Shown here piece by piece: positions 1 to 64,000 of a stretch of DNA of 64,000 bases. Positions within the stretch are counted from its first letter, which is position 1; the number at the start of each line of letters is the position of its first letter. Both the position numbers and the translations under genes were made by a program. The stretch spans positions 186,001 to 250,000 of the forward strand of contig JASWJB010000022.1 in assembly GCA_032433595.1 (NCBI GenBank), in the 5' to 3' direction. The notes beneath the pieces were generated by a model. The model was not told the DNA's origin. It saw only the letters and a program-made list of their open reading frames with translations, and ran no database searches. This stretch comes from Conoideocrella luteorostrata (Eukaryota; Ascomycota; Sordariomycetes; Hypocreales; Clavicipitaceae).

Positions 1-1490
1 CAGTGACCACGATTGTTCCAACCATCAGCAGCCAATTGGCCATGGGCATGTATACCTGATCGTGAAAGTGTCGACTGGTGTGGACAACCTTGATGTGGGG
101 AAAGTAGGATAGCCTCATGATTTGGTTCAGCAGTTGAAAGGTCGATGTAATCATGGCTTGTGAGGCAACAATTGCAGCCAGCACGGCAATTACAAGGCTG
201 AAGTAGAAGCTTCCTGGGGGAACGGTGTTGAAAAATGGATTTTGATATGCGGATTGCGTTTGGTCGGTTGATATATAGGCAGCCTGCCCGATGTACGCCA
301 GGAGCAGGCATGGATATGTCAGACACAACCAGGAAAGCTGCACCGCGCGCTTGCTGAACGCACCTAGATCGGCAAACAGAGCTTCAACGCCAGTAAATGC
401 AAGAAGAAGTCCGCCAAGTGACTTCCATCCGTCAGACCCGTTGCGCACAAGATAGCCAAATGCATAATGGGGACTAAATGCCTTCAATACTGTGTAGTCG
501 TGGACGGCCAGGTTGTAGATACCAGCACAGAAGTTGAATAGGAGCCAAACTGTGACAATTGGTGCGAACGTCGTCCCGATCTTTGTCGTCCCAAGCGGCT
601 GAATCAAGAACAGAACAGCTAGGATGGCACATGAGATGCCTACGATAGCCGGAGTGCCCAAATCTTGATTGACGACTTTTATTCCTTGAATAGCTCCGAG
701 GACCGATTGCGCCGGTGTAAGAACACCATCTGCCATGACCATTGAGACCCCTAATACGCCGACGAATTGCAGGGCGAACTGAGAAATCCTAGAGTGTTCG
801 AGAAACCCTCGAAGACTCTTTCCACCAAGCTTGAGGTCATTCGTGGCGTATCTCTGCATCCGGACGCCCGCATTCTCCTTTGGGTCTCGACCGGCAATAT
901 TGGTGTATCTCGTGAGGAGACTGTAGAGAGCAAAAGTGCCGCCTTGGCCATCATCATCAGCGTGCAGAACGATGAAGCAGTATTTTATCGTTACAATCAA
1001 GGTGAGAGCCCATATAATTATGGAGAGCGCGCCAACGAGGTCTTCCCACGTCGGCTGTGACGAGAATGTGGACGAGTATACGTATAGGGGAGACGTGCCA
1101 ATATCACCATATATGATACCAGTGGCTTGAAAGCTGAGCCAAACCAGAACTGTACCGGAGTATGTCTTCCATGTGTCAGTAGTTGATCATAGGGGTATAA
1201 CAGTGCTGGTCAAATTGTAGCAAAGGTTTAGCGGAGATGGTGAATTAGGGAAACGTAAGAGAGACGAGGAAAAGATGGCACACCTGTTTCCGCGGCCCTT
1301 GCAGATCCTCATTGGCAATTGCTCTGGCTTTCTCCTCATCTTCAATGTCCGTAAGATATTCGGAATAGGTAGGAGAGGTTATACCAGTTTTCGAATGCGC
1401 AGTATTGATGTCATTCTCCTGGGCTGTGTTGAGATTAATACCGGGTAATATGCCACGGGAGGCTATTTCTCCAGGATTTGGGCTCGCCAT
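1..1490 (-). CDS. HAK/KUP-family high-affinity potassium transporter, 3' end outside window
   Basis: This is the N-terminal part of a plasma-membrane K+ uptake permease of the HAK/KUP family. Exon 1 (1490-1284) encodes 69 residues of hydrophilic N-terminus. A 119-bp intron (1283-1165, GT-AG, phase 0) follows, and exon 2 runs open from 1164 to the window edge. Exon 2 begins TYSGTVLVWLSFQATG, then shows the family signatures GIIYGDIGTSPLYV and ADGVLTPAQSVLGAIQG and many hydrophobic segments. The C-terminal half of the usual ~750-800 residue protein is missing only because the window ends. The family assignment is strong; the exact substrate affinity (HAK1 orthologue or paralogue) is inferred. 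Confidence 0.9.
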
Positions 1491-3627
1491 ATTGCTTTGC
1501 TAGCACACTAGGAATATCACATAGAAATCTTTAAGCGAGCCGTGTGTTCTCTAGGGATGTATTTAGAGTATCTGGCTAAAAGTAATACAAGGTACGAGGA
1601 ACAAGACATGTGGCAAGACACCGCCCCCAAGCCTGTGGAAGTTTTCACTGACCACTTAAAAGAGCCACTCCAATCGGTTACTAATGTTATCATTTCGTGG
1701 CGGTTTCGTTGCGAAGCATAGGAAAGAAAGATATCAGATAGAGTGGGTAGATAAGAGCAGCCTTTTGCAGTACATCGTGGCGCTTACCTGCATGAGATAA
1801 GACCCTGCCCTGCAGGAATCGCACCCATATTGCGTCAAATAAGGCATCACGGAGTGACATATCTGCCATTTCCCGGCTTGTAGTATCACTAGTTCCTCTT
1901 TGCTGCCTGGGCATCGGTATGATGCTGGCCGCGGCCCCCCCCTGGCAACTCGTCAGCTACCTACTTCCCGGCCATTGTGGGGAGGCATCACCCACTCCCC
2001 GCCCGGCACATCCTGGTCTGCCGTGACGTATCTCGGGCAAATGCAAAAACATGGGGCAGAGGGTTCTGTTTCACTCGGAGAATTTACAAGATAAGCACAC
2101 ACCGAATGACTGAGGGTGGCCGGGAATTGGATTTTGTGAAGGAGCCACGGCGCCGCCACAGCGGGCCGCATGGTTGTCGTCCGCTTCTAGTACTCCGTAC
2201 TGACCGCATTTATGGCTGCCCAGAGCAAATGTCAAAATGTCAAAATGTCAACAAGGTGACATTGCCCGGAGATTTTACCGCACCAATCAACGAGAAAAAT
2301 GACTCAGCGGCGTAGTGCAGTACATCATCGTAGCCAATATTTTTGCCGGGTATGTGACATTGCTAAGGAATCCATGCACAAAACAGCTTGCCGTTTGGCC
2401 TAGAACATTGGAGGAAGAAATAGACAAGGCCTGTTAGCCGGAAGTATGATTCAGGCACCGAAGAGCACATCAAGCACAGCCCAGTTCAAAACATATGTTA
2501 AATAAACCGCCCATTGTCATACCACCCCCATACGGGAATTTGTTCTAGATCCTCCGCCTTTTTTTCTGCTCTACACTGCGATAATCAGGCTTCCGCCGCG
2601 CGTCTTCGCGCCGTGTTGGTCGTGACAATGCCTGGGCATTGCTAACGCCGCTCCGAGGGTTCTCATTCGCAATGCACGTCACGGCCCGTTGCCCATAGTA
2701 CCTACACGTGTGGCTCAGCTGGCTTGGTATCAGGGCTCTGCACCACACTGGTGATTGTGCTGTGTCTTGGTCTTTGTATTGTGAGACAGAGGATATACTT
2801 GTCTTGAGAAGGAGGAGAGCTAGGCGGGTCACACACCACAGGCACCAGCCAGGTCACAATGGAATGAGCATGCCAGAATTAAAGTCGCGCGGTGTCGCTA
2901 ACAAATCGGTTGATGTCTCTGGCAGTCAGGACGAAGAGTCTCGGCGGGTTCGCGACTCCGAGAGTGCTCCATCTGCGCAGAGCCTTATCCGGAAGGGATA
3001 GCAACGGTTCGCCAGCTACCCTTTCCTCATGAGTTTCACCGTCGCTGGGTTGAATCTTGGCTGCTGGGGAGATCTGGTACCTGCCCGCTTTGGTTCGCTT
3101 CAATGAGGGCTTCTTAACAAAGGCGGGACAGGAAGACTAATTATACATACGTACGACAGTCGCGGTACAGTGACCAAAGCTCAGCGCTCCGTTCCTCTAC
3201 CGGCTGCTTCGCCCTCCCGAATATTCTCCAAATTCCAACGATGGAGTACACTCAAACGCGAAACGCCCATAGTTAAGTTGACGTGGCCGCTTCGTTTGGC
3301 ATGCAATCTAACGGATTGATGCAGAGCCGTCGAGGCGGAATGGCTCTGAGGAGTGTTCCAAGTGTTGGTTCGCAAAAGCCCTGGGTCCATATGGACAATT
3401 GCTGCACTACCCCGTCCAGCGTGACTGAGACTGGCGCCCGTCTCAGAAGGGGTAGACGTAAAGGCAACCCTACCTGCAAGGTGACTACATTACATATTCA
3501 TAGGCAGCACAGGAGCAGGCGCGTAGATACTGTTAGATGCACTTCACGCAAGAAAATGTTGCTAAAGCATTTCGGACGCAAGATCCCCGGTAAACATACA
3601 TGATGTTAAAAATACCGGATGCCAATC
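1491..3627. other. intergenic region, no supported gene
   Basis: This lies upstream of the potassium transporter and downstream of the DUF3632 gene. Short open frames on both strands lack family motifs or splice logic. I see a TGTCAAAA tandem repeat near 2229 and one copy of the dispersed TACTCCGTAC motif at 2191-2200. Confidence 0.5.
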
Positions 3628-4431
3628 CTACAGGGGATAGCCCACCGTCTCCCAAGTGTCCAATTTCATCATTTCATGACACTCAGCTGCGAGCTTCCTC
3701 GCTTCTTGAGACAAGAAACCTTCATCCTTGCTCACTTCAAGAAATCGGCTTCTCCAAGTTTCCCAATGGTCCTCCATGCGGCGCGTTCCGCCGTACAAGT
3801 ACAGCTCATCTAGATCCAGATCCTCCTTCAGGCGCGTACTACCCTTCGTCAGCCACACATGCATGGAGCTTATCAGCACTTCCAATCCCGCACGCCTCGT
3901 GCATATCAAGTTTAGCGTCTCGTACCCCCAATGTGCTGTGATGCCGTCCAGTCCACGAAGGTACATCTCGGCCTCAACTGCGGCAGTCGCTCTGTAATGC
4001 TGACGGAGCTCCACTACTCGTTCTTCGGAAAGAGAAGCATAGCTTGTCTCCCAGTGATCCGGCCCATGGGTGTATAGTCTGTACAAGTCACTCCACATGT
4101 TGCCGAATCCAGGGAGTTCCGACCAATCAATACCAGCCGCAGACGGAAGCTTTTCCATGGTAGCAAGAAGATCTAGGAGCTTGTCGCGATCATTCTCGAG
4201 CTCTACTAGGGCTTCGCAGAGCAATGCCATGGGCCGATAGAGCGAGTCGGACGGCTCGCCCTCCTCCAACACGGGTTTCGTGAAGGCATTTGCGGCCTCG
4301 TGCGCCGATGAACCGCCGTCCAAGTATTTGTTGAGGGCCTCTGCCTCGTCAGCATGGCAGCCATCGCCAGCTACGAGGGCGTCCCTCGTCGGCGCGACTT
4401 TTGCCCTCAGCCAGTCTGCTCTACTTGTCAT
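3628..4431 (-). CDS. DUF3632 family protein
   Basis: This is an intronless frame of 267 residues starting at a genuine ATG (4431-4429). It resembles the fungal DUF3632 family: a largely helical, acidic protein with a central LCEALVELENDRDKL segment, a conserved aromatic/Trp-rich middle (WSELPGFGNMWSDLYR), and a C-terminal WETWRSRF helix. No signal peptide or membrane segment is visible. The biochemical function of the family is unknown. Such proteins are common and multicopy in filamentous ascomycetes. The gene is divergent from the NmrA-like gene at 5468, about 1 kb away. Confidence 0.75.
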   Translation of the reverse strand: MTSRADWLRAKVAPTRDALVAGDGCHADEAEALNKYLDGGSSAHEAANAFTKPVLEEGEPSDSLYRPMALLCEALVELENDRDKLLDLLATMEKLPSAAGIDWSELPGFGNMWSDLYRLYTHGPDHWETSYASLSEERVVELRQHYRATAAVEAEMYLRGLDGITAHWGYETLNLICTRRAGLEVLISSMHVWLTKGSTRLKEDLDLDELYLYGGTRRMEDHWETWRSRFLEVSKDEGFLSQEARKLAAECHEMMKLDTWETVGYPL

Positions 4432-5467
4432 TGTCGTTCGCGGAACTGCAGACTGTCGTCACTGTACTTCCGGCAATCAATTCTGCAACAAGGAGGTTGG
4501 TCAACAGTGATGTTGCGGAATCTGGAGGTTCAGTTAATGCAAGTCTGTGGATTCCCTCAGCACAGCCATTCGCTGCTGCCTAAAATACAGGCTTAGTAAT
4601 GGCCGATGGCTTCAGTTGACCTGTCAGATGAATGAAAATTGATACAGGCTGTACTAGACTCGCGCCGACAACGGCACGCCCTTGAACCACCAAGCTGCAC
4701 GTGATTTTGACGGCGACCGAAGTGGCGTCTGGAACAAAGAATAAATGAGAAGATAAAAAATAGGTATGCCTGTTGATGCGCAGACTAAACATGCCGCTGA
4801 CCCACGCACGGCTGGCGTTGATACCCCCCGTTGAAGGATCTGGGCCGCTGTTGACGCCCGCTAGACTCTATCGAGTATGTCCCCCAATGCTTTTGTCCCT
4901 TTTGAAGCCTGTAGTCTCCGATTCCCCGATTAGGAAATCTGTTGCGCCCGTGGCACATCATGGCCGTTCTCCAACATTCACATTGTCGCGCGGATACCAC
5001 AAGAGTGCGACGCGAAGTACGTCGAAGAGTTTATTATAACTGCTGTGATGGAGGATAGAGATCGTGAATTCCACGATCGCCTTTGACTGCACGGTATTTG
5101 AGACTATAGTGGTGTGTCTTTATATACAGAAAATATGCCCGAAACTATTTAGCGTCCTGTGAATCTTAGCAAGGAGCCTCAACACTAGGAATGAAGTACG
5201 TTTTAGCTGCGACCCTCAACAATAAGACTTTCAGCGCAGTATCCAGTCAAAAAAAAGGGGTATTTCAAGAGATCTCGGCGATAATGTTGGGAGTAGTTGT
5301 GACATTCCGGACTTAAGTGGAATAACCGGAGATAGCATGTAGCCTGTCGGAGCGCTACCGTTTTCCCTTCAACTATATATCCAGGGTACCTGCAGAATTA
5401 CGCGTCTCGTGCAAAACAAGATTCAACGCAATTTGATGAGTAAGGAGATATATACAACCTACGTAAC
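4432..5467. promoter_or_regulatory. divergent intergenic region (DUF3632 / NmrA-like)
   Basis: This is a 1.0-kb region between divergently transcribed genes and should hold both promoters. An AT-rich stretch with TATATAT at about 5375 lies roughly 90 bp before the NmrA-like ATG. I see no coding frame with family resemblance. Confidence 0.4.
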
Positions 5468-6403
5468 ATGTCTCGCATCGTTGCCATCTTCGGTGCCACC
5501 GGCCAACAAGGCGGTTCGGTCATCAACCACATTCTCAATGATCCTCAGCTTTCACAGGGATATAAAATACGTGCCATCACCCGCGACCCAATGTCGCACA
5601 AAGCACAGCAGCTTGCAGCCATGAACGTGGAAGTCGTGCGAGGCGATGTCTCCGATCGCGAATCCCTCAACACAGCCCTGACTGGAGTACACACTGCATT
5701 CTTAGTGACAGTGCCAGATTTCAGCCCGCACGCTCTTCAGGTCGAGTTTGACGCTGCCAAGAATGTCGCCGATGCCGCAGTCGAAAAGCGCGTTCAGTAC
5801 ATCATCTTCAGTACTCTGCCGTCCGTTAGCCGTATCTCACGTGGCAAGTACACAAAGGTCGCTTCGTTTGATGCGAAGGCCAAGGCGGAGGCTTATATCC
5901 GAAGCCTCCCCATACAAAGCTCCTTCTACTCGCCCGGCTCCTTTATGGAAAATTACATCACTGCCACATTGCTCAGAAGAGCCTCCGACGGGAGCAACAC
6001 GTTCGTCATGAACATGCATATTTCTCCAAGGACTAGAATCCCGCTCATTGAGGCGGCGGGCGACACGGGCAAGTTTGTCGGGTCCATACTTCAAAACCCC
6101 CACGAGTACAGCGGGAAAACAACACATGGTGCCGAGCGTATGTATGACCTGGAGGAAATTGCGCGTGAAATAGGCAAAGCTACCGGCGAAGAAGTAGCTT
6201 ACCGCCAAATTTCGGAAGAAGAGTACAAAGCGAGCATTCCTTTCGCTGCGGATGTAGTCGCGGAAGCAATGAGCTATTTCGAAGAATTTGGGTACTATGG
6301 TGCAGATACAGAGGGCCTAGTCACGTCCGGATCTGTGAGTTCTGATGGGAAACTGACAAGTTTCGGTGAATTCCTGGCAAAACATCAGCCCAAACTGCTT
6401 TAA
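5468..6403 (+). CDS. NmrA-like NAD(P)-binding protein
   Basis: This is an intronless frame of 311 residues from an ATG preceded by an A/C-rich leader. The N-terminus IVAIFGATGQQGGSVI is the atypical Rossmann dinucleotide-binding loop of NmrA/HSCARG proteins. The following YKIRAITRDP carries the basic residues that normally select NADP(H). Length and architecture match NmrA-like redox sensors or atypical short-chain dehydrogenases, cytosolic or nuclear. Some members repress GATA factors, others act as enzymes, and the sequence does not decide between them. It lies 550 bp from the convergent alpha/beta hydrolase and may belong to the same catabolic block. Confidence 0.88.
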   Translation: MSRIVAIFGATGQQGGSVINHILNDPQLSQGYKIRAITRDPMSHKAQQLAAMNVEVVRGDVSDRESLNTALTGVHTAFLVTVPDFSPHALQVEFDAAKNVADAAVEKRVQYIIFSTLPSVSRISRGKYTKVASFDAKAKAEAYIRSLPIQSSFYSPGSFMENYITATLLRRASDGSNTFVMNMHISPRTRIPLIEAAGDTGKFVGSILQNPHEYSGKTTHGAERMYDLEEIAREIGKATGEEVAYRQISEEEYKASIPFAADVVAEAMSYFEEFGYYGADTEGLVTSGSVSSDGKLTSFGEFLAKHQPKLL

Positions 6404-6956
6404 AGACTTCCCAGGTGCCACATGTCACAAGATCAAGACTATTCTTGCGCGATGACGCGGCCCCTGGCTGGGACATTCTCACCAAGGGCTAGTTAGGCAT
6501 ATCGTACCGAAGGGATGGTCCTGTGGCGTCACGATTGTACTTTTTCCAAATTCTTAAGTCACAAATGTTCCATTTAAGTGGTGTTAAATTTTCAAACACC
6601 TAAAATAGCCATCGATCGAATATTTACGCTTAGGTCATAATACTGCTCAGCTGTTTAAGAGGGTGATATATGAGTCCAATTACCTTTTGTTCCTTCTCGG
6701 TCTGTCCAACAGTAGCGAGGTGCCGTGTTGTTCGCGGCGGAATCCTGCGGGTTACCTGGGAAATCCAATGACCTCCATGGGAAGGGCGGGGTGTTCATGT
6801 CGGTTGTTCGTATTGTACAGAGAGAGGGTTTAGATTCGTGCTAGTCTCAGAAACGCACAGGTGGAATGTGCTTGATACAGTATATTATGGAGTCGCCTTT
6901 AAACAGAAGTAGGGAGCAAGTAGTAATATTATACACGCAAAGTGTCCGAAGAATAT
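6404..6956. other. intergenic, convergent 3' ends
   Basis: This lies between the 3' ends of the NmrA-like and alpha/beta hydrolase genes. It is AT-rich with no convincing frame or RNA gene. Confidence 0.4.
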
Positions 6957-8044
6957 CTACCTTTCTAACCATGATTGTCGAACAAATTCAAGAGCTCCTA
7001 TCGCATGCAACTCCCAGCTCGTCTTCAAATGATCAAAAGCATGATCCTCCCCTCTTGCGATATCGAATCTCACAGTAGTATTGGGCAGCTTCGCGTGAAT
7101 CAAATCTACAAACTCCTGTGCCGTTCGCAAATGAACGACGCTATCAGCATCTCCATGTAGTATCCAACTAAAAGAGTCAGTCATTACTTAACGTCAAACT
7201 TTGAGTTCTCGTCACTTACATCCGTTTTGGTAATTTCGCGCCAAGTCGGAGTCGCTCTGTCGGAATGAATTCTGACTGGTTCATGCCATTGGGATCGAAA
7301 ATTTTCTCGTAGTACATCCCGTACTGGGACGCGGCGGCCGCGAATGGTGTCCGCTCGAACCCAGCTTTGGTCACTGTTGTTTTCTTCGTCTCCTCGATCC
7401 AAGCCAGGACAGCCTTCTTCGGTGGCATCGCCTCCCGTGGAAGGCGTAGAACAGTCGGTTCATCGTCCCCCGGGCCGGATAACATAATGGGATCCTTCGG
7501 GTTCACAAACGGATATGCTGTCGCCACTGCCGAGATATCATCTGGATGCGACAGGGCAAGTTGCATCGCGAGATACCCGCCCGCTGAGCCACCAGTAAGA
7601 AGCAGACGAGAGAGGTCGAGTGAGTGACCAGGAGCACGGTTCTGCAGCATCCTAGTCAAAATGTCTCCCCGAGCCCACTGCCAAAAGTCTTCCAGGTCCT
7701 CCAAAATATCTGGAACACCGTTGGCTGACGGAAGCAGACGATAGTCTGGCGAGATAATGATGGCCTGGTTTTCCAACGCTAATTTGAGAGCCCATATCGA
7801 GAAAAATGGGGCAAATAGAGAATGCGCATTTATGAGAAACCCCCCATGAAAATTGAAAATGGTAGGATGGGCTCCGGGTGATAAGCCTTTAGGGATTAAG
7901 ATGGCGGCCTTTATATCATGAGATCCCACTGTCTTGAATCTGCTAAACGTTAGAGTTGGTCTAAAATGCCGCAGGTGAAACGTACGTCTCTTCAAACACG
8001 GTGAAGTGATTGAATATGGACTCATCTTGCCACTGGTCTGCCAT
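6957..8044 (-). CDS. alpha/beta hydrolase (esterase/lipase-like)
   Basis: This is a three-exon model giving about 329 residues. Exon 1 is 8044-7986 (MADQWQDESIFNHF...), the intron 7985-7940 (GT-AG, with a CTAAC branch-like site), exon 2 7939-7220, the intron 7219-7168 (GTAAGT...TAG), and exon 3 7167-6957. The open frame beginning at 8025 reads through the first intron and is not the real N-terminus. The product has an oxyanion HGG motif (FNFHGGF), a nucleophile elbow GGSAGGY, a distal Asp in LHGDADSVV and a His in GEDHAFD, so a complete Ser-Asp-His triad is present. It resembles small-molecule esterases of the alpha/beta-hydrolase-3 group. The substrate is unknown. It is divergent from the epimerase gene. 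Confidence 0.85.
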
Positions 8045-8457
8045 GATTGATGTGTATCGGGAGGTGCAAGAACAGAGAGTATAAGTTCAAAGTTCGTGAA
8101 AAGGATGTTCGACGTTGTATGCTGGATATTGAGAACTGGATGGAATGGAATGTTTGTTTATTGCATACGACCTACTTATACATCTGCTGACGGAGGATGA
8201 CGTTCCTTTGGATTATCAAGCATCGTGACGCTAAACCCAGCGCGCGGATCTCCACTTTCCGTCGGGCCACTTCTGGCGGAAATTTCCTCCGTTTGGGGGG
8301 ACCATCAATATCCGTATCCGTGAGAGCAGTGTCCCATCCAGTCATGCAACAAAAGAATATAAAGGTGAGGAGTAGAGCTTGCTACTTCCGCTTCGTTTAT
8401 TGAAAAGCACCAAGCTTCACGTAACAGCAGCCCTATCACTTCGCCTTGAACCCAAGC
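8045..8457. promoter_or_regulatory. bidirectional promoter, hydrolase / epimerase
   Basis: This is a 413-bp intergenic region between two divergent metabolic genes. A TATAAAG-like element lies at about 8358 on the + strand, 100 bp before the epimerase ATG. The shared promoter suggests co-regulation, possibly by the Zn2Cys6 factor encoded just downstream. Confidence 0.4.
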
Positions 8458-9348
8458 ATGCATCTTTCCGCTCATACTTGGATGCGCCCAGAACCCCTTC
8501 GGCGCACTCTCGAGCGTATAAGCCAACTAGGCTATACCAGCATCGAGCTCGCGGGTGAACCGACCCTCTACCCCATCGAGGAAACTTGCCAGCTCCTACG
8601 AGAATTTAGCATTCAATGCTGGGGCACTGTCACTCTTCAGCATGGAACCAGGGATCTTACTGCAGCCGATCCCGCGCACCGAAAGGCCACTATCCAATAC
8701 ATGAAGGAAGTTGTCTCCATGGCTGCTGATCTGGGAGGCAAGATTGTCACCATCGTCCCAGCTCGCGTCGGCAAGCTTGTTCCCTCATCAGCACCCGAAA
8801 ATGAATGGAAGTGGGCGGTAGAAGGGCTGCGCGAAGTAGCCCGGCTGGCTGAAGCAAAAAACATTCGAGTCGCGATTGAGCCTTTGAACAGGTTTGAGAC
8901 GTACTTCCTCAATCGCGTGGATCAGACGCTCGCTCTCGCGGACGAAGTGGGCTACAATTGCGGCATTGCGTTTGACCCTTTCCACTTGGCGCTGGAAGAG
9001 ACGGACCTATATCGAGCAATACGGAAAGCCAAGCATCGCATTGTCGATTTCCACGTGGCGGATCACAATCGCCTGGCTGCGGGGGATGGCAACTTTGATT
9101 GGCAACGGATTGTATCCGAACTGAAAAGGGCGGGCTACGATGGCGCTCTCGCTGTGGAGTGTATGCCGCCAATTGATCGCACACCGTTGGGAAATTTCGG
9201 GGCGGCACAGTTGGAGGCTGGGGACATTGAAGTGCCGGAAGGACAGCTTCAATTCATCATTGACCATGGGTCAGGCGTGCTTTCAGATGTATACTATACT
9301 GGTTTGATGCGAAAATCGGCCGAGACACTGCGTTGTTTCCTCAACTAA
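8458..9348 (+). CDS. sugar isomerase/3-epimerase-like TIM-barrel protein
   Basis: This is a xylose-isomerase-like TIM barrel of the D-tagatose/D-psicose 3-epimerase type, 296 residues. The frame extends upstream only to a TTG at 8446, so the ATG at 8458 (MHLSAHTWMR) is used. Candidate metal ligands are E141 (IEPLNRFE), D173 (FDPFHL), H199 (DFHVADHNR) and E234 (VECMPP), matching the Glu-Asp-His-Glu set of the family. No signal peptide is visible, so it is probably cytosolic. Related folds include hydroxypyruvate isomerase and 3-dehydroshikimate dehydratase. The EPLNR(F/Y)E signature favours the epimerase branch. It is followed after 206 bp by a Zn2Cys6 regulator on the same strand, consistent with local regulation of sugar or polyol catabolism. 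Confidence 0.82.
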   Translation: MHLSAHTWMRPEPLRRTLERISQLGYTSIELAGEPTLYPIEETCQLLREFSIQCWGTVTLQHGTRDLTAADPAHRKATIQYMKEVVSMAADLGGKIVTIVPARVGKLVPSSAPENEWKWAVEGLREVARLAEAKNIRVAIEPLNRFETYFLNRVDQTLALADEVGYNCGIAFDPFHLALEETDLYRAIRKAKHRIVDFHVADHNRLAAGDGNFDWQRIVSELKRAGYDGALAVECMPPIDRTPLGNFGAAQLEAGDIEVPEGQLQFIIDHGSGVLSDVYYTGLMRKSAETLRCFLN

Positions 9349-9554
9349 GTGTTTGCTACTTGCTGTAGTTCTTACCGCTCATGTGTCAATTTATAATTTA
9401 AAACATACGGAGTGCTGAGTTCTCCGTACAAGCATCGCCTGTGAAATGGAAAAGGCCCACTTCTTGCGGGACATGATGTTCCGCTGTCTTCGCTTATACT
9501 CCGTATCCCACTCAGTCACAAGCCCAGAATATTCCCCAGCCCCATAACTTCGTG

Positions 9555-12127
9555 ATGACATCAATTCCAACCATGTCAAGCCCAAGCTCTCCCAGACCCA
9601 AGAAGAGAAAACAGCGAGTTGACGTGGCTTGCGACTTTTGTCGGCACAGAAAGGTACAAACCTCGCTCCTCGCCCACCAATGCTGCACGCGAACCTAACA
9701 AGTCCAGCTGGGTTGCGACAATGCACAGCCTGAATGTGGGAACTGCATTGTGCACGGAAAAGATTGCAGGTATACAACTCGTGCGAGAAAAGAAAGGTAT
9801 ATCTCAATCTCTCGGTCCTACACTTGACTGTTGAAGTAGATGAGCTGATTCGATGTAGGCCTTCAAATTCACGGATCAGCCAATTAGAGGAGGAGAATGC
9901 GAGACTACGCCAAGAGACAGAAGCCTTACGGTCGGCACCCCGGCAGAGGCAGAGAAGGGAAGAGCACATCCACGTGAACACTCCGAGTTCTATGAGCCCC
10001 GTGAGCTATGGAGAACTGTTGCCCGAAGATCCGGATACTTCGGCACCGTTACCTCCTGATCGAGGGCACGATGTAGCTTCTGATAGTCTTGTCGCTGCGG
10101 AGTCGAACAAGATAGACTTTCACGGCCCAACGAGCGCCATATTTGACGGGGAACAGTCGGTCACAAGACAAGAAACCTTGGCTAACCAAGCAGATGTCTC
10201 CGTAAAGGCGCAACTGTTAGCTGAGGCCGCAAGGCAGCGTGGGTTGCTTCTCCTCGCACTCATACCCGTCACAACCGTTGCATTAACCCCAGCTTAGGCC
10301 AACTCGAGCCCATTAACTTCCGCTCCAACAAATTTTACTTGACTGACATCGACCCTTCTCTGGGCATGAACCTCCTCTCTATTTTTTGGAACCGCCAGCA
10401 CGCCACAGGGTCCATTGTATACCGGCCGTCCTTCATGCGCGACATGGCCTGTCGCGGCCCATACTTTTCTCCCCTGCTCTTGAATGCAATGTTCTTTCAT
10501 GCTTCTAAAAATATGCCGGGGGCGGGCGGCACCTGTGCTATCTCTGACAACTGCAATCCTGGCCACAAGTTCCGTCAAAAGGTGGAGGATGCACTGTTTG
10601 ATCGCGAGACGCGAGTTTTGTGCAAGAGCAGCATCCCGACGATTCAGGCGCTGCTTCTCATGTCGGATGCACTATTTTCGTGGTGCGATGAGAGGAGTCT
10701 CTCGTGGCACTACTTGGGCATTGCCACGAATATGATAATCGATCTAGGCATTCATTCTGAGACCTCGACGCTTGCGTCTAGAAAGCCGCTTTTGCCAGAA
10801 GACGTCGAGATACGGCGCAGGGTATTCTGGTCCGCCTTCGGTATCTCCTCCTCCCTGCTTCCTCTCCACATGCATCATCTAATGCACGAAAATAGTCCTC
10901 GACAAGGTTCAATCCATCTACCAGGGCCGCCCAGCTCGTATTCGTGACATGGATAGCAGCGTTCCCATGCTATTCCTCGACGAATACGAAGAGCTTGAGC
11001 TTTTTGACAGCTTAGGCTACTCTGAAGTTGCTCGCAAACTCCATCTTCCTGCACACAGCGTGTCAACATTTGTGCGTCTCTGTACACTGAGCACTATTGC
11101 GGATCGCATTCTTGCGACTCTATATACGGAGAAGAGTCTACAGAGGGACAATGACGAGTTATACAGAGAGTCAACGGCTTTGCATGGCCAACTGGTTCAA
11201 TGGCGGGAATCACTGCCTGAACATTTGAAGATGCACTTCGATGATGAGATCGCGGGGGACACGTCGGGTGGTCTTAAAGCCCTTCCGCATACTCTATCTT
11301 TAATGTCAGTATCTCTTCTCACTGCTTGTCATTTGCGTTTATATCTTACATTCGGTAGATTGCTGTTTCACGCTCTAGTCATCCTCCTTCACCGTCCCTT
11401 CGTCTCCGAAGGTCACCTGTCTTCCGCAACCCGCTCATCGGCCCATCACGCCTTTTCCATTTGCGAAGATGCAGCATCGCACATCGATATCGTGCTTCGT
11501 CGCTACAAGAAGCACTGGTGCATAAAATCTCCTCCTTATTTTCTATCCTACGCAACCTACGTGAGCGCCACGATCCACGTACGCATTGCAGCACAAAGGC
11601 CCCGCGCCGCAAAAGCGCACGAGCGTCTCCGGAACTGTCTTGAAATACTATCAGAGCATCAAACTGTTTGCCGGGCACCCAAACGATCGTTGGACATCTT
11701 AATCAGGCTAACACAGCGCCTAGGCGTGCATGTCGGAGACGCGTTTGTCTGTGCCGGCGACAGTGGGGGTCGGTCGTCGGCACTAATCGATGGCGGAGCT
11801 TCGGGCAAGGAACACGGACACCACCGGCATAGAGATACTCTTCATGAGGCTCCTTCCAGACGTCTCCGCTCTCAGGACAAGATTAATGCCGCGGGGGGGT
11901 TCAGCTCTGCAGCAGGCGACTCAACAGCAGCTCCAACCTTTCATCCCGATTCTGCCAACGCACCATCAACATTCAGCAGCGATGACTTATTTGGGCAGAC
12001 CGACTCCGCGCCTCATCCAACAGATGGTGAAATGGATGGCCTGTTTGCGGGAATGAACTTCGACTTTGACCCGCTTTTCGGCTTTGACATGGACCAGGCA
12101 GATTTTTTGCAGGACATTACCTTCTAG
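9555..12127 (+). CDS. Zn2Cys6 transcription factor with fungal-specific middle domain
   Basis: The model has six exons: 9555-9653, 9708-9796, 9859-10238, 10298-10840, 10896-11304 and 11359-12127. Phases agree throughout and give 762 residues. The zinc cluster is split by intron 1 and reads ACDFCRHRK then LGCDNAQPECGNC and GKDC, preceded by a basic PKKRKQR patch. A coiled-coil-like linker (ISQLEEENARLRQETEALR) follows, then the fungal_trans domain (FWNRQHATGSIVYRPSF, LGIATNMIIDLGIH, RRRVFWSAF, DKVQSIYQGRPARI). The C-terminus is acidic and Phe-rich (MNFDFDPLFGFDMD), typical of activation regions. The last intron (11305-11358) is 54 bp, in frame and stop-free, so its retention cannot be excluded. 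A nuclear activator is likely; its targets may be the hydrolase and epimerase genes. Confidence 0.88.
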
Positions 12128-14088
12128 CTAGGTGACATACCCAGGTTAGTTGGTTGGGGTTGTTGTGGCTCCGCATGATAAGGTGCACCATTTCGCGTGG
12201 CTTAAGAACCTTTTCGCAGACGGCATAGGTGCTATAGTAGGGTTGGCCTGGTCGCAATGTTCAAAAATAAAATAAAACTAGGCTCAAGATGGTCGATTCA
12301 GGACGTGCGACTTCAAAGGCAAAATTACAAGCATTATGTTTCGCACGTCCCATGATTGCCCTTGCACCACCCTGGCTAAACAGCTGGAGCAGCCGTGATG
12401 CATTTGGGGTGCATCCGCACAAGTGAGGAAAGAGGTACACAAGACAGAGCCGACCAACAATGTATATCGCCCCAATGGAGGATAAACCAGAGACCGAAGT
12501 TTGTTGGCCGGAGCAGGCCTTCCCCGGAGACAGCCCACTCAGAACATGCTTGGCGACGTCTGGGATTGCCAGATCGCGATAAACACTACCACGAACAGAA
12601 ACCGGAAAGCGTACGCAGTAATATGCTCACCAACAACTAACATCTTGAACTCCGTAGTAGCTGGTGGCTTGTGGCCAATAGCCGTGCAAGCCTTGACGAG
12701 CACCGAAGTCAAGGAAGGCACCCGATTTCGTTGGGTGTATGGAGTATTCCGTTGCGTCGTGGCAAGCGTCGTTGTGCTACAGATTGCACATGCGCAGGCA
12801 GCAGCCAAAGCGCGCAGAACGACTCCAACAGATCATGCCCCGAGTTCCACACAGAGCCGCCTTCCACATCACCTGCGCGAGGACTGCCCCGTACTCCGTA
12901 CTTCGTATCCGCGGCGCGAGCTTTGTTGTGGCTGCCGCCGAACTGGTTACCCAAAACAGGCACACCACATCACTCGCGTGCAGAGCAATTTAAGCCTATT
13001 TTTAAACCCGCCTTTCACATTCACACACACTAGCTAGTTTAAACAGTGGGCAAATGGGGCTGCTCGACGTGGCGGGACGCGGACACCTCGCATCCGGCTC
13101 GCCTTGGGTGTCAACAACGGTACGGGGTACTCCGTACATGGATGCGAGTCAATCTCGCTACTGGCATTCGCACGTCCAAACCAACCAATCAGCCGTATGG
13201 AGTGTATCATTCTTTATCATTCTTCCTCCGTGCATTGGACCGCAGTTAGTTTGTCGCCAACGAGAACTGAGACGAGACACGTAGCTGGCTTCTACAGACA
13301 ATGTTCGGCGAACTAGCGTCTTGATTCATCCAGCATCTCAATTAAGATGCGGTTCATCTTCTTCCCGCCGCCAGCCAAAAACACCGTCAGCAAACCCATT
13401 GTCTGTCTCGGCGTAAGCAACTCCCCTGTCACATGATTCAGCTGCCTGCAGAGCAAAAGAAAAACCCCGGGGGCCCTTATTTCAGCCGCACGACGAAGCT
13501 GTGTGGACCCCAGCAAGGGAACCACGTCGTCCATCCTTCAGCCCTAGCCTCTATTGTAGTATTTTGGTACGGACCGCGCATGACTTGAGCTGTCTGGACG
13601 CCACCAACCGGTTCCGTCTACCAGCCTAAATGAAAAACAACTACGCAGCGGCTTGCGCTAAGGCAGAGCGAGTGTAGTTCTGCCATTAGTACATGCGCGT
13701 GTTGGCTGAAGCTTGCGATAGTACCTCGGACTATCGCGCCCCCGGGGCTGATGGGCTGATTTCCTTTCCTGGATCTGCCTCTGGTTTGGCACAAGGCTAT
13801 TTGCGAGAAGGGTCAGCAATGGACCCGATAGCCCTGGCAGCTATTTTCTTAGCTTGCAAGTTCTGCCTTGGCGTTGTCCCAGACAGGTGAAGATGCTCCA
13901 TGTCATTTACTACACCAGATTTGAACAATAGGGTCTTCCATGGTGCGGTTGCGCCTAGAGACGCATACGCATGATATAATGAGGGCTTGCCTCCCCCCCT
14001 TTTCCTTGCGACTGGCTGGTCTCGCTGGATTTGTTTGTGCAAATTCTTTCATCGCAGACATATTCGTGCCCTGGATCTGACCTTTATT
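12128..14088. other. intergenic region, no supported gene
   Basis: Several frames exceed 60 codons on both strands, but they overlap one another, start at non-ATG codons or lack recognisable domains. Two TACTCCGTAC motif copies lie at 12891-12901 and 13128-13138. A 73-codon minus frame (13534-13313) with an ATG has no recognised similarity. Confidence 0.4.
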
Positions 14089-15261
14089 ATGCATTTCTCC
14101 TCAGCTCTCGTCCTGGCTGCTGCCACCGCAGCAGCGGCCGAGGAAGCGTTGGCAGCCATCCCCATGCTGGCCGTCAACGGCATTTCTACTACCAATCAGC
14201 TCCTCCCTGGCTTCGGATCAGCTCTCTACATTGAAGAAAAGCGAGACTCCTCTTGCGGAATCGGCCAGGTCGCCTGCCACACGGGCTGTATTCCCATCGG
14301 TGGACAATGTTGCGCCACCACTGGGTATTGCAAGCTGGGAACACGCTGTGATGAAAAATACGGCGGATGCTGCCCTCTCGGCAGAATATGTACCGGTGGA
14401 CCTACTGGAGGATGCGGCGCTGGAATGACAACCTGCGCCAGTAAGTGTATGCCCATAGGAGGGGACTGCTGCAGCGATGGCAACTATTGCAGAGCTGGTA
14501 CAAGATGCGACGGCACTGGTCATTGCATCGCTGGCACCGGCTCCGGAGGCAGCGGCGGCACTGGCGGCGGCTGCCTTGCCAGCCAAGACGTTTGTGATAA
14601 CAAGTGTATACCCAAGGGCGCCGTGTGCTGCCACAATGGCAAATACTGCGACGCTGGAGAAACATGCCTCGTAGCCGAGCAGAAATGTCGACCCGCTGGT
14701 TCTGGAGGCAGCGGTGGCTCCGGTGGCTCTGGCGGCTCTGGCGGAAGCTGCTCAGCAACCCAGGAACTCTGCACCGGCAGATGTATGCCCAGAGGTTCCA
14801 ACTGCTGCGGAAACGGACGCTACTGCCCATCTGGCTTCACTTGCACCATGAATGGTCTGAAGTGCGCCCCTGGCGGTGGCAGCGGCGGGGGCAGCGGCGG
14901 GAGTGGCGGCAGTGGTGGCAGCGGTTCCACGGCTGCCGCTCTCCCAGGAACCACCCAGAACGCTTATACATTGTCGACGGCAGAGGGCTTGGGAACTCAA
15001 GCGACGAACACGGTTGTGGCGAATACCCAGGACGTGCCTACGCAGAGCCAGCCGAGCGATGCGCCGACGCAGACGCAGACTGACAGCGGCGCGAACCCGA
15101 CTGGAAACACGAACACACAGACCGCTGGCGGCGGTGGCGACAGCGGGAGCAGCCCTACCACAACCGCCGTTACTACCACCAGGGTTCCTGGAGCGGCTGG
15201 TACCGTGCAGGTGCCGGTGCTGCTTGGTGCTGCGGTGATGGCTCTGCCGTTGGTACTGTGA
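14089..15261 (+). CDS. secreted GPI-anchored Cys-rich repeat protein
   Basis: This encodes 390 residues from ATG 14089; the longer frame starts at a TTG. It begins with a signal peptide (MHFSSALVLAAATAAAAEEA). Four Cys-rich modules follow with the pattern C-x5-C-x3-C-(I/M)P-x-G-x2-CC-x4-YC-x2-G-x2-C. They are separated by Gly-Ser linkers of increasing length, then comes a Thr/Ser/Gln-rich stalk. The C-terminal hydrophobic tail (VPVLLGAAVMALPLVL) after small residues fits a GPI-anchor signal. It is probably a cell-wall or surface protein. The modules resemble granulin/WAP-like disulfide repeats in fungal surface proteins, but I cannot name a characterised family. Function is unknown; adhesion or surface masking is speculative. 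Confidence 0.8.
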   Translation: MHFSSALVLAAATAAAAEEALAAIPMLAVNGISTTNQLLPGFGSALYIEEKRDSSCGIGQVACHTGCIPIGGQCCATTGYCKLGTRCDEKYGGCCPLGRICTGGPTGGCGAGMTTCASKCMPIGGDCCSDGNYCRAGTRCDGTGHCIAGTGSGGSGGTGGGCLASQDVCDNKCIPKGAVCCHNGKYCDAGETCLVAEQKCRPAGSGGSGGSGGSGGSGGSCSATQELCTGRCMPRGSNCCGNGRYCPSGFTCTMNGLKCAPGGGSGGGSGGSGGSGGSGSTAAALPGTTQNAYTLSTAEGLGTQATNTVVANTQDVPTQSQPSDAPTQTQTDSGANPTGNTNTQTAGGGGDSGSSPTTTAVTTTRVPGAAGTVQVPVLLGAAVMALPLVL

Positions 15262-16431
15262 GGTGGTTGCCGAGGGTTTGAGAAGATGATTGTCTGCTCG
15301 AAAGGAACGGACGGAAATTGATGAGGCTCAGTGCAGGCATTTTAGCAAGCTTGCTTAGGATAATAATGATACCATGGGAATTTAGGTAGCACAATTGATT
15401 AATTCAAATTAGCCGGTGTCCTTAAGAGTTCGCATGAAAGCGATGACGGTTGATGCAACAGAAATCGAGCTGGCATTTGGGCTTATTGCATATAGGGTAG
15501 GTGCTTGGGTTGCTGAGTCGCCGGACGGAAATTGTACCCGGCAATAAAGCTGCCGCTGCATGTGACGCTAATGAAACGTAGGTTTCGCTGTGGCTGAGCG
15601 GTGGCAATTCTCATTTGCCATCATCTCTCGCTGTTCAGGCAAAGCCCGATAACACAGCCAACAACCAGCCCTGTTCCAGTCCGGCTCGTATCTTACCAGC
15701 TAGTACTCCGTACGAAGTATCTATCCAGGGATCGTCACAATTAGAGGGGTGCAACTGGTCGAGGTTGAGGCTGGACGCGTGTACTCGGCTTCCAACTTGT
15801 CCAAATACGGACCGACATGTAGTGTAGACAGAGGCTCTAGCTGCACGTCAGGCTGTCAGGCGTCTGCCGTACGGAGTAACCAGCACCAAACCCGCGCGAT
15901 GATGACTGTTGGTGCTGCCGCCTGCTTGCCGCATGTTCGCAGCCACATAAGCTAATGTCGAACCCGTCATCAGCGACGACGTGGCCCCTTGCCTCAGATC
16001 CAAGCCGGGCGACGGGTGCCTTTTGCTCTTTTTGTCCCATATCTTAATATCTGCAAAATTCACGGTTGTTTGGACCTTTTCCGTGTTCCTCGTGCATTCC
16101 ATCCCAGTAATTGGGCCCTTTACGAATTGACCGACCGTGCGATAGAATAGGAATTCGGCTCCCCCACACATCCGCCACCCAGTCCGCCAGTGACATCTGG
16201 CGTCTGATATTCCAGTGAACACGCTGCTTGGTATCTCGCCGACCCCACCACTCGATCGACCCTTCTGCGCTTACATCATCGCTTATCTCCCAACAGACAC
16301 TACGCTTCTTCATTTCATCAGGTCGGAAAAGTGCCAAGCTAAGCTTAAACTCCAATTATTTTGATGCGAAATTAGGCACTGTTCCGGTCATTGTTCTCAA
16401 GGGGCTCCGCCGTGGCCTACGCATCGGAGCC
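15262..16431. other. intergenic / 5' leader of MINDY gene
   Basis: No supported gene. It contains TACTCCGTAC at about 15703 and its reverse complement at about 15869. The last ~200 bp stay open in the MINDY frame but lack an ATG and are best read as 5' untranslated leader. Confidence 0.4.
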
Positions 16432-19086
16432 ATGGTTACCCAAGAGCTGCCCAAGGCCGCCTCTCTACCTGGCCCCCCCGAACAGCAACAGCGTGGGTAT
16501 CAACACTCTTCAGAGACCCCATGGACTGGTGAGCCAAATGAAGATCCTTGGCAGCATGCAGCGCCGAGGGGAAATGGACCGTCTACGACAAAGACTCCCT
16601 CGAACCACGACAATATCCCAATTATTCATCAGCCGGGCCCAGATAATTCCGCTTTCGATCTCGGAGACGATGACGACAATGACAACGTATGGGACGAAGC
16701 TAGGCGACAACCATCGGGTGCAAACGAAGCGAATAAACCGCAGTGGGCACCGGATGTATTCAGACCGGGCGGCAATAGATCAGAAACGAACCCGTTCTTG
16801 AAGAGGAAGCCCGTTGCAAATACCCCGAGCGACTTGCCGGCTGACACCTTCGCTAAGCTCGACATTAACGATGCCGGGCAAAATACCAACCCATGGCACC
16901 AGACAATTGATGGTCAAGGTGGCTCTACAGGCCAGCACACCCCGCAGCCACGACCAGTGACTGCCGATGGGATTGAGAGCGACCCGTGGGCCGCTGGTGA
17001 CAGTAAGCCGCCAGTGTCCCAGCCCAGTCTTTCCTCGAAATCCCCCATGTTAATATCGTTAAACCCGGACGAAGATAATAGCTCTGCGTGGAAAGACGAA
17101 GCTCGGAAGGAGAGTGATAACATGATGGGCGAACCGCCAGCTACAGCCATGTCGAGCGAGTTACTTGACGAACAGAATGTCTGGGACGATCTCGGGGCAC
17201 TCAACAAAGGGAAAGGGAAAGTCCCGGACGTCTCCACGGCTGGACAAGTGGCTCAAATCGACGACTGGAGCCTAATTGATGCGGGGCCATCCTCAAATCC
17301 ACCGAAGCAAGAGGTGCCGGAGGATCTCAGCGATCGGCCGCCACCTCTGCCTTCGAGATCCACGGGTCTGCAGCAGAAGTGGGTGCCGTCAAGAGCACCC
17401 ATCGACGCAAAGGCCGAAACGTACCAAATCAAGAATATTCGATGGCACGACCCTACATCTGAGAAGAACCCTCGGGTGTCGCCGATTCTGATCCAGAACG
17501 AGAACGGACCTTGCCCGCTTGTGGCGTTGGTAAATGCATTAACCATGACGACGCCGGCTGATAGCCCCGAAACGACTCTTGTGGAAATTCTTAGGCCACG
17601 AGAGCAGATTAGTTTAGACCTGCTGCTGAAAGCCGTGTTTGACGAGCTCATGTCACCACGGCGAACAAACTCGGAAGACGCTTTGCCTGACGTGTCAGAT
17701 CTATATGCCTTTTTGCAAAGCCTACACACCGGCATGAATGTCAACCCTCGTTTTGTTCCCACCAAAGAGATGATTAACGCCTATAAGCGGACCTCTCTTA
17801 CCCATTTGCATCCAACCGAGCGGGGGAGCCTAATACCAGGCACGTTCGAAAACACGACGGAGATGAGTCTCTATGCGACCTTTTCCATTCCACTGATACA
17901 CGGCTGGCTGCCGGCCCAAACTGATGCCGTATACGACGCCATGGAAAGACAGGCAGCCTCATACGAGGATGTACAGAACTTGTTGTTTTGCGAGGACGAT
18001 TTATTAAACAAACTGTCAGGCGATCACGGACTCTCAGAAGATGAACAGCAACTATATCAAGATATTGTGGCCATCAAAATGTTCCTAGACTCGTCTGCTA
18101 CGCAATTGACTGCCCGGGGCATTGAAGTTATAGGGAAAGCGATGCGAGCGGGCACTTTTGCGATCCTATTTCGGAACGACCATTTTAGTACTCTGTATTG
18201 CCACCCAGAAACCTTGCAGCTGCTCAGTTTAGTTACTGACGCTGGGTACCGCACGCATGACGAAGTAGTGTGGGAGAGCCTTGTCGACGTGAACGGAGAA
18301 CACACGGAATATCTCTCAGGAGATTTCAGAGTTGTCGGTTCGAATATCGAAGCCGGCGCGAGCAATTCAAACGCATCCACCGGCGCTGACAACGGCGGAG
18401 GCTGGAAAACGGTGCAGAGTAAACGCGGCAAGGAGAGACAGGAAGCACACGAAGAACCCGCGATTTCACAGCATGAACAAGAAGATAGGGACTTGGCCCT
18501 TGCTTTGCAGCTGCAAGAAGAAGAGGATCAGCGGCACCAGCAAGAGCAATCACGTCGGCGACGAGAGAGCATTCTCTCAGAGCAGTACATTGAGCAGCAA
18601 GGGCACCGACCCGAACCTGTGAACAGGGACCGCGGGCGGACCTCCCAGACCAGCGGCATCACCACTGAACGACGCAGCTCGAATACCTACAGCAGTCCTT
18701 TGTCCACCTCGGGCGCCATTCAATCAAGACAGTCGAGCGCACCACAGCAGCAAACGGCGCCTCAGCAGCAACAAGTTCGATCGCTCGTTCCACCCCGTCG
18801 ACCAGGCGTCGTCCGTCGCGCTGAGTCCGGCGGGGACGACGCCCCGCCTTCCTATGAGCAGGCCGCGCAGGATCCTGCGTACGTACCGCCCGTGGGACAT
18901 CCTAACCATTCGCAAAGTAGTTTGGCGACGTCAACGCATACGACTGGGATTAGCGGCCAGGGTATAAGTAATGTCCAAAGTGCCAGCAGTCAGAGGCCAC
19001 TGACGGATCAACAATTTAGAAGACAGCCTGTGGGCCAGGCCAACACGAGCAGTGGTGGTCGTGACAGAGACTGCGTGATAATGTAA
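16432..19086 (+). CDS. MINDY-family deubiquitinase with UIM-like helix and CaaX box
   Basis: This encodes 884 residues without introns. The open frame begins at a TTG (16228); the first ATG is 16432. The N-terminal ~340 residues are low-complexity, rich in W-containing acidic/polar motifs (DPW, NVWDD). The catalytic MINDY (DUF544) domain starts with YQIKNIRWHD and contains ILIQNENGPCPLVALVNAL with nucleophile C361, and the general-base His H584 in FRNDHFSTLYCH. A UIM-like helix (DLALALQLQEEED, about residue 687) follows, then a Gln/Ser-rich tail. The protein ends in CVIM, a canonical CaaX prenylation box that predicts membrane attachment. MINDY enzymes prefer K48-linked polyubiquitin and trim from the distal end. 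Family is certain; localisation is inferred. Confidence 0.92.
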   Translation: MVTQELPKAASLPGPPEQQQRGYQHSSETPWTGEPNEDPWQHAAPRGNGPSTTKTPSNHDNIPIIHQPGPDNSAFDLGDDDDNDNVWDEARRQPSGANEANKPQWAPDVFRPGGNRSETNPFLKRKPVANTPSDLPADTFAKLDINDAGQNTNPWHQTIDGQGGSTGQHTPQPRPVTADGIESDPWAAGDSKPPVSQPSLSSKSPMLISLNPDEDNSSAWKDEARKESDNMMGEPPATAMSSELLDEQNVWDDLGALNKGKGKVPDVSTAGQVAQIDDWSLIDAGPSSNPPKQEVPEDLSDRPPPLPSRSTGLQQKWVPSRAPIDAKAETYQIKNIRWHDPTSEKNPRVSPILIQNENGPCPLVALVNALTMTTPADSPETTLVEILRPREQISLDLLLKAVFDELMSPRRTNSEDALPDVSDLYAFLQSLHTGMNVNPRFVPTKEMINAYKRTSLTHLHPTERGSLIPGTFENTTEMSLYATFSIPLIHGWLPAQTDAVYDAMERQAASYEDVQNLLFCEDDLLNKLSGDHGLSEDEQQLYQDIVAIKMFLDSSATQLTARGIEVIGKAMRAGTFAILFRNDHFSTLYCHPETLQLLSLVTDAGYRTHDEVVWESLVDVNGEHTEYLSGDFRVVGSNIEAGASNSNASTGADNGGGWKTVQSKRGKERQEAHEEPAISQHEQEDRDLALALQLQEEEDQRHQQEQSRRRRESILSEQYIEQQGHRPEPVNRDRGRTSQTSGITTERRSSNTYSSPLSTSGAIQSRQSSAPQQQTAPQQQQVRSLVPPRRPGVVRRAESGGDDAPPSYEQAAQDPAYVPPVGHPNHSQSSLATSTHTTGISGQGISNVQSASSQRPLTDQQFRRQPVGQANTSSGGRDRDCVIM

Positions 19087-19781
19087 ACAGCGCGCGATGG
19101 CGTGTCTTGTAGCGGTGCTTACAATCACTGATTAGGGACTGTACTAGCTGGCATGGCGTTTGGTGTAATTGCTTGAATAAATACGTAAACACTACGGCGC
19201 TGTACTGCACCTTCCTCACTGTATGGAAATCCATGGGAATCAATCCGTGACTGTTTCTTCGCGCGTGCTATAAGTAGTGTCCTGGCTCATTGTCGGCACA
19301 GGAAAATGGTGACGAAATGGCTGGCCGCTGGTGTGGGTGGTGCTGGGTGGGGGAGTACTTCGGCGGTTAGTAGTCTGATCCTGTGGTGGAGCGCCGCCAC
19401 AGTCAAATAAGTGAGCGACCAGCCACAGCAATTAATTGTCGAGAGCCATGAAGTGCTTGGGCGAGATCCCAATCTGCAAATGATCGCTTGACTTTTCAGG
19501 GAGACTCACTCGTCACCTCTCGCCTCCAGATTCTTTCATACAGGTCCTCGCATCGCATGCCACAGTGAGCGAGTGTTTTGTTGGAAGTCACGCGATTTGT
19601 TGACAAGATCGCCGATACCCCTGTTCCCCTCGCGTTGCGCAAGATCTGTCGGGCACGACCCCCGGTTTGAGTTCGCAGTTCGTCGTCGTGCATCGACTGG
19701 CGCCAGACCAAGGATATTGACCTTCTCTCTTTGCATCTTTCTTGAGTTGGTCTCGTCACGTTGAAGTATACAGCGGCTGCA
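19087..19781. other. intergenic / 5' leader of the steroid reductase gene
   Basis: No supported gene between the MINDY stop and the next ATG. Minus-strand frames here are short and overlapping. Confidence 0.4.
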
Positions 19782-20775
19782 ATGGTCCTCGTCGAAGGCT
19801 GGCTTCCCCCGACGCGGGAGCACTGGAAAGTACTGCTCCTCACGTTTCAGATCAGTTATCCTCTTGTAAGAATCCACGCACCATGCTACTTTTCTCATCT
19901 AACGTATTGCAGATATCTCTTCTGCAGTTTCCCCTGTCGTGGTATGGCATGGGCAAGACGTCGGTCAATAGCAGGCTCAATCTGCCCGGGCGGGTGGGCT
20001 GGATGCTCATGGAAGTGCCTGGCTTCATGACGTTGCTCTACATCATGAACACGCTGCCGCAGATGCACGGCATCGACGATCTGCCGTGGCAGAATCGCGT
20101 ACTGGCAGGTTTATTCGTAAGCTCATCAATTCGGCTGCCAGGAAAACCGCATGCTCACCATTTACATTGCAGGTCATCCACTATGTGTACAGAGCAATCA
20201 TATTCCCCCTCATCCAGCCATCCATGTCGCCCATTCATCTTCTTGTGGCCCTCATGGCCGTCTGTTTTCAACTATTCAACGGCGTTTGCATTGGCAGTTG
20301 GCTGGCTGCCTACGGCCCCGTCACCGCCGAGGCTTGGGCCAAACAGTCCTCTGTTGGGCAATTCGTCATCGGCATCGCCATCTTCTACATCGGCTTGGCG
20401 TCAAATTTCTTCCACGACGAGGAGCTCCGCGAGATTAGAAGGACAGAACAGCGGCGCCAGGAACGTATTCTGGGCGAGCAGTCGAAGAGCAAGGCCGGCG
20501 CCAGTGGCAAAACCGTCAGCGTTGAAAAGCATTATCAGATTCCGCAAGCCGGCTTGTTCAGGTACATTCTCTATGCGCATTACTTTTGTGAATGGATAGA
20601 ATGGACTGGATTCTTGGTGGCTGCAGGATGGGGGTGTGCGCCTGCATGGACATTCTTGGTGAATGAAGTGTTCTGTATGTTGCCGAGGGCCGTTAAAGGG
20701 AAGAAGTGGTACAGTGAGAGATTTGGGGAGGAGAAGATTAGAAGGAAGTGGGCGGTGTTGCCTGGTGTTGTGTAA
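19782..20775 (+). CDS. steroid 5-alpha-reductase family (3-oxo-5-alpha-steroid 4-dehydrogenase-like) membrane protein
   Basis: The three-exon model is 19782-19865, 19913-20116 and 20173-20775, giving 296 residues. Both introns are phase 0 with GTAAG donors. The protein has several hydrophobic helices and the C-terminal signature of the SRD5A/DET2 family: HYFCEWIEWTGF, NEVFCMLPRAVKGKKWY and ERFG. This region forms the NADPH- and substrate-binding part in the membrane. It presumably sits in the ER and reduces a 3-oxo-delta4 steroid or another polyprenoid-like enone; in fungi the physiological substrate is poorly defined. An internal basic, charged loop (LREIRRTEQRRQERI) is an insertion relative to animal enzymes as I know them. 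Confidence 0.87.
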
Positions 20776-22813
20776 GTGCATCGCGGGAATGGGGTGTGTT
20801 TTATGCTCAGAAAGTCTGGCACCACCTTCGCTTTTCGGGCCATACACACAGAAAACTTGGGGAAGTATGCGTCAATGGCAGTTTTACCGTAGTGAGAGTG
20901 TTTGAGGAAAGGCCTGTACCGGTACCTATTTAGACATGATGTGATACTATCAATCCATGCATGGCAGCTCAACGATCTACGCCATATGCTCCCTATCTGC
21001 CGTTTTTGTATCAACTCGACGGAGGATGTAGCAGTAATTTTCCAACGAGGAAGGCTTCCAACTAAAGCATAACCCTACTGCGTTGTAGGTTTTACTGTAC
21101 CTGCGCCCAAAATTGCAGTTTTAGGACATCTAACCATATTTACAGCACGGCTGTTGACTATTGTTTTACAACAAAAGAGGGGTAGAGTGCCAAACACGGT
21201 GATAAGTAAGCAGGTGTGTTTTCCGTCCAGCGGCCGCGGCGCCCTTCGGGTTCCCCTGAGGATCGGACGCCTAGTCGCAGTGGTTACCGCGAGACCAAGC
21301 GTGGACAAAGAAAAGGTGGAGCCCAGCAGAATGCTGTTCCAGACATGTGGCCTCTTCTCTCAGGGCTACTAGACCACCATTGTTTTTGACTAATATATTT
21401 CTACAAAGTAAAGCCTCTTAACTTAAACCTTAAAACGGTTTTTGTTTCGATAAGAATCGTCGGATGCGTGGGTGGATTAGTGACGCTGCAAGTGGGACCC
21501 ACAGGATCCCTCTTCTGTAGCTTGACTAGACAACATTATCATAAACACACAACAATCAATCACACAATATCATTACTTTGCTTGCAGTTAAAACCCACTT
21601 ACGGGCCAGAATTCGCTAACCTTTGACCTAGATCTAGGGACCTTCTCAAATGAATCTATTTGCTTGTGTGATTTCAGATGCACAGGTTACACTTCAATGA
21701 ATTCGTCACGGAAAGAATGCCTTTCTAGGTTTTTCCTAGATTCCGGGCAATTTAGAAGGTTCCGCTTGTGAAGCTTTTTCTAACATCAGATTCCTGCTAG
21801 GAATACTCCCTACACGGCTGACTTGATAGTTTGTCGACCCAAAACGCACACCCAAAACTCACGTATGTTGGAGTCTGACACACACCCAGCAACGCTCTGT
21901 ACACTTCGTGAAAGCCTCGCGCTGAGACCTTTGGTAATTCGTTGCAACCTTTCTCTTGCCGAGATTGAATAGTTTAACAGCTTACTTGTTAATTATCGAG
22001 TTACTGGCTACTTTAAGTCAATATATTAAATAAGAGTATAATGCACTTAACGCACTTGACAAAAACTTCAGGGCAAAACTTTATAAATTCTTCTTGCTAT
22101 CTCCCCTTGTTGCGTAAAAGGCTTGATCGCACTGCTTATAGCCATAACGTTCCTTCTGACCAAATTGGTCAAGCCTACAATTCACGTGGATCTAACCTTG
22201 CTACCCCAGAGGATCCTTTCCGCCCACACACTATCTTATATCTTACTTGTGTTTTGCTTTACATTATTTACGTGCATCTTACGCTTTATAACCCCTTACA
22301 TTATTGCTAATATCGAAATCCACGTGCCGCGTCTAGCATCTCACCAGGCGTATCCAGCACGTAACAAGCCCTATAAGCAAGTGTAAGGTGCAGTGCAAGC
22401 GGCTGCTTGTACTGGTGAGTCTTTTGAAGTTTATTGGTGTAGTGGGCGCACCTTCCTATTGCATTATAGCTCCGATTAGATTCACTCGTCAGAATGCTTC
22501 AATTTATACCTCTTCTTCCTGCCTATGCGGCCTTCCGCTTCCTCTCGATTCCAGTGTCTTTCACCATTTGCCACCGTAATCCCCAGTGACAGCCACCGCG
22601 ATATCCGACAGCACTATCTAAACTAAGGTAGGTCAGCAGTGTCATCATGCTGGCCTGAAGGACCGGGTACAAAGTTGTAGTCTTACGATGAATAAATAGT
22701 CATGCAGCTGTGTATGTCACTTAAGTGTATGAAAATCGCCACATAAGTGTCAACTTGGACTACAAATGTCTGGTATAGACGCTCGCTCTCTAATCTGTAT
22801 ACTGTTCTAGGTC
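20776..22813. other. AT-rich repeat region with LTR relics
   Basis: No supported cellular gene. It contains a degenerate copy of solo-LTR family B (21443-21603) and another 3' LTR end at 22351-22366 (CCAGCACGTAACA). Two overlapping short frames at 22041-22386 are rich in hydrophobic residues but have no recognised similarity and may be chance frames in AT-rich DNA. Confidence 0.45.
21443..21603 (+). repeat. degenerate LTR, family B
   Basis: The sequence from TGTTTCGATAAGAATCGTCGG onward aligns over ~150 bp with the solo LTR at 24907-25064, sharing GAATCGTCGGATG, GTGGGTGGATTAGT and ACTTTGCTTGCA. The ends have diverged and no target duplication is visible. Confidence 0.6.
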
Positions 22814-24084
22814 TTAAAGTTGCGCCATTTCCTTCTTGCCTGTTTTTTTATTCTTCTTTGTCGACGGAATAATCTGGTTGACCTGATTCGAGATGGCAAT
22901 CAGATCCATTTTCTCGTTAAACAAAAGGACTTGTATATCTAGCCGCCCGTTAACAATAGACTTAGTGGTGGATCGCGCGTAGAGCCAGCGCACGCCCTCT
23001 GACGGCAATTTCCTCTTAATCTCCGTTGACATGCTTAGCGTTGCATGGACTGGCTGCAGGATGATTTTTTTAGAGCCATCGTGGGGCAGTGGCCGCCAGT
23101 CGGCTTTACCCTCGTCACGGGCCTTCTTTTGCAGAGCCGCATATTCTAATGCTCCAGAGATGCTGCCCATAAATGGCGGCTTACCCGCCTCTTGCGGAAG
23201 AAGGTTATGATGCACTGGCAGGGTCTCATCAATAATAAGCTGTATCATATCTGTCGTCCACCGCGCCTTATCCTCAGCCCTCCGGGCGGTGCATGATCCA
23301 AGCGGAAGACAGTCCCAGCCGGGACAAATCCACTGTTCGGTGGTGGCAACGTCCACGGGATGATCTTTGGGGATAAAAGTCCTAGCATAGGAGTGGCCGC
23401 GGCGGAACCCATCAGGGTGGAAGGCAGGGTGATAGGACACCCAGTCAGGGTCGCCATCCATCTCCAGCTTAAGCAGGTCAACACGTCGTGGTTTAGGCAA
23501 TAAGGTCCATTTTGTTTCAAGACTGATGCCCGGCAGAGCGAAATCACAGATGCTGCCGGCCAAGATATATCAGCAACGAGAGACACATCAAGTTAAAAGG
23601 TGTAGATTTGGGTGTGGGTGCAGGTATAACGTTCAAGGACTCACATTACATCAGCTGAAGCGGCAAGCTTACCGCCTTGCAATAACTCAACACGCAGCGT
23701 AGACCATGCATTGCCCACGCTCACCTCGCGCAGTTGCATGGTAATGGGCTTGGCAGGAAGCACAGGGCGATAGAACTGAGCCACTGCACAGCAGACATCC
23801 GTCTGTGACCGCATCTTTGGATGCTCGGACGCATATAGAACGGAAAATTTTGTCATGATGCTGGCTACGTATCCGCCAATACTTACTGCAGCACAATGTT
23901 TAGCTCAGAACGACGTATACAGAGTCTCAGGCCTTTTCCGCTTGTTATAGTGGCAGGCTTCCGAGTATATTTACACACCTACGCCGACGGCAATGTCATT
24001 GGACAGCTCCATGGTGCATTCTTTGCCAGAGAACGGCACTTCCAACGCCGCGACGAGGCTAGTTTGTAGCGGCGCCGTCGCCAT
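22814..24084 (-). CDS. acyl-CoA thioesterase-like (TesB-type double hot-dog) protein
   Basis: The three-exon model is 24084-23979, 23885-23645 and 23552-22814, giving 361 residues. Introns are 23978-23886 and 23644-23553 (GT-AG) and all phases agree. The N-terminal half contains the hot-dog hallmark SIGGYVASIMTKF followed by FYRPVLPAKPITMQLREVSVG. The second half has W/P-rich segments (WICPGWDCLPLG, RWTTDMIQLIIDETLPVHH). This matches the fungal thioesterase-like superfamily that hydrolyses acyl-CoA or loads and releases polyketide/fatty acyl groups. The C-terminus is lysine-rich (KKNKKTGKK), with no peroxisomal SKL. It is flanked on both sides by repeat-rich DNA. The substrate is unknown. Confidence 0.78.
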
Positions 24085-24906
24085 TGTCGAGGGCATGCAA
24101 TGCTGGAGGCAGGTTAAGATCGAACGCGGCAAGGTAGAGAATTAAATCAATTAAAAAGCAGTGAACGGATCAATGTAGTGAGTGGGTGGAGGGCGTTCCG
24201 ACCGTGTTTTTGTTTTAACCATGAGATTTCCCGCTGGTCAGCACAGCTGTGGGGACCTCCAAGGTGCCCCGCCTTGAGTTGCCCCTCACAGAGCCCCTTC
24301 TGCTGCACTAGGCCCAGCACATTCCACTACGGAAGTACCTTAGTTACTACACACCTAAACAAGTTCGCTGTGATGGATTGACCCCATAGGGGCTAAAGCG
24401 GTGCTAGCGCTACGCCATCCGGGTGAGGTGCCCGAGCCTCTTGACCGTATTGAACATGTTGCACACCACACGTTCACCTAGCACTATATATGTTCCCTTT
24501 GGCATGCGCGCCCCAACGCATGCATTGGCTAGGCAAAGCCTAGACCATAACAGTCGCTACGAATTACAGAAGGTCTCTACGAGAGCTCTTCACCAAGTGT
24601 ACGGAGCGTTGCTGGTTGTGTGTCAGGATCCGGCGTACGTGAGTGTCAGGTGTGCCTTTTGGGTCGACTAAATAGAAATATATCTACTTTACATAAATCC
24701 CCTATTAGTCTGTATTTTCATGTACCACGCTAGACCAGGACCGCGTAACTCCCTAAAATAGGCTTAAATACTAAGAATAAAGTAAATTTCACTGTTTTCT
24801 GGCTAAAACAATAAAGTCGCGAAATCTAGCTATAAAATTTATAGCTTGCCTAACTAATAAGTTTACAGCTTCTTATAGCTACTTTTCTTAGAGCCTATAG
24901 CCTTAT
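24085..24906. other. intergenic, AT-rich toward the LTR
   Basis: Nothing gene-like is supported. The last 220 bp are strongly AT-rich with many TTA/CTA/TAG trinucleotides, as in an old mutated repeat. The family-B solo LTR is inserted at the end. Confidence 0.4.
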
Positions 24907-25064
24907 TGTTACGATACGAATCGTCGGATGTGTGGGTGGATTAGTCACGCTACAAGTGGGATCCACAGGACTCCGTCTTCTGTACGGAATAGCTAGACTA
25001 GACATCAACGACATGAACAACAACAATAATATTATCACTTTGCTTGCAATTCCAGCACGTAACA
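24907..25064 (+). mobile_element. solo LTR, family B, with 5-bp target duplication
   Basis: A 158-bp element begins TGTTACG and ends CGTAACA, perfect short inverted termini. It is flanked by CTTAT on both sides (24902-24906 and 25065-25069). A diverged copy lies at 21443 and a 3' end at 22351-22366. Termini and duplication size fit a retroelement LTR left after LTR-LTR recombination. Confidence 0.8.
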
Positions 25065-25360
25065 CTTATATTAAAGTAGTTTATTATAGATAATAAGACT
25101 AATTATATCCTGCTTCTCGCGATATTAACCTTATAGTGTCATAAATTACTAGCAAGAGTGCAGAGAGTGCTATAATAGCCTTATGAACGCCTCTGCGAGC
25201 ATCTTACTAATAGTAATAAATTTCCGGCATTAGAAGGCACGCGGGCATCGCTAATAGCATCACGAGACTACTATGAGCAGTTTCTTGAGGGTCCTAATAG
25301 GCTTTTTTTTAAACCTCTTCCGAATGCTAAAAGAGACCTTTTATAAGCTCTGTAGGTAGC
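25065..25360. other. AT-rich relic DNA
   Basis: A gene-free, strongly AT-rich stretch between two solo LTRs, with no family recognisable. Confidence 0.4.
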
Positions 25361-25557
25361 TGTGGGCTGCACAGGGTTGCTGTGCAAGTAATCTAGATTA
25401 AATGCTTCAAATTGAATATATTCATAAGTCTCTGTTATCTATGAAGAAGAAAACAAGTCCAGGTGGGAGGCTCGATATCGCCGTATAAATATCGTAGCTG
25501 AAAGGTGACCACGTGACGAGCTCTGTGCTTTCTATTGTGCTTGGCGGGATTCCAACA
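25361..25557 (-). mobile_element. solo LTR, family A (reverse copy)
   Basis: A 197-bp element reads from TGTGGGC to TTCCAACA on the + strand, i.e. TGTTGGAA...CCCACA on the minus strand. It is flanked by the 5-bp duplication GTAGC (25356-25360 and 25558-25562). It aligns along its whole length with the copy at 26731-26937, sharing CACGTGG, TTTATACG and CTTGCACAGCA. Confidence 0.82.
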
Positions 25558-26114
25558 GTAGCTTCATATAAATGCCTTGTCACAGGAAGCGTTCAATATC
25601 GCCGGAAGCAATAGAATAAAATAAATCCGGAAGAAGATGCATCCTGCAGACATAAATAGTAGGTTTGTCTATCGACCTTCACACCAAGAGGACAAGTCTG
25701 TCGTCGATGGCTTGCTATTCCTTGCAGAGCAGCCGTTCCTATCTAATCTGCTATTGTATTAGTTTCAGGCAAGGCGGCATGTCCCTTCAGTACACCTCGT
25801 CTGTTATCCACAGTATCTCCCCCTTTGGGGGGGAAATAGGTCATTCACAAAAAATTCCTAGCTCAAGACCTTTTCACACTTCTTCGAAATCTTGCTTACC
25901 TGCAAGATTTACTTGGCGAGACGCTTATCTATTTGTTTCACTGTGCTCGACAGTCTTATAGCAATTTTAACTCGATGAAAGAATAGAGGTAAATTAAATC
26001 AAAACAAGGTAATGCGTTGATGCATCTACACCATCCACAGTCCCCAGGCAATTCTTAGCTTCAAAATGTCCCCATCAGTGACGCAAAGTCACTCTTAAAT
26101 CATTATTCCTTCCA
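25558..26114. repeat. family-D LTR fragment and gene-free DNA
   Basis: The stretch from about 25578 (TGTCACAGGAAGCGTTCAATA) to about 25660 (ATAAATAGT) aligns with parts of the solo LTR at 61379-61676, including AAATCCGGAAGAAGATGCAT. It has lost its 3' end. The remainder to 26114 has no supported gene. Confidence 0.5.
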
Positions 26115-26414
26115 TCAGTACAGTTTGAAAATATGACCAGCGCTGTTGGACTCGTCTTCCGACCAACCATTTATTATTACGTAATCAATCAACATGTCGA
26201 AGTCTTCAGATTTCCTAGGATCGCCCTGGTATATCCAGGCGGTTTGATATCCATTCTTATTTGCTCGAGTATAGTTTAATTTATTTTCGCGTACAAAGAC
26301 TCCAATAGAGTCGTTTATCTCTCTAAACTTTTCATTTTGCGAGCCATTTGATTTGCCTTCGATGACTATATGATGTGGTGTGTATTCACGAATTGTTGAG
26401 CTCCTAGGAAGCAT
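26115..26414 (-). CDS. unrecognised 99-residue protein, paralogue of 39659-39958
   Basis: I do not recognise this family. The likely start is the ATG at 26414 (MLPRSSTIREYTPHH), because the longer frame to 26645 is not matched in the paralogue and is hydrophobic and AT-rich. From that ATG the protein is exactly 99 residues, the same length as the protein encoded at 39958-39659. The two share PH-x5-G, a central (V/Y)(M)R-(E/D)-N-x3-Y, W-x-Y-x-GD, a GW-x-E motif and an aromatic C-terminus. No signal peptide is visible in the 99-residue form. It lies 1.17 kb downstream of the enterotoxin-type gene on the same strand. An effector, accessory or immunity role is speculation. Confidence 0.55.
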   Translation of the reverse strand: MLPRSSTIREYTPHHIVIEGKSNGSQNEKFREINDSIGVFVRENKLNYTRANKNGYQTAWIYQGDPRKSEDFDMLIDYVIINGWSEDESNSAGHIFKLY

Positions 26415-26730
26415 TTTAGAAATTAGCATCATAAGTGCTAGTATGTAAGAGATAATGACGCAGTACGCACCCAGAAGAAAACGACATGATAATTTTATTT
26501 TTTTGTGTTGTGAGGAGCCGAATGCGAATAGAGAGGCAGTTGTAGAGTGGCGTTTCATAAAGGCGTTGAAGACCAGATAGGAGGTGAATAGGGATTTGAC
26601 TATATTCAATTGTCCAAAAAGCCACGACACCTTTAACGGGGGCATTCTCCCGCTTTATACATATAAAATAGCAATGATTAACTGCTTGGTGGGCACATTG
26701 TTCATATGTAAGTGAGTGTCCGAGTGTTAA

Positions 26731-26937
26731 TGTTGGAATCTTGCCGCCAAGCACACAACAAGAGCACGGAGCGAGTCACGTGGCCACCTTTCGGCCACCC
26801 TATTTATACGAGCATCTTAGGCATCGTATCTTGACTTGTTTTTCCCCTCTTAGATAGACAGAGATTATTATTGAATATATTGTATTTTGATGCATTTGAT
26901 CTAGATCAACTTGCACAGCACCCCTGTGCAACCCACA
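26731..26937 (+). mobile_element. solo LTR, family A
   Basis: A 207-bp element starts TGTTGGAATC and ends CAACCCACA, flanked by the perfect 5-bp duplication GTTAA (26726-26730 and 26938-26942). Related copies are at 25361-25557 and 63171-63361, with a partial copy near 54120-54262. It contains a TATTTATACG promoter-like element. Confidence 0.85.
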
Positions 26938-27584
26938 GTTAACCCACAGTATGTGGAATGAATGTAATTGCGGATAGCCCTAGCTAATCACAAAGAGGCT
27001 TGTTGTGATGGACTATGGAGCAGAGTACAAGGGGGAGGAGAAGAGGATGAGGGGAATAGACGATCTATCACCAAGGCCTGGGAGCGAAAGGTGCACCAAG
27101 TGAAGTCTCTTTCTATGTGATGTATAATGATGATTCCTCTTAGGTGAACGCGCCTTGATATGGTCAGTGTGTATTATGTGAATAGTCCCACAACTGCTGT
27201 GACCTTGAAGCAGGTCAGGTTTGAGCCTGCCACATGGCCAGTGAATTGGTACCCTCAACACAATATCTTACGTGCTTTCTATGTTATGACATTCAGTTGC
27301 TCACGATTAGTTCCGCTTAATGGCAGAAAATAATGCAGTGATCTGCAAAGAAGATTAACTAAGCACAACATGCATGAAAATTTATTAAGCAGCGTTATCT
27401 GTAAAATCGTGATACATAAGAATGTAAAACTCTAATACATCCATTTCAAGGTTCCACTTCCTTAAACGAGTTCCCAAGCCGTGGCCGCTTTAACCTGCTT
27501 TGGCCTAAGCCTTGGTGGGTAATCCTAAGCCGCTAATAAACAATGTAACCCGTAATCTGAGTGTTTTCTTCTAAAATCCGACCT
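26938..27584. other. intergenic, downstream of the enterotoxin-type gene
   Basis: No supported gene. A short minus frame at 27261-27013 has no family motif. Confidence 0.4.
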
Positions 27585-30260
27585 TTAACCATCGTGTGGT
27601 GGGCGGAAATCTTCATATTCAAAGGTGGACCAATTCACAACATCTGTTACCTTTTTCCGGAGCTGCGCGAAGTGTTCCTTCATCTTCTCTACTTCTTCCT
27701 TAAGTAGACTATTTGCAGCCTCATCATATTGGGTCTCGAGGACGGTATCTGTAAGTCCAAGGATCATGCTTAAGAGAAGTCCTTCTTTTGGATGTTTGGG
27801 CACAGGAGGAATGATCGGATTGACAAGAGACGCAGGAGGTTGGTCACTTAAAATATAAGGAATGCCTCTTTCTTGTCTCTCTATTTCCGCTGCCGCAAGT
27901 TTTGCATCCTCGTAAAGTTTTCCACACTTTATAGCAATGAGAATTTGGAGTCCTTGACGTACTTCCTTTCCGCCCGGGAAGACTTCGGTAAGCTCTTCTT
28001 CCTTAAGCTGACCTTGGATTACTCTGACGACCTCAATTGCGTGTCGTATAGCAAGCATATCCGTAAGTGCGTCTGACAAGTCCACCCCTGATTCCTCTTG
28101 CACCTCCCTTTTTATGTAATCCCGCCCAGAGAGAAGCAATTCAATATTGTCAATGTGCGCTAATCCTTTTGATTGGCCGACAATAAATGCAGTATCTAAG
28201 AGCCGCGGCATTGCCACAGGAACAGTCTTCAGATATTCTCCTACTGCAACTAGATGTGTGCGAGCAACCCCATAAGGGTCTTTCTCGATTAGCGCCTCGA
28301 TCCCGGCTGTTACGAACGTAAGAACCACTTTTTGAAGAAATTGCTTCCACTTTGGGTCTGAATATGCTTCGACGTTTTTTTGACTTGTGAACCGTTTTAC
28401 GAATTCCTCGTTAAAGGTTTCGCCCACCTTCCTTAGCGAGAGGGCGGTACCGCTGGTAAAATTGGCAGGGATATCGATCAGAAGCAGACGCTGCCTGTGT
28501 ATAGCACTGCCCGATGAAGCATTTCTCATCTTTTCAATAGCTTCCCGGCATCCAGTTTCAAACTTTGCCCGATCCAGCTTCGCGTCGGGCTCAAGTGTCT
28601 CGCTACTTGCATTTAGCGCCCCAATTCCCTGTGCGGCATTAGATATAACGCCCACAGCGCTGACTGCTAGAGTATTGTTTAACTTGAAGGCAAAGTCTTG
28701 ATGTGGATTGTGATAACTATGCGAATATATGTACCTGAACACTTTTTCGTGAAGGAACCGGGTCCAAACGTCATCGCGCGCCCGAAGCCCTTCTTCCTTG
28801 GTTGGTGGATTGGGAGGAGGAGTGAAAAGTTGGACCGCAAGTCGAGCTAAATGAACCAGTAAGCCTAGAGGAAGGAATCCGCCTAGGATCAAGGCATCAC
28901 CAATAAAACACAAGGCAGAGTCCATTGCAATAAGAGCAGTGTCCTCCTTGTGTTCTAATGCAGCTGCTATACTAACAGAACATCCCACAAAGGGGATAAT
29001 AGCTGTAATTGCCGCGGCCCGGTCCAAGGCAGTTGAGTTTGTTATAAAGGCGTGGACAACTCCGCCTACCCATAAAGCATTTCCGATTTCTCCACCTATG
29101 CCGCTTCCAGGACGCAGTTTCGGCGATGTAGGCTTGAGCGGGGTATACTTGAGAATCTTTGTTCGAATGTCTGAGAGCGACTTCACTCCCTTCGCTTCCC
29201 ACTCCCATGGTATTTTATTGAACTTGTGTCTCGTTGCAAGCTCCGAAAATTCTTTTTCTGACACCTTCTCAGCCTTCCTGGCTGCCTCAATCTGCTTAGG
29301 GGTCGCCGAGCCGTTCTCCTCGGGCAAGACTGGTACATTAATACAACCCCCATTCGTCCGCTTGCAATGCACGGATGGCTGGCCGCCGTTCTTATTTGGT
29401 GATGGTACATAGAAGGTGCTGCCCCCGACAGGGTATTTTATGTTAAACTGCAGTGGGTTATTCCTAGCCAGTCCAACTGCTTTGCCATTCTTATCAGCAA
29501 AGTTTAGACCACTTTCCTTAATATCTGCACCCTTGTGTTTGCTCCATGGTTCATTCTTCCACGCTTCGTGTCCATCGGGGAACCCTGCCAGCTCGTAATT
29601 TGGTCCACCTGCCTTCAAGTTGTTGTACTTTGGCTTATTATAATCATCATTGGCTATTTTCTTTCGGTCTTTCTTGCCTGTGTCCCTGCCATCAGCCAGT
29701 TTAGTGTAGCTAACGACCTGGTCCCATTTAATGCCTCCGGTTGCTAAGAACTCTCTCTCGGACTTGTGCAAGAGATATGGTTCCCCCGTAGAAGTAGTCT
29801 TACTCCCTCCAAGAGTAGTAAAGGTATCGATGAAATTTGGCGTCGCATGTATTTCGTATAGATAAGCGACCCGTCCGGGAGAAGCAAATATTTCTGCTCC
29901 TTGTGGTCGGAGTGAGGTAGAAACATAGGGTGATGAACCCCCACCCAGGGAACTGTGTGAGTGCTCATAAATGCTAAATTTAGCATTTGACAGATCCGCT
30001 TGTCGAGGTGGAAATCCGCCTTGCTCCTTGGCTATGTTAGGAGGCATCGCATCGACACGATAGACACGGGATGGCTCTGTGGGGAGTCCGCGTTTTTGAA
30101 TGGCTTTAGTGGCGAAGCTGTAATTAGTCTTGTTTGCGCCATCTGCAATTGATTTAAGAATGGTGTTGCTATTGGGTGCTGCATCTTTGCCTGTATTTGC
30201 AGATATTCTTTCTGCAATGATATGACCTGCAAATAGGACAAGGAATTTGGAAGGCTTCAT
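27585..30260 (-). CDS. secreted heat-labile-enterotoxin A-like ADP-ribosyltransferase
   Basis: This is an uninterrupted 891-residue frame from ATG 30260. A hydrophobic N-terminus (about residues 1-20) fits a signal peptide. Residues ~63-180 carry the ADP-ribosyltransferase signature of the cholera/LT-A group: Arg in VYRVD (R68), a Ser-Thr-Ser motif at 114-116, and a Glu-x-Glu pair (E168/E170) in SEREF. These are the NAD-binding and catalytic positions. The middle holds two or three long hydrophobic helices, and the C-terminal half is helical and charged without a recognised domain. Secreted proteins of this family are expanded in insect- and plant-associated Hypocreales and modify host proteins; the host target here is unknown. 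It lies in a TE-rich compartment. Confidence 0.85.
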   Translation of the reverse strand: MKPSKFLVLFAGHIIAERISANTGKDAAPNSNTILKSIADGANKTNYSFATKAIQKRGLPTEPSRVYRVDAMPPNIAKEQGGFPPRQADLSNAKFSIYEHSHSSLGGGSSPYVSTSLRPQGAEIFASPGRVAYLYEIHATPNFIDTFTTLGGSKTTSTGEPYLLHKSEREFLATGGIKWDQVVSYTKLADGRDTGKKDRKKIANDDYNKPKYNNLKAGGPNYELAGFPDGHEAWKNEPWSKHKGADIKESGLNFADKNGKAVGLARNNPLQFNIKYPVGGSTFYVPSPNKNGGQPSVHCKRTNGGCINVPVLPEENGSATPKQIEAARKAEKVSEKEFSELATRHKFNKIPWEWEAKGVKSLSDIRTKILKYTPLKPTSPKLRPGSGIGGEIGNALWVGGVVHAFITNSTALDRAAAITAIIPFVGCSVSIAAALEHKEDTALIAMDSALCFIGDALILGGFLPLGLLVHLARLAVQLFTPPPNPPTKEEGLRARDDVWTRFLHEKVFRYIYSHSYHNPHQDFAFKLNNTLAVSAVGVISNAAQGIGALNASSETLEPDAKLDRAKFETGCREAIEKMRNASSGSAIHRQRLLLIDIPANFTSGTALSLRKVGETFNEEFVKRFTSQKNVEAYSDPKWKQFLQKVVLTFVTAGIEALIEKDPYGVARTHLVAVGEYLKTVPVAMPRLLDTAFIVGQSKGLAHIDNIELLLSGRDYIKREVQEESGVDLSDALTDMLAIRHAIEVVRVIQGQLKEEELTEVFPGGKEVRQGLQILIAIKCGKLYEDAKLAAAEIERQERGIPYILSDQPPASLVNPIIPPVPKHPKEGLLLSMILGLTDTVLETQYDEAANSLLKEEVEKMKEHFAQLRKKVTDVVNWSTFEYEDFRPPHDG

Positions 30261-31908
30261 AATTTGTGAGGTTGTGCCTGTACGATCCTAAGCCATAGAC
30301 CATGTGGATAAGATAAAGAAGAAAGTCTTCAGCTATTGATTGATTGGGCAGTTTTGAGCAGTTAATGGACATCGGTAAGCGTAGACGGAGCTGGGACGTT
30401 TTATATTCTGGGAACAAGGCCTGAATCGTGCGCCGTGGCATAACGCCACTCCATTACCATGCGTATTGTGCACCACATAAATCTTAATTTTACTACATCA
30501 TCCCACATCTCTAGATACCTATTTGCCGTATGACAACTAAATTTAATTTATGGGTTACAATGCCAAAGTTGTGAGTCATGAGGCCATCGCTATATCCGTA
30601 CCAAGTCAGTTTCACATTGCAGTTTGAGGTTTTTGTTCATGCCGTTGCTAGCAATTTAAAGTTTAGACCCACAGCGTTGATTGAAGGACTATCATTACAT
30701 TAATGTGGTAATGCAAGCCGGATTATTGACTCATACGAAGACCCGGGCTAAGTGGGCCACGTGGCAAAGCGGACGTATTGCGTCTGTAGGCTAAAGTGTC
30801 GAGCCACGGTAAACGTTCCTGACTACCCCATGTTTAGATATATAACCTGTCTCGATGCCGCGGCCTGAAGCTCCATTTCAGCTTGTTGTCCGCTTACGTC
30901 CAACTTTACAAATTCTTTCACGGGGGTAACAGTGCGCCTATTCTCTCTCACATATATTACCATAGATCTCAAAAATACCGGGAAAGCCTTTAAATTTACA
31001 ATGGTTCGATTTTTGATTGTTGTCCTGGCCAGTAAGCAACACATCCTAGAAATTCTCTGACGCGCAATTTGACGCGGGCTGGCTAATGTAGAACTTGCCG
31101 AGCAGTCGCCACATCCTGCATGGCGCTCTCTGCCAGCAAAAATATGCCTGGACATGAACACACAATCTCCCGAGACTTCAGCAAACGCAAAGAGGCACAG
31201 GTTGGCAGTACGGAGGACCCTGCGGATACCAAGCGGAAGTTGATACAGGAGGCCCGAGAGGCTGCTATGCAGATTGAAAAGATGCTTGCTCAAATGTTAG
31301 GTAACACGACTAACAAGCCTGATGCCAAGGGCTAACTTAAGACTAGTTGGCTATAGTAGGTCTTTAAAAATTTCGTGCTCTCATATCATCCAGTCTCAGC
31401 TAGGTTGTAGTGCATCTGTGCCGTAGTTTAAATTGCGTACGGGAAATTTTTGCTAGACTTAGTTAAACACTAGACTACCCCCCGCTTTAGCCTATTACAA
31501 TAACTATGACTTGCTGGAAAGGAAATAGGAACCTTTGAGAGACTCTGCATATATAATGAAATAAAATACACTATGGACTTTTACTATCCCAGCCCAGCCA
31601 GATAGAATAGCGCAAGCGTAGTCTCCGTAATTTACTGCAACAAACTTATATGAAATAAGATCACCTCTCCGCGTCTAATTGCTAGTGTGTGGGTGGAAGA
31701 AGACCTCCGAAGCAAGAAGGATGATTGCAGGTGAAATTTTGGATTGACCGAATTGGTCACACTAAGGTATAAGAACGGTTTTAGCTTGCTAGATCAGATA
31801 GATCAACAAGTTTGTCCTATTGTATTGAATTCGACTCTTTGTTTGGAGCTTTGCTCCTGTGTTCTTGTGATCAATTTTCCATCCCGACGTGCCAGGAAGA
31901 GCGATAAC
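30261..31908. other. upstream region of the enterotoxin-type gene and a possible small gene
   Basis: Mostly AT-rich and gene-free. A + strand frame at 31120-31335 is listed separately. A 156-codon minus frame (31293-30823) largely overlaps it on the other strand and is unsupported. Confidence 0.35.
31120..31335 (+). CDS. possible small helical protein, 71 residues
   Basis: An ATG-initiated frame encodes a hydrophilic, probably alpha-helical protein with an amphipathic segment (KRKLIQEAREAAMQIEKMLAQ) and no signal peptide or membrane helix. Its amino-acid composition looks protein-like despite the AT-rich surroundings. I recognise no family. It could be a chance frame or a fragment of a longer spliced gene. 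Confidence 0.3.
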   Translation: MALSASKNMPGHEHTISRDFSKRKEAQVGSTEDPADTKRKLIQEAREAAMQIEKMLAQMLGNTTNKPDAKG

Positions 31909-32205
31909 TGTTGAGACTAGAGATGCTCGTCAGGATAATCAGTACTGTAGATAGCTAGCAAGGTCACAAGGTCATATGACAAGGTTAAGTTACAAGGTCA
32001 AGTCACAAGGTCAAGTCACAAGGTTAGGTCACAAGGTCGCAAGGTTACGAGGATACAAGGCCTGAATAGTAACATAAAGATGTTGCTTTCAGGCTCTTCA
32101 GGAAGTCGAAGAATCATCACAAGTATTCAATCAATTCAATTCAATCCTTCTGTTCCTATCAATTTCCACTACCCACAAATTGCTCAAAGTGCTCATAACG
32201 CAACA
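31909..32205 (+). mobile_element. solo LTR, family C, with internal minisatellite
   Basis: A 297-bp element begins TGTTGAGA and ends CATAACGCAACA, flanked by ATAAC on both sides (31904-31908, 32206-32210). The end sequence and the CTCTTCAGGAAG block recur in the copy at 37454-37771. It contains a tandem array (next entry). Confidence 0.8.
31958..32062 (+). repeat. minisatellite, ~12-13 bp unit
   Basis: About eight degenerate tandem units of the type ACAAGGTCAAGTC lie inside the family-C LTR. The array is absent from the 37454 copy, so it expanded after insertion or is polymorphic. Confidence 0.75.
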
Positions 32206-34071
32206 ATAACCTTCAATGTAGTTGTGAGACCATTTAATCTCACTGCTCAGATGGTCTCTACATGCCGCTTTCAGCGTTTCTTAATTTGTTGCGATTGAAT
32301 TGACTTTGTGTCGCTGGGCGTGTGTCAAACACCGGCATATGTGTATTGTGGATGTGTGCTTTGGGCCGACAAACTAGCAAGAATGCGTTAGGGGGCGTCT
32401 GCAGGTGATTCCATGACCGCCTGCCCTGGTATATATAACAATACAGGAGCACGTACAATGCTCCTGTAACATAACGCGACAGGTTATCACTCTTTGCCCA
32501 TCTACACAATAAGGTGTATGTTAATATTGAACGCTTGTGGGGTTACAAAAAGAGCGAGTACAATGGTGACGCAGCCGTTGATTGTATCCATAGATACTAT
32601 GCAATGCACAAATAAAATTCGGAATAACCTTGTTGTTTATCTTGTGTGCGGCTTCGCCGAACCACGTTTCGCCGAAGCGGCGAAGTCGTAACAAGGAACT
32701 GTGTCCGTTATAATTTCAAGGCTACGAGTCTTCGGTGGTACTTACAATGCAATGTCGCCATTTTCTTAAACAATAGCTTGTCCAATTTTGAGGTCCTGAT
32801 ATTAAAACGTTTCCTCTAGTGCGAGTCAGTTGTACTGCTGGCCTGTTCTTCCGCCTTCCGCAACCTCCACCGGGCTACGAATGCTTGCTCTTTTCCGACA
32901 GGCATCCCTTGCCCGGGTCAACACCAACCGTTCCAAGTGCAAGGCGCCCAATCACAGCTTAGTGATCCGCCCATAGTTGCTGTAAATTGGACGACCCGCT
33001 TTCTAGCACATCAGAGATAGCAAACGGTTACAGAAGAAGCTTTACGCTGACCGTTAGGCATCGGTGGACCTCAGCCGAGTAGCCAAATCCTCGCAGAAGC
33101 CTCGTAACATATGCCAGGCGCAGGGATAATGTCTGACGACACGTGGAATAACTACTATGTCAGGAAGAAAAGAACACACCAAACACCCAGTGAACCTGGC
33201 TGTACTATTCAGTATCAATTGATCAAATTGTTCGTGCACTCAGGATACCTTTGCCAGATGGTCCGAATTAACTATGGTGCAAACGGGTTAGCAGCCCAAG
33301 GCTATCAATCGAACTTGTAGGTATTGGGTTGCTTCTCCATTGAGCCTATAGTCTTGTTCAGTTGTATCCAATCAAATGGTTCATGTACTCAACTAGTCAA
33401 TATTAAGTAACAATAAGCTTTTAAAGGCAAAGTTAAAATTTTAAAGTGTTCGTTTGCTTCACAAAGAAGGCGTGGTTTTTCTTTATTCTGAAGGAATACT
33501 GCGTTAACTATAAATACACGAAGTAAGGCTAACTAGAATTATCCTTGGGAAAGAAATTCTTTTCCCCACGCAGCTACCCTACGGGTGCTTAAATTCCAGC
33601 ACAAAGCATTATTAAATCCCAAGTACTTGTCTACATAGTATATTCTCGCGGAGGCTATACAAGAATGTCATCAGATTTAAACTAAAGAATAAGATATATA
33701 GTTCTAATATATCCCTGCATGTACTAGTATGCCTAGTAATAATAAAGCAGCTAAGGATACTACTTTATAGTCAGAGCATTAACTAAAGCTAGACTCTAGG
33801 TAGACACTGTAGTATTAACTAAGTCTATTATTTGTAAAACTATATAAATTAAGTAAGAGGCTTCCTAGGAGATAGCTAAGTATAGAAGAGAGCCCTTTAA
33901 TCTTAGGGTTAAACTAGGGACAGTAACACTAGGAAGAGCTTGCGTGTCCAAGTTGCTGAGTTGCAGCGTAGCTGTGACATAGCGCCGTGACTGACATACT
34001 TCAAGTTATCGTTAAATTCTACTAGCTACCTGGCCCATAAAGCTCAAGCGCTCATCCGAAGCCTTGCGATA
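32206..34071. other. AT-rich repeat-derived region without genes
   Basis: No supported gene. The part from 33400 to 34000 is strongly AT-rich and dominated by CTA/TAG/TTA words, resembling an old, heavily C-to-T mutated element. The 12-base match to the 3' end of 18S rRNA near 32686 is too short to mean an rRNA gene. Confidence 0.45.
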
Positions 34072-35982
34072 CTATTTCTCTCGTCGCCCGAATAGTACCA
34101 CGCCACGCTCTTTGTCGATTACTCCTCTGCGTCCTATAACGACATTGTCGCTGCTACGATAGGGTTTGCTGTTTGCAATGCAGTTAGTCTCGGGCTCATC
34201 TGGCACTGCGCCCTCCAGGATATAACGCGAGGCGATGGCATCGGTGCAGTTGGACTTGTCAGCGAGCGAGCTGTGCCCATAGCCGTGGTGAACGATGAGG
34301 CGACCGCTGCGACCGAGGTCGGCGAGTGTTTCACGGCCCCAGCGGAGTGGTGTGGCTGGATCATACGTCCCGGATATGAGCAACGCAGGGGCCTTGAGGG
34401 TAGCGTTAAAAGGACCACGGAATACCTCGGCCGCTGTAGGCCAGTACTTGACGAAGTTTTGGCACGGGAACGAGCCGAAAAAGTTGGAACTTCCCCCAAT
34501 CTGTGACTGTTCAGTCATGTTGCGCCATAGTTGTTCCCAGAAGTCGAGGTTTGGCGGCGGCGGCGAGTCAAAAGCATCAGAGCAGACTACCATGTTGAAA
34601 AGCTCGTCCGTGCTAGGAACTGCGCCTGACAACGGAGACGGCGCGGGCGGACGGTTGTAATTTTGCCCGGGTCCGGTAACCTGAAAGTCCACAAAGGTGT
34701 TGGCCGCTCCGGTCGTATTGCCAGCCTCGAGCTGGGCCAGTGAAGACGCCAAAGACGGCCAATTTCCAGGATCATACAAGGCGTTATAGATGGCCCCGGT
34801 AACACTAGAGTATGTGATAAGCGTTGGCCCAGTTTTGGGCGAATATGTCGATGCCGGCCGTTTAAGTAGCAATGCGAATAGCTTGTCCATTCGGTCCTTG
34901 AGGCTGGCCAGCGTGACCGGCTCATTGGCGCCGCCCGCCGGTCGACGTGCAAGCTCGCAAAGATCCGGCCCGGCCTTCACGCATTCCCCAAGAAACCCGT
35001 CATTCCAAGCTGCTGTGATGTTGTCAAGGCTTGTCGTGGCAAAGCCGGATATCGTCCGATCGTCCTTAGTGCCGTCAATGCCATCCAATATCAGGCGGCC
35101 CACCGACGCTGGGAACATGGCGATATACGTCCGCGCAATATCCGTCCCATAGCTAACCATGTATCCTGTCAACTCGGACTCATTGAGTGCCATCCGGATC
35201 TGCTCTAGATCGCGGGCAACAAAGGCTGTGGTTAAAAACCGTGGCAAGTCACCCAACCTTTCCTTGCAGCCCTGAAAGGTGGCATCATTTACTGCGTCAA
35301 CAAACTCAAGTTGTTTCCTAGGTGATGGTGAGTCCTTGATATCCTTGGTTATGTGCGTAGTCCACCAGAACCTGTCAGCATTGGAGGGGAAGCACGCCAC
35401 TGGGGGCAGCGAGGCGCCCACACCTCGAGGATCCCAGCCCAATACATCGTATTTGCTGTTGCTTAGACGCGCCGTTGTATCTTGGCCTCCACCCAAGGCA
35501 AAACCCACACCGCTGCCGCCTGGGCCACCCGGGTTGACGACGATTGTTCGCTCACTCTTGTTTCCAGTCCCAGACACCTGGTATTTAGCTACCGCAAGCC
35601 TCACAATGCGCCGATCAGACTTGTTGGTATAGTCAATGGGCACATCTAGGTAGCCGCAAAGGTATAAGCCGCGTCGGGCAGAGGTACAATTCTGCCCACA
35701 ATCTGCTAATTCTTTTCCCCATTTCCAGTGCTCAGGATTAGGATCAAACTGCGTGGCCCAGCTGTGGTCGGCATGGGTGTCATTCAGTGAGGGAATTGTC
35801 GTTGTGTTGGTGCAAGGGAGGAAATGAAATCGGTCACCTGGCCTCGGGAATTGTCCAGAGGTAGCGTTTCGTGGATACAGCTGCCTTCCTCGACCATGTA
35901 AAGTCGATAAGTCATGTTGATGGCTTGGGTAAACAAGCAACAGCAGCAAGGAGAGTGGAGCAAAACCCACCATCTTCAACAT
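34072..35982 (-). CDS. secreted alpha/beta-hydrolase peptidase (TAP-like, tripeptidyl/prolyl aminopeptidase type)
   Basis: This encodes 636 residues without introns from ATG 35982; an in-frame ATG at 35973 is the alternative. The signal peptide is VGFAPLSLLLLLVYPS. The hydrolase fold starts near residue 115 (VPIDYTN) with the oxyanion loop NPGGPGGSG, the nucleophile S277 in VSYGT, and the TAP-like C-terminal domain carrying D541 (SGTYDPATP) and H570 (HHGYGHSS). Many N-x-S/T sequons and paired cysteines support extracellular folding. Family members remove N-terminal tripeptides or proline from peptides, consistent with secreted protein degradation. It sits next to TE-rich DNA, but its coding sequence is intact and GC-balanced. 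Confidence 0.88.
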   Translation of the reverse strand: MLKMVGFAPLSLLLLLVYPSHQHDLSTLHGRGRQLYPRNATSGQFPRPGDRFHFLPCTNTTTIPSLNDTHADHSWATQFDPNPEHWKWGKELADCGQNCTSARRGLYLCGYLDVPIDYTNKSDRRIVRLAVAKYQVSGTGNKSERTIVVNPGGPGGSGVGFALGGGQDTTARLSNSKYDVLGWDPRGVGASLPPVACFPSNADRFWWTTHITKDIKDSPSPRKQLEFVDAVNDATFQGCKERLGDLPRFLTTAFVARDLEQIRMALNESELTGYMVSYGTDIARTYIAMFPASVGRLILDGIDGTKDDRTISGFATTSLDNITAAWNDGFLGECVKAGPDLCELARRPAGGANEPVTLASLKDRMDKLFALLLKRPASTYSPKTGPTLITYSSVTGAIYNALYDPGNWPSLASSLAQLEAGNTTGAANTFVDFQVTGPGQNYNRPPAPSPLSGAVPSTDELFNMVVCSDAFDSPPPPNLDFWEQLWRNMTEQSQIGGSSNFFGSFPCQNFVKYWPTAAEVFRGPFNATLKAPALLISGTYDPATPLRWGRETLADLGRSGRLIVHHGYGHSSLADKSNCTDAIASRYILEGAVPDEPETNCIANSKPYRSSDNVVIGRRGVIDKERGVVLFGRREK

Positions 35983-36873
35983 AAAGTGTTACAAGTCAAA
36001 GATAGGTAGGTTCGCAGACCAAAGTCCCTATGCTTATATATTATTGCCTTAGACTGTGTCGACTTAACTTATCTCATGGACGAAGCAACTATGCAGGGTG
36101 CTGCGACTGTTCGTCGATAAAAGTCACAAGTAGGTTGGGGCAGTGAGTCCTGGCGTTGACAACGTTAAATCTCGACTGCCATCAGCCCATTTTATAGTCA
36201 ATTCCTCTTGGTAGGTCTAAATCATTGCCCTGTCTGACTCGTGAATTCTGTGGGGACCCCGCAAAGCGCAAAGGATAACCCGCCTTCGGCATAATATAGA
36301 GGTTTAATTTCGCTAAGTATCTGTCGTATCAACATGGCTTCGGTGAAAGGGGCGCGGTCGTAGCTTATTCGACAGACAGGTGCTTTTGTATTATTCTGTC
36401 TTGAGCTAAGAAGATAAGAAAGGGGCGCAGCTCATCCGCTGGGCAACAACGTGTCATTTCGCGCAGCAGCTGCAATAACATGATGATTTTCATGTCTTTG
36501 CCCGAGAAAGATGGGGTGGTAATATTACATTTACCCCTGCACATGGAGGGGTTCTCGAGGCCATGCTCGAAGTAGCTCGTAGTTGTTGACGCGCGCCGAT
36601 AGGTAGGCTGCTCATAGTCAGTGTTACATCAATGAGGCTGTGGGGGCAATCCGATATGGCCGCAAGCCCCAACAAAAGTCGCTGCTACTTGGAAATAAGT
36701 ACCAATCTAACCGCGAACGCCAAGCATTTCTATACGAAGACATTTAAATTTCTCTTTCAGGCAGCAGTTTATTCTCTAGTAACTTGCTGTAATCGGCCGC
36801 TTTCTGGCCAACTTTCGATCTCAAAAGACTTCCGCTGAAAGATCAGGCTGGGGTACAGACTATCATTGCTGGC
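35983..36873. other. intergenic, promoter side of the peptidase gene
   Basis: The 5' region of the peptidase gene on the minus strand. No further gene is supported. Confidence 0.4.
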
Positions 36874-37183
36874 TTCGCCTCAAAGTAGACAATGCTGTGG
36901 GCGGTGTTTGCGGACAACTTCCGACCCTCGCACTGACGCATAAATACGATGTAGCAATGGGACTTTCTATGTTTGTAGAATGAATGACTTGATTGCATGA
37001 CATGGGCATAGCGAGGAGGGTTATGCTCATGAATCTTCATTTTCAGGTAAAAAAAAAAAAAAATTCGTTTCGCGTCAAAGTAGGCAATGCCGTGGCGGTG
37101 TTTGCGGATAACGTCCGACTCCGCACGGACGCGTAAATACGACATAGCAATGAGACCTTCTATGTTTGTAGAATGATTGACCT
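36874..37183 (+). repeat. 116-bp direct duplication
   Basis: Copy 1 (36874-36990) and copy 2 (37069-37183) are ~85% alike and in the same orientation, from TTCGC(C/G)TCAAAGTAG to TATGTTTGTAGAATGA. The 78-bp spacer ends in a run of about 14 A. No TG...CA termini or target duplication were found. Confidence 0.75.
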
Positions 37184-37453
37184 GGCCGAATCATTTAAAT
37201 CTTCAATGGAGCCCTGCGTATCCAATTGACAGCGACTTGGCTCCACTAACTGGTTTGTCTACATCTGTGCTCGCTTTTTGTCTTGCAATCCACGGGGCAC
37301 GGGCAACGCCTCATCTCAATTTATTTCGCCAGGAGAGATTATCCCTGGAGGGGCCCAAGCGCTAAGACGTTTACTGTTCCCACAGTTCAGACATGGACAC
37401 CTGGCAAGTGCTACGAAATTCGTAGGAAGGCCGCACGGGGGGCCGGCTGCATG

Positions 37454-37771
37454 TGTTGAGAGGAGAATTGTTTCTGTTAGGAAGACCAGTGCCGTAAATA
37501 GCTAGACGAATGAGTACTTTGACATATCGGAGGTTTGAGGTCCTAGGAGGCACGAGAAACGTACTGAGGCACTGATATTGAGGGAATTACGGGAGCTCAC
37601 GAAAGGAATAAATAGGAGGACTGTAGAGCTCTTCAGGAAGGTCAGAACAACACGCAACGAACATCCTTCTTCAGTCATCAAGTCAAGTCATTCAATTCAT
37701 TCCTACTAGCTCTGCCGATTGCCACTGTTGCAAATTGCTCTGTCACACGTATGAAGGCACATAACGCAACA
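37454..37771 (+). mobile_element. solo LTR, family C
   Basis: A 318-bp element from TGTTGAGAGG to CATAACGCAACA is flanked by GCATG on both sides (37449-37453, 37772-37776). It shares its termini and the CTCTTCAGGAAG...CAAATTGCTC block with the copy at 31909-32205 but has no minisatellite. Confidence 0.78.
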
Positions 37772-38339
37772 GCATGAGCCACCCGCTAGGACCGCGCCAC
37801 CACCCTTGGTAAATACCGGTACTACGCGCCAATAAGAGGAACGCTCAGCTAATATAAATGAGCGATGGCATCGCTCGCTCGAGAAAGCGTACCAACTCAC
37901 GCAGATAATGGAATGACTGGTATATAAGACCTGCTAAAACTTTACTATTATAAATAGATCACTGCGTGTTCTTAGCTAGCTCTATTCATTCATCCATTCA
38001 TTTATTACGCCCGGTGGAGAAAATCCAAGAGAGCAACTATTAGCCTAAAGAGCGTTACAATTCTGAAGTTCAGTCTTTTCTCATTAGAGCCCATACGTCT
38101 TGCTCGTCCATTTTCTGCTTTTCGCTTTGTCTCATAGCTATACGGAGTACTACGGTTTCTCACGGTTTATTATTATTCAAAGCAGACTAACTTGGAGCCT
38201 TTTCCCCAAGTGTTCAGTATCCTATCTACGGCAGCTAAAGCGGCGTCTACTGTATCTGATGTGAGTTAATTAGTAGGTGTGAAAGGGTGGATAATTGAGT
38301 TAGTGCTGGGTTGATGTAGTCGCTCCTGTCGAAGGCCAG
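37772..38339. other. repeat-rich DNA, no gene
   Basis: AT-rich with LTR-like words (TATAAATAG, CCCGGTGG) but no assignable element and no gene. Confidence 0.35.
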
Positions 38340-38800
38340 TTATTGTCCAGTCGACCAGTGGCCAGGGCGAAACAGATGGTTGCTTGCACTGCCTTTAGGC
38401 TCGGTTCCCAGTCTAGTCCGTCTGACGGTGCTTTTCCACCTAGAAAGGATGAAAGGTCTTGTCTTTGGAATTGTCGCATCTCCGCTCGGTATGCCTCCCA
38501 TTTTGTGCATCGAAATAAGAAGTGCGATACAGTCTCTAGTTCTCGTCCGCAGGCACACTACCTAAGTAATGTTGCACGTATTCGATAGAGTGAATTGTAC
38601 AGTTTTGACATATCTGTTCTCATCTGTGACAAAATAGTGCGTTCTATCCAAGGCCGGTCGTCGTGTATCTGTTCGGTATGCTTGCCTGGCAGCGCTGCAT
38701 CTACTCTCTTTGTATGTTCCCACCCCATCTGGCAGACTCCTTTCCGCGGCAAGTTTCTTCTTTTCAAGGTTCAGAGTCGTAGATTGCATTATGTGCTTAT
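38340..38800 (-). mobile_element. LINE (Tad-like) ORF2 C-terminal fragment, decayed
   Basis: On the minus strand one frame encodes ALPGKHTEQIHDDRPW, then LSQMRTDMSKLYNSLYRI. After a frame change it continues with CACGRELETVSHFLFRC and EAYRAEMRQF. This is the post-RNase H tail of fungal LINE ORF2 proteins, including the CxC-x4-ET-V-HFLF-x-C zinc-binding pattern. At least one frameshift and the absence of the reverse transcriptase show a dead 3' fragment. Confidence 0.72.
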
Positions 38801-39658
38801 TTAATTCCAAAAGTAGTTCTATGTAATAATGTCGCGCAAGTAGTTTTTATGGTCCCCAGTGCACTACACTTGTCTGTATGCTCTAGGAGGTGTTTGATTT
38901 AGCCACCTCGGATACTGACGTGGACTCTTACGACATACAGAGGACACTTACCACGCTACCTGAATAATCTGTAAGCTATTGCTAGGGCATTTCAGAATCA
39001 TATTCAAGAAGAATGTTGTCAATGTTCTGTCTCTCATATATAGATATGTGAGAACCTAGTATTACGCCTATCAAGTACTCTCTTGAAAGTTATTCCATCC
39101 GACTTATCTCAGATATTTGTGTGATACTGGTACAGTAGGAGAACATGTAGTGCGGGTGGCAAAGCTCCGTCGCCAAGACCAGACGTACTATGAGTGATAG
39201 AATCGCAATCGAACGTGAACAACGAGTGCATGCAAGAGAAGCTATACCATAGATATCACATTCACTGATTCTGGAATCGGTGATCAATAATTCTTGGTAA
39301 CGGGTTTATTTATTTATTCACTATAGCCTATTGCTTTGATTAACTGAATTAAAATTCATACGTAGCTGACGTTGTCTTCAGTGCTAGATCCTCAGTCATT
39401 TTACGACTAGTTTGCATGATCAAGAAATTTCAATTCACAGCAATAACACATTTAGAGAAGTGAAACCATTCTGTTTTTTTTTTCATAACTATAATCTACC
39501 GCAGCAGTCTCTCCAGTACTCCTTGATATGGTGCACTCCAATCCCCTCACCCATAGAGTCGTGATCTTCTTGGTCATTCTAAAAGATCTCTTGCAAAACA
39601 AAAAAGGACCAAAACCGAACTTTCATTGGGGAACTTGTTCGATCGGACGGCAACATTG
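38801..39658. other. AT-rich intergenic DNA
   Basis: No supported gene; probably repeat-derived. Confidence 0.4.
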
Positions 39659-39958
39659 CTAGCCGTAATAAACCTCGCCTTGACCCACGGGGTTAAAGTA
39701 ACGGCCTTCATGTGCCGTGTCCCCCTCCTCCCAGCCTCTTTGAAGTAAAAATGTCCTTAAACCCTCGGGGAAAATTGGATTTATCTCATCGCCTACATAC
39801 TTCCATCTGGCGTAAGAATAAGTTGACTCCCGTAACTGGTATTCGTATCCGTTGTCTCGCATATAATGCGCAAGTTCCCGGTTGGTAGAAGCTATTTTGT
39901 TTGAATGCTGTCCACGAGGGTCACCAGCAAGATAAAAGTGTGGCCCAATCTCGCTCAT
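39659..39958 (-). CDS. unrecognised 99-residue protein, paralogue of 26115-26414
   Basis: An ATG-initiated frame (MSEIGPHFYLAGDPRG) of exactly 99 residues, with no intron, signal peptide or membrane segment. It contains the same ordered motifs as the product at 26414-26115: PH at residues 6-7, R34-D-N, aromatic W52-x-Y-x-GD, GW at 75-76 followed by E, and a Tyr/Phe-rich C-terminus, with one small gap in the first half. I do not recognise the family. It stands alone in repeat-rich DNA. Two similar-length members kept open in such DNA suggest a real, probably rapidly evolving gene family. Confidence 0.6.
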   Translation of the reverse strand: MSEIGPHFYLAGDPRGQHSNKIASTNRELAHYMRDNGYEYQLRESTYSYARWKYVGDEINPIFPEGLRTFLLQRGWEEGDTAHEGRYFNPVGQGEVYYG

Positions 39959-41501
39959 GGTTCGATATCTATACTGTATTGTAAATTAGAAACATATATT
40001 AATACTGTAAGCAAGTACTCAGAAACAACAAAAGCTCTGTCATTACCTGGTAGTGAGAGTAACTGGCAGGTCAGATGCAGTAGAAGGGCAAAAGATGGCA
40101 AGGTAGGTGGAAAGAAAGTATGCAACAGTGAGCGGGGGAGAAAAGTTTTAAAGAGGCAAACGACCATCTTTTATATATTTGTGCACAGTGTTGGTTTTGT
40201 GATTCGTACTATGTGTTCTATCAACGCTTAATAGAGCATACGCAGCAAGAGGTGATAAATCAGTGACACAAGCCGTAAATTACGAGCTCTCTCAAAGAAA
40301 TAGTGAACAAGGAGCAAACAGCTAAGAGGTCTCTATGATTACAGTGGGGTGGGGGCCGATCCACACCTCCCACATGACAAAACTTAAGACGATGACAGCG
40401 CGACCGAGAGGAAAGCGGCGCGTTTTCCACACTAACGGTGAGTGTCAGGTCTCTGTCGAAGACGGCCAGCCTGATAGGCCTAAAGATACATAAACTTGGT
40501 GATATAGTATATTCTGAACGATGTACTTTGACTATTTTCTACAAAACCCATACTCACCTAGACTCTGGGGGAAAGTTAAACTTGTACCCATACGGCGATG
40601 CGGCTACTTGGGCCAGTGACCTTTGTTCGTATCTTCCTCAGGGGGGGGGGTCTGCAGCGGGCTTCTTCCATAACAGAATTTCACCACCTTTTTGCCGTAT
40701 ACTAGGGTTCCTTAAAACCATATCTTTGCGATGCAATACATCGCGATATATCACAAATTTCACTGACCAATGGCCGAAAAAATCAACAAATCAACAAATT
40801 AAACCAATTAGAGAGAGGTAGGAAAAGCTGGATTCCACTTGTGCCAGCTCATTAAAGATGCAAAGCGGGAAGCAACGCTCCTCCTTGCACTTGCCCTCGC
40901 CTTGCTTAATCGCAAATCTCGGTCAAAAGTCCGCTTGCCCTGATTGGATCTAAGATGGCTGTTGATAAAAGATGTATCTTTGGTTACCCTGGTATAAATG
41001 CGTGCACGATGCTGCGGAAGATATTAAAATATCTGAAACAATTAAAGAAAGAGCTGGCTATCGTGTGGTACTATTTTTATGTGCGCGGCCATCGTGGCTG
41101 CGTGGTCGTGTGCTGCAAAGCCATAAGCCTGAACATGCAAAAAATTCCATCAAGTCCAAAAGCACCACTTTCCAGTAGCACTAAACACTACTGATTTAAC
41201 CCTAGAAGACGGACGTGGCATCCAAAACATCTGAAAACAGATGACAGCCATGAACGATTGAACCTCTATTAGAAGCAGGTGCGTCATTTCAGCATTGGTG
41301 AAGTCACTGAGAGGAGATGAGCACTGAATAGAAGAAGCTGGACCGCGCGTACTTTACACTCATACTATCGTCGAGATTCTTTAGTTGACCACCATACGAT
41401 TGGCACAAGATGGCATGCGCGCAAGTCACATTAAGATGAGTTGTGAATTAACATACTCAGGCAGAGAAATTCGGTGTCAAAGCACAGTACCATAGCTCGT
41501 T
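39959..41501. other. intergenic, no supported gene
   Basis: Short frames around 40438-40821 and 40955-41194 have no recognised domain. A G10 run lies near 40641. Confidence 0.4.
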
Positions 41502-43961
41502 TTAGCACCCGTCTTCCGTCCCACCCTTTCCAGTATCAAATATATCGAAATCTGACCCGAACATCATTGGGGCGGAAAGATCAGGTGCCACACCCCAAAA
41601 GGGATAAAGCTCACTGGAAAACTGCATGCCCATACACTGGCTTGAGATTTGTTCAGAACTCTCCTTTTGTACACCTGGGGTTTGCCGTGGTTGGTAGGCT
41701 TGACTGAGGCCGTTTTCATATATTGGCTCCAGCGACTCGGAAGGTATTTCCGAGTCTGCCTGGCTGGCTAGAGCGGATTCACGTGGTGCTGCTCGGACGA
41801 CAAAACCCAACTGTGCTGCGACTGTCTCAAGACGGCTGACATATTTCCAAATACGCATCATTGCCGGTGAACGCCCGCTGAGAAGCTGGAACAGATCCAG
41901 TGCCAAGTAAAACTCACGTTGGACATGCCCTTTTACTGACAGCTGACCGTTTGCTCGGGGCTGCGTTTGGTTTGCGGAGCCTTTGACAATCGCCAGCATG
42001 AGGATAGAAAACGAAGAAGTTAAAAAGAACTTGAAGAATATGGGATGCGTCTGTAGGATTACTGTCTTGTGACCAAGCTGATGCAGAACTTGCACCGTTT
42101 CTCGAGCGCTGTCAATTGCTGTTAAAGCATAGCCCTGGTAGACAGTGAAGCGTTCAGTCGTGTAAAGAGCTGGCCGATGAATCAGTGATCTCAAATGATT
42201 CACTCGAAGGAAGAGAATGACGTTTCTATAAAGATCCGATCTGTGCACATCGCCTAAAATGTGGTCATTCGCGAAGTCTGCGAGCTGAAACTGAAACTCA
42301 GAGGGAATTGCTCTTTGCGCCTGGGACAGTTGGTAATCTAGATAATCGATCTCCTCGCTCTTGATATTGGCGGTCTTGTCGCTAAGACGGCTTACCATTC
42401 GAGATGCTTCACCGGCAATCCGAGCTAGGCTAGCGGTTGTCTGGAGATAAAGACCTCCTTTGTCCTAAAAGATGCAGCTTTTTTTTCAGCAATTTTGATG
42501 CAAGTGAAGGAATTATGAAAGAAAAATTGGCCGAACCTGAACCACCAAGGCTGTTTCTAAGTCTTGATCTTGAATCACAAACGGTATGCCCAAGGCGATA
42601 CTTGACCTTCGATCGAGAACAAACACCGCCAGGACAAGTTTCGCGGCCAAAACAGCATCATCTAGCTCTTTATCCGCGCCGAGAATATCCCTGCGGTTGA
42701 TTCCCAGCTCTAAGCATAACCTCGAAGCATGAGCTGTGACTCTAGAAGCTTGAAGTTCCTCATCTAGATGGAAGTGAAGGAGTGCCTTGGTGAAGCAGAG
42801 GTTAATGGAAGCCTGCCCATGAGGAATGATGGAAGAGGCTTACCACCAACACCCAATTCAAGACTTTGCGAAGATCCGAAACGCCCCAAAATGAGCTCCC
42901 CAGCGAGCTTCTGATACTATCGAACAATCTCTGTCCCGGACGGTTTAACTGGCAGTTCTCCTGAGCCAATGCATTTGCCAACACCAGCTTTAGCGTTACT
43001 GTCGATGGGCAAGTCAGTTCCTCGGCAGCGTCAATTAGATCAATGACCTTCTGCGAGGCTTTGGCGTTTCCGAATGCTTCAAAAAGGCGTTGACTTGTCT
43101 CAAGTAGCTCCGAGGACTCCACAATCGGGTAAATCAAGCCTGGTCCGGTGGTAAATACAGATATGAGTCTTTGAACCTCGCAAAGACCCATTTCCTGCAG
43201 TGGGTCATCTGATAAAAGCCTAGCTAGGGGCTTTTGATCTGCCAAAAATTCCGAATCACTGGTTGTATTGATATTGAGCGGAACGCATGATGATCGCGTT
43301 TTGCGGTTGTTAGAAGATGATGAACCAATGTCACCAAAATCATCCATGACGACTTTTAAAGTGAATTCGGTGCTTGTGGGACCCCTATACGGCGCGCGAT
43401 GACTTTCTGAGCTATTCAGTGGGGTGCTTCCATCTCTAAACTCTTTCTCAGCACCAGGATTCATGACTCGGCGCGGTGACCGGCTTGCATCACGACTGCT
43501 TGACTCAGCTCTACGGCTCAGCCGATTCACTTGCCGTTGCAAGTCAGACAATCGAGAATTCATATCTCGGATGTTCCTATTTGCATATTAGTCGCGCATT
43601 GTCTTGTCAAGCATGGTCCGCCAGGCCGAGGGTGCAGTTACTCAAAGTCATGGCCACTGCCATTTTAGGTCGATGCACCATACACGCAGGCTGCAGAACT
43701 GGCCGAACACCGAGAGCAAGGCGTCGAGCCGTTGCACTTTAGTTTTCGTCGCCGACACTCGTTGCTAAAATGCTTAGTTCATCATACTTGGACGGCACCC
43801 CGCACAGGCTTGGGAAGGTTCAGGGGCTGGTAAAAGCCTGGCATAGAGTATGTTGCTTACCAGGCTTTCGAGACATATGGATGCCGGGTTGTCTTGACAT
43901 TACGCTTTCCTCCACGCTGCCCGGAGCACTTTGTATTTGTTTTAGGGGACGTGGGAGGCAT
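41502..43961 (-). CDS. Zn2Cys6 transcription factor
   Basis: The five-exon model is 43961-43861, 43764-43684, 43576-42844, 42812-42537 and 42464-41502, giving 717 residues. All phases agree and all introns are GT-AG. The zinc cluster is split by intron 1 (VSKAC | NECRRRKLKCNGSTPC, then SRCSASSAAC). A short basic coiled linker (NSRLSDLQRQVNRLSRR), a Ser-rich stretch and the fungal_trans domain follow (ASRVTAHASRLCLELGI, DRRSSIALGIPF, NHLRSLIHRPALY). It is likely a nuclear regulator of a metabolic cluster. The reductase, SnoaL-like and FAD monooxygenase genes immediately to the right are natural candidate targets. The donor of intron 2 (GTATGG) is the least certain junction. Confidence 0.82.
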
Positions 43962-45210
43962 CGTGTAACCGGTTGCTCGTCCGTGCGCGATTCTCTCGCA
44001 AAGGGAGGGCCAGGGGGGAATCTGAGTTCGAGTTTTGATGCGGACTTGGCGTAGGTTATAATCGAAGCGAGCAGTGGCTACGTTTTTGCTTGTTTGCTTT
44101 GCTAGGAGATGAACCGAGGAGAATGCCAAATATCTTGGGATGAATGGATTTATCAGCCAATTCACGCTGATATAGCCTCATGAGATGCACACCTGAGCTT
44201 GGAAAAGCTGTTGATAACGTCTTCGGGTTGATGCCGCGCACGGATTGAGCATGATGACGTTTTTGAAGCTGGCGGACTAATAAGAGGAGAGTGGCTCCTC
44301 TCACAAGGGAGGGGTGATGCGGGGCTCGCGAGGTGGGGAGGGGGGCCAATCCGGATTGACAGCCCAGCTGAGTATCCAAAAGGGAAGGTAGGCTTGTCGA
44401 TCTTGCCAATTAAGTAGTCGGCGTTGTTGCGTATTCAAGTACATATATTCCTGCAATGGCTGAGGTAGCGGGGACAGCTTTGCGTACGTGCAAGGATACA
44501 TGCAGATTGGGTCTGCGGGACAAGCCCAAGGCCAGCTTCACGTATTAAGAGTCCCTTTGCGTAGCCGACAACGAAGATTTTTCATGAATTGAAGTCCTTG
44601 TACAAAAGAAAGCCATCGTCAGATGCGCGCGCCTTTTAACGTGCGCGTTGCCCCCACTATTGCCCTTCTCAAGTCCTAAGATCCGGGCGTAGCCGTTGCC
44701 TCTTGTGAGCTCCACCTTGCCAGAGGTCCTTATGCCGTGACAGCCGGGCCCCGAAACGAACGTCTTTCTTTGTCCGAGTTATTGAATACTCATTCTGCGT
44801 ATGTTCAGACAAGGAAATCCAAAGTGTCATGGGAGTTACGGCAAGAGTGAAGCCAGAGAAGTAAAATCTGCCACACTCAACACCGCCAGTAGACATGATG
44901 CATCGTAGCTTCAGTTTGGCTAGAACACGTCAGATTGTTTCTAATGCTCCGATACGGTAGTAACAGCTTATCGCAATGCATACTTTACTCTGATCTGATG
45001 GAGGCTAACAAGAGTCAGCGTCTTGAGCATCGGAACCCACTGACCAGACTTAGTCGCCCTAAAACCCCACGCAAAAGAACTATCGGTAGGCACGCCGATG
45101 AGACAAATGTCAACCGTGTGGTCATGATGATCAAGTTGGGAGGTGTATGCGTCTTTCATTTTGTGACCGTGACCAGTAGGCTACTCTCGCCCCCGTGGTG
45201 GATCTCTCCT
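43962..45210. other. intergenic, 5' region of the Zn2Cys6 gene
   Basis: This holds the regulator's leader and the 3' flank of the reductase gene. No other gene is supported; a 75-codon minus frame at 44896-44669 is unrecognised. Confidence 0.4.
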
Positions 45211-46250
45211 TTAGTTCCGGTTGGTAAATCCGTTCCACCCTCTTTTGACCATAGCGACCGACCTCCTGGTTAGTTCATCCAGGTCCTCGCGGGGCAGGGC
45301 AAGGGCCTCATTCGCTAAACCATATTTTGCCTCGTAGTTGCCATCGCCATTCGGATAGAACCCACGGGTGTACAAGGCGGTGGCGAAACCCCTCATGTCT
45401 CTCCCCTGTAGCTCCTGCAAGCCACGATTATAACGCTCCTTGTGCGGCTCATGCTTGATTTCGCAATCGTCGTCTTTTGTTCTGAGAACTCGGTTCAGGC
45501 TATCGAGCATGTCGCGCTGTGAGACGAGGAAGCTTGAAACGTAGACGGGCTCGTTGCGCCATTGCGACAGAGTGACGGATCGGTCCTGATCGTCATCGGG
45601 CAGTTCCTTAAGACTGAGCAGTGCGACAATGGCGCGAGCCGTCTGGGGCTGGGTTGTGGTGTTGATTTTGGTGTTGCCGTCATCAATAAAAACAACTTTC
45701 CTGTTGGCTACGTCGAAGCCATAGAACTCAGTGGGCATGGCAAGCGAGTATTCGTACCAGTACGATGTGACGAGGGCAACCCACGAGGATACCTCTTCGT
45801 TCTTAATTGCTTCGATACTGTCAAGAACATCCGCGCCATTCAAGTTCTCATTTGATAACTCCTTGTTCCTGAGGTCGGAGCAGAACGAGCTGGGCATCAC
45901 CCAAGGCACGCCGGCCTTGGCAGCGGCCTTGATGAGCTTCGGCTGTGTGTCCTGAGGCGCAGTGACGGACAAAGCGATGATGAGAAACTGCTGGCCCCCA
46001 AAGGCGTTGACAAGACTCTCTTCATTGCCATAGTTCACCTTGGCGACTCGAACCTTGGTGAGGAATTTTGTGGTGCTATCGTCTCGAGTAATCGCGGTGA
46101 CGCTGTGTTTTCCCGTTGCTAGCAGCTGCTCCGTAATAAGCGAGCCAATTTGACCTCCAGCCTGAATAATTTCAGTAAGTTGTCTGCTCTCCAATTCCAG
46201 GACACCAACGGGCACAAGTGACTTATGCCAACGATGGCGATCTTTTCGAT
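45211..46250 (-). CDS. NmrA/isoflavone-reductase-like oxidoreductase with abnormal 5' end (possible pseudogene)
   Basis: The body (46161-45211, over 310 codons) is intact and matches the PCBER/isoflavone-reductase branch of NmrA proteins: AGGQIGSLITEQLL, HSVTAITRDD, VPWVMPSSF, and a conserved C-terminal RGFYPNGDGNYEAKYG. The missing first strand of the Rossmann fold is visible upstream (46250-46227, IEKIAIVG), but no ATG precedes it in frame. The junction that should be a splice donor reads GGC|ATAAGT instead of GGC|GTAAGT. The only open alternative starts at a GTG (46215) and would replace the nucleotide-binding loop with unrelated residues. Either the 5' exon is non-canonical, or start and donor have been mutated. 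The neighbouring lesions favour decay. Confidence 0.7.
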
Positions 46251-46908
46251 GCAGTTTATGAAGCCTGTAGGCTGTTACTTTGCGTACCGCGGAGCTATTT
46301 CGTTGTTGATGATTTAAAGCGATCCGATGATCACGTGTAACAAAGCAATTGATTAACGCGGGTCGAACGGTAAAATTTTTGGTAAAAATCGGGCTCTTGC
46401 AAATGATATTCGCACCATGGATAGAAAATAGTGAAGACGGGAAAAAGCATATTCATTCTTATACATCTCCGCCCACCCCACCCCCCCAACTCTATCGACA
46501 TTCCGTCTCGGACTTTCGCAACATTTTTCAGCTTCGTGGGTTCTTTGCACACCGTCGCTGCCTGAACACCATTCTGTTACAGCCGTGCGTGTGCCCTCAT
46601 TCCGATTCAACAAAACCTGGTCTCTCTTTCCGACTTTAGTGGCACTAGCGTCATCGCCACCAAAAGGTACGGAGTACATACTTGGATTGTTTTGCTAGCT
46701 CTGACTTGCTGCTGGAGCGCTACCAATTTCAGTCTAGGGCGTCAGCACGAAGAAATTCGAACCTCAGCTTTTCGCCGAAGTGGAGGCCCTTCCCACAAAG
46801 TCTCGCATTGAAGTTCACACGCTGTTCCGGCACCGAAACACCAGGCAACCTCGAGGAGACACCATCCTTCAAGAGCTCCAACCCATGTCATTTCAGTGGC
46901 GCTTCCAT
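46251..46908. other. intergenic, no supported gene
   Basis: This lies between the reductase and the broken SnoaL-like gene, with one GTACGGAGTAC motif at about 46668. No coding frame is supported. Confidence 0.4.
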
Positions 46909-47450
46909 TTACTTCTGGCTGTTGGCATACTTTGCTGCTTTCCCTGTCACCAATGCCAGGAACGAGGACTGGTCGAGGAACTCTTCGATCCTCTTAATCT
47001 TCGTTCCGCGCTCGTCCATTTCCATCAGCCACATGAATTCCGTCGTAAGTCCCTGAATCGGCCCCTCATCGTCCACCGCTAGTAGATTGTACTCCGCAGT
47101 AAGCCTTGCAACAACGGTATGAGTCTGAACATCGGTCACAGCCACGGCGCTAACCCAAAGTTGCGTTTACGGGTTCTGGAGAACCCGTAAACGCAACTTT
47201 AGGTTAGCGGCGTTTGAGTCTTCAGCTCAAAGTTTTCGAGCACGGGTTTGAGGAACATCAAGGCCCGGATATGGTGGTCCTTGTCAAGCGGTGCACGGAA
47301 GGCCTCGGGAATTTTGGGATGTATGTAATGCAAGCAGTCGTCTGTGCGGGTGGCCCAGATCTGGTCTGGGCTCCATGATTCGGGACTTGAGTAGGCAGCC
47401 ACCATGTTGTCTACCGTTTGCCGGAGAGTTGCGTGGAGGTCTCCAGACAT
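46909..47450 (-). pseudogene. SnoaL/NTF2-like gene split by a palindromic insertion
   Basis: The 5' part (47450-~47210) starts at an ATG and encodes DLHATLRQTVDNMVAAYSS...LENFELK. The 3' part (~47148-46909) continues with AVTDVQTHTVVARLTAEYN...MDERGTKIKRIEEFLD. Together they match small SnoaL-like polyketide-cyclase/dehydratase-fold proteins of ~150 residues. Between them sits a 58-bp palindrome that introduces a stop shortly after FELKTQT. The two halves are also in different frames. Because the insertion plus its duplication is 63 bp (in frame), a second small indel must exist. No GT-AG intron that preserves both conserved flanks could be drawn. Confidence 0.68.
47150..47207. mobile_element. 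58-bp palindromic insertion with 5-bp target duplication
   Basis: Two 28-bp arms (CTAACC(C/T)AAAGTTGCG... and its reverse complement) are separated by GG, with a single mismatch at arm position 7. CGGCG flanks it on both sides (47145-47149 and 47208-47212). Structure and duplication fit a minimal foldback/MITE-like element, essentially two terminal repeats head to head. It interrupts the SnoaL-like gene. No second copy was found in this window. Confidence 0.75.
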
Positions 47451-48142
47451 GGTTTTGAGCGCAATTATTGTGCGGTTGATTGCTTCTCAGATTGGAGATC
47501 AATCCGACGTCCAGTCACGCATGAGCCTGTTGATGTATCGATGTATCGCATTTAATAGATTTGCGGAGCAAGGATTGCATGGTGCCGCGGTGATTTATGC
47601 TGACTATACTCCGTGCTCCGTACGAAGTACACCAACATGTATCCCGACTACAATGACGCGCTAGCTTATTGCAATGTTAAGATAGCAGCAAGTTCCGAAA
47701 AGCGCCATACCAGTTCTGTCGTGGACCAACGAAAGAGAATGCCGACGCGGGGTGGGTCCCTTGATTTCCGTTCATTTCCGAGGGTCGGCTACTTGGAAAT
47801 CATGTAACTGTCTGCGGAAGCATCTAACGATTTCTTTGTGCATAGAAACACAAACATCAATCTAATTTGACATCAACCCGCCGTCGACCTGGAAAACGGG
47901 ATTTCAATCTTCAATGTCTCATTGCGTTGATATAGTCTTTATGTATAAATTTTGGCTCGGTTTTATGGAAGCTGCCATGACATGGGTCTGTATTCAACTA
48001 GACGCTCGCTAGGTATTCATGCTAAACTGCTCCCCATATAGATTCGCCTCTCTTGAGTGGTACTTTCCAACTCCTCGGCATTTTGGCCAACTCGGCTCCA
48101 GGCGGAATGCAGCGTGTATGAGAATATAGATGCTGAGTCGAT
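47451..48142. other. intergenic between two SnoaL-like genes
   Basis: No gene is supported. It contains adjacent TACTCCGT and CTCCGTACGAAGTAC motif copies near 47607-47630. Confidence 0.4.
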
Positions 48143-48799
48143 CTATGTATTGGACTCAAGCAGTCTCTGGGAAAGCTGCGTATCGGCGTATACTCGGACC
48201 TGGTAACGTACAAGTCAATTTTTTGTTCCTCGCTCCGTCACAAAGGGGAAGTGTTGGAACTCTTACCTGCACAATGATGCCTCGCTCGTTGAAACGCATG
48301 ACCCAACAATACTTTTGAGGATATGGCATGCCTATGGACAATTAGTGCAACCCGCTTTGTTGTATCGTACCCAGGATGAACCTAACCATTTTTGCCCACG
48401 GCATCAAGAGCTTCCATCTCAACTGCAGCCCAAGCTTGATTTCCGCCACCGGTGACGCGTATAAGCTTGAATTTCAGGGGCGATAAAAGGACTTTGTCGG
48501 TTACTCCCAAGGCCTTTTCTTTCCATTGTTCTTGACGATTGTGAGCCGGCGAGATCAAGCAAGATCAGTGCGGTATATTACCTAGCGAATTATAATGGCC
48601 CGAGCCGCTAGATGACCCTTGGGAGAGGTCAGCTTTTTGCAATGCGGCGCAGATGAGACCGCAAATCTTCGGTCGCGGACCTACCGGGAACTTCCCAAGA
48701 TACATCCTGCGCCACACGGTCGTAGAATGGCTGGAAATTGTCCGTAGATAAATGCGAAATTAACTGCTCTATCTCCTTCTCAGTAGGGTAAGGAGCCAT
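48143..48799 (-). CDS. SnoaL/NTF2-like protein, five exons
   Basis: No single open frame shows this gene; it was assembled from splice signals. Exons are 48799-48685, 48632-48582, 48530-48387, 48331-48267 and 48199-48143. All have GT-AG borders and consistent phases, giving 143 residues. The N-terminus MAPYPTEKEIEQLISHLSTD leads into FYDRVAQDVSWEVP, then SGHYNSLEQWKEKAL, WAAVEMEALDAVGKNG, YCWVMRFNERGIIVQVRVYADT and a short helix QRLLES. This is the layout of small fungal SnoaL-like (NTF2-fold) proteins, which often serve as cyclases, dehydratases or isomerases in secondary or aromatic metabolism. The GHYNSL region normally carries HP.AG; it is shortened here, so activity is uncertain. It lies between the broken paralogue and the FAD monooxygenase. 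Confidence 0.8.
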
Positions 48800-49685
48800 G
48801 ATGCGCGACGATAAGACCTAAGGCCGATTTTTCTCTGCAATCAAAAGTTTCGAAAAAAAAGTTAGTACCTTGGCAAATGTTGAGTAAAATGTTCAAGCGT
48901 CTATATTTGTAGATATACTGGTATGATTAAATCATTACATACTGTCTTATAGAACCTATGACGTATTTTGCTTCCAGAGCAAGGTTTTTACATCGGAGAT
49001 ATCGTGATTTGTTGCCTGGAAGTAGCTTCCGCAGATCGCGGCTGCAAAGAGCGGGACTGTCGATATTCCGAGAACGTAGCTGAAGCTAGCTATAAATCTT
49101 TGAGAGCTTCTTCCGAGAACAACAAGATCTCGCACTCAAGACTTGAAGTATTACGGAGTACTTGCTCATGCTAAAGTACATCCTGGAGAGGGTTACGAGA
49201 TTCCATATTCTCCTCTACCCCTAAACGTTGAAGCTCCACATATGCGGTCGCACGTTAGAGACACCCCACAGAATGCGGCCAAATCGATTTCAAGGCGCCA
49301 TGCGTTTTCCACTACTCCGTAGATTCCGACTCATTGTTTGGCACCTAAAATTCCGAGGTTTGCTCCACGTTCCGAGCGCGCTGTTATTTCCGAATATCCC
49401 GCTGATTCTGATCTGCCATGCATGTTTGCCACCAAAATTTCAGCTTCGTGTCTCCGAACACTCCGTAAACTATGGCCTCCTACGTTCGTATCATTCTGCG
49501 TCATCGCACATGCACCACAAGCGTGGGCGAAGGTGATTCACCTGGCCACGAAGAATATAAATGGCAATGTCGCCGTTGTCCCAGCTGGATAGTCCCACAT
49601 CTCCTATACACTTGGAAACCCATCCACAAAACAGCCATTTCAAACAGAAATTTGAATCTATTTATCTAGCGAAAGCGAAAAGACC
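48800..49685. promoter_or_regulatory. divergent promoter, SnoaL-like / FAD monooxygenase
   Basis: This 0.9-kb region separates divergent genes and probably holds both promoters. TACGGAGTAC motifs lie at 49152 and, partially, near 49312. No coding frame is supported. Confidence 0.4.
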
Positions 49686-51354
49686 ATGCCGGAAATTGTC
49701 GACGGCATCGAAAGATACCCTTCCACGGGCAAGAAGGTGATAGTCGTTGGTGGAGGTAATGGAGGCCTTCAGGCAGCACTGGAGTGTTGGCGCAAGGGAT
49801 TTGAAGTTGAAGTGTTGGAGAAGCAGGATCAGATTTCGCCTCTTGGCGACTTCTTCAGCGTTTCGCCACCCGGCGTAGCGACTCTCAAGTACTATCCGAG
49901 CATGAAGGCCGATTACGAGAACAACCAATGCACGGGAAAGCTCAAGACGCTAGCACCAAACGGTAAAATGCTTTGGGAAGGTCAATGGGAATGGGCTCGC
50001 CCTGGAGCTCACCATGCTGCTCCAGATATCAAGATGTGTTTTGCTATTCGGAGACCAGTGTTTACGAAGATACAACTGGACCAGGTCAATCGACTGGGAA
50101 TACCGGTGCATTTCGGTGCCGACGCCATCCAAGTCACAGAGCACGAAGATGGCAATGGTGTCACAGTGACCACGAAAGCTGGTGAAAAATACATTTCGGA
50201 TGTGTGCATTGCAGCCGATGGTAAGTTCTTTCTAATTTATGTCTGGCGAAGAAGCTGACAACAGCCTACGACAGGGATGCATTCCGGATTCTATCGAAGC
50301 CGGGAAGACACAGTCAAGGTCGGCGACAGTGGATATGCGATTTCACGTGTCGCTTACGCAATCGACAAGATCGAACCAGGCTCGTTAGCAGAAGGCATTG
50401 CCAATGACGGAACCCAATTCCGGAACTATTGTGGCAGCGGATTTCATATGGTGTGTCAGCTAGATGTCCCGTGAAACAACATGGCTGTTGGCTAACGCCC
50501 TTCACCTCAGAGCGTCATGATTTGCAACGGTTACATATCGCCCGCTTTGACACACAAAGCCACGGAGGACTCGAAGGAGTCCTGACACAATCTCAAGGAT
50601 CCAAGTTATCTGGCTGGGAAGGTGAAAGAGCTACACCCGGATTTTGATCCGGCAGCCCTAGATGTCATTCGGCAAATACCCGAACCGACGGTAGACTGGC
50701 GGCTCATGTGGCGCGACGGGTCAGAACGGTGGACATCAGAACACGGCCGCATCATTGCGCTTGGAGACGCTGCTCACGCCTTCTTCCCAACCTCAGCAAA
50801 CGGTGTAGTGCAGGCTCTTGAGGATGCTCTTTCGCTGGCTGAATGCCTTCGTCTGGGTCAAAACGATCTAGGGTGGGCTACAAAAGTGCATAACAAGTTA
50901 AGGTATGATATATCTCGTTCACTCGTGGATACGCTTGCTGACAACTTGCGGTGTATGTAGATATCAGCGCACTTCGATCCTCCAGAAAACTGGGTATGTA
51001 CCAGCGTGCGAGAGCAAACTAGTCAAAGTCGACAAATCTGACAGAATATCCAATAGGTTTATCAATCGTGAAGAAATCCAACATCTCGACGTTGCAGCTA
51101 TTGAGAGAGGTGAAGGAACGGGTGATCTTGCCCACTCCAAACAAGGGAAATGGGCATGGGGACACAATGCGGAGCTGTACGCGAGAGACAATTTCCAAAA
51201 ATGCTTGAACCATATGAAGGAAGGAACCGCATTTGAAGCCACAAACATTCCACCCGGGCACGTCTTCGAGCCGTGGAATCTCCAGTCCGAGCTCGACCGA
51301 ATGGCGAGTGGCAGAAAGTCGAGTTTGAAACAGAATGGCGATTGGAGCGCCTGA
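49686..51354 (+). pseudogene. FAD-dependent monooxygenase with one in-frame TGA
   Basis: Five exons (49686-50220, 50275-50450, 50511-50902, 50961-50993, 51057-51354) have good GT-AG junctions and matching phases, 478 codons in all. The N-terminal FAD site is KVIVVGGGNGGLQAAL...VEVLEKQ, and the second FAD motif is IIALGDAAHAFFPTSANGVVQALEDA, so this is a salicylate-hydroxylase-like group A flavoprotein. In exon 3 codon 50583-50585 is TGA where the family normally has Trp, in the context ES*HNLKDPSY. An intron that skips it would remove conserved residues. Everything downstream is well preserved, so inactivation is recent, or the stop is read through, or it is an assembly error. It would likely hydroxylate an aromatic ring together with the neighbouring SnoaL-like proteins. 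Confidence 0.8.
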
Positions 51355-52489
51355 AAGATAGATTCTACAGCGTCTGACTACCTGGATTTATCACATGTTG
51401 CGCATCTCAACTCAGGAGCTCTGTTGCGCATCGAAAGCAAAGCATGAGATGACTCGGAAAACAGGAGAAGCGAAGAAGCATCAAGGCAACGATGTCATGG
51501 CAAGAAAAGACGACGGTCCACGAATTAGTTAGTCAATTGACATTGCTTGTTCATTGAATGAATACCATCTAGCTCCGGAGATGACCCTGCTTTTGCAAAC
51601 GATTTTGAAGTCGGTCACACAGTGCAATCAGATGTCTTTGTGCCGTTTCTTTTGTTTTAATTGGTGATGATGCCTGCTTTTATTTAATTTAATTTTGCTC
51701 CATTTTATCTCACTTATCTGCCCAGCCGGCTTCATCTCTTCGCGCGAATGTCAATTTGTTCAAATCTTCTTTTATTTTCCGCCAACAAAAGATCGCAATG
51801 CTGAACTGAAAGGACTCTTGCAAAAAATTAATTCAGGGTGTTTGCAGTGCCCCAGAAACACTCTCGGAGCTTTATTCATGATATTTCACCGTGCAAATAA
51901 AGTCGGAATCGCTTGGGAATATGTCCCACTCCTGACTTGAGTGCATGGACTCATTTGCCAGTGGTGCAAATCTGTAGCGGCGCAATAGTCATAGAAGAGG
52001 GGCGGGGGATTAAAGCCTACGGGCCCTAAGCAGGAAAAGGCTGTTTTTTTTTGGACATTGATCGCCGAACCTCAAGCACGCGGGGCGCATTGTATCTCGA
52101 GGGACGCTGAATCTGATAACCACCGTTAATACAGAAAGTTTTCTCACCAGCTAAGTGTGTTGCAACATCAAGTTTAGGCGACGCACGAGCAAAGGCGCTG
52201 TTGTAGTAGGCATCGAGAGCAGCCGTGTGTGTTGGGTCTCACCTTCCGCGCCAGACGTCACTCGCCCAGGCGACCCGTGTGCTGGCAGAAGCCGGCGGGA
52301 TCCAGTCACGTTGGCCGCAGCAGCCATACTAACGAGCATCTTCTGCTAATCCAGAGATTGCGCAATCCAAAACATCCCGTGCTCTCAACTAGGAATACAA
52401 AAAAATTGCACCAGTTTCTGCAAGCTCTTAGTGTGTCGGTGCTTATCTTTTGCAGGCTGTTTCGAATACGTCCGCGCGTTTTGGTGGCA
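51355..52489. other. intergenic, no supported gene
   Basis: This holds the 3' flank of the monooxygenase and the leader of the alpha/beta hydrolase. The hydrolase frame remains open upstream to a GTG at 52229 but without an ATG. Confidence 0.4.
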
Positions 52490-53446
52490 ATGGAACGGCA
52501 TCCAGAATCCAAGTTCCGCCCTTTCACCTTGCTTATGAGAAATGGGGGATTCCTCTCCGGCATCGTCTACCTTCCCAACCATCCACCGGCCGACAACGCC
52601 GACCGACCACTGGTTGTCCTCCTTCATGGCGGTGGATGCGGAGCCCATCATTACGACGTCGATCGAGACCACACATCTTCGCTGGCAGCTGAGGCGGTTT
52701 CCCTCGTCGTCGTCTCTATCAATCGCCCATGCTACCCGGGTTCATCGTCTTTACTCCCTGTTCCTAAGAATAGCTCGTTTCATCGCGAAACAGGACGATG
52801 GGAACATGAGTTTATTTTTCCTTTGTTGTGGCAGACCTATGGCGAACCGAATGGCTGCGTTGGTCTGGTGGTCATGGCACACAGCCTGGCGACACCTGGC
52901 ATACTAGTTTCTGCTTCGCTTCACAGCCAAGAGGCTGAACCCGAATATCCCCTCTCCGGACTCATACTTTCGGGGTGGGGAGTGATGCCGAATATCGAAT
53001 CACAAAGAAAAAGGATGAGCTGGAGTCGGGAGCAGTTGGTCGCGAACAGGCATATTCTGATGCTTAGCGAAGAGCACCTTGATGCTGCTGATCCTCGCCT
53101 GCGGAGCCTCCTACCGCAACACACAGCTCCAGCCCCTCCCGAAGAAGCAGCAGAGTGTGTAGATGGGCCTTGGGCTTCATATTGGACATCATTCGCGAGT
53201 CGGATTAATATTCCTATCATGTTTGGTATTGGCGAACACGATTGGCTGTGGCAAGGCACCCGAGATCACGTCTCAAAGTTCGAGGCTTTTTTCCCCAACT
53301 GCCCGCGGTTTGATGGCAGTGTAGTGCTTGGGGCTCCTCACGCTATTGAATGGAGCTACTTTTCGCGGGGTTGGTACGCGCGCTGCTTTGGCTTTGCTTT
53401 GGAAGTTGCAGCTCTGTCGAGACGGAGAGTTAGAGCGCCTACATAA
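52490..53446 (+). CDS. alpha/beta hydrolase
   Basis: This encodes 318 residues from ATG 52490 (MERHPESKFRPF); the upstream extension lacks an ATG. The fold is recognisable from LVVLLHGGGCGAHHYD (oxyanion region), the nucleophile segment VMAHSLA, FGIGEHDWLW (acid) and APHAIEW (His). The nucleophile elbow is A-H-S-L-A rather than G-x-S-x-G, which is unusual but keeps the serine. No signal peptide is present, so it is probably intracellular. The substrate is unknown; adjacency to the monooxygenase/SnoaL block makes a role in the same pathway possible. Confidence 0.8.
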   Translation: MERHPESKFRPFTLLMRNGGFLSGIVYLPNHPPADNADRPLVVLLHGGGCGAHHYDVDRDHTSSLAAEAVSLVVVSINRPCYPGSSSLLPVPKNSSFHRETGRWEHEFIFPLLWQTYGEPNGCVGLVVMAHSLATPGILVSASLHSQEAEPEYPLSGLILSGWGVMPNIESQRKRMSWSREQLVANRHILMLSEEHLDAADPRLRSLLPQHTAPAPPEEAAECVDGPWASYWTSFASRINIPIMFGIGEHDWLWQGTRDHVSKFEAFFPNCPRFDGSVVLGAPHAIEWSYFSRGWYARCFGFALEVAALSRRRVRAPT

Positions 53447-54733
53447 AGCTTTGATAGGGCTCGTGCCTCCCACTTCAAAGTGATTTTTTCGAGACTCAGA
53501 AGCAAGCTTTCTTCCACGTCTGCCCTTCACTAAACAGTCGCCATGCCTGATGCTAGATAGTCAAGAACCGGCTTCTCAATGTTACGGTAGCGTGAGCTGA
53601 AGATATATCTGGTTTTCCACTAATCAAAGACTTAAGGTGGGTTACGCAATACACGTATAATTTGCAAGTAGTTTTCGGTTACGACGTGAAGACCAATCGT
53701 AAAGTGTGGTGAGGCAATTACGCACATGCTTAAACAACCGGAAAAAAAGAAGAAGAGAAAAACCCTACATACGTAATACATACGTTTCTGTCTGGCACTA
53801 AAACACCAGATCGGACGCAAACGTCAGGTTTTATAATTATATGAATATATTGAAATACGATCATGTTCCTTGACCCAAGAGATTCTAGTATGCAAGAAAA
53901 TTGAACAGAAGAACAAATCCCCAGCTATGCGCTTCAAACTGAAGATGGATAAGGGCCTTTTCTGTCTTTTCTTTCACATGTGTAGATGCCTCCTAAGTCA
54001 TCTAGCTTGTCGATATCTTCAGCTTCGACCATCATAAATTCCAGAGCGTAAGAAGCATAGGGGCTTCTGGTGATGAGGGTATCAATACTTGAACGTGAAG
54101 CAATAAAAGAAACAAAACAATTAAATTCATCTGATCTGGGCTATCTAAGAAAGAGGAAGAGGAAGAGGAATGCCCCCGAGCGCGCCGTATAAAAGAGGCG
54201 CGCTATGGTGGCCATGTGACCTTGTCCGCAATTGCTCGTACGCTTGACGAGGGATTCCAACAGTGTCACCCGCGAGTATCATCATCTTTCTTCTACGTGG
54301 CTGTAGTTGCTAAACGACCGTGCAGACAAAGGGGAGATAGGATAACTCCAACGCACTAATTCAAGATATATAAAACCCTTCTTGGCGTATAGATTTAGCA
54401 AGGATTCAGCCCAGGCTGTCAAACGTCGCAGGTCTTGGAGTGTCATAATCCACATCAATTCTATGATTTAAAAACTCTGTGACTTGGTGTAGCTTTTCTA
54501 TGTCAACGGTTGGCTGAAGGCTATGGCGAAGCAAGCCAGATGGGGAAGGATGTCTGCAACCTCTACGTAATCTTGTCACCTGTTGCTTCAATTGCCGTGC
54601 GTCTATGCTCCTTACAGCTGTGGAGATGCATGCATCTACGTTTAGACGAGAGCATCTATATGGCAGAGATTTTGTGGCCAACATGTCTGCGGGGATTTTC
54701 GGCATATCAGGCATTGTGCGCTACGTAGGCGGC
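53447..54733. other. intergenic with a family-A LTR fragment
   Basis: No supported gene; a 102-codon minus frame (54714-54406) is unrecognised. A diverged family-A LTR piece occupies about 54120-54262 (reverse orientation, ending GGATTCCAACA), without a clear target duplication. Confidence 0.45.
54120..54262 (-). repeat. partial LTR, family A
   Basis: It shares CCGTATAAA, GGTGGCCA(T)GTGACC and GGGATTCCAACA with the family-A LTRs at 25361 and 63171. The far end is not recognisable. Confidence 0.55.
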
Positions 54734-55567
54734 TTAATTTCCTCGAATGAATGAAGGAATGAACAAGGTCTCGTCCTCCACCACGTGCTTATCCCAGTCT
54801 CCATCCAGATCATCCACGTCTTCTAATACAACTTGGACAATATCGTCTTCGCCGTCTTCCTCGTCTCTCATCCTCTCCATCGTTGGCCACTGTCGAACAT
54901 CCGACAGCCGAGATTTGTCGATGTGCTTGCTCGAGAGCCAAGCGTGCCGTATCTTACGGTACTCTATCGCGCAGACCTGTTCCCCCGGGGCTACAAAATA
55001 TGACTGTTCTCCATCCAGCCCCTGCCGTTGAAAGTCTACGCTCGGATCGACAATGCCCCCGAGAGGCGCGACGGCTCCGACGGCGGCCGATGACAAGCTG
55101 ACGGGAACTTGGACATGACCGCCGGCTCTCTTCCCAGCCATCGATTCCTGGCGTATGCTGGCGTCCGTGATTGTGTGAAAGCCGACGATTAAGAAGATAC
55201 TGTGACCCTGGTCGATTGCTTGCTCGATCCAGGAGCGGGTGGCTGGTAGGCGTGTTGCTTTGTCAAACCAGGCTTCGGAGTTGTCAAGAGTGTACGTCTT
55301 GAAATGGTTTGTCGCCACGCAAACTTTCATCTTGGTGCCTTTGGAGAAACTTGAAGACAATAGAGAGGTGAGAGCCGAACGGATGCCGGCGGCAGAGGCA
55401 GCATGATGCTCGCCGGTGTATGCAGAGCGGGCAGTTGCCAACGTGGTAGGCTCTAACTGAGGATCATGATGATGCTGATGGGGGTACTCGACGTTGGTAA
55501 TGAACCGGCCCAGCTTGACGGAGCTCTGCGGTAGAAGGATCTGCGACGGGACAATGCTGAACCTCAT
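54734..55567 (-). CDS. gasdermin-like pore-forming cell-death protein
   Basis: This is an intronless 277-residue protein, the usual size of fungal gasdermin-like proteins (HET-Q1/RCD-1 type). Features seen: an early VKLGRFITNVEYP segment, a central IFLIVGFHTITDASI strand-turn-strand, a Gly/Ser/Val-rich amphipathic middle (VPVSLSSAAVGAVAP), and YFVAPGEQVCAIEYRKIRH near residue 200. An acidic C-terminal tail of ~40 residues (EEDGEDD..., DVDDLDGDWD) could be the autoinhibitory end removed by proteolysis. In the family, cleavage near the C-terminus releases an N-terminal domain that permeabilises the plasma membrane. The gene is divergent from a TPR-CHAT protease gene 362 bp away, the arrangement expected for such a pair. 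Identification rests on motif pattern and context. Confidence 0.75.
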   Translation of the reverse strand: MRFSIVPSQILLPQSSVKLGRFITNVEYPHQHHHDPQLEPTTLATARSAYTGEHHAASAAGIRSALTSLLSSSFSKGTKMKVCVATNHFKTYTLDNSEAWFDKATRLPATRSWIEQAIDQGHSIFLIVGFHTITDASIRQESMAGKRAGGHVQVPVSLSSAAVGAVAPLGGIVDPSVDFQRQGLDGEQSYFVAPGEQVCAIEYRKIRHAWLSSKHIDKSRLSDVRQWPTMERMRDEEDGEDDIVQVVLEDVDDLDGDWDKHVVEDETLFIPSFIRGN

Positions 55568-55929
55568 TTTGCGCCGCTGCTTGACAGAATCCTATTCTCG
55601 TTGCTGGGGTTGCGGCTTGGAGGCATTAAATACTAGTACTCCCGTGTGTTTGTTTATTAGCCACGCGCCAACGGGGGCGAAGGCGGGGGCGCAGGCCGCT
55701 GCTTCCGAGCGATTCTATTGGAAGAGGCATCGGCCGGCCTGAGCCGTCCCTCCGATCATAGCCGTGTGGCGCAACTCGGGGGGGGCTCAACCCCCCCCCC
55801 CCCCCCCCGGAGCATGCGGCAAGCGACGACCACATCTTGTGCATAAAGAAGACCACCACACCGACTTAAAGATAATCACGACGAATCCACTCTGGGGTTA
55901 GGTCAAGCGCTTATTTTCCATCTCTCGTA
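55568..55929. promoter_or_regulatory. shared promoter of gasdermin-like and TPR-CHAT genes, with G8/C18 tract
   Basis: A 362-bp divergent intergenic region suggests co-expression of the two genes. It contains a run of eight G (55778-55785), CTCAA, then eighteen C (55791-55808), which can pair as a hairpin and is prone to length change. AT-rich TTAAATACT near 55626 may serve the minus-strand gene. Confidence 0.6.
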
Positions 55930-58900
55930 ATGAATAACCAGCAGTATTTGCAGCAGCTGAGAGCTGACGCCGATCATGTGCCAGACACGCCTGACGCCAT
56001 CCCCCTCCCTATCCGAGCGTACGATACGTTTAAACAATCTGGAAACCGTGGACATATTGACGAGGCAGTAGAGCTCGCTAGACAGAGCATCAAAATTCAC
56101 ATAGGCGATGCCCAGTCGTCATTTAGCCCGCTAAACCAGCTTAGGATCATGCTTGAGGAACGGTATCAGTCAGCGGGCGAAATAGCCGACCTTGAGGAAG
56201 CAATCACAGTGACGAGGCAGTTGAACAGCATGACGCCATCTGATCATCCTAACTTGCCAGTTAGATTAATTAACCTCGCCTTTAAGCTCAGCCAACTGTA
56301 TGAGAAGACAGGCGAAATAGCTGACCTGGAGGAAGCAATTTTGTTCCTCAGGCAAGCAGTCGACATATCGCCAGTTGATGGTCACCTGGTGGTTGGTTTA
56401 AATCTCCTAGGACGCCAGCTAAGTCGCCGGTTTAAGCGAATAGGCGAAATATCCGACCTAGAGGAAGTAATTAGAGTGGCGAGGCACGAAGTTGACTTGA
56501 CGCCACTCGATGATCATCTACACCAAGTAGCTGGTTTAAGGTTCCTGGGAAACCAACTGAGTCGCCTGTATAAGCAAACAGGCGAGATATCCGACTTGGA
56601 GGAAGCAATTATAGTGGCTAGGCAGGAGCTTGACTTGATGCAAGCAGACCATGTCAACCGGGCAGGCAGGTTAAAAAATCTAGGAGACTGGCTTGAGAGC
56701 AAGTATGAGCGCACCAATAACATATCCAACCTGGAGGAAGCAATATTAGTGGTCAAGCAGGCTGTTGACCTGACGCCGTGCAACCATCCTGGCCGAGCAA
56801 GCAGGTTGATTAACCTCGGAAATAAGCTTGATCGCCAATATAAGCATACAGGCGATGTTGATGACGCTGAGGAAACAGTTTTAGTGTTCAGGCAGGTAGT
56901 CGACTCAACGCCGATAGATGATCCTAGCCGGGCAACCGGGTTATATAATCTGGGAAAGCAGCTGAACAGCCGATATATGAAGACGGGCGAGATAGTTGAC
57001 CTTGAGGAAGCAATTATAGTAGCCAGGCAAGCAATCGATTTAACGCCAAAAGATCATCCTAAACGGGCAGGCAGGTTGGACAACCTAGGAAACCAGCTTG
57101 AGGACCACTATCATCATACAGGAAGGATGGCCGACCTTGAGGAAGCAATTGGTATGGCTAGGCAAGCGGTCAGTTTAACGCCAGCTAATCATCCTGACCA
57201 AGCAAACCGATTAAATAACCTTGGAACTATGCTTGGGGTCCAATATGAGCGGAAAAGAAATATAGCTGACTTGAAGGAAGCAATTTCGGTGGTTAGACAG
57301 GCAGTCAGCTTGACGCCGGCAGATCATCCTGACCAGGCAAGTTGGTTAAATAATCTTGGAAGCCAGCTGTCCAGGCGATATGAGCAGACAGGCAAGCTAC
57401 CCGATCTGGAGGAAGCAATTACAGTAACCAGACAGGCAGTCAACTTAACGCCAGCCGACCATCCTGACCGGGCAGCTCGACTACATAATCTCGGACACAA
57501 ACTTCATTTGTGGCCTGCGCGGAGAAGCGAGGAAAACGGCCTCAAGGAACTCATAGAGGCAGTCAACACAATGTCGGCTGACGATCCTAACCGGGCAGTC
57601 TGCTTAACCAATCTCGGAAACCAGCTTACCGGCTGGTATGGCCAAATGACTGACTTGGAAGAAGCTTGCGCATATTACCTCGCCGCCTGGAGCTGTCAAA
57701 ATGCCACCCCTTTGGAGCGAGTCGAGGCTGCTGCACGGTGTCTCCCGCAGCTCGCCAAACAGTCCAAGATTGACCATGCCATCCAGCTTGGCCTAGCTGT
57801 CCTCGACCTGCTGCCGGCCGTCAACACAAAGCTCCTCGACTACAGCGACCAGCAGTTCGTCATGTCGACATTTGCTGGCGTTGCTTCCAATGTCTGTGCC
57901 TATCTGCTCAAGGCAGGTCGACGTTCGAAAGCCTTGAAGAGTCTTGAAAGAGGGCATGCAGTCATTCTCGGCCAGCTCGTGGACGGTCGGGATGATCTGT
58001 CGTCCTTGCGACTCCATCACCACGATATCGCTGGGCGATATGACCGACTCCGAGACGAGATCAATGAACCGGCAGGCGACCCCGAGCTATGCAAGGACCG
58101 CACAAAATCAGCGAATCGGAGGCGGGAAGCGGTGGCTGAGCTCGACGCGTGCGCTCGGGAGATTCGAGGCATCGCAGGCTATGAGCGGTTCCTGCTTGGC
58201 CAGACGGACACTGACATGCAGGCTTGTGCCATGCAGGGCACCATCGTTGTTATCAACGTCACCGAATATCGCTCTGATGCGATATTCGTGTCCCAAGTCG
58301 CCATCAGCACCATCAATCTGCCGCGGCTGCTTGCCGCGGACGCAAAAGCTTGGCTTGGCCAGCAATGGACAGGGCGCGGAGTGAGAAGGGGAGAGCGGGT
58401 GCAGAAGAACAAGGATTACCTCGATTATCTTGCCTGGCTATGGGATGTGTGTGTCCAGCCGGTTCTAGAGGCAGTCGACAGAGAAGACCACAGGTCAGCA
58501 GACGTGCTGCCGCGGATATGGTGGATGGGGACGGGGCTTGGCCACTCGATGCCGTTTCATGCTGCCGGGGTGCACACTGCGGGTTCTACGCAGAATGCAC
58601 CAAACAAGGTTGTCTCGTCATACACACCGTCAATTAAAACCCTTGCTTATTCCCATCGCCGGGCAAGCATCGCAAAGGACACGGAGGGCTCGCTCCTGAT
58701 CGCCACGATGCCAACCACGCCGGAGGCCGACGCCTCGGACCCGGATGCAGGCATATTGGGTGATATTTCTGGCGTCATGAGTGAGGAGAAACTGCTGAAA
58801 GAGCTGGTGGCAGGCAACATGCGTGTAGAGTCACTAAATCTACCGAGCGTGAGCCAAGTGATTGACAAGCTGCGAGACTGCTCCATCGCACATTTTGCCT

Positions 58901-59346
58901 GCCACGGTACGACGGACCACGTAGATCCATCCAACAGCGGCCTGATCTTACAGAGACAAGATGATCAAGGGCTGCGGCGGGACCGGCTAACGGTGCACCA
59001 GGTGTCGAAGCTACGCCTGGACAACGCTCACATCGCGTATCTATCGGCATGCTCGACGGCGGAGAACAGGGTGAAGCGGCTGTCGGACGAAGTACTCCAC
59101 GTTGTCAGCGGGTTCCAGGTAGCTGGGTTCCCACACGTAGTGGGATGCTTATGGCCTTCGAATGACAGGATTTGCGTCGAGGTGGCAGGCAAGTTTTACA
59201 GGACCTTGTTCGAGCATTCGAGTGAGGCGACTGGATGGGAGGGGCGGGACGTGGCGAATGCTGTGCGGAAGGCGGTGATGGCGGTGCGAGAGACGGCCTT
59301 GAATGCGCCGTTGCTTTGGGCGCAATTCGTGCACTTTGGAGCGTAA
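55930..59346 (+). CDS. TPR-repeat protein with C-terminal CHAT (caspase-like) protease domain
   Basis: This is an intronless 1138-residue protein. After ~60 residues come about eleven TPR-type repeats of ~44 residues (consensus DLEEAI-x-VARQAVDLTP-x-DHP-x-RA...NLG-x-QL-x-x-RY-x-x-TGEI), covering roughly residues 60-590. A helical linker with KALKSLERGHAVIL follows, then the CHAT domain (about 840-1138). Catalytic residues are H992 in HFACHG and C1041 in YLSACST; the downstream GFQVAGFPHVVGCLWP is also typical. CHAT proteases are clan CD cysteine peptidases related to caspases and separase. The repeats would sense a ligand or partner and activate proteolysis. Divergent pairing with the gasdermin-like gene indicates its likely substrate. 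Confidence 0.92.
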   Translation: MNNQQYLQQLRADADHVPDTPDAIPLPIRAYDTFKQSGNRGHIDEAVELARQSIKIHIGDAQSSFSPLNQLRIMLEERYQSAGEIADLEEAITVTRQLNSMTPSDHPNLPVRLINLAFKLSQLYEKTGEIADLEEAILFLRQAVDISPVDGHLVVGLNLLGRQLSRRFKRIGEISDLEEVIRVARHEVDLTPLDDHLHQVAGLRFLGNQLSRLYKQTGEISDLEEAIIVARQELDLMQADHVNRAGRLKNLGDWLESKYERTNNISNLEEAILVVKQAVDLTPCNHPGRASRLINLGNKLDRQYKHTGDVDDAEETVLVFRQVVDSTPIDDPSRATGLYNLGKQLNSRYMKTGEIVDLEEAIIVARQAIDLTPKDHPKRAGRLDNLGNQLEDHYHHTGRMADLEEAIGMARQAVSLTPANHPDQANRLNNLGTMLGVQYERKRNIADLKEAISVVRQAVSLTPADHPDQASWLNNLGSQLSRRYEQTGKLPDLEEAITVTRQAVNLTPADHPDRAARLHNLGHKLHLWPARRSEENGLKELIEAVNTMSADDPNRAVCLTNLGNQLTGWYGQMTDLEEACAYYLAAWSCQNATPLERVEAAARCLPQLAKQSKIDHAIQLGLAVLDLLPAVNTKLLDYSDQQFVMSTFAGVASNVCAYLLKAGRRSKALKSLERGHAVILGQLVDGRDDLSSLRLHHHDIAGRYDRLRDEINEPAGDPELCKDRTKSANRRREAVAELDACAREIRGIAGYERFLLGQTDTDMQACAMQGTIVVINVTEYRSDAIFVSQVAISTINLPRLLAADAKAWLGQQWTGRGVRRGERVQKNKDYLDYLAWLWDVCVQPVLEAVDREDHRSADVLPRIWWMGTGLGHSMPFHAAGVHTAGSTQNAPNKVVSSYTPSIKTLAYSHRRASIAKDTEGSLLIATMPTTPEADASDPDAGILGDISGVMSEEKLLKELVAGNMRVESLNLPSVSQVIDKLRDCSIAHFACHGTTDHVDPSNSGLILQRQDDQGLRRDRLTVHQVSKLRLDNAHIAYLSACSTAENRVKRLSDEVLHVVSGFQVAGFPHVVGCLWPSNDRICVEVAGKFYRTLFEHSSEATGWEGRDVANAVRKAVMAVRETALNAPLLWAQFVHFGA

Positions 59347-60496
59347 ATTTTGGTTTCAAATGACATCCGGTAGATCCATCAAGTTCAGTCTAAAATAAAT
59401 AGCCCGTCTCACGCTTGAACCTCAGGCGGATCAGAGCACCAGTCGTTTTTGGGTCACCCTTATAAAAAACAGCTACCAAGTAAAAACCCGAAAGTTATGG
59501 AGAAGACTATTTGTTGTCTTAAGTTTGTTATGGTTGAATAGAGAAAATAAAATCCAGTTTCTTTGATTTCACATACAAGAAACGGCACCCTAGATCAACA
59601 ACGCCACAGGAGATGGCACCCTAACGCATTTTACCAAGTACATAGGCTTAACAATAAAGGGTCGCATCAAACATTCCCGCTTTAGCTTGAGTATGGATAT
59701 TTTATGCCAAAGAGACATTACCGCCGTGGAAGAATATACTCCCTTTCTTCCAGACCATTACTTTCCAAGGTATTTCACAAGGAGTTAGCGAAATGCATGG
59801 ACCTTTAAACACAGCGTCAAAGCAAACGCTATTGAGAACAAGCTCTATATAGCTCGTTTTCGCTTTATACATGGACCTCTAATTCCACTTCAGAGCTTGG
59901 ACAAGCATCGTAAATATATGTCTTTACCAATTTGTCACCACACTAGTTCCCATAGGATTATCGGAATATTTGACGAAACTGTGGAATATATATGGAATCT
60001 TAACCTCGAACATTTTAAAGGTTCCCGCTATTACAATCGGACGTTTAGGACGATCGGCCGGCGCCCAAAGGGATTCAGTTGGTTGCAAAGGTGTCGCTGG
60101 ATTTGCGGTATGGCTGGCAACAAGCATCAGCGTCAATTTCGAAATAGAAAGATGACGTCGAAGTTAAGATGGAGAGTAAACTTGGCTTTGGTGTCTAATG
60201 CAGGCACTGCACATTTGCATATTTATCTCGACCGCTCAATTGGTACACAGTGGGGGTCAGATAGTTTCCCAACCTAGCTGGCGTGCCGCAACGCGACTCT
60301 GGGGGGGTTGGAAATTGATCCCTTTGAGTGCGCGAAGGTGCAGTGGAGCCAGGCGGACCCACCACAGCACAGGTACGAGCGCGGTACCTCACTTGCTGCT
60401 CACAACGCGACGTATGCAATGTAGCTATCTGTACGGAGTACACAGGCTGGTAAACAGATGTAGCCTTACTAGCGACTTGTCTTGATTAGCCGCATA
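59347..60496. other. intergenic, no supported gene
   Basis: AT-rich 3' flank of the CHAT gene up to the pogo element. A GTACGGAGTAC motif lies at 60431-60441. Short frames are unrecognised. Confidence 0.4.
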
Positions 60497-60622
60497 ACGT
60501 CGGCCACCCCGAAGCCGGCCACAATTTTCCCCTCTTTCAACACCACAACGCTTGCATTCCGACCGCGATTTCTCGTGCAATTCAATTGCTATTAGCATAG
60601 TTATTATATTTTTGGATGCACA

Positions 60623-61021
60623 ATGCCTAGTTATACTGAAAATAACCTAGAAAACGCGGTATCTGACGTTGCAAGTGGCGCATCTATCCGGAAAGCTGCA
60701 GCACTCTGGGGTATACCAAGAACAACGCTTCAAGATCGAATTAAAGGTGCACAAGCAAGGGCAGATGCACATAAACATCAACAACGTCTTTCTCAAAAGG
60801 AGGAAGAAAGCCTTGTTCAGTGGATTCAAGCCCAGGTATCATTGAATGTGCCTATTACACATCAACAGCTCCGCAGCTTTGTCTCACACATTCTGGTCAA
60901 GGGAGGAGACCTTGAACCTATCGGAAAAAATTGGGTTACAGGCTTCTTAAGGCGTCACCCGGAAATATCAACAAAGAAAGGCAAGGGAATAGATTCCTGC
61001 CGTATTAATGGCGCCTCTTAA
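60623..61021 (+). pseudogene. pogo transposase, N-terminal DNA-binding part
   Basis: This encodes 132 residues with a psq-type HTH (IRKAAALWGIPRTTLQDRI) followed by a CENP-B-like HTH (LVQWIQAQVSLNVPIT, then NWVTGFLRRHP). It ends in a premature stop just before the catalytic domain. Downstream to 61378, the remnants YNMD and FLGTRKYE are seen in shifting frames with stops. Confidence 0.85.
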
Positions 61022-61378
61022 AGACCTTCTTTGTACTGCTCGAGCCAGAGGCTATAAGGCTAATTCCAGGTACAACATGGACAAGTGGGTGTTCAAGAGG
61101 GCCAGGGCAGTAATGGCCTAGTTCTTAGGCACTCGCAAATACGAATTATTATCAGAAAACACCCTAGAGGGCGATTTTAGACTACAATTATCGAGTGTAT
61201 TAGCGCAGATGGCAGGGTTATTAGCCCGCTAGTTATTTTCAAGGGAGAAAGCGTACAACAGCAATAGTTCCCTGATAATACGGATTAATATCGCAAGTAG
61301 CACTTTACGGCATCACTAAATGGCTGGTCCTCTAATAAAATTAGGTTAGCTTGGCTACAAGAGATCTTTATCCCGGAG

Positions 61379-61676
61379 TGTCACAGGAAACACACTCACA
61401 TCACCGAAAACGCACGATGCTGCCGGAAACGTTCAACATTACCGGAAGCATTCAATATCATCAGAAACGTACGATGCCGACGGAAGCGCATCGCTGGAAG
61501 CATTCAACATCGCCGGAAACGGACGATATCGTCAGAATCAATGGAATGAAATGAATCCAGAAGAAGAGGCATATAGCAGAGATAAATAGTTGTCAAATTC
61601 CCCGTCAATTAGATAGAATAAAGGACAATTTTCCACTGCCTTGGAGACCGACTTCCATAGCTGCTCACTTGTGACA
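61379..61676 (+). mobile_element. solo LTR, family D, nested in the pogo element
   Basis: A 298-bp element from TGTCACAGG to CTTGTGACA has 7-bp inverted ends and the perfect 5-bp duplication CGGAG (61374-61378, 61677-61681). It contains an imperfect array of ~18-20 bp units of the type CGGAAACGTTCAACAT(C). A truncated relative lies at 25578-25660. The insertion postdates the pogo insertion. Confidence 0.82.
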
Positions 61677-61741
61677 CGGAGACTAAGTCAGCTAAGCAGT
61701 CAGAGCCACGGCTGCTAATCCTAGATGGCCACGGTAGTCAT

Positions 61742-62419
61742 ATGAATAACGACTTTATGCTAGAATACTTCAAAAATAATATATTCCTTCTTTTCTTACC
61801 AGAACATTCACCGCATGTGTTGCTGCCACTTGACGTTGGGGTATTTAGCCCGGTCAAGACTAGCTATCGCGCTTCAATTATGGCCCTTCAATTATCATCA
61901 AATTCAGCACGCGTAAATAAAATCCTCTTCCTTGAATACTATTACAATGCACGGTTAGCTAGAACCACCCAAAAAAATATCCTATCTGGGTGGAAAGCTT
62001 CGGGACTTTGGCCAGTCAATGTGACGAGACCTCTTCTATCCAAATTACGAGCATCCGCTAATAAGCCTCTTCAAGGAACGCCTCAAATCCCTGAAAAGCA
62101 GCAGGAAGACCTTCTTAAGACCCCTCAGCGCGGCAGTCATATTCAGCGACTAATTGGCCGAGTTAATCCTCCTAGTCAGATAGACCCAACAGCTCGTCAA
62201 TTATTTCGGAAGATCCGGAAGGGAATTGACGATAAAAATATCCAAGGACGCGCAGAGCAGGAAATCCGGGATCCAAGGCATCAAGTTGATGCCCAAAAAC
62301 TAAGGAAGAAGCAGAAGGCCGAACATAACCCTAATAAAAAATTCGCGAATATTGAAGATGTTGAAAAGGCTCGCCAGCGCCTTCCAGCGCAGATTGCAGC
62401 AGCAACCTACTCCTTTTGA
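61742..62419 (+). pseudogene. pogo transposase, C-terminal DDE part
   Basis: A 225-residue open segment begins NNDFMLEYFKNNIFLLFLPEHSPHVLLPLDVGVFSPVK, the second-Asp region and following helices of Fot1-type DDE transposases, then WKASGLWPVN and a basic C-terminus. It has no start of its own and is separated from the N-terminal part by stops, frameshifts and the nested LTR. Confidence 0.85.
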
Positions 62420-62576
62420 AAACCTCTGTCACGAGTGGCAGCTTCCCAGCTAGAAAACACCAAATATTACTATTTTGAAGGCGTTGTGCCGATTAATTTG
62501 ACGATATTGAATGCTGCTTTAGTGGCCACATTTGTGGCCGGCTTCCCTGTGTGGCCGGCTCCGGGGTGGCCGACGT

Positions 62577-63170
62577 TAATAGGCTCTACGCAATTCCACG
62601 CACACATTTTTCACTGCAATTTCAACTCCTCCCAAGGGTTGCTTCCCCACCAGGAGAGCTGACCTCCACTCCAATGTCGAAGGTTCCTGCCCAGCGCTCT
62701 GAAAATTGTCCTCCAAAAGGGGTCACGCTTACATCAAGAAATGAGCGCACATTTGCTGTAAACCTGCACTTTTGTTGTAAATCTGTAGTTTCCAACGCCT
62801 GGCAACGTTAAAGGATAATGCTTCCCTTTGGCGAAGATCGCGCATAGCTTTCACTAGATCGTCCAGTGGGTCCAAAGGTATTAGGCATGAAGAGCCCCAA
62901 CTGCTTCCTGTCTTGTCTTTTGGAAACAACAGCACACTAATACCGTCTTTTAGTCACCGAAATATCTGGTAGACCAAACGCGAGTTTATCTCAGAAATTG
63001 CATGTCTTGGGATTCTCGACTGGCTGACGTCAGCGCTCTAGGAGATGTTATCACCATTAGAAGTAGCGTACGATGCATCAGCGCTCATTGTTCTTTCCGG
63101 AACGTTTTTTGCCAGGGATCGTCGCCAAAATGCCCAAATGGTGGTCCAATTTGACCAGGTGGGCTATAAT
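62577..63170. other. intergenic, no supported gene
   Basis: Right flank of the pogo element up to the next solo LTR. No gene seen. Confidence 0.4.
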
Positions 63171-63361
63171 TGTAGATTGCACAAAGCCTTGTGAAGTTGG
63201 TATCAATACCAAAGCAAAAGCGATGTATTCAATGTCTATTGTCTAGAAGAAGAAGCAAAGCAGGAGGAGAACGTTGATATCGCCGTATAAATATCGTGGC
63301 CGCAGGGTGGCCAAGTGACCTGCTCCACGCTTTCTATTGTGCTTGATAGAGGGTTCCAACA
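63171..63361 (-). mobile_element. solo LTR, family A (reverse copy)
   Basis: A 191-bp element from TGTAGATTGCAC to GGTTCCAACA is flanked by ATAAT on both sides (63166-63170, 63362-63366). It shares GATATCGCCGTATAAATATCGT and CTTTCTATTGTGCTTG with the 25361 copy. Confidence 0.82.
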
Positions 63362-64000
63362 ATAATGGCATGATGTTCGTAACTTATCGTGCGCAAATTT
63401 TGGACGTTGCTATCCTTACGCATTGTGTCTTCATGAGGTGGCATCTATCGCAGGCATGGCGATTCGGACCCATCACGGAGGCAAACACTTATTGAAAAAA
63501 CAAGATCTCTTCTTTTCAAGCAATATCAGGCCCATAAAACAATAGACTGAAGGGAATGAATCTAACATCAAATAGCAGTAACCCGTTTTTATTTCCCTAA
63601 TACTTTTTCAGTCGGCGTGGAACAAAAAGCCGCTTCTCTGGAATACCTTTGTCTCATAGGTTCGTGGATCAGCTCACCGCTCTTCAATACAGCCAACTGC
63701 ATCTCTGCAAGCCACATCACGATCTTGCAGGGAGGAACTTGTCATTCCCAGCCTATGGTTTAGAACATATGGCATACGCTGATGCTCATCTCTGTAATGG
63801 ACTGGCCTTGGGTCTTCTGCAAACAAGCGTCAATTGTAATATCTATAAGCTTAAGGAAAAGAAGAAGAGAGAGAAGACCTCGCAGCCTCTACCCATCCAT
63901 CTAGTGTGAGCTACGGAGGATGCCGAGCACTCAATCGTCCGGTGATGCTATCGGAGACGGATGATCGCAGATTGGCGTTGAAACGCAAATTGGCAACGTA
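63362..64000. other. intergenic, no supported gene
   Basis: An 86-codon + frame at 63649-63909 has no recognised similarity. Nothing else is supported before the window edge. Confidence 0.35.

Follow-up and report, generated by a model that had tools for sequence, protein, structure and literature searches.

Fungal gasdermin genes are commonly found in the neighbourhood of protease genes. In the parts of two reviews available to us, approximately 80% of them are reported to be clustered with proteases and 19% to lie near CHAT genes (PMC10197012), and about 17% of the gasdermin-clustered protease domains are cysteine proteases, CHAT included (PMC12881547). The closest described counterpart of the locus presented here is a cluster in Podospora anserina, where, as summarised in the second of these reviews, a TPR-bearing CHAT protease has been shown to activate a clustered gasdermin (PMC12881547, citing Clavé 2022). 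The same excerpt describes HET-Q1, which loses a C-terminal piece of ~5 kDa, likely by a cut at F238, through a genetically linked protease, and RCD-1, which is controlled by the co-expression of two alleles (PMC12881547). Activation by proteolytic loss of a C-terminal piece, which an earlier annotation of this DNA made from the letters alone (hereafter the first-pass annotation) had attributed to both proteins, therefore holds for HET-Q1 but not for RCD-1, while its statement that fungal gasdermin genes cluster with CHAT-type proteases agrees with the available text of both reviews (PMC12881547, PMC10197012). The portion of PMC11138114 available describes a gene for a CHAT protein of Aspergillus fumigatus as a heterokaryon-incompatibility gene.

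The stretch of DNA analysed here, referred to as the window, comprises 64,000 nucleotides (contig C22, positions 186001-250000) of Conoideocrella luteorostrata, a scale-insect fungus of the Clavicipitaceae, in an assembly of 46.4 Mb and 620 contigs; the genome announcement, in its accessible part, gives 47.39 Mbp in 864 scaffolds (PMC12352038). The window contains a gasdermin gene and a TPR-CHAT protease gene arranged head-to-head. Judged by description in the accessible part of the review, the pair resembles the P. anserina cluster in having a TPR-CHAT gene beside a fungal gasdermin, in another organism (PMC12881547). With HET-Q1/HET-Q2 it shares a linked protease and a predicted C-terminal piece of ~5 kDa, but there the protease, HET-Q2, is a serine protease of subtilisin-like type and the genes are idiomorphs, whereas the partner here is a CHAT protein; RCD-1 of Neurospora crassa stands apart, being controlled by the meeting of two alleles without cleavage. 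The TPR-CHAT/gasdermin combination is already known in other fungi and the window pair is a well-supported further example, whose existence is unsurprising since cell-death modules of this class have already been described in fungi. The kind of module is familiar from P. anserina (PMC12881547). The first-pass annotation had suggested that the combination might be uncharacterised in its host, and the pair has probably not been studied in C. luteorostrata, the available text of the genome announcement being without the word 'gasdermin' (PMC12352038). The contribution here would be a predicted, testable cleavage site, and two points become directly testable: the position at which the CHAT protease cuts the gasdermin, and separase ExxR specificity in fungal TPR-CHATs.

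We consider it probable (roughly 0.8, a figure for the module and not for the exact cleavage site) that together these genes make up a fungal module resembling pyroptosis and complete in itself. In it, the gasdermin would be made in an inactive form, in which a short acidic C-terminal piece restrains the pore-forming part. The TPR-CHAT protein would be sensor and protease in one, its TPR array detecting a trigger; the CHAT domain, once triggered, would become active and cut the gasdermin close to where the acidic piece begins, and the freed part would assemble as membrane pores and kill the compartment. Known members suggest that the role is presumably in defence or allorecognition. The interpretation as a module, put forward in the first-pass annotation, is supported; cutting of the gasdermin by the CHAT protease, the cut site, the trigger and the killing of the cell are what we infer in addition.

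Gasdermin and TPR-CHAT genes in the window

The features of the locus are listed below by position in the window, with the basis of each assignment where one applies.

54734..55567, minus strand: gasdermin gene, 277 aa, single open frame (open reading frame and fold comparison); residues ~1-234 are the predicted pore-forming part and residues 235-277 the acidic C-terminal piece
54863..54877, minus strand: predicted cleavage site E-R-M-R / D, codons 231-235 (E231-R234, D235) (conserved motif, at which cutting is predicted)
55568..55929, no strand: common intergenic region, presumed divergent promoters (sequence)
55930..59346, plus strand: TPR-CHAT protease gene, 1138 aa (open reading frame, Pfam, structure model)
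56170..57700, plus strand: presumed sensor, an array of some 10 TPR-like units (each ~45 aa) and one more distant unit
58423..59343, plus strand: CHAT protease domain, residues 832-1137, in which H992 and C1041 are the candidate catalytic residues

The first-pass annotation had described a 277-residue gasdermin-like protein and an 1138-residue TPR-CHAT protein, 362 bp apart and head-to-head, with an intact H992/C1041 dyad; the two frames run without interruption through 277 and 1138 codons, respectively, and the domains are confirmed. Between the two start codons, the intergenic region contains a homopolymer tract at about 55778-55808 (8 G, CTCAA, 18 C), the length of which may vary. Transposase fragments of Tc5/pogo-like type (HTH_Tnp_Tc5, HTH_psq, DDE_1) lie at 60623-62419 on the plus strand, 1.3 kb past the CHAT stop. 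Elsewhere in the window, at 27588-30287 on the minus strand, a 900-aa open frame has a Pfam match to the heat-labile-enterotoxin-alpha-like family (ADP-ribosyltransferase; E 2.7e-23); the host is insect-pathogenic.

Sequence searches with the 277-residue protein gave no match among Pfam models even at E 1 and no match in a PDB search with the single sequence, and a PDB profile search returned RCD-1-1 alone at E 0.96; the assignment does not rely on these searches. Comparison of the predicted structure, run in full, found the gasdermin N-terminal fold, with RCD-1 as the best fold match, and on the strength of this model the assignment of the first gene as a fungal gasdermin, as annotated in the first pass, is confirmed. 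Pore formation and cell death would follow by analogy with known gasdermins. The alignment with the bacterial gasdermin 8sl0 extends as far as residue 252, so residues beyond 234 may be part of the core and the true cut may be further on; we take 8sl0 to be an active gasdermin oligomer and the strand ending at aligned residue 252 to be its last core strand. The C-terminal piece is short when compared with the large inhibitory domain of animal gasdermins, with 43 residues past R234 in a total of 277 aa, and has a net charge of -15.

The larger protein is a TPR-CHAT protease by its sequence, with matches above the curated cut-offs for both CHAT (132 bits against a cut-off of 24) and TPR_10 (78.6 against 27.5), and its predicted catalytic dyad is intact. 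Amongst 32 aligned CHAT sequences, the Cys column is conserved in all 32 and the His column in 31, with one gap, and dyad motifs are present in 117 of the 120 CHAT matches listed (of 1605). The structure model covers residues 461-1138 with moderate confidence (mean pLDDT 69). It matches SAVED-CHAT at 2.5 A over 176 residues of the protease part, as well as the Craspase TPR-CHAT and human separase (7nj1, 363 residues at 5.9 A); the anti-sigma factor DdvA, however, heads its structure matches, and scores are similar for many proteins with plain TPRs. A non-exhaustive scan of 10 other open reading frames in the window detected no S8 (subtilisin-like) domain, and the partner of the gasdermin is the CHAT protein, which by analogy may cleave its neighbour. 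A crude motif count gives 9 TPR-like units in the window protein and 1 to 12 in linked relatives; such strong differences in unit number bear on what these sensors detect.

Recurrence of the pair in C. luteorostrata and other fungi

A second divergent gasdermin/TPR-CHAT pair is present in the same genome on another contig (C75, 150,959 bases), with the genes 756 bp apart. Its gasdermin is about 37-40% identical to the window gasdermin and its TPR-CHAT protein, with 4 TPR-like units by the same crude count, shows 51% identity to the window protein over 759 residues. The C75 CHAT gene carries a single in-frame stop inside conserved coding sequence (L012 4587-4589, minus strand), which the public gene model QQS21_004879 (P0239) bypasses by omitting 66 nt, with loss of conserved residues. 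We considered whether the stop might lie inside a true intron, a GTAAGT donor being present; since the omitted codons agree with the family consensus, a nonsense codon appears more likely from the sequence. A short N-terminal gasdermin fragment was also found on contig C139 (L013, about 4663-4812), with no CHAT gene on the 9.9 kb examined; a decayed copy of this kind fits a pattern of gene birth and death. At eight other CHAT loci (C18, C109, C26, C30, C193, C203, C422 and C529), an HMM scan over open frames, covering 6.6 kb at C529 and 9.9 kb at each of the others, detected no gasdermin of the window family nearby. Several of these loci (L014-L021) are adjoined by unannotated open frames that could be other effectors; of eight neighbouring non-CHAT frames compared with Pfam, seven have no match and one (L021) is CrcB-like.

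Across other fungi, at least 20 of 131 gasdermin matches (window included) lie on a contig of the same size as a contig bearing one of the 120 CHAT matches listed of 1605, and since those listed are 120 of 1605, further pairs may exist. Linkage in foreign genomes is inferred here from matching contig sizes together with locus tags, which are neighbouring or near-neighbouring for HIM_10683/10684, HIM_06574/06575, PCL_09503-09506, V495_04960/04961, VTI74DRAFT_1766/1767 and CDD83_9434/9436, and the species agree between linked partners wherever they are named. Seven of the 20 matched pairs are on contigs of >500 kb, on which the partners might be widely separated, and 31 of 51 gasdermin matches on contigs of at least 6 kb are without a partner among the 120 CHAT matches listed of 1605. 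Partner distances correlate (r 0.727 over 20 pairs, a value reached in 0 of 20,000 permutations), as would also be expected from common species history; one P. lilacinum pair is off the trend, with gasdermins 75% identical and CHATs 53%. The window pair, the C75 pair and the same-sized-contig matches all place a protease gene with the gasdermin, and the partial check of related genomes (at least 20 of 131 matches co-located, plus the second pair on C75) bears out the first-pass annotation on this point, supporting, from sequence comparison, the view that gasdermin and CHAT genes recur together.

A candidate cleavage site and its possible recognition

Separase cuts after the Arg of ExxR, preceded by [D/E/S]-hydrophobic, and also uses DxxR, according to the available parts of two papers (PMC6858450, PMC12609080). 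A [DE]xxR motif occurs at a fixed spot, four residues after the invariant W227, in 65 of 75 aligned gasdermins (64 of 74 when the window protein is left out), the next best column reaching 40 of 75; the fuller motif [DES]-hydrophobic-[DE]xxR is found in 38 of the 75 at the R234 site, the next best column having 8. R234 is present in 71 of the 75, while residues 230, 232 and 233 are variable. Among 30 sequences sharing less than 60% identity, 22 retain the motif and 26 the Arg; in this set R234 ranks only 40th of 277 columns, but first within 228-241 (0.87, compared with at most 0.70 elsewhere there). The site is not universal. With regard to the 20 contig-linked gasdermins, P0042 is truncated and was left out of the count; of the 19 spanning the region (window included; P0058 read by eye), 18 have the motif, the exception being CHAT-linked P0068, which has K in place of R and then R one residue on. 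By eye, the matching place in the C75 gasdermin reads E-G-D-R.

In the structure model the motif lies in a loop, 229-241, between W227 and D242. Block 231-240 has a pLDDT of 67 as against 83-92, making it the least confident from residue 221 on, bar the very end, and owing to this low confidence it is probably an exposed loop. A cut after R234 is predicted to release a piece of 43 aa, 4.93 kDa and pI 4.05, near the ~5 kDa lost by HET-Q1, from a part (1-234) of pI 9.3. Our best single guess, on the basis of motif conservation, is a cut after R234 in the separase-type sequence ERMR/D, to which we would assign somewhat less than an even chance. A CHAT cleavage site or ExxR in a fungal gasdermin was not found in print in a limited search that did not take in the P. 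anserina primary paper, and the literature searched yielded nothing on SAVED-CHAT and arginine.

The CHAT protein was also compared with separase for a possible Arg pocket. Human D2070, which touches the substrate Arg, is 41 residues past C2029, and the C+41 residue of the fungus's own separase is the last Asp of LWDVTDRDID. Alignment of the CHAT profile with this fungal separase is weak overall (probability 18.9%), with the HG motif, the catalytic Cys and LWDVTD/LWPSND aligning; in this weak, ungapped alignment the non-acidic V1083 sits opposite the Arg-contacting Asp. D1079 was considered as the counterpart of that Asp and rejected on recount, which aligns it with the earlier Asp of LWDVTD. 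The residue following V1083, E1084, is D or E in 99 of the 107 matchable sequences among the 120 CHAT matches listed (of 1605). It is located at C+43, the same offset as that of K670 from C627 in Craspase, where K670 stands in for the Arg-recognising Asp of separase (PMC9729208, in the part available). An acidic pocket residue in the window CHAT is possible on these sequence grounds. The window protein and Craspase (Csx29) have the TPR-CHAT architecture and fold in common, the latter from a model of moderate confidence, but Craspase is RNA-guided, cuts Csx30 at non-Arg sites and has K670 at the place of the separase Asp, as excerpts of two papers describe (PMC9729208, PMC11106740). Separase likewise resembles the window protein in the TPR/CHAT model fold, in the aligned HG and GCS-type motifs and in the ExxR-type motif of the presumed substrate; separase is, however, a cohesin protease, whereas the window CHAT is a proposed sensor protease beside a gasdermin, with V1083 at the Asp place. 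A broader proposition is that the CHAT-linked gasdermin clade is opened by cohesin's rule, with a separase-like cut after the Arg of [S][hydrophobic][D/E]xxR and the Arg held by an acidic CHAT residue (candidate E1084), which is lysine in CRISPR TPR-CHATs. We regard this as rather unlikely; if true, death-pore activation and chromosome separation would have one ancestral substrate rule in common.

The exact site is the point on which an alternative weighs most. The module could operate as proposed with the CHAT protease docking on the gasdermin and cutting it at another point, of which the 251-257 loop (VDDLDGD) is one candidate. R234 would then be kept for a different purpose, lipid contact or retention of the acidic tail being examples, and we would put this close to an even chance. 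Such a reading is consistent with the extent of the 8sl0 alignment, with V1083 opposite the Arg-contacting Asp of separase, and with Craspase orthologues, which cut at non-conserved, non-Arg sites set by position (PMC11106740, in the part available); the acidic run adjoining [DE]xxR could, moreover, inflate the D/E counts through composition. Against it stand the probable exposure of block 231-240 and the prominence of R234 within it.

Two other readings question the module itself. The gasdermin might work by an RCD-1-like allelic, cleavage-independent mechanism, with the CHAT gene merely a linked neighbour. RCD-1 is the best fold match and is, in the review excerpt, not controlled by cleavage (PMC12881547), but the co-location with CHAT recurs in other fungi and twice in the C. 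luteorostrata genome, and the correlated partner divergence and the conserved loop motif also argue against this mechanism, which we consider improbable. More improbable still is a pair that has decayed or lost its function: decay is evident elsewhere in the genome, in the in-frame stop of the C75 CHAT gene and the C139 gasdermin fragment, but the window genes are open throughout their 277 and 1138 codons and the catalytic residues are in place. We retain as the probable reading a gasdermin module that its CHAT partner would control.

The loop that carries the candidate site also varies in length. Several of the divergent gasdermins (P0113, P0114, P0120 and similar sequences) have long insertions in it, and two named members of this divergent group are from the lichen fungi Cladonia and Stereocaulon.
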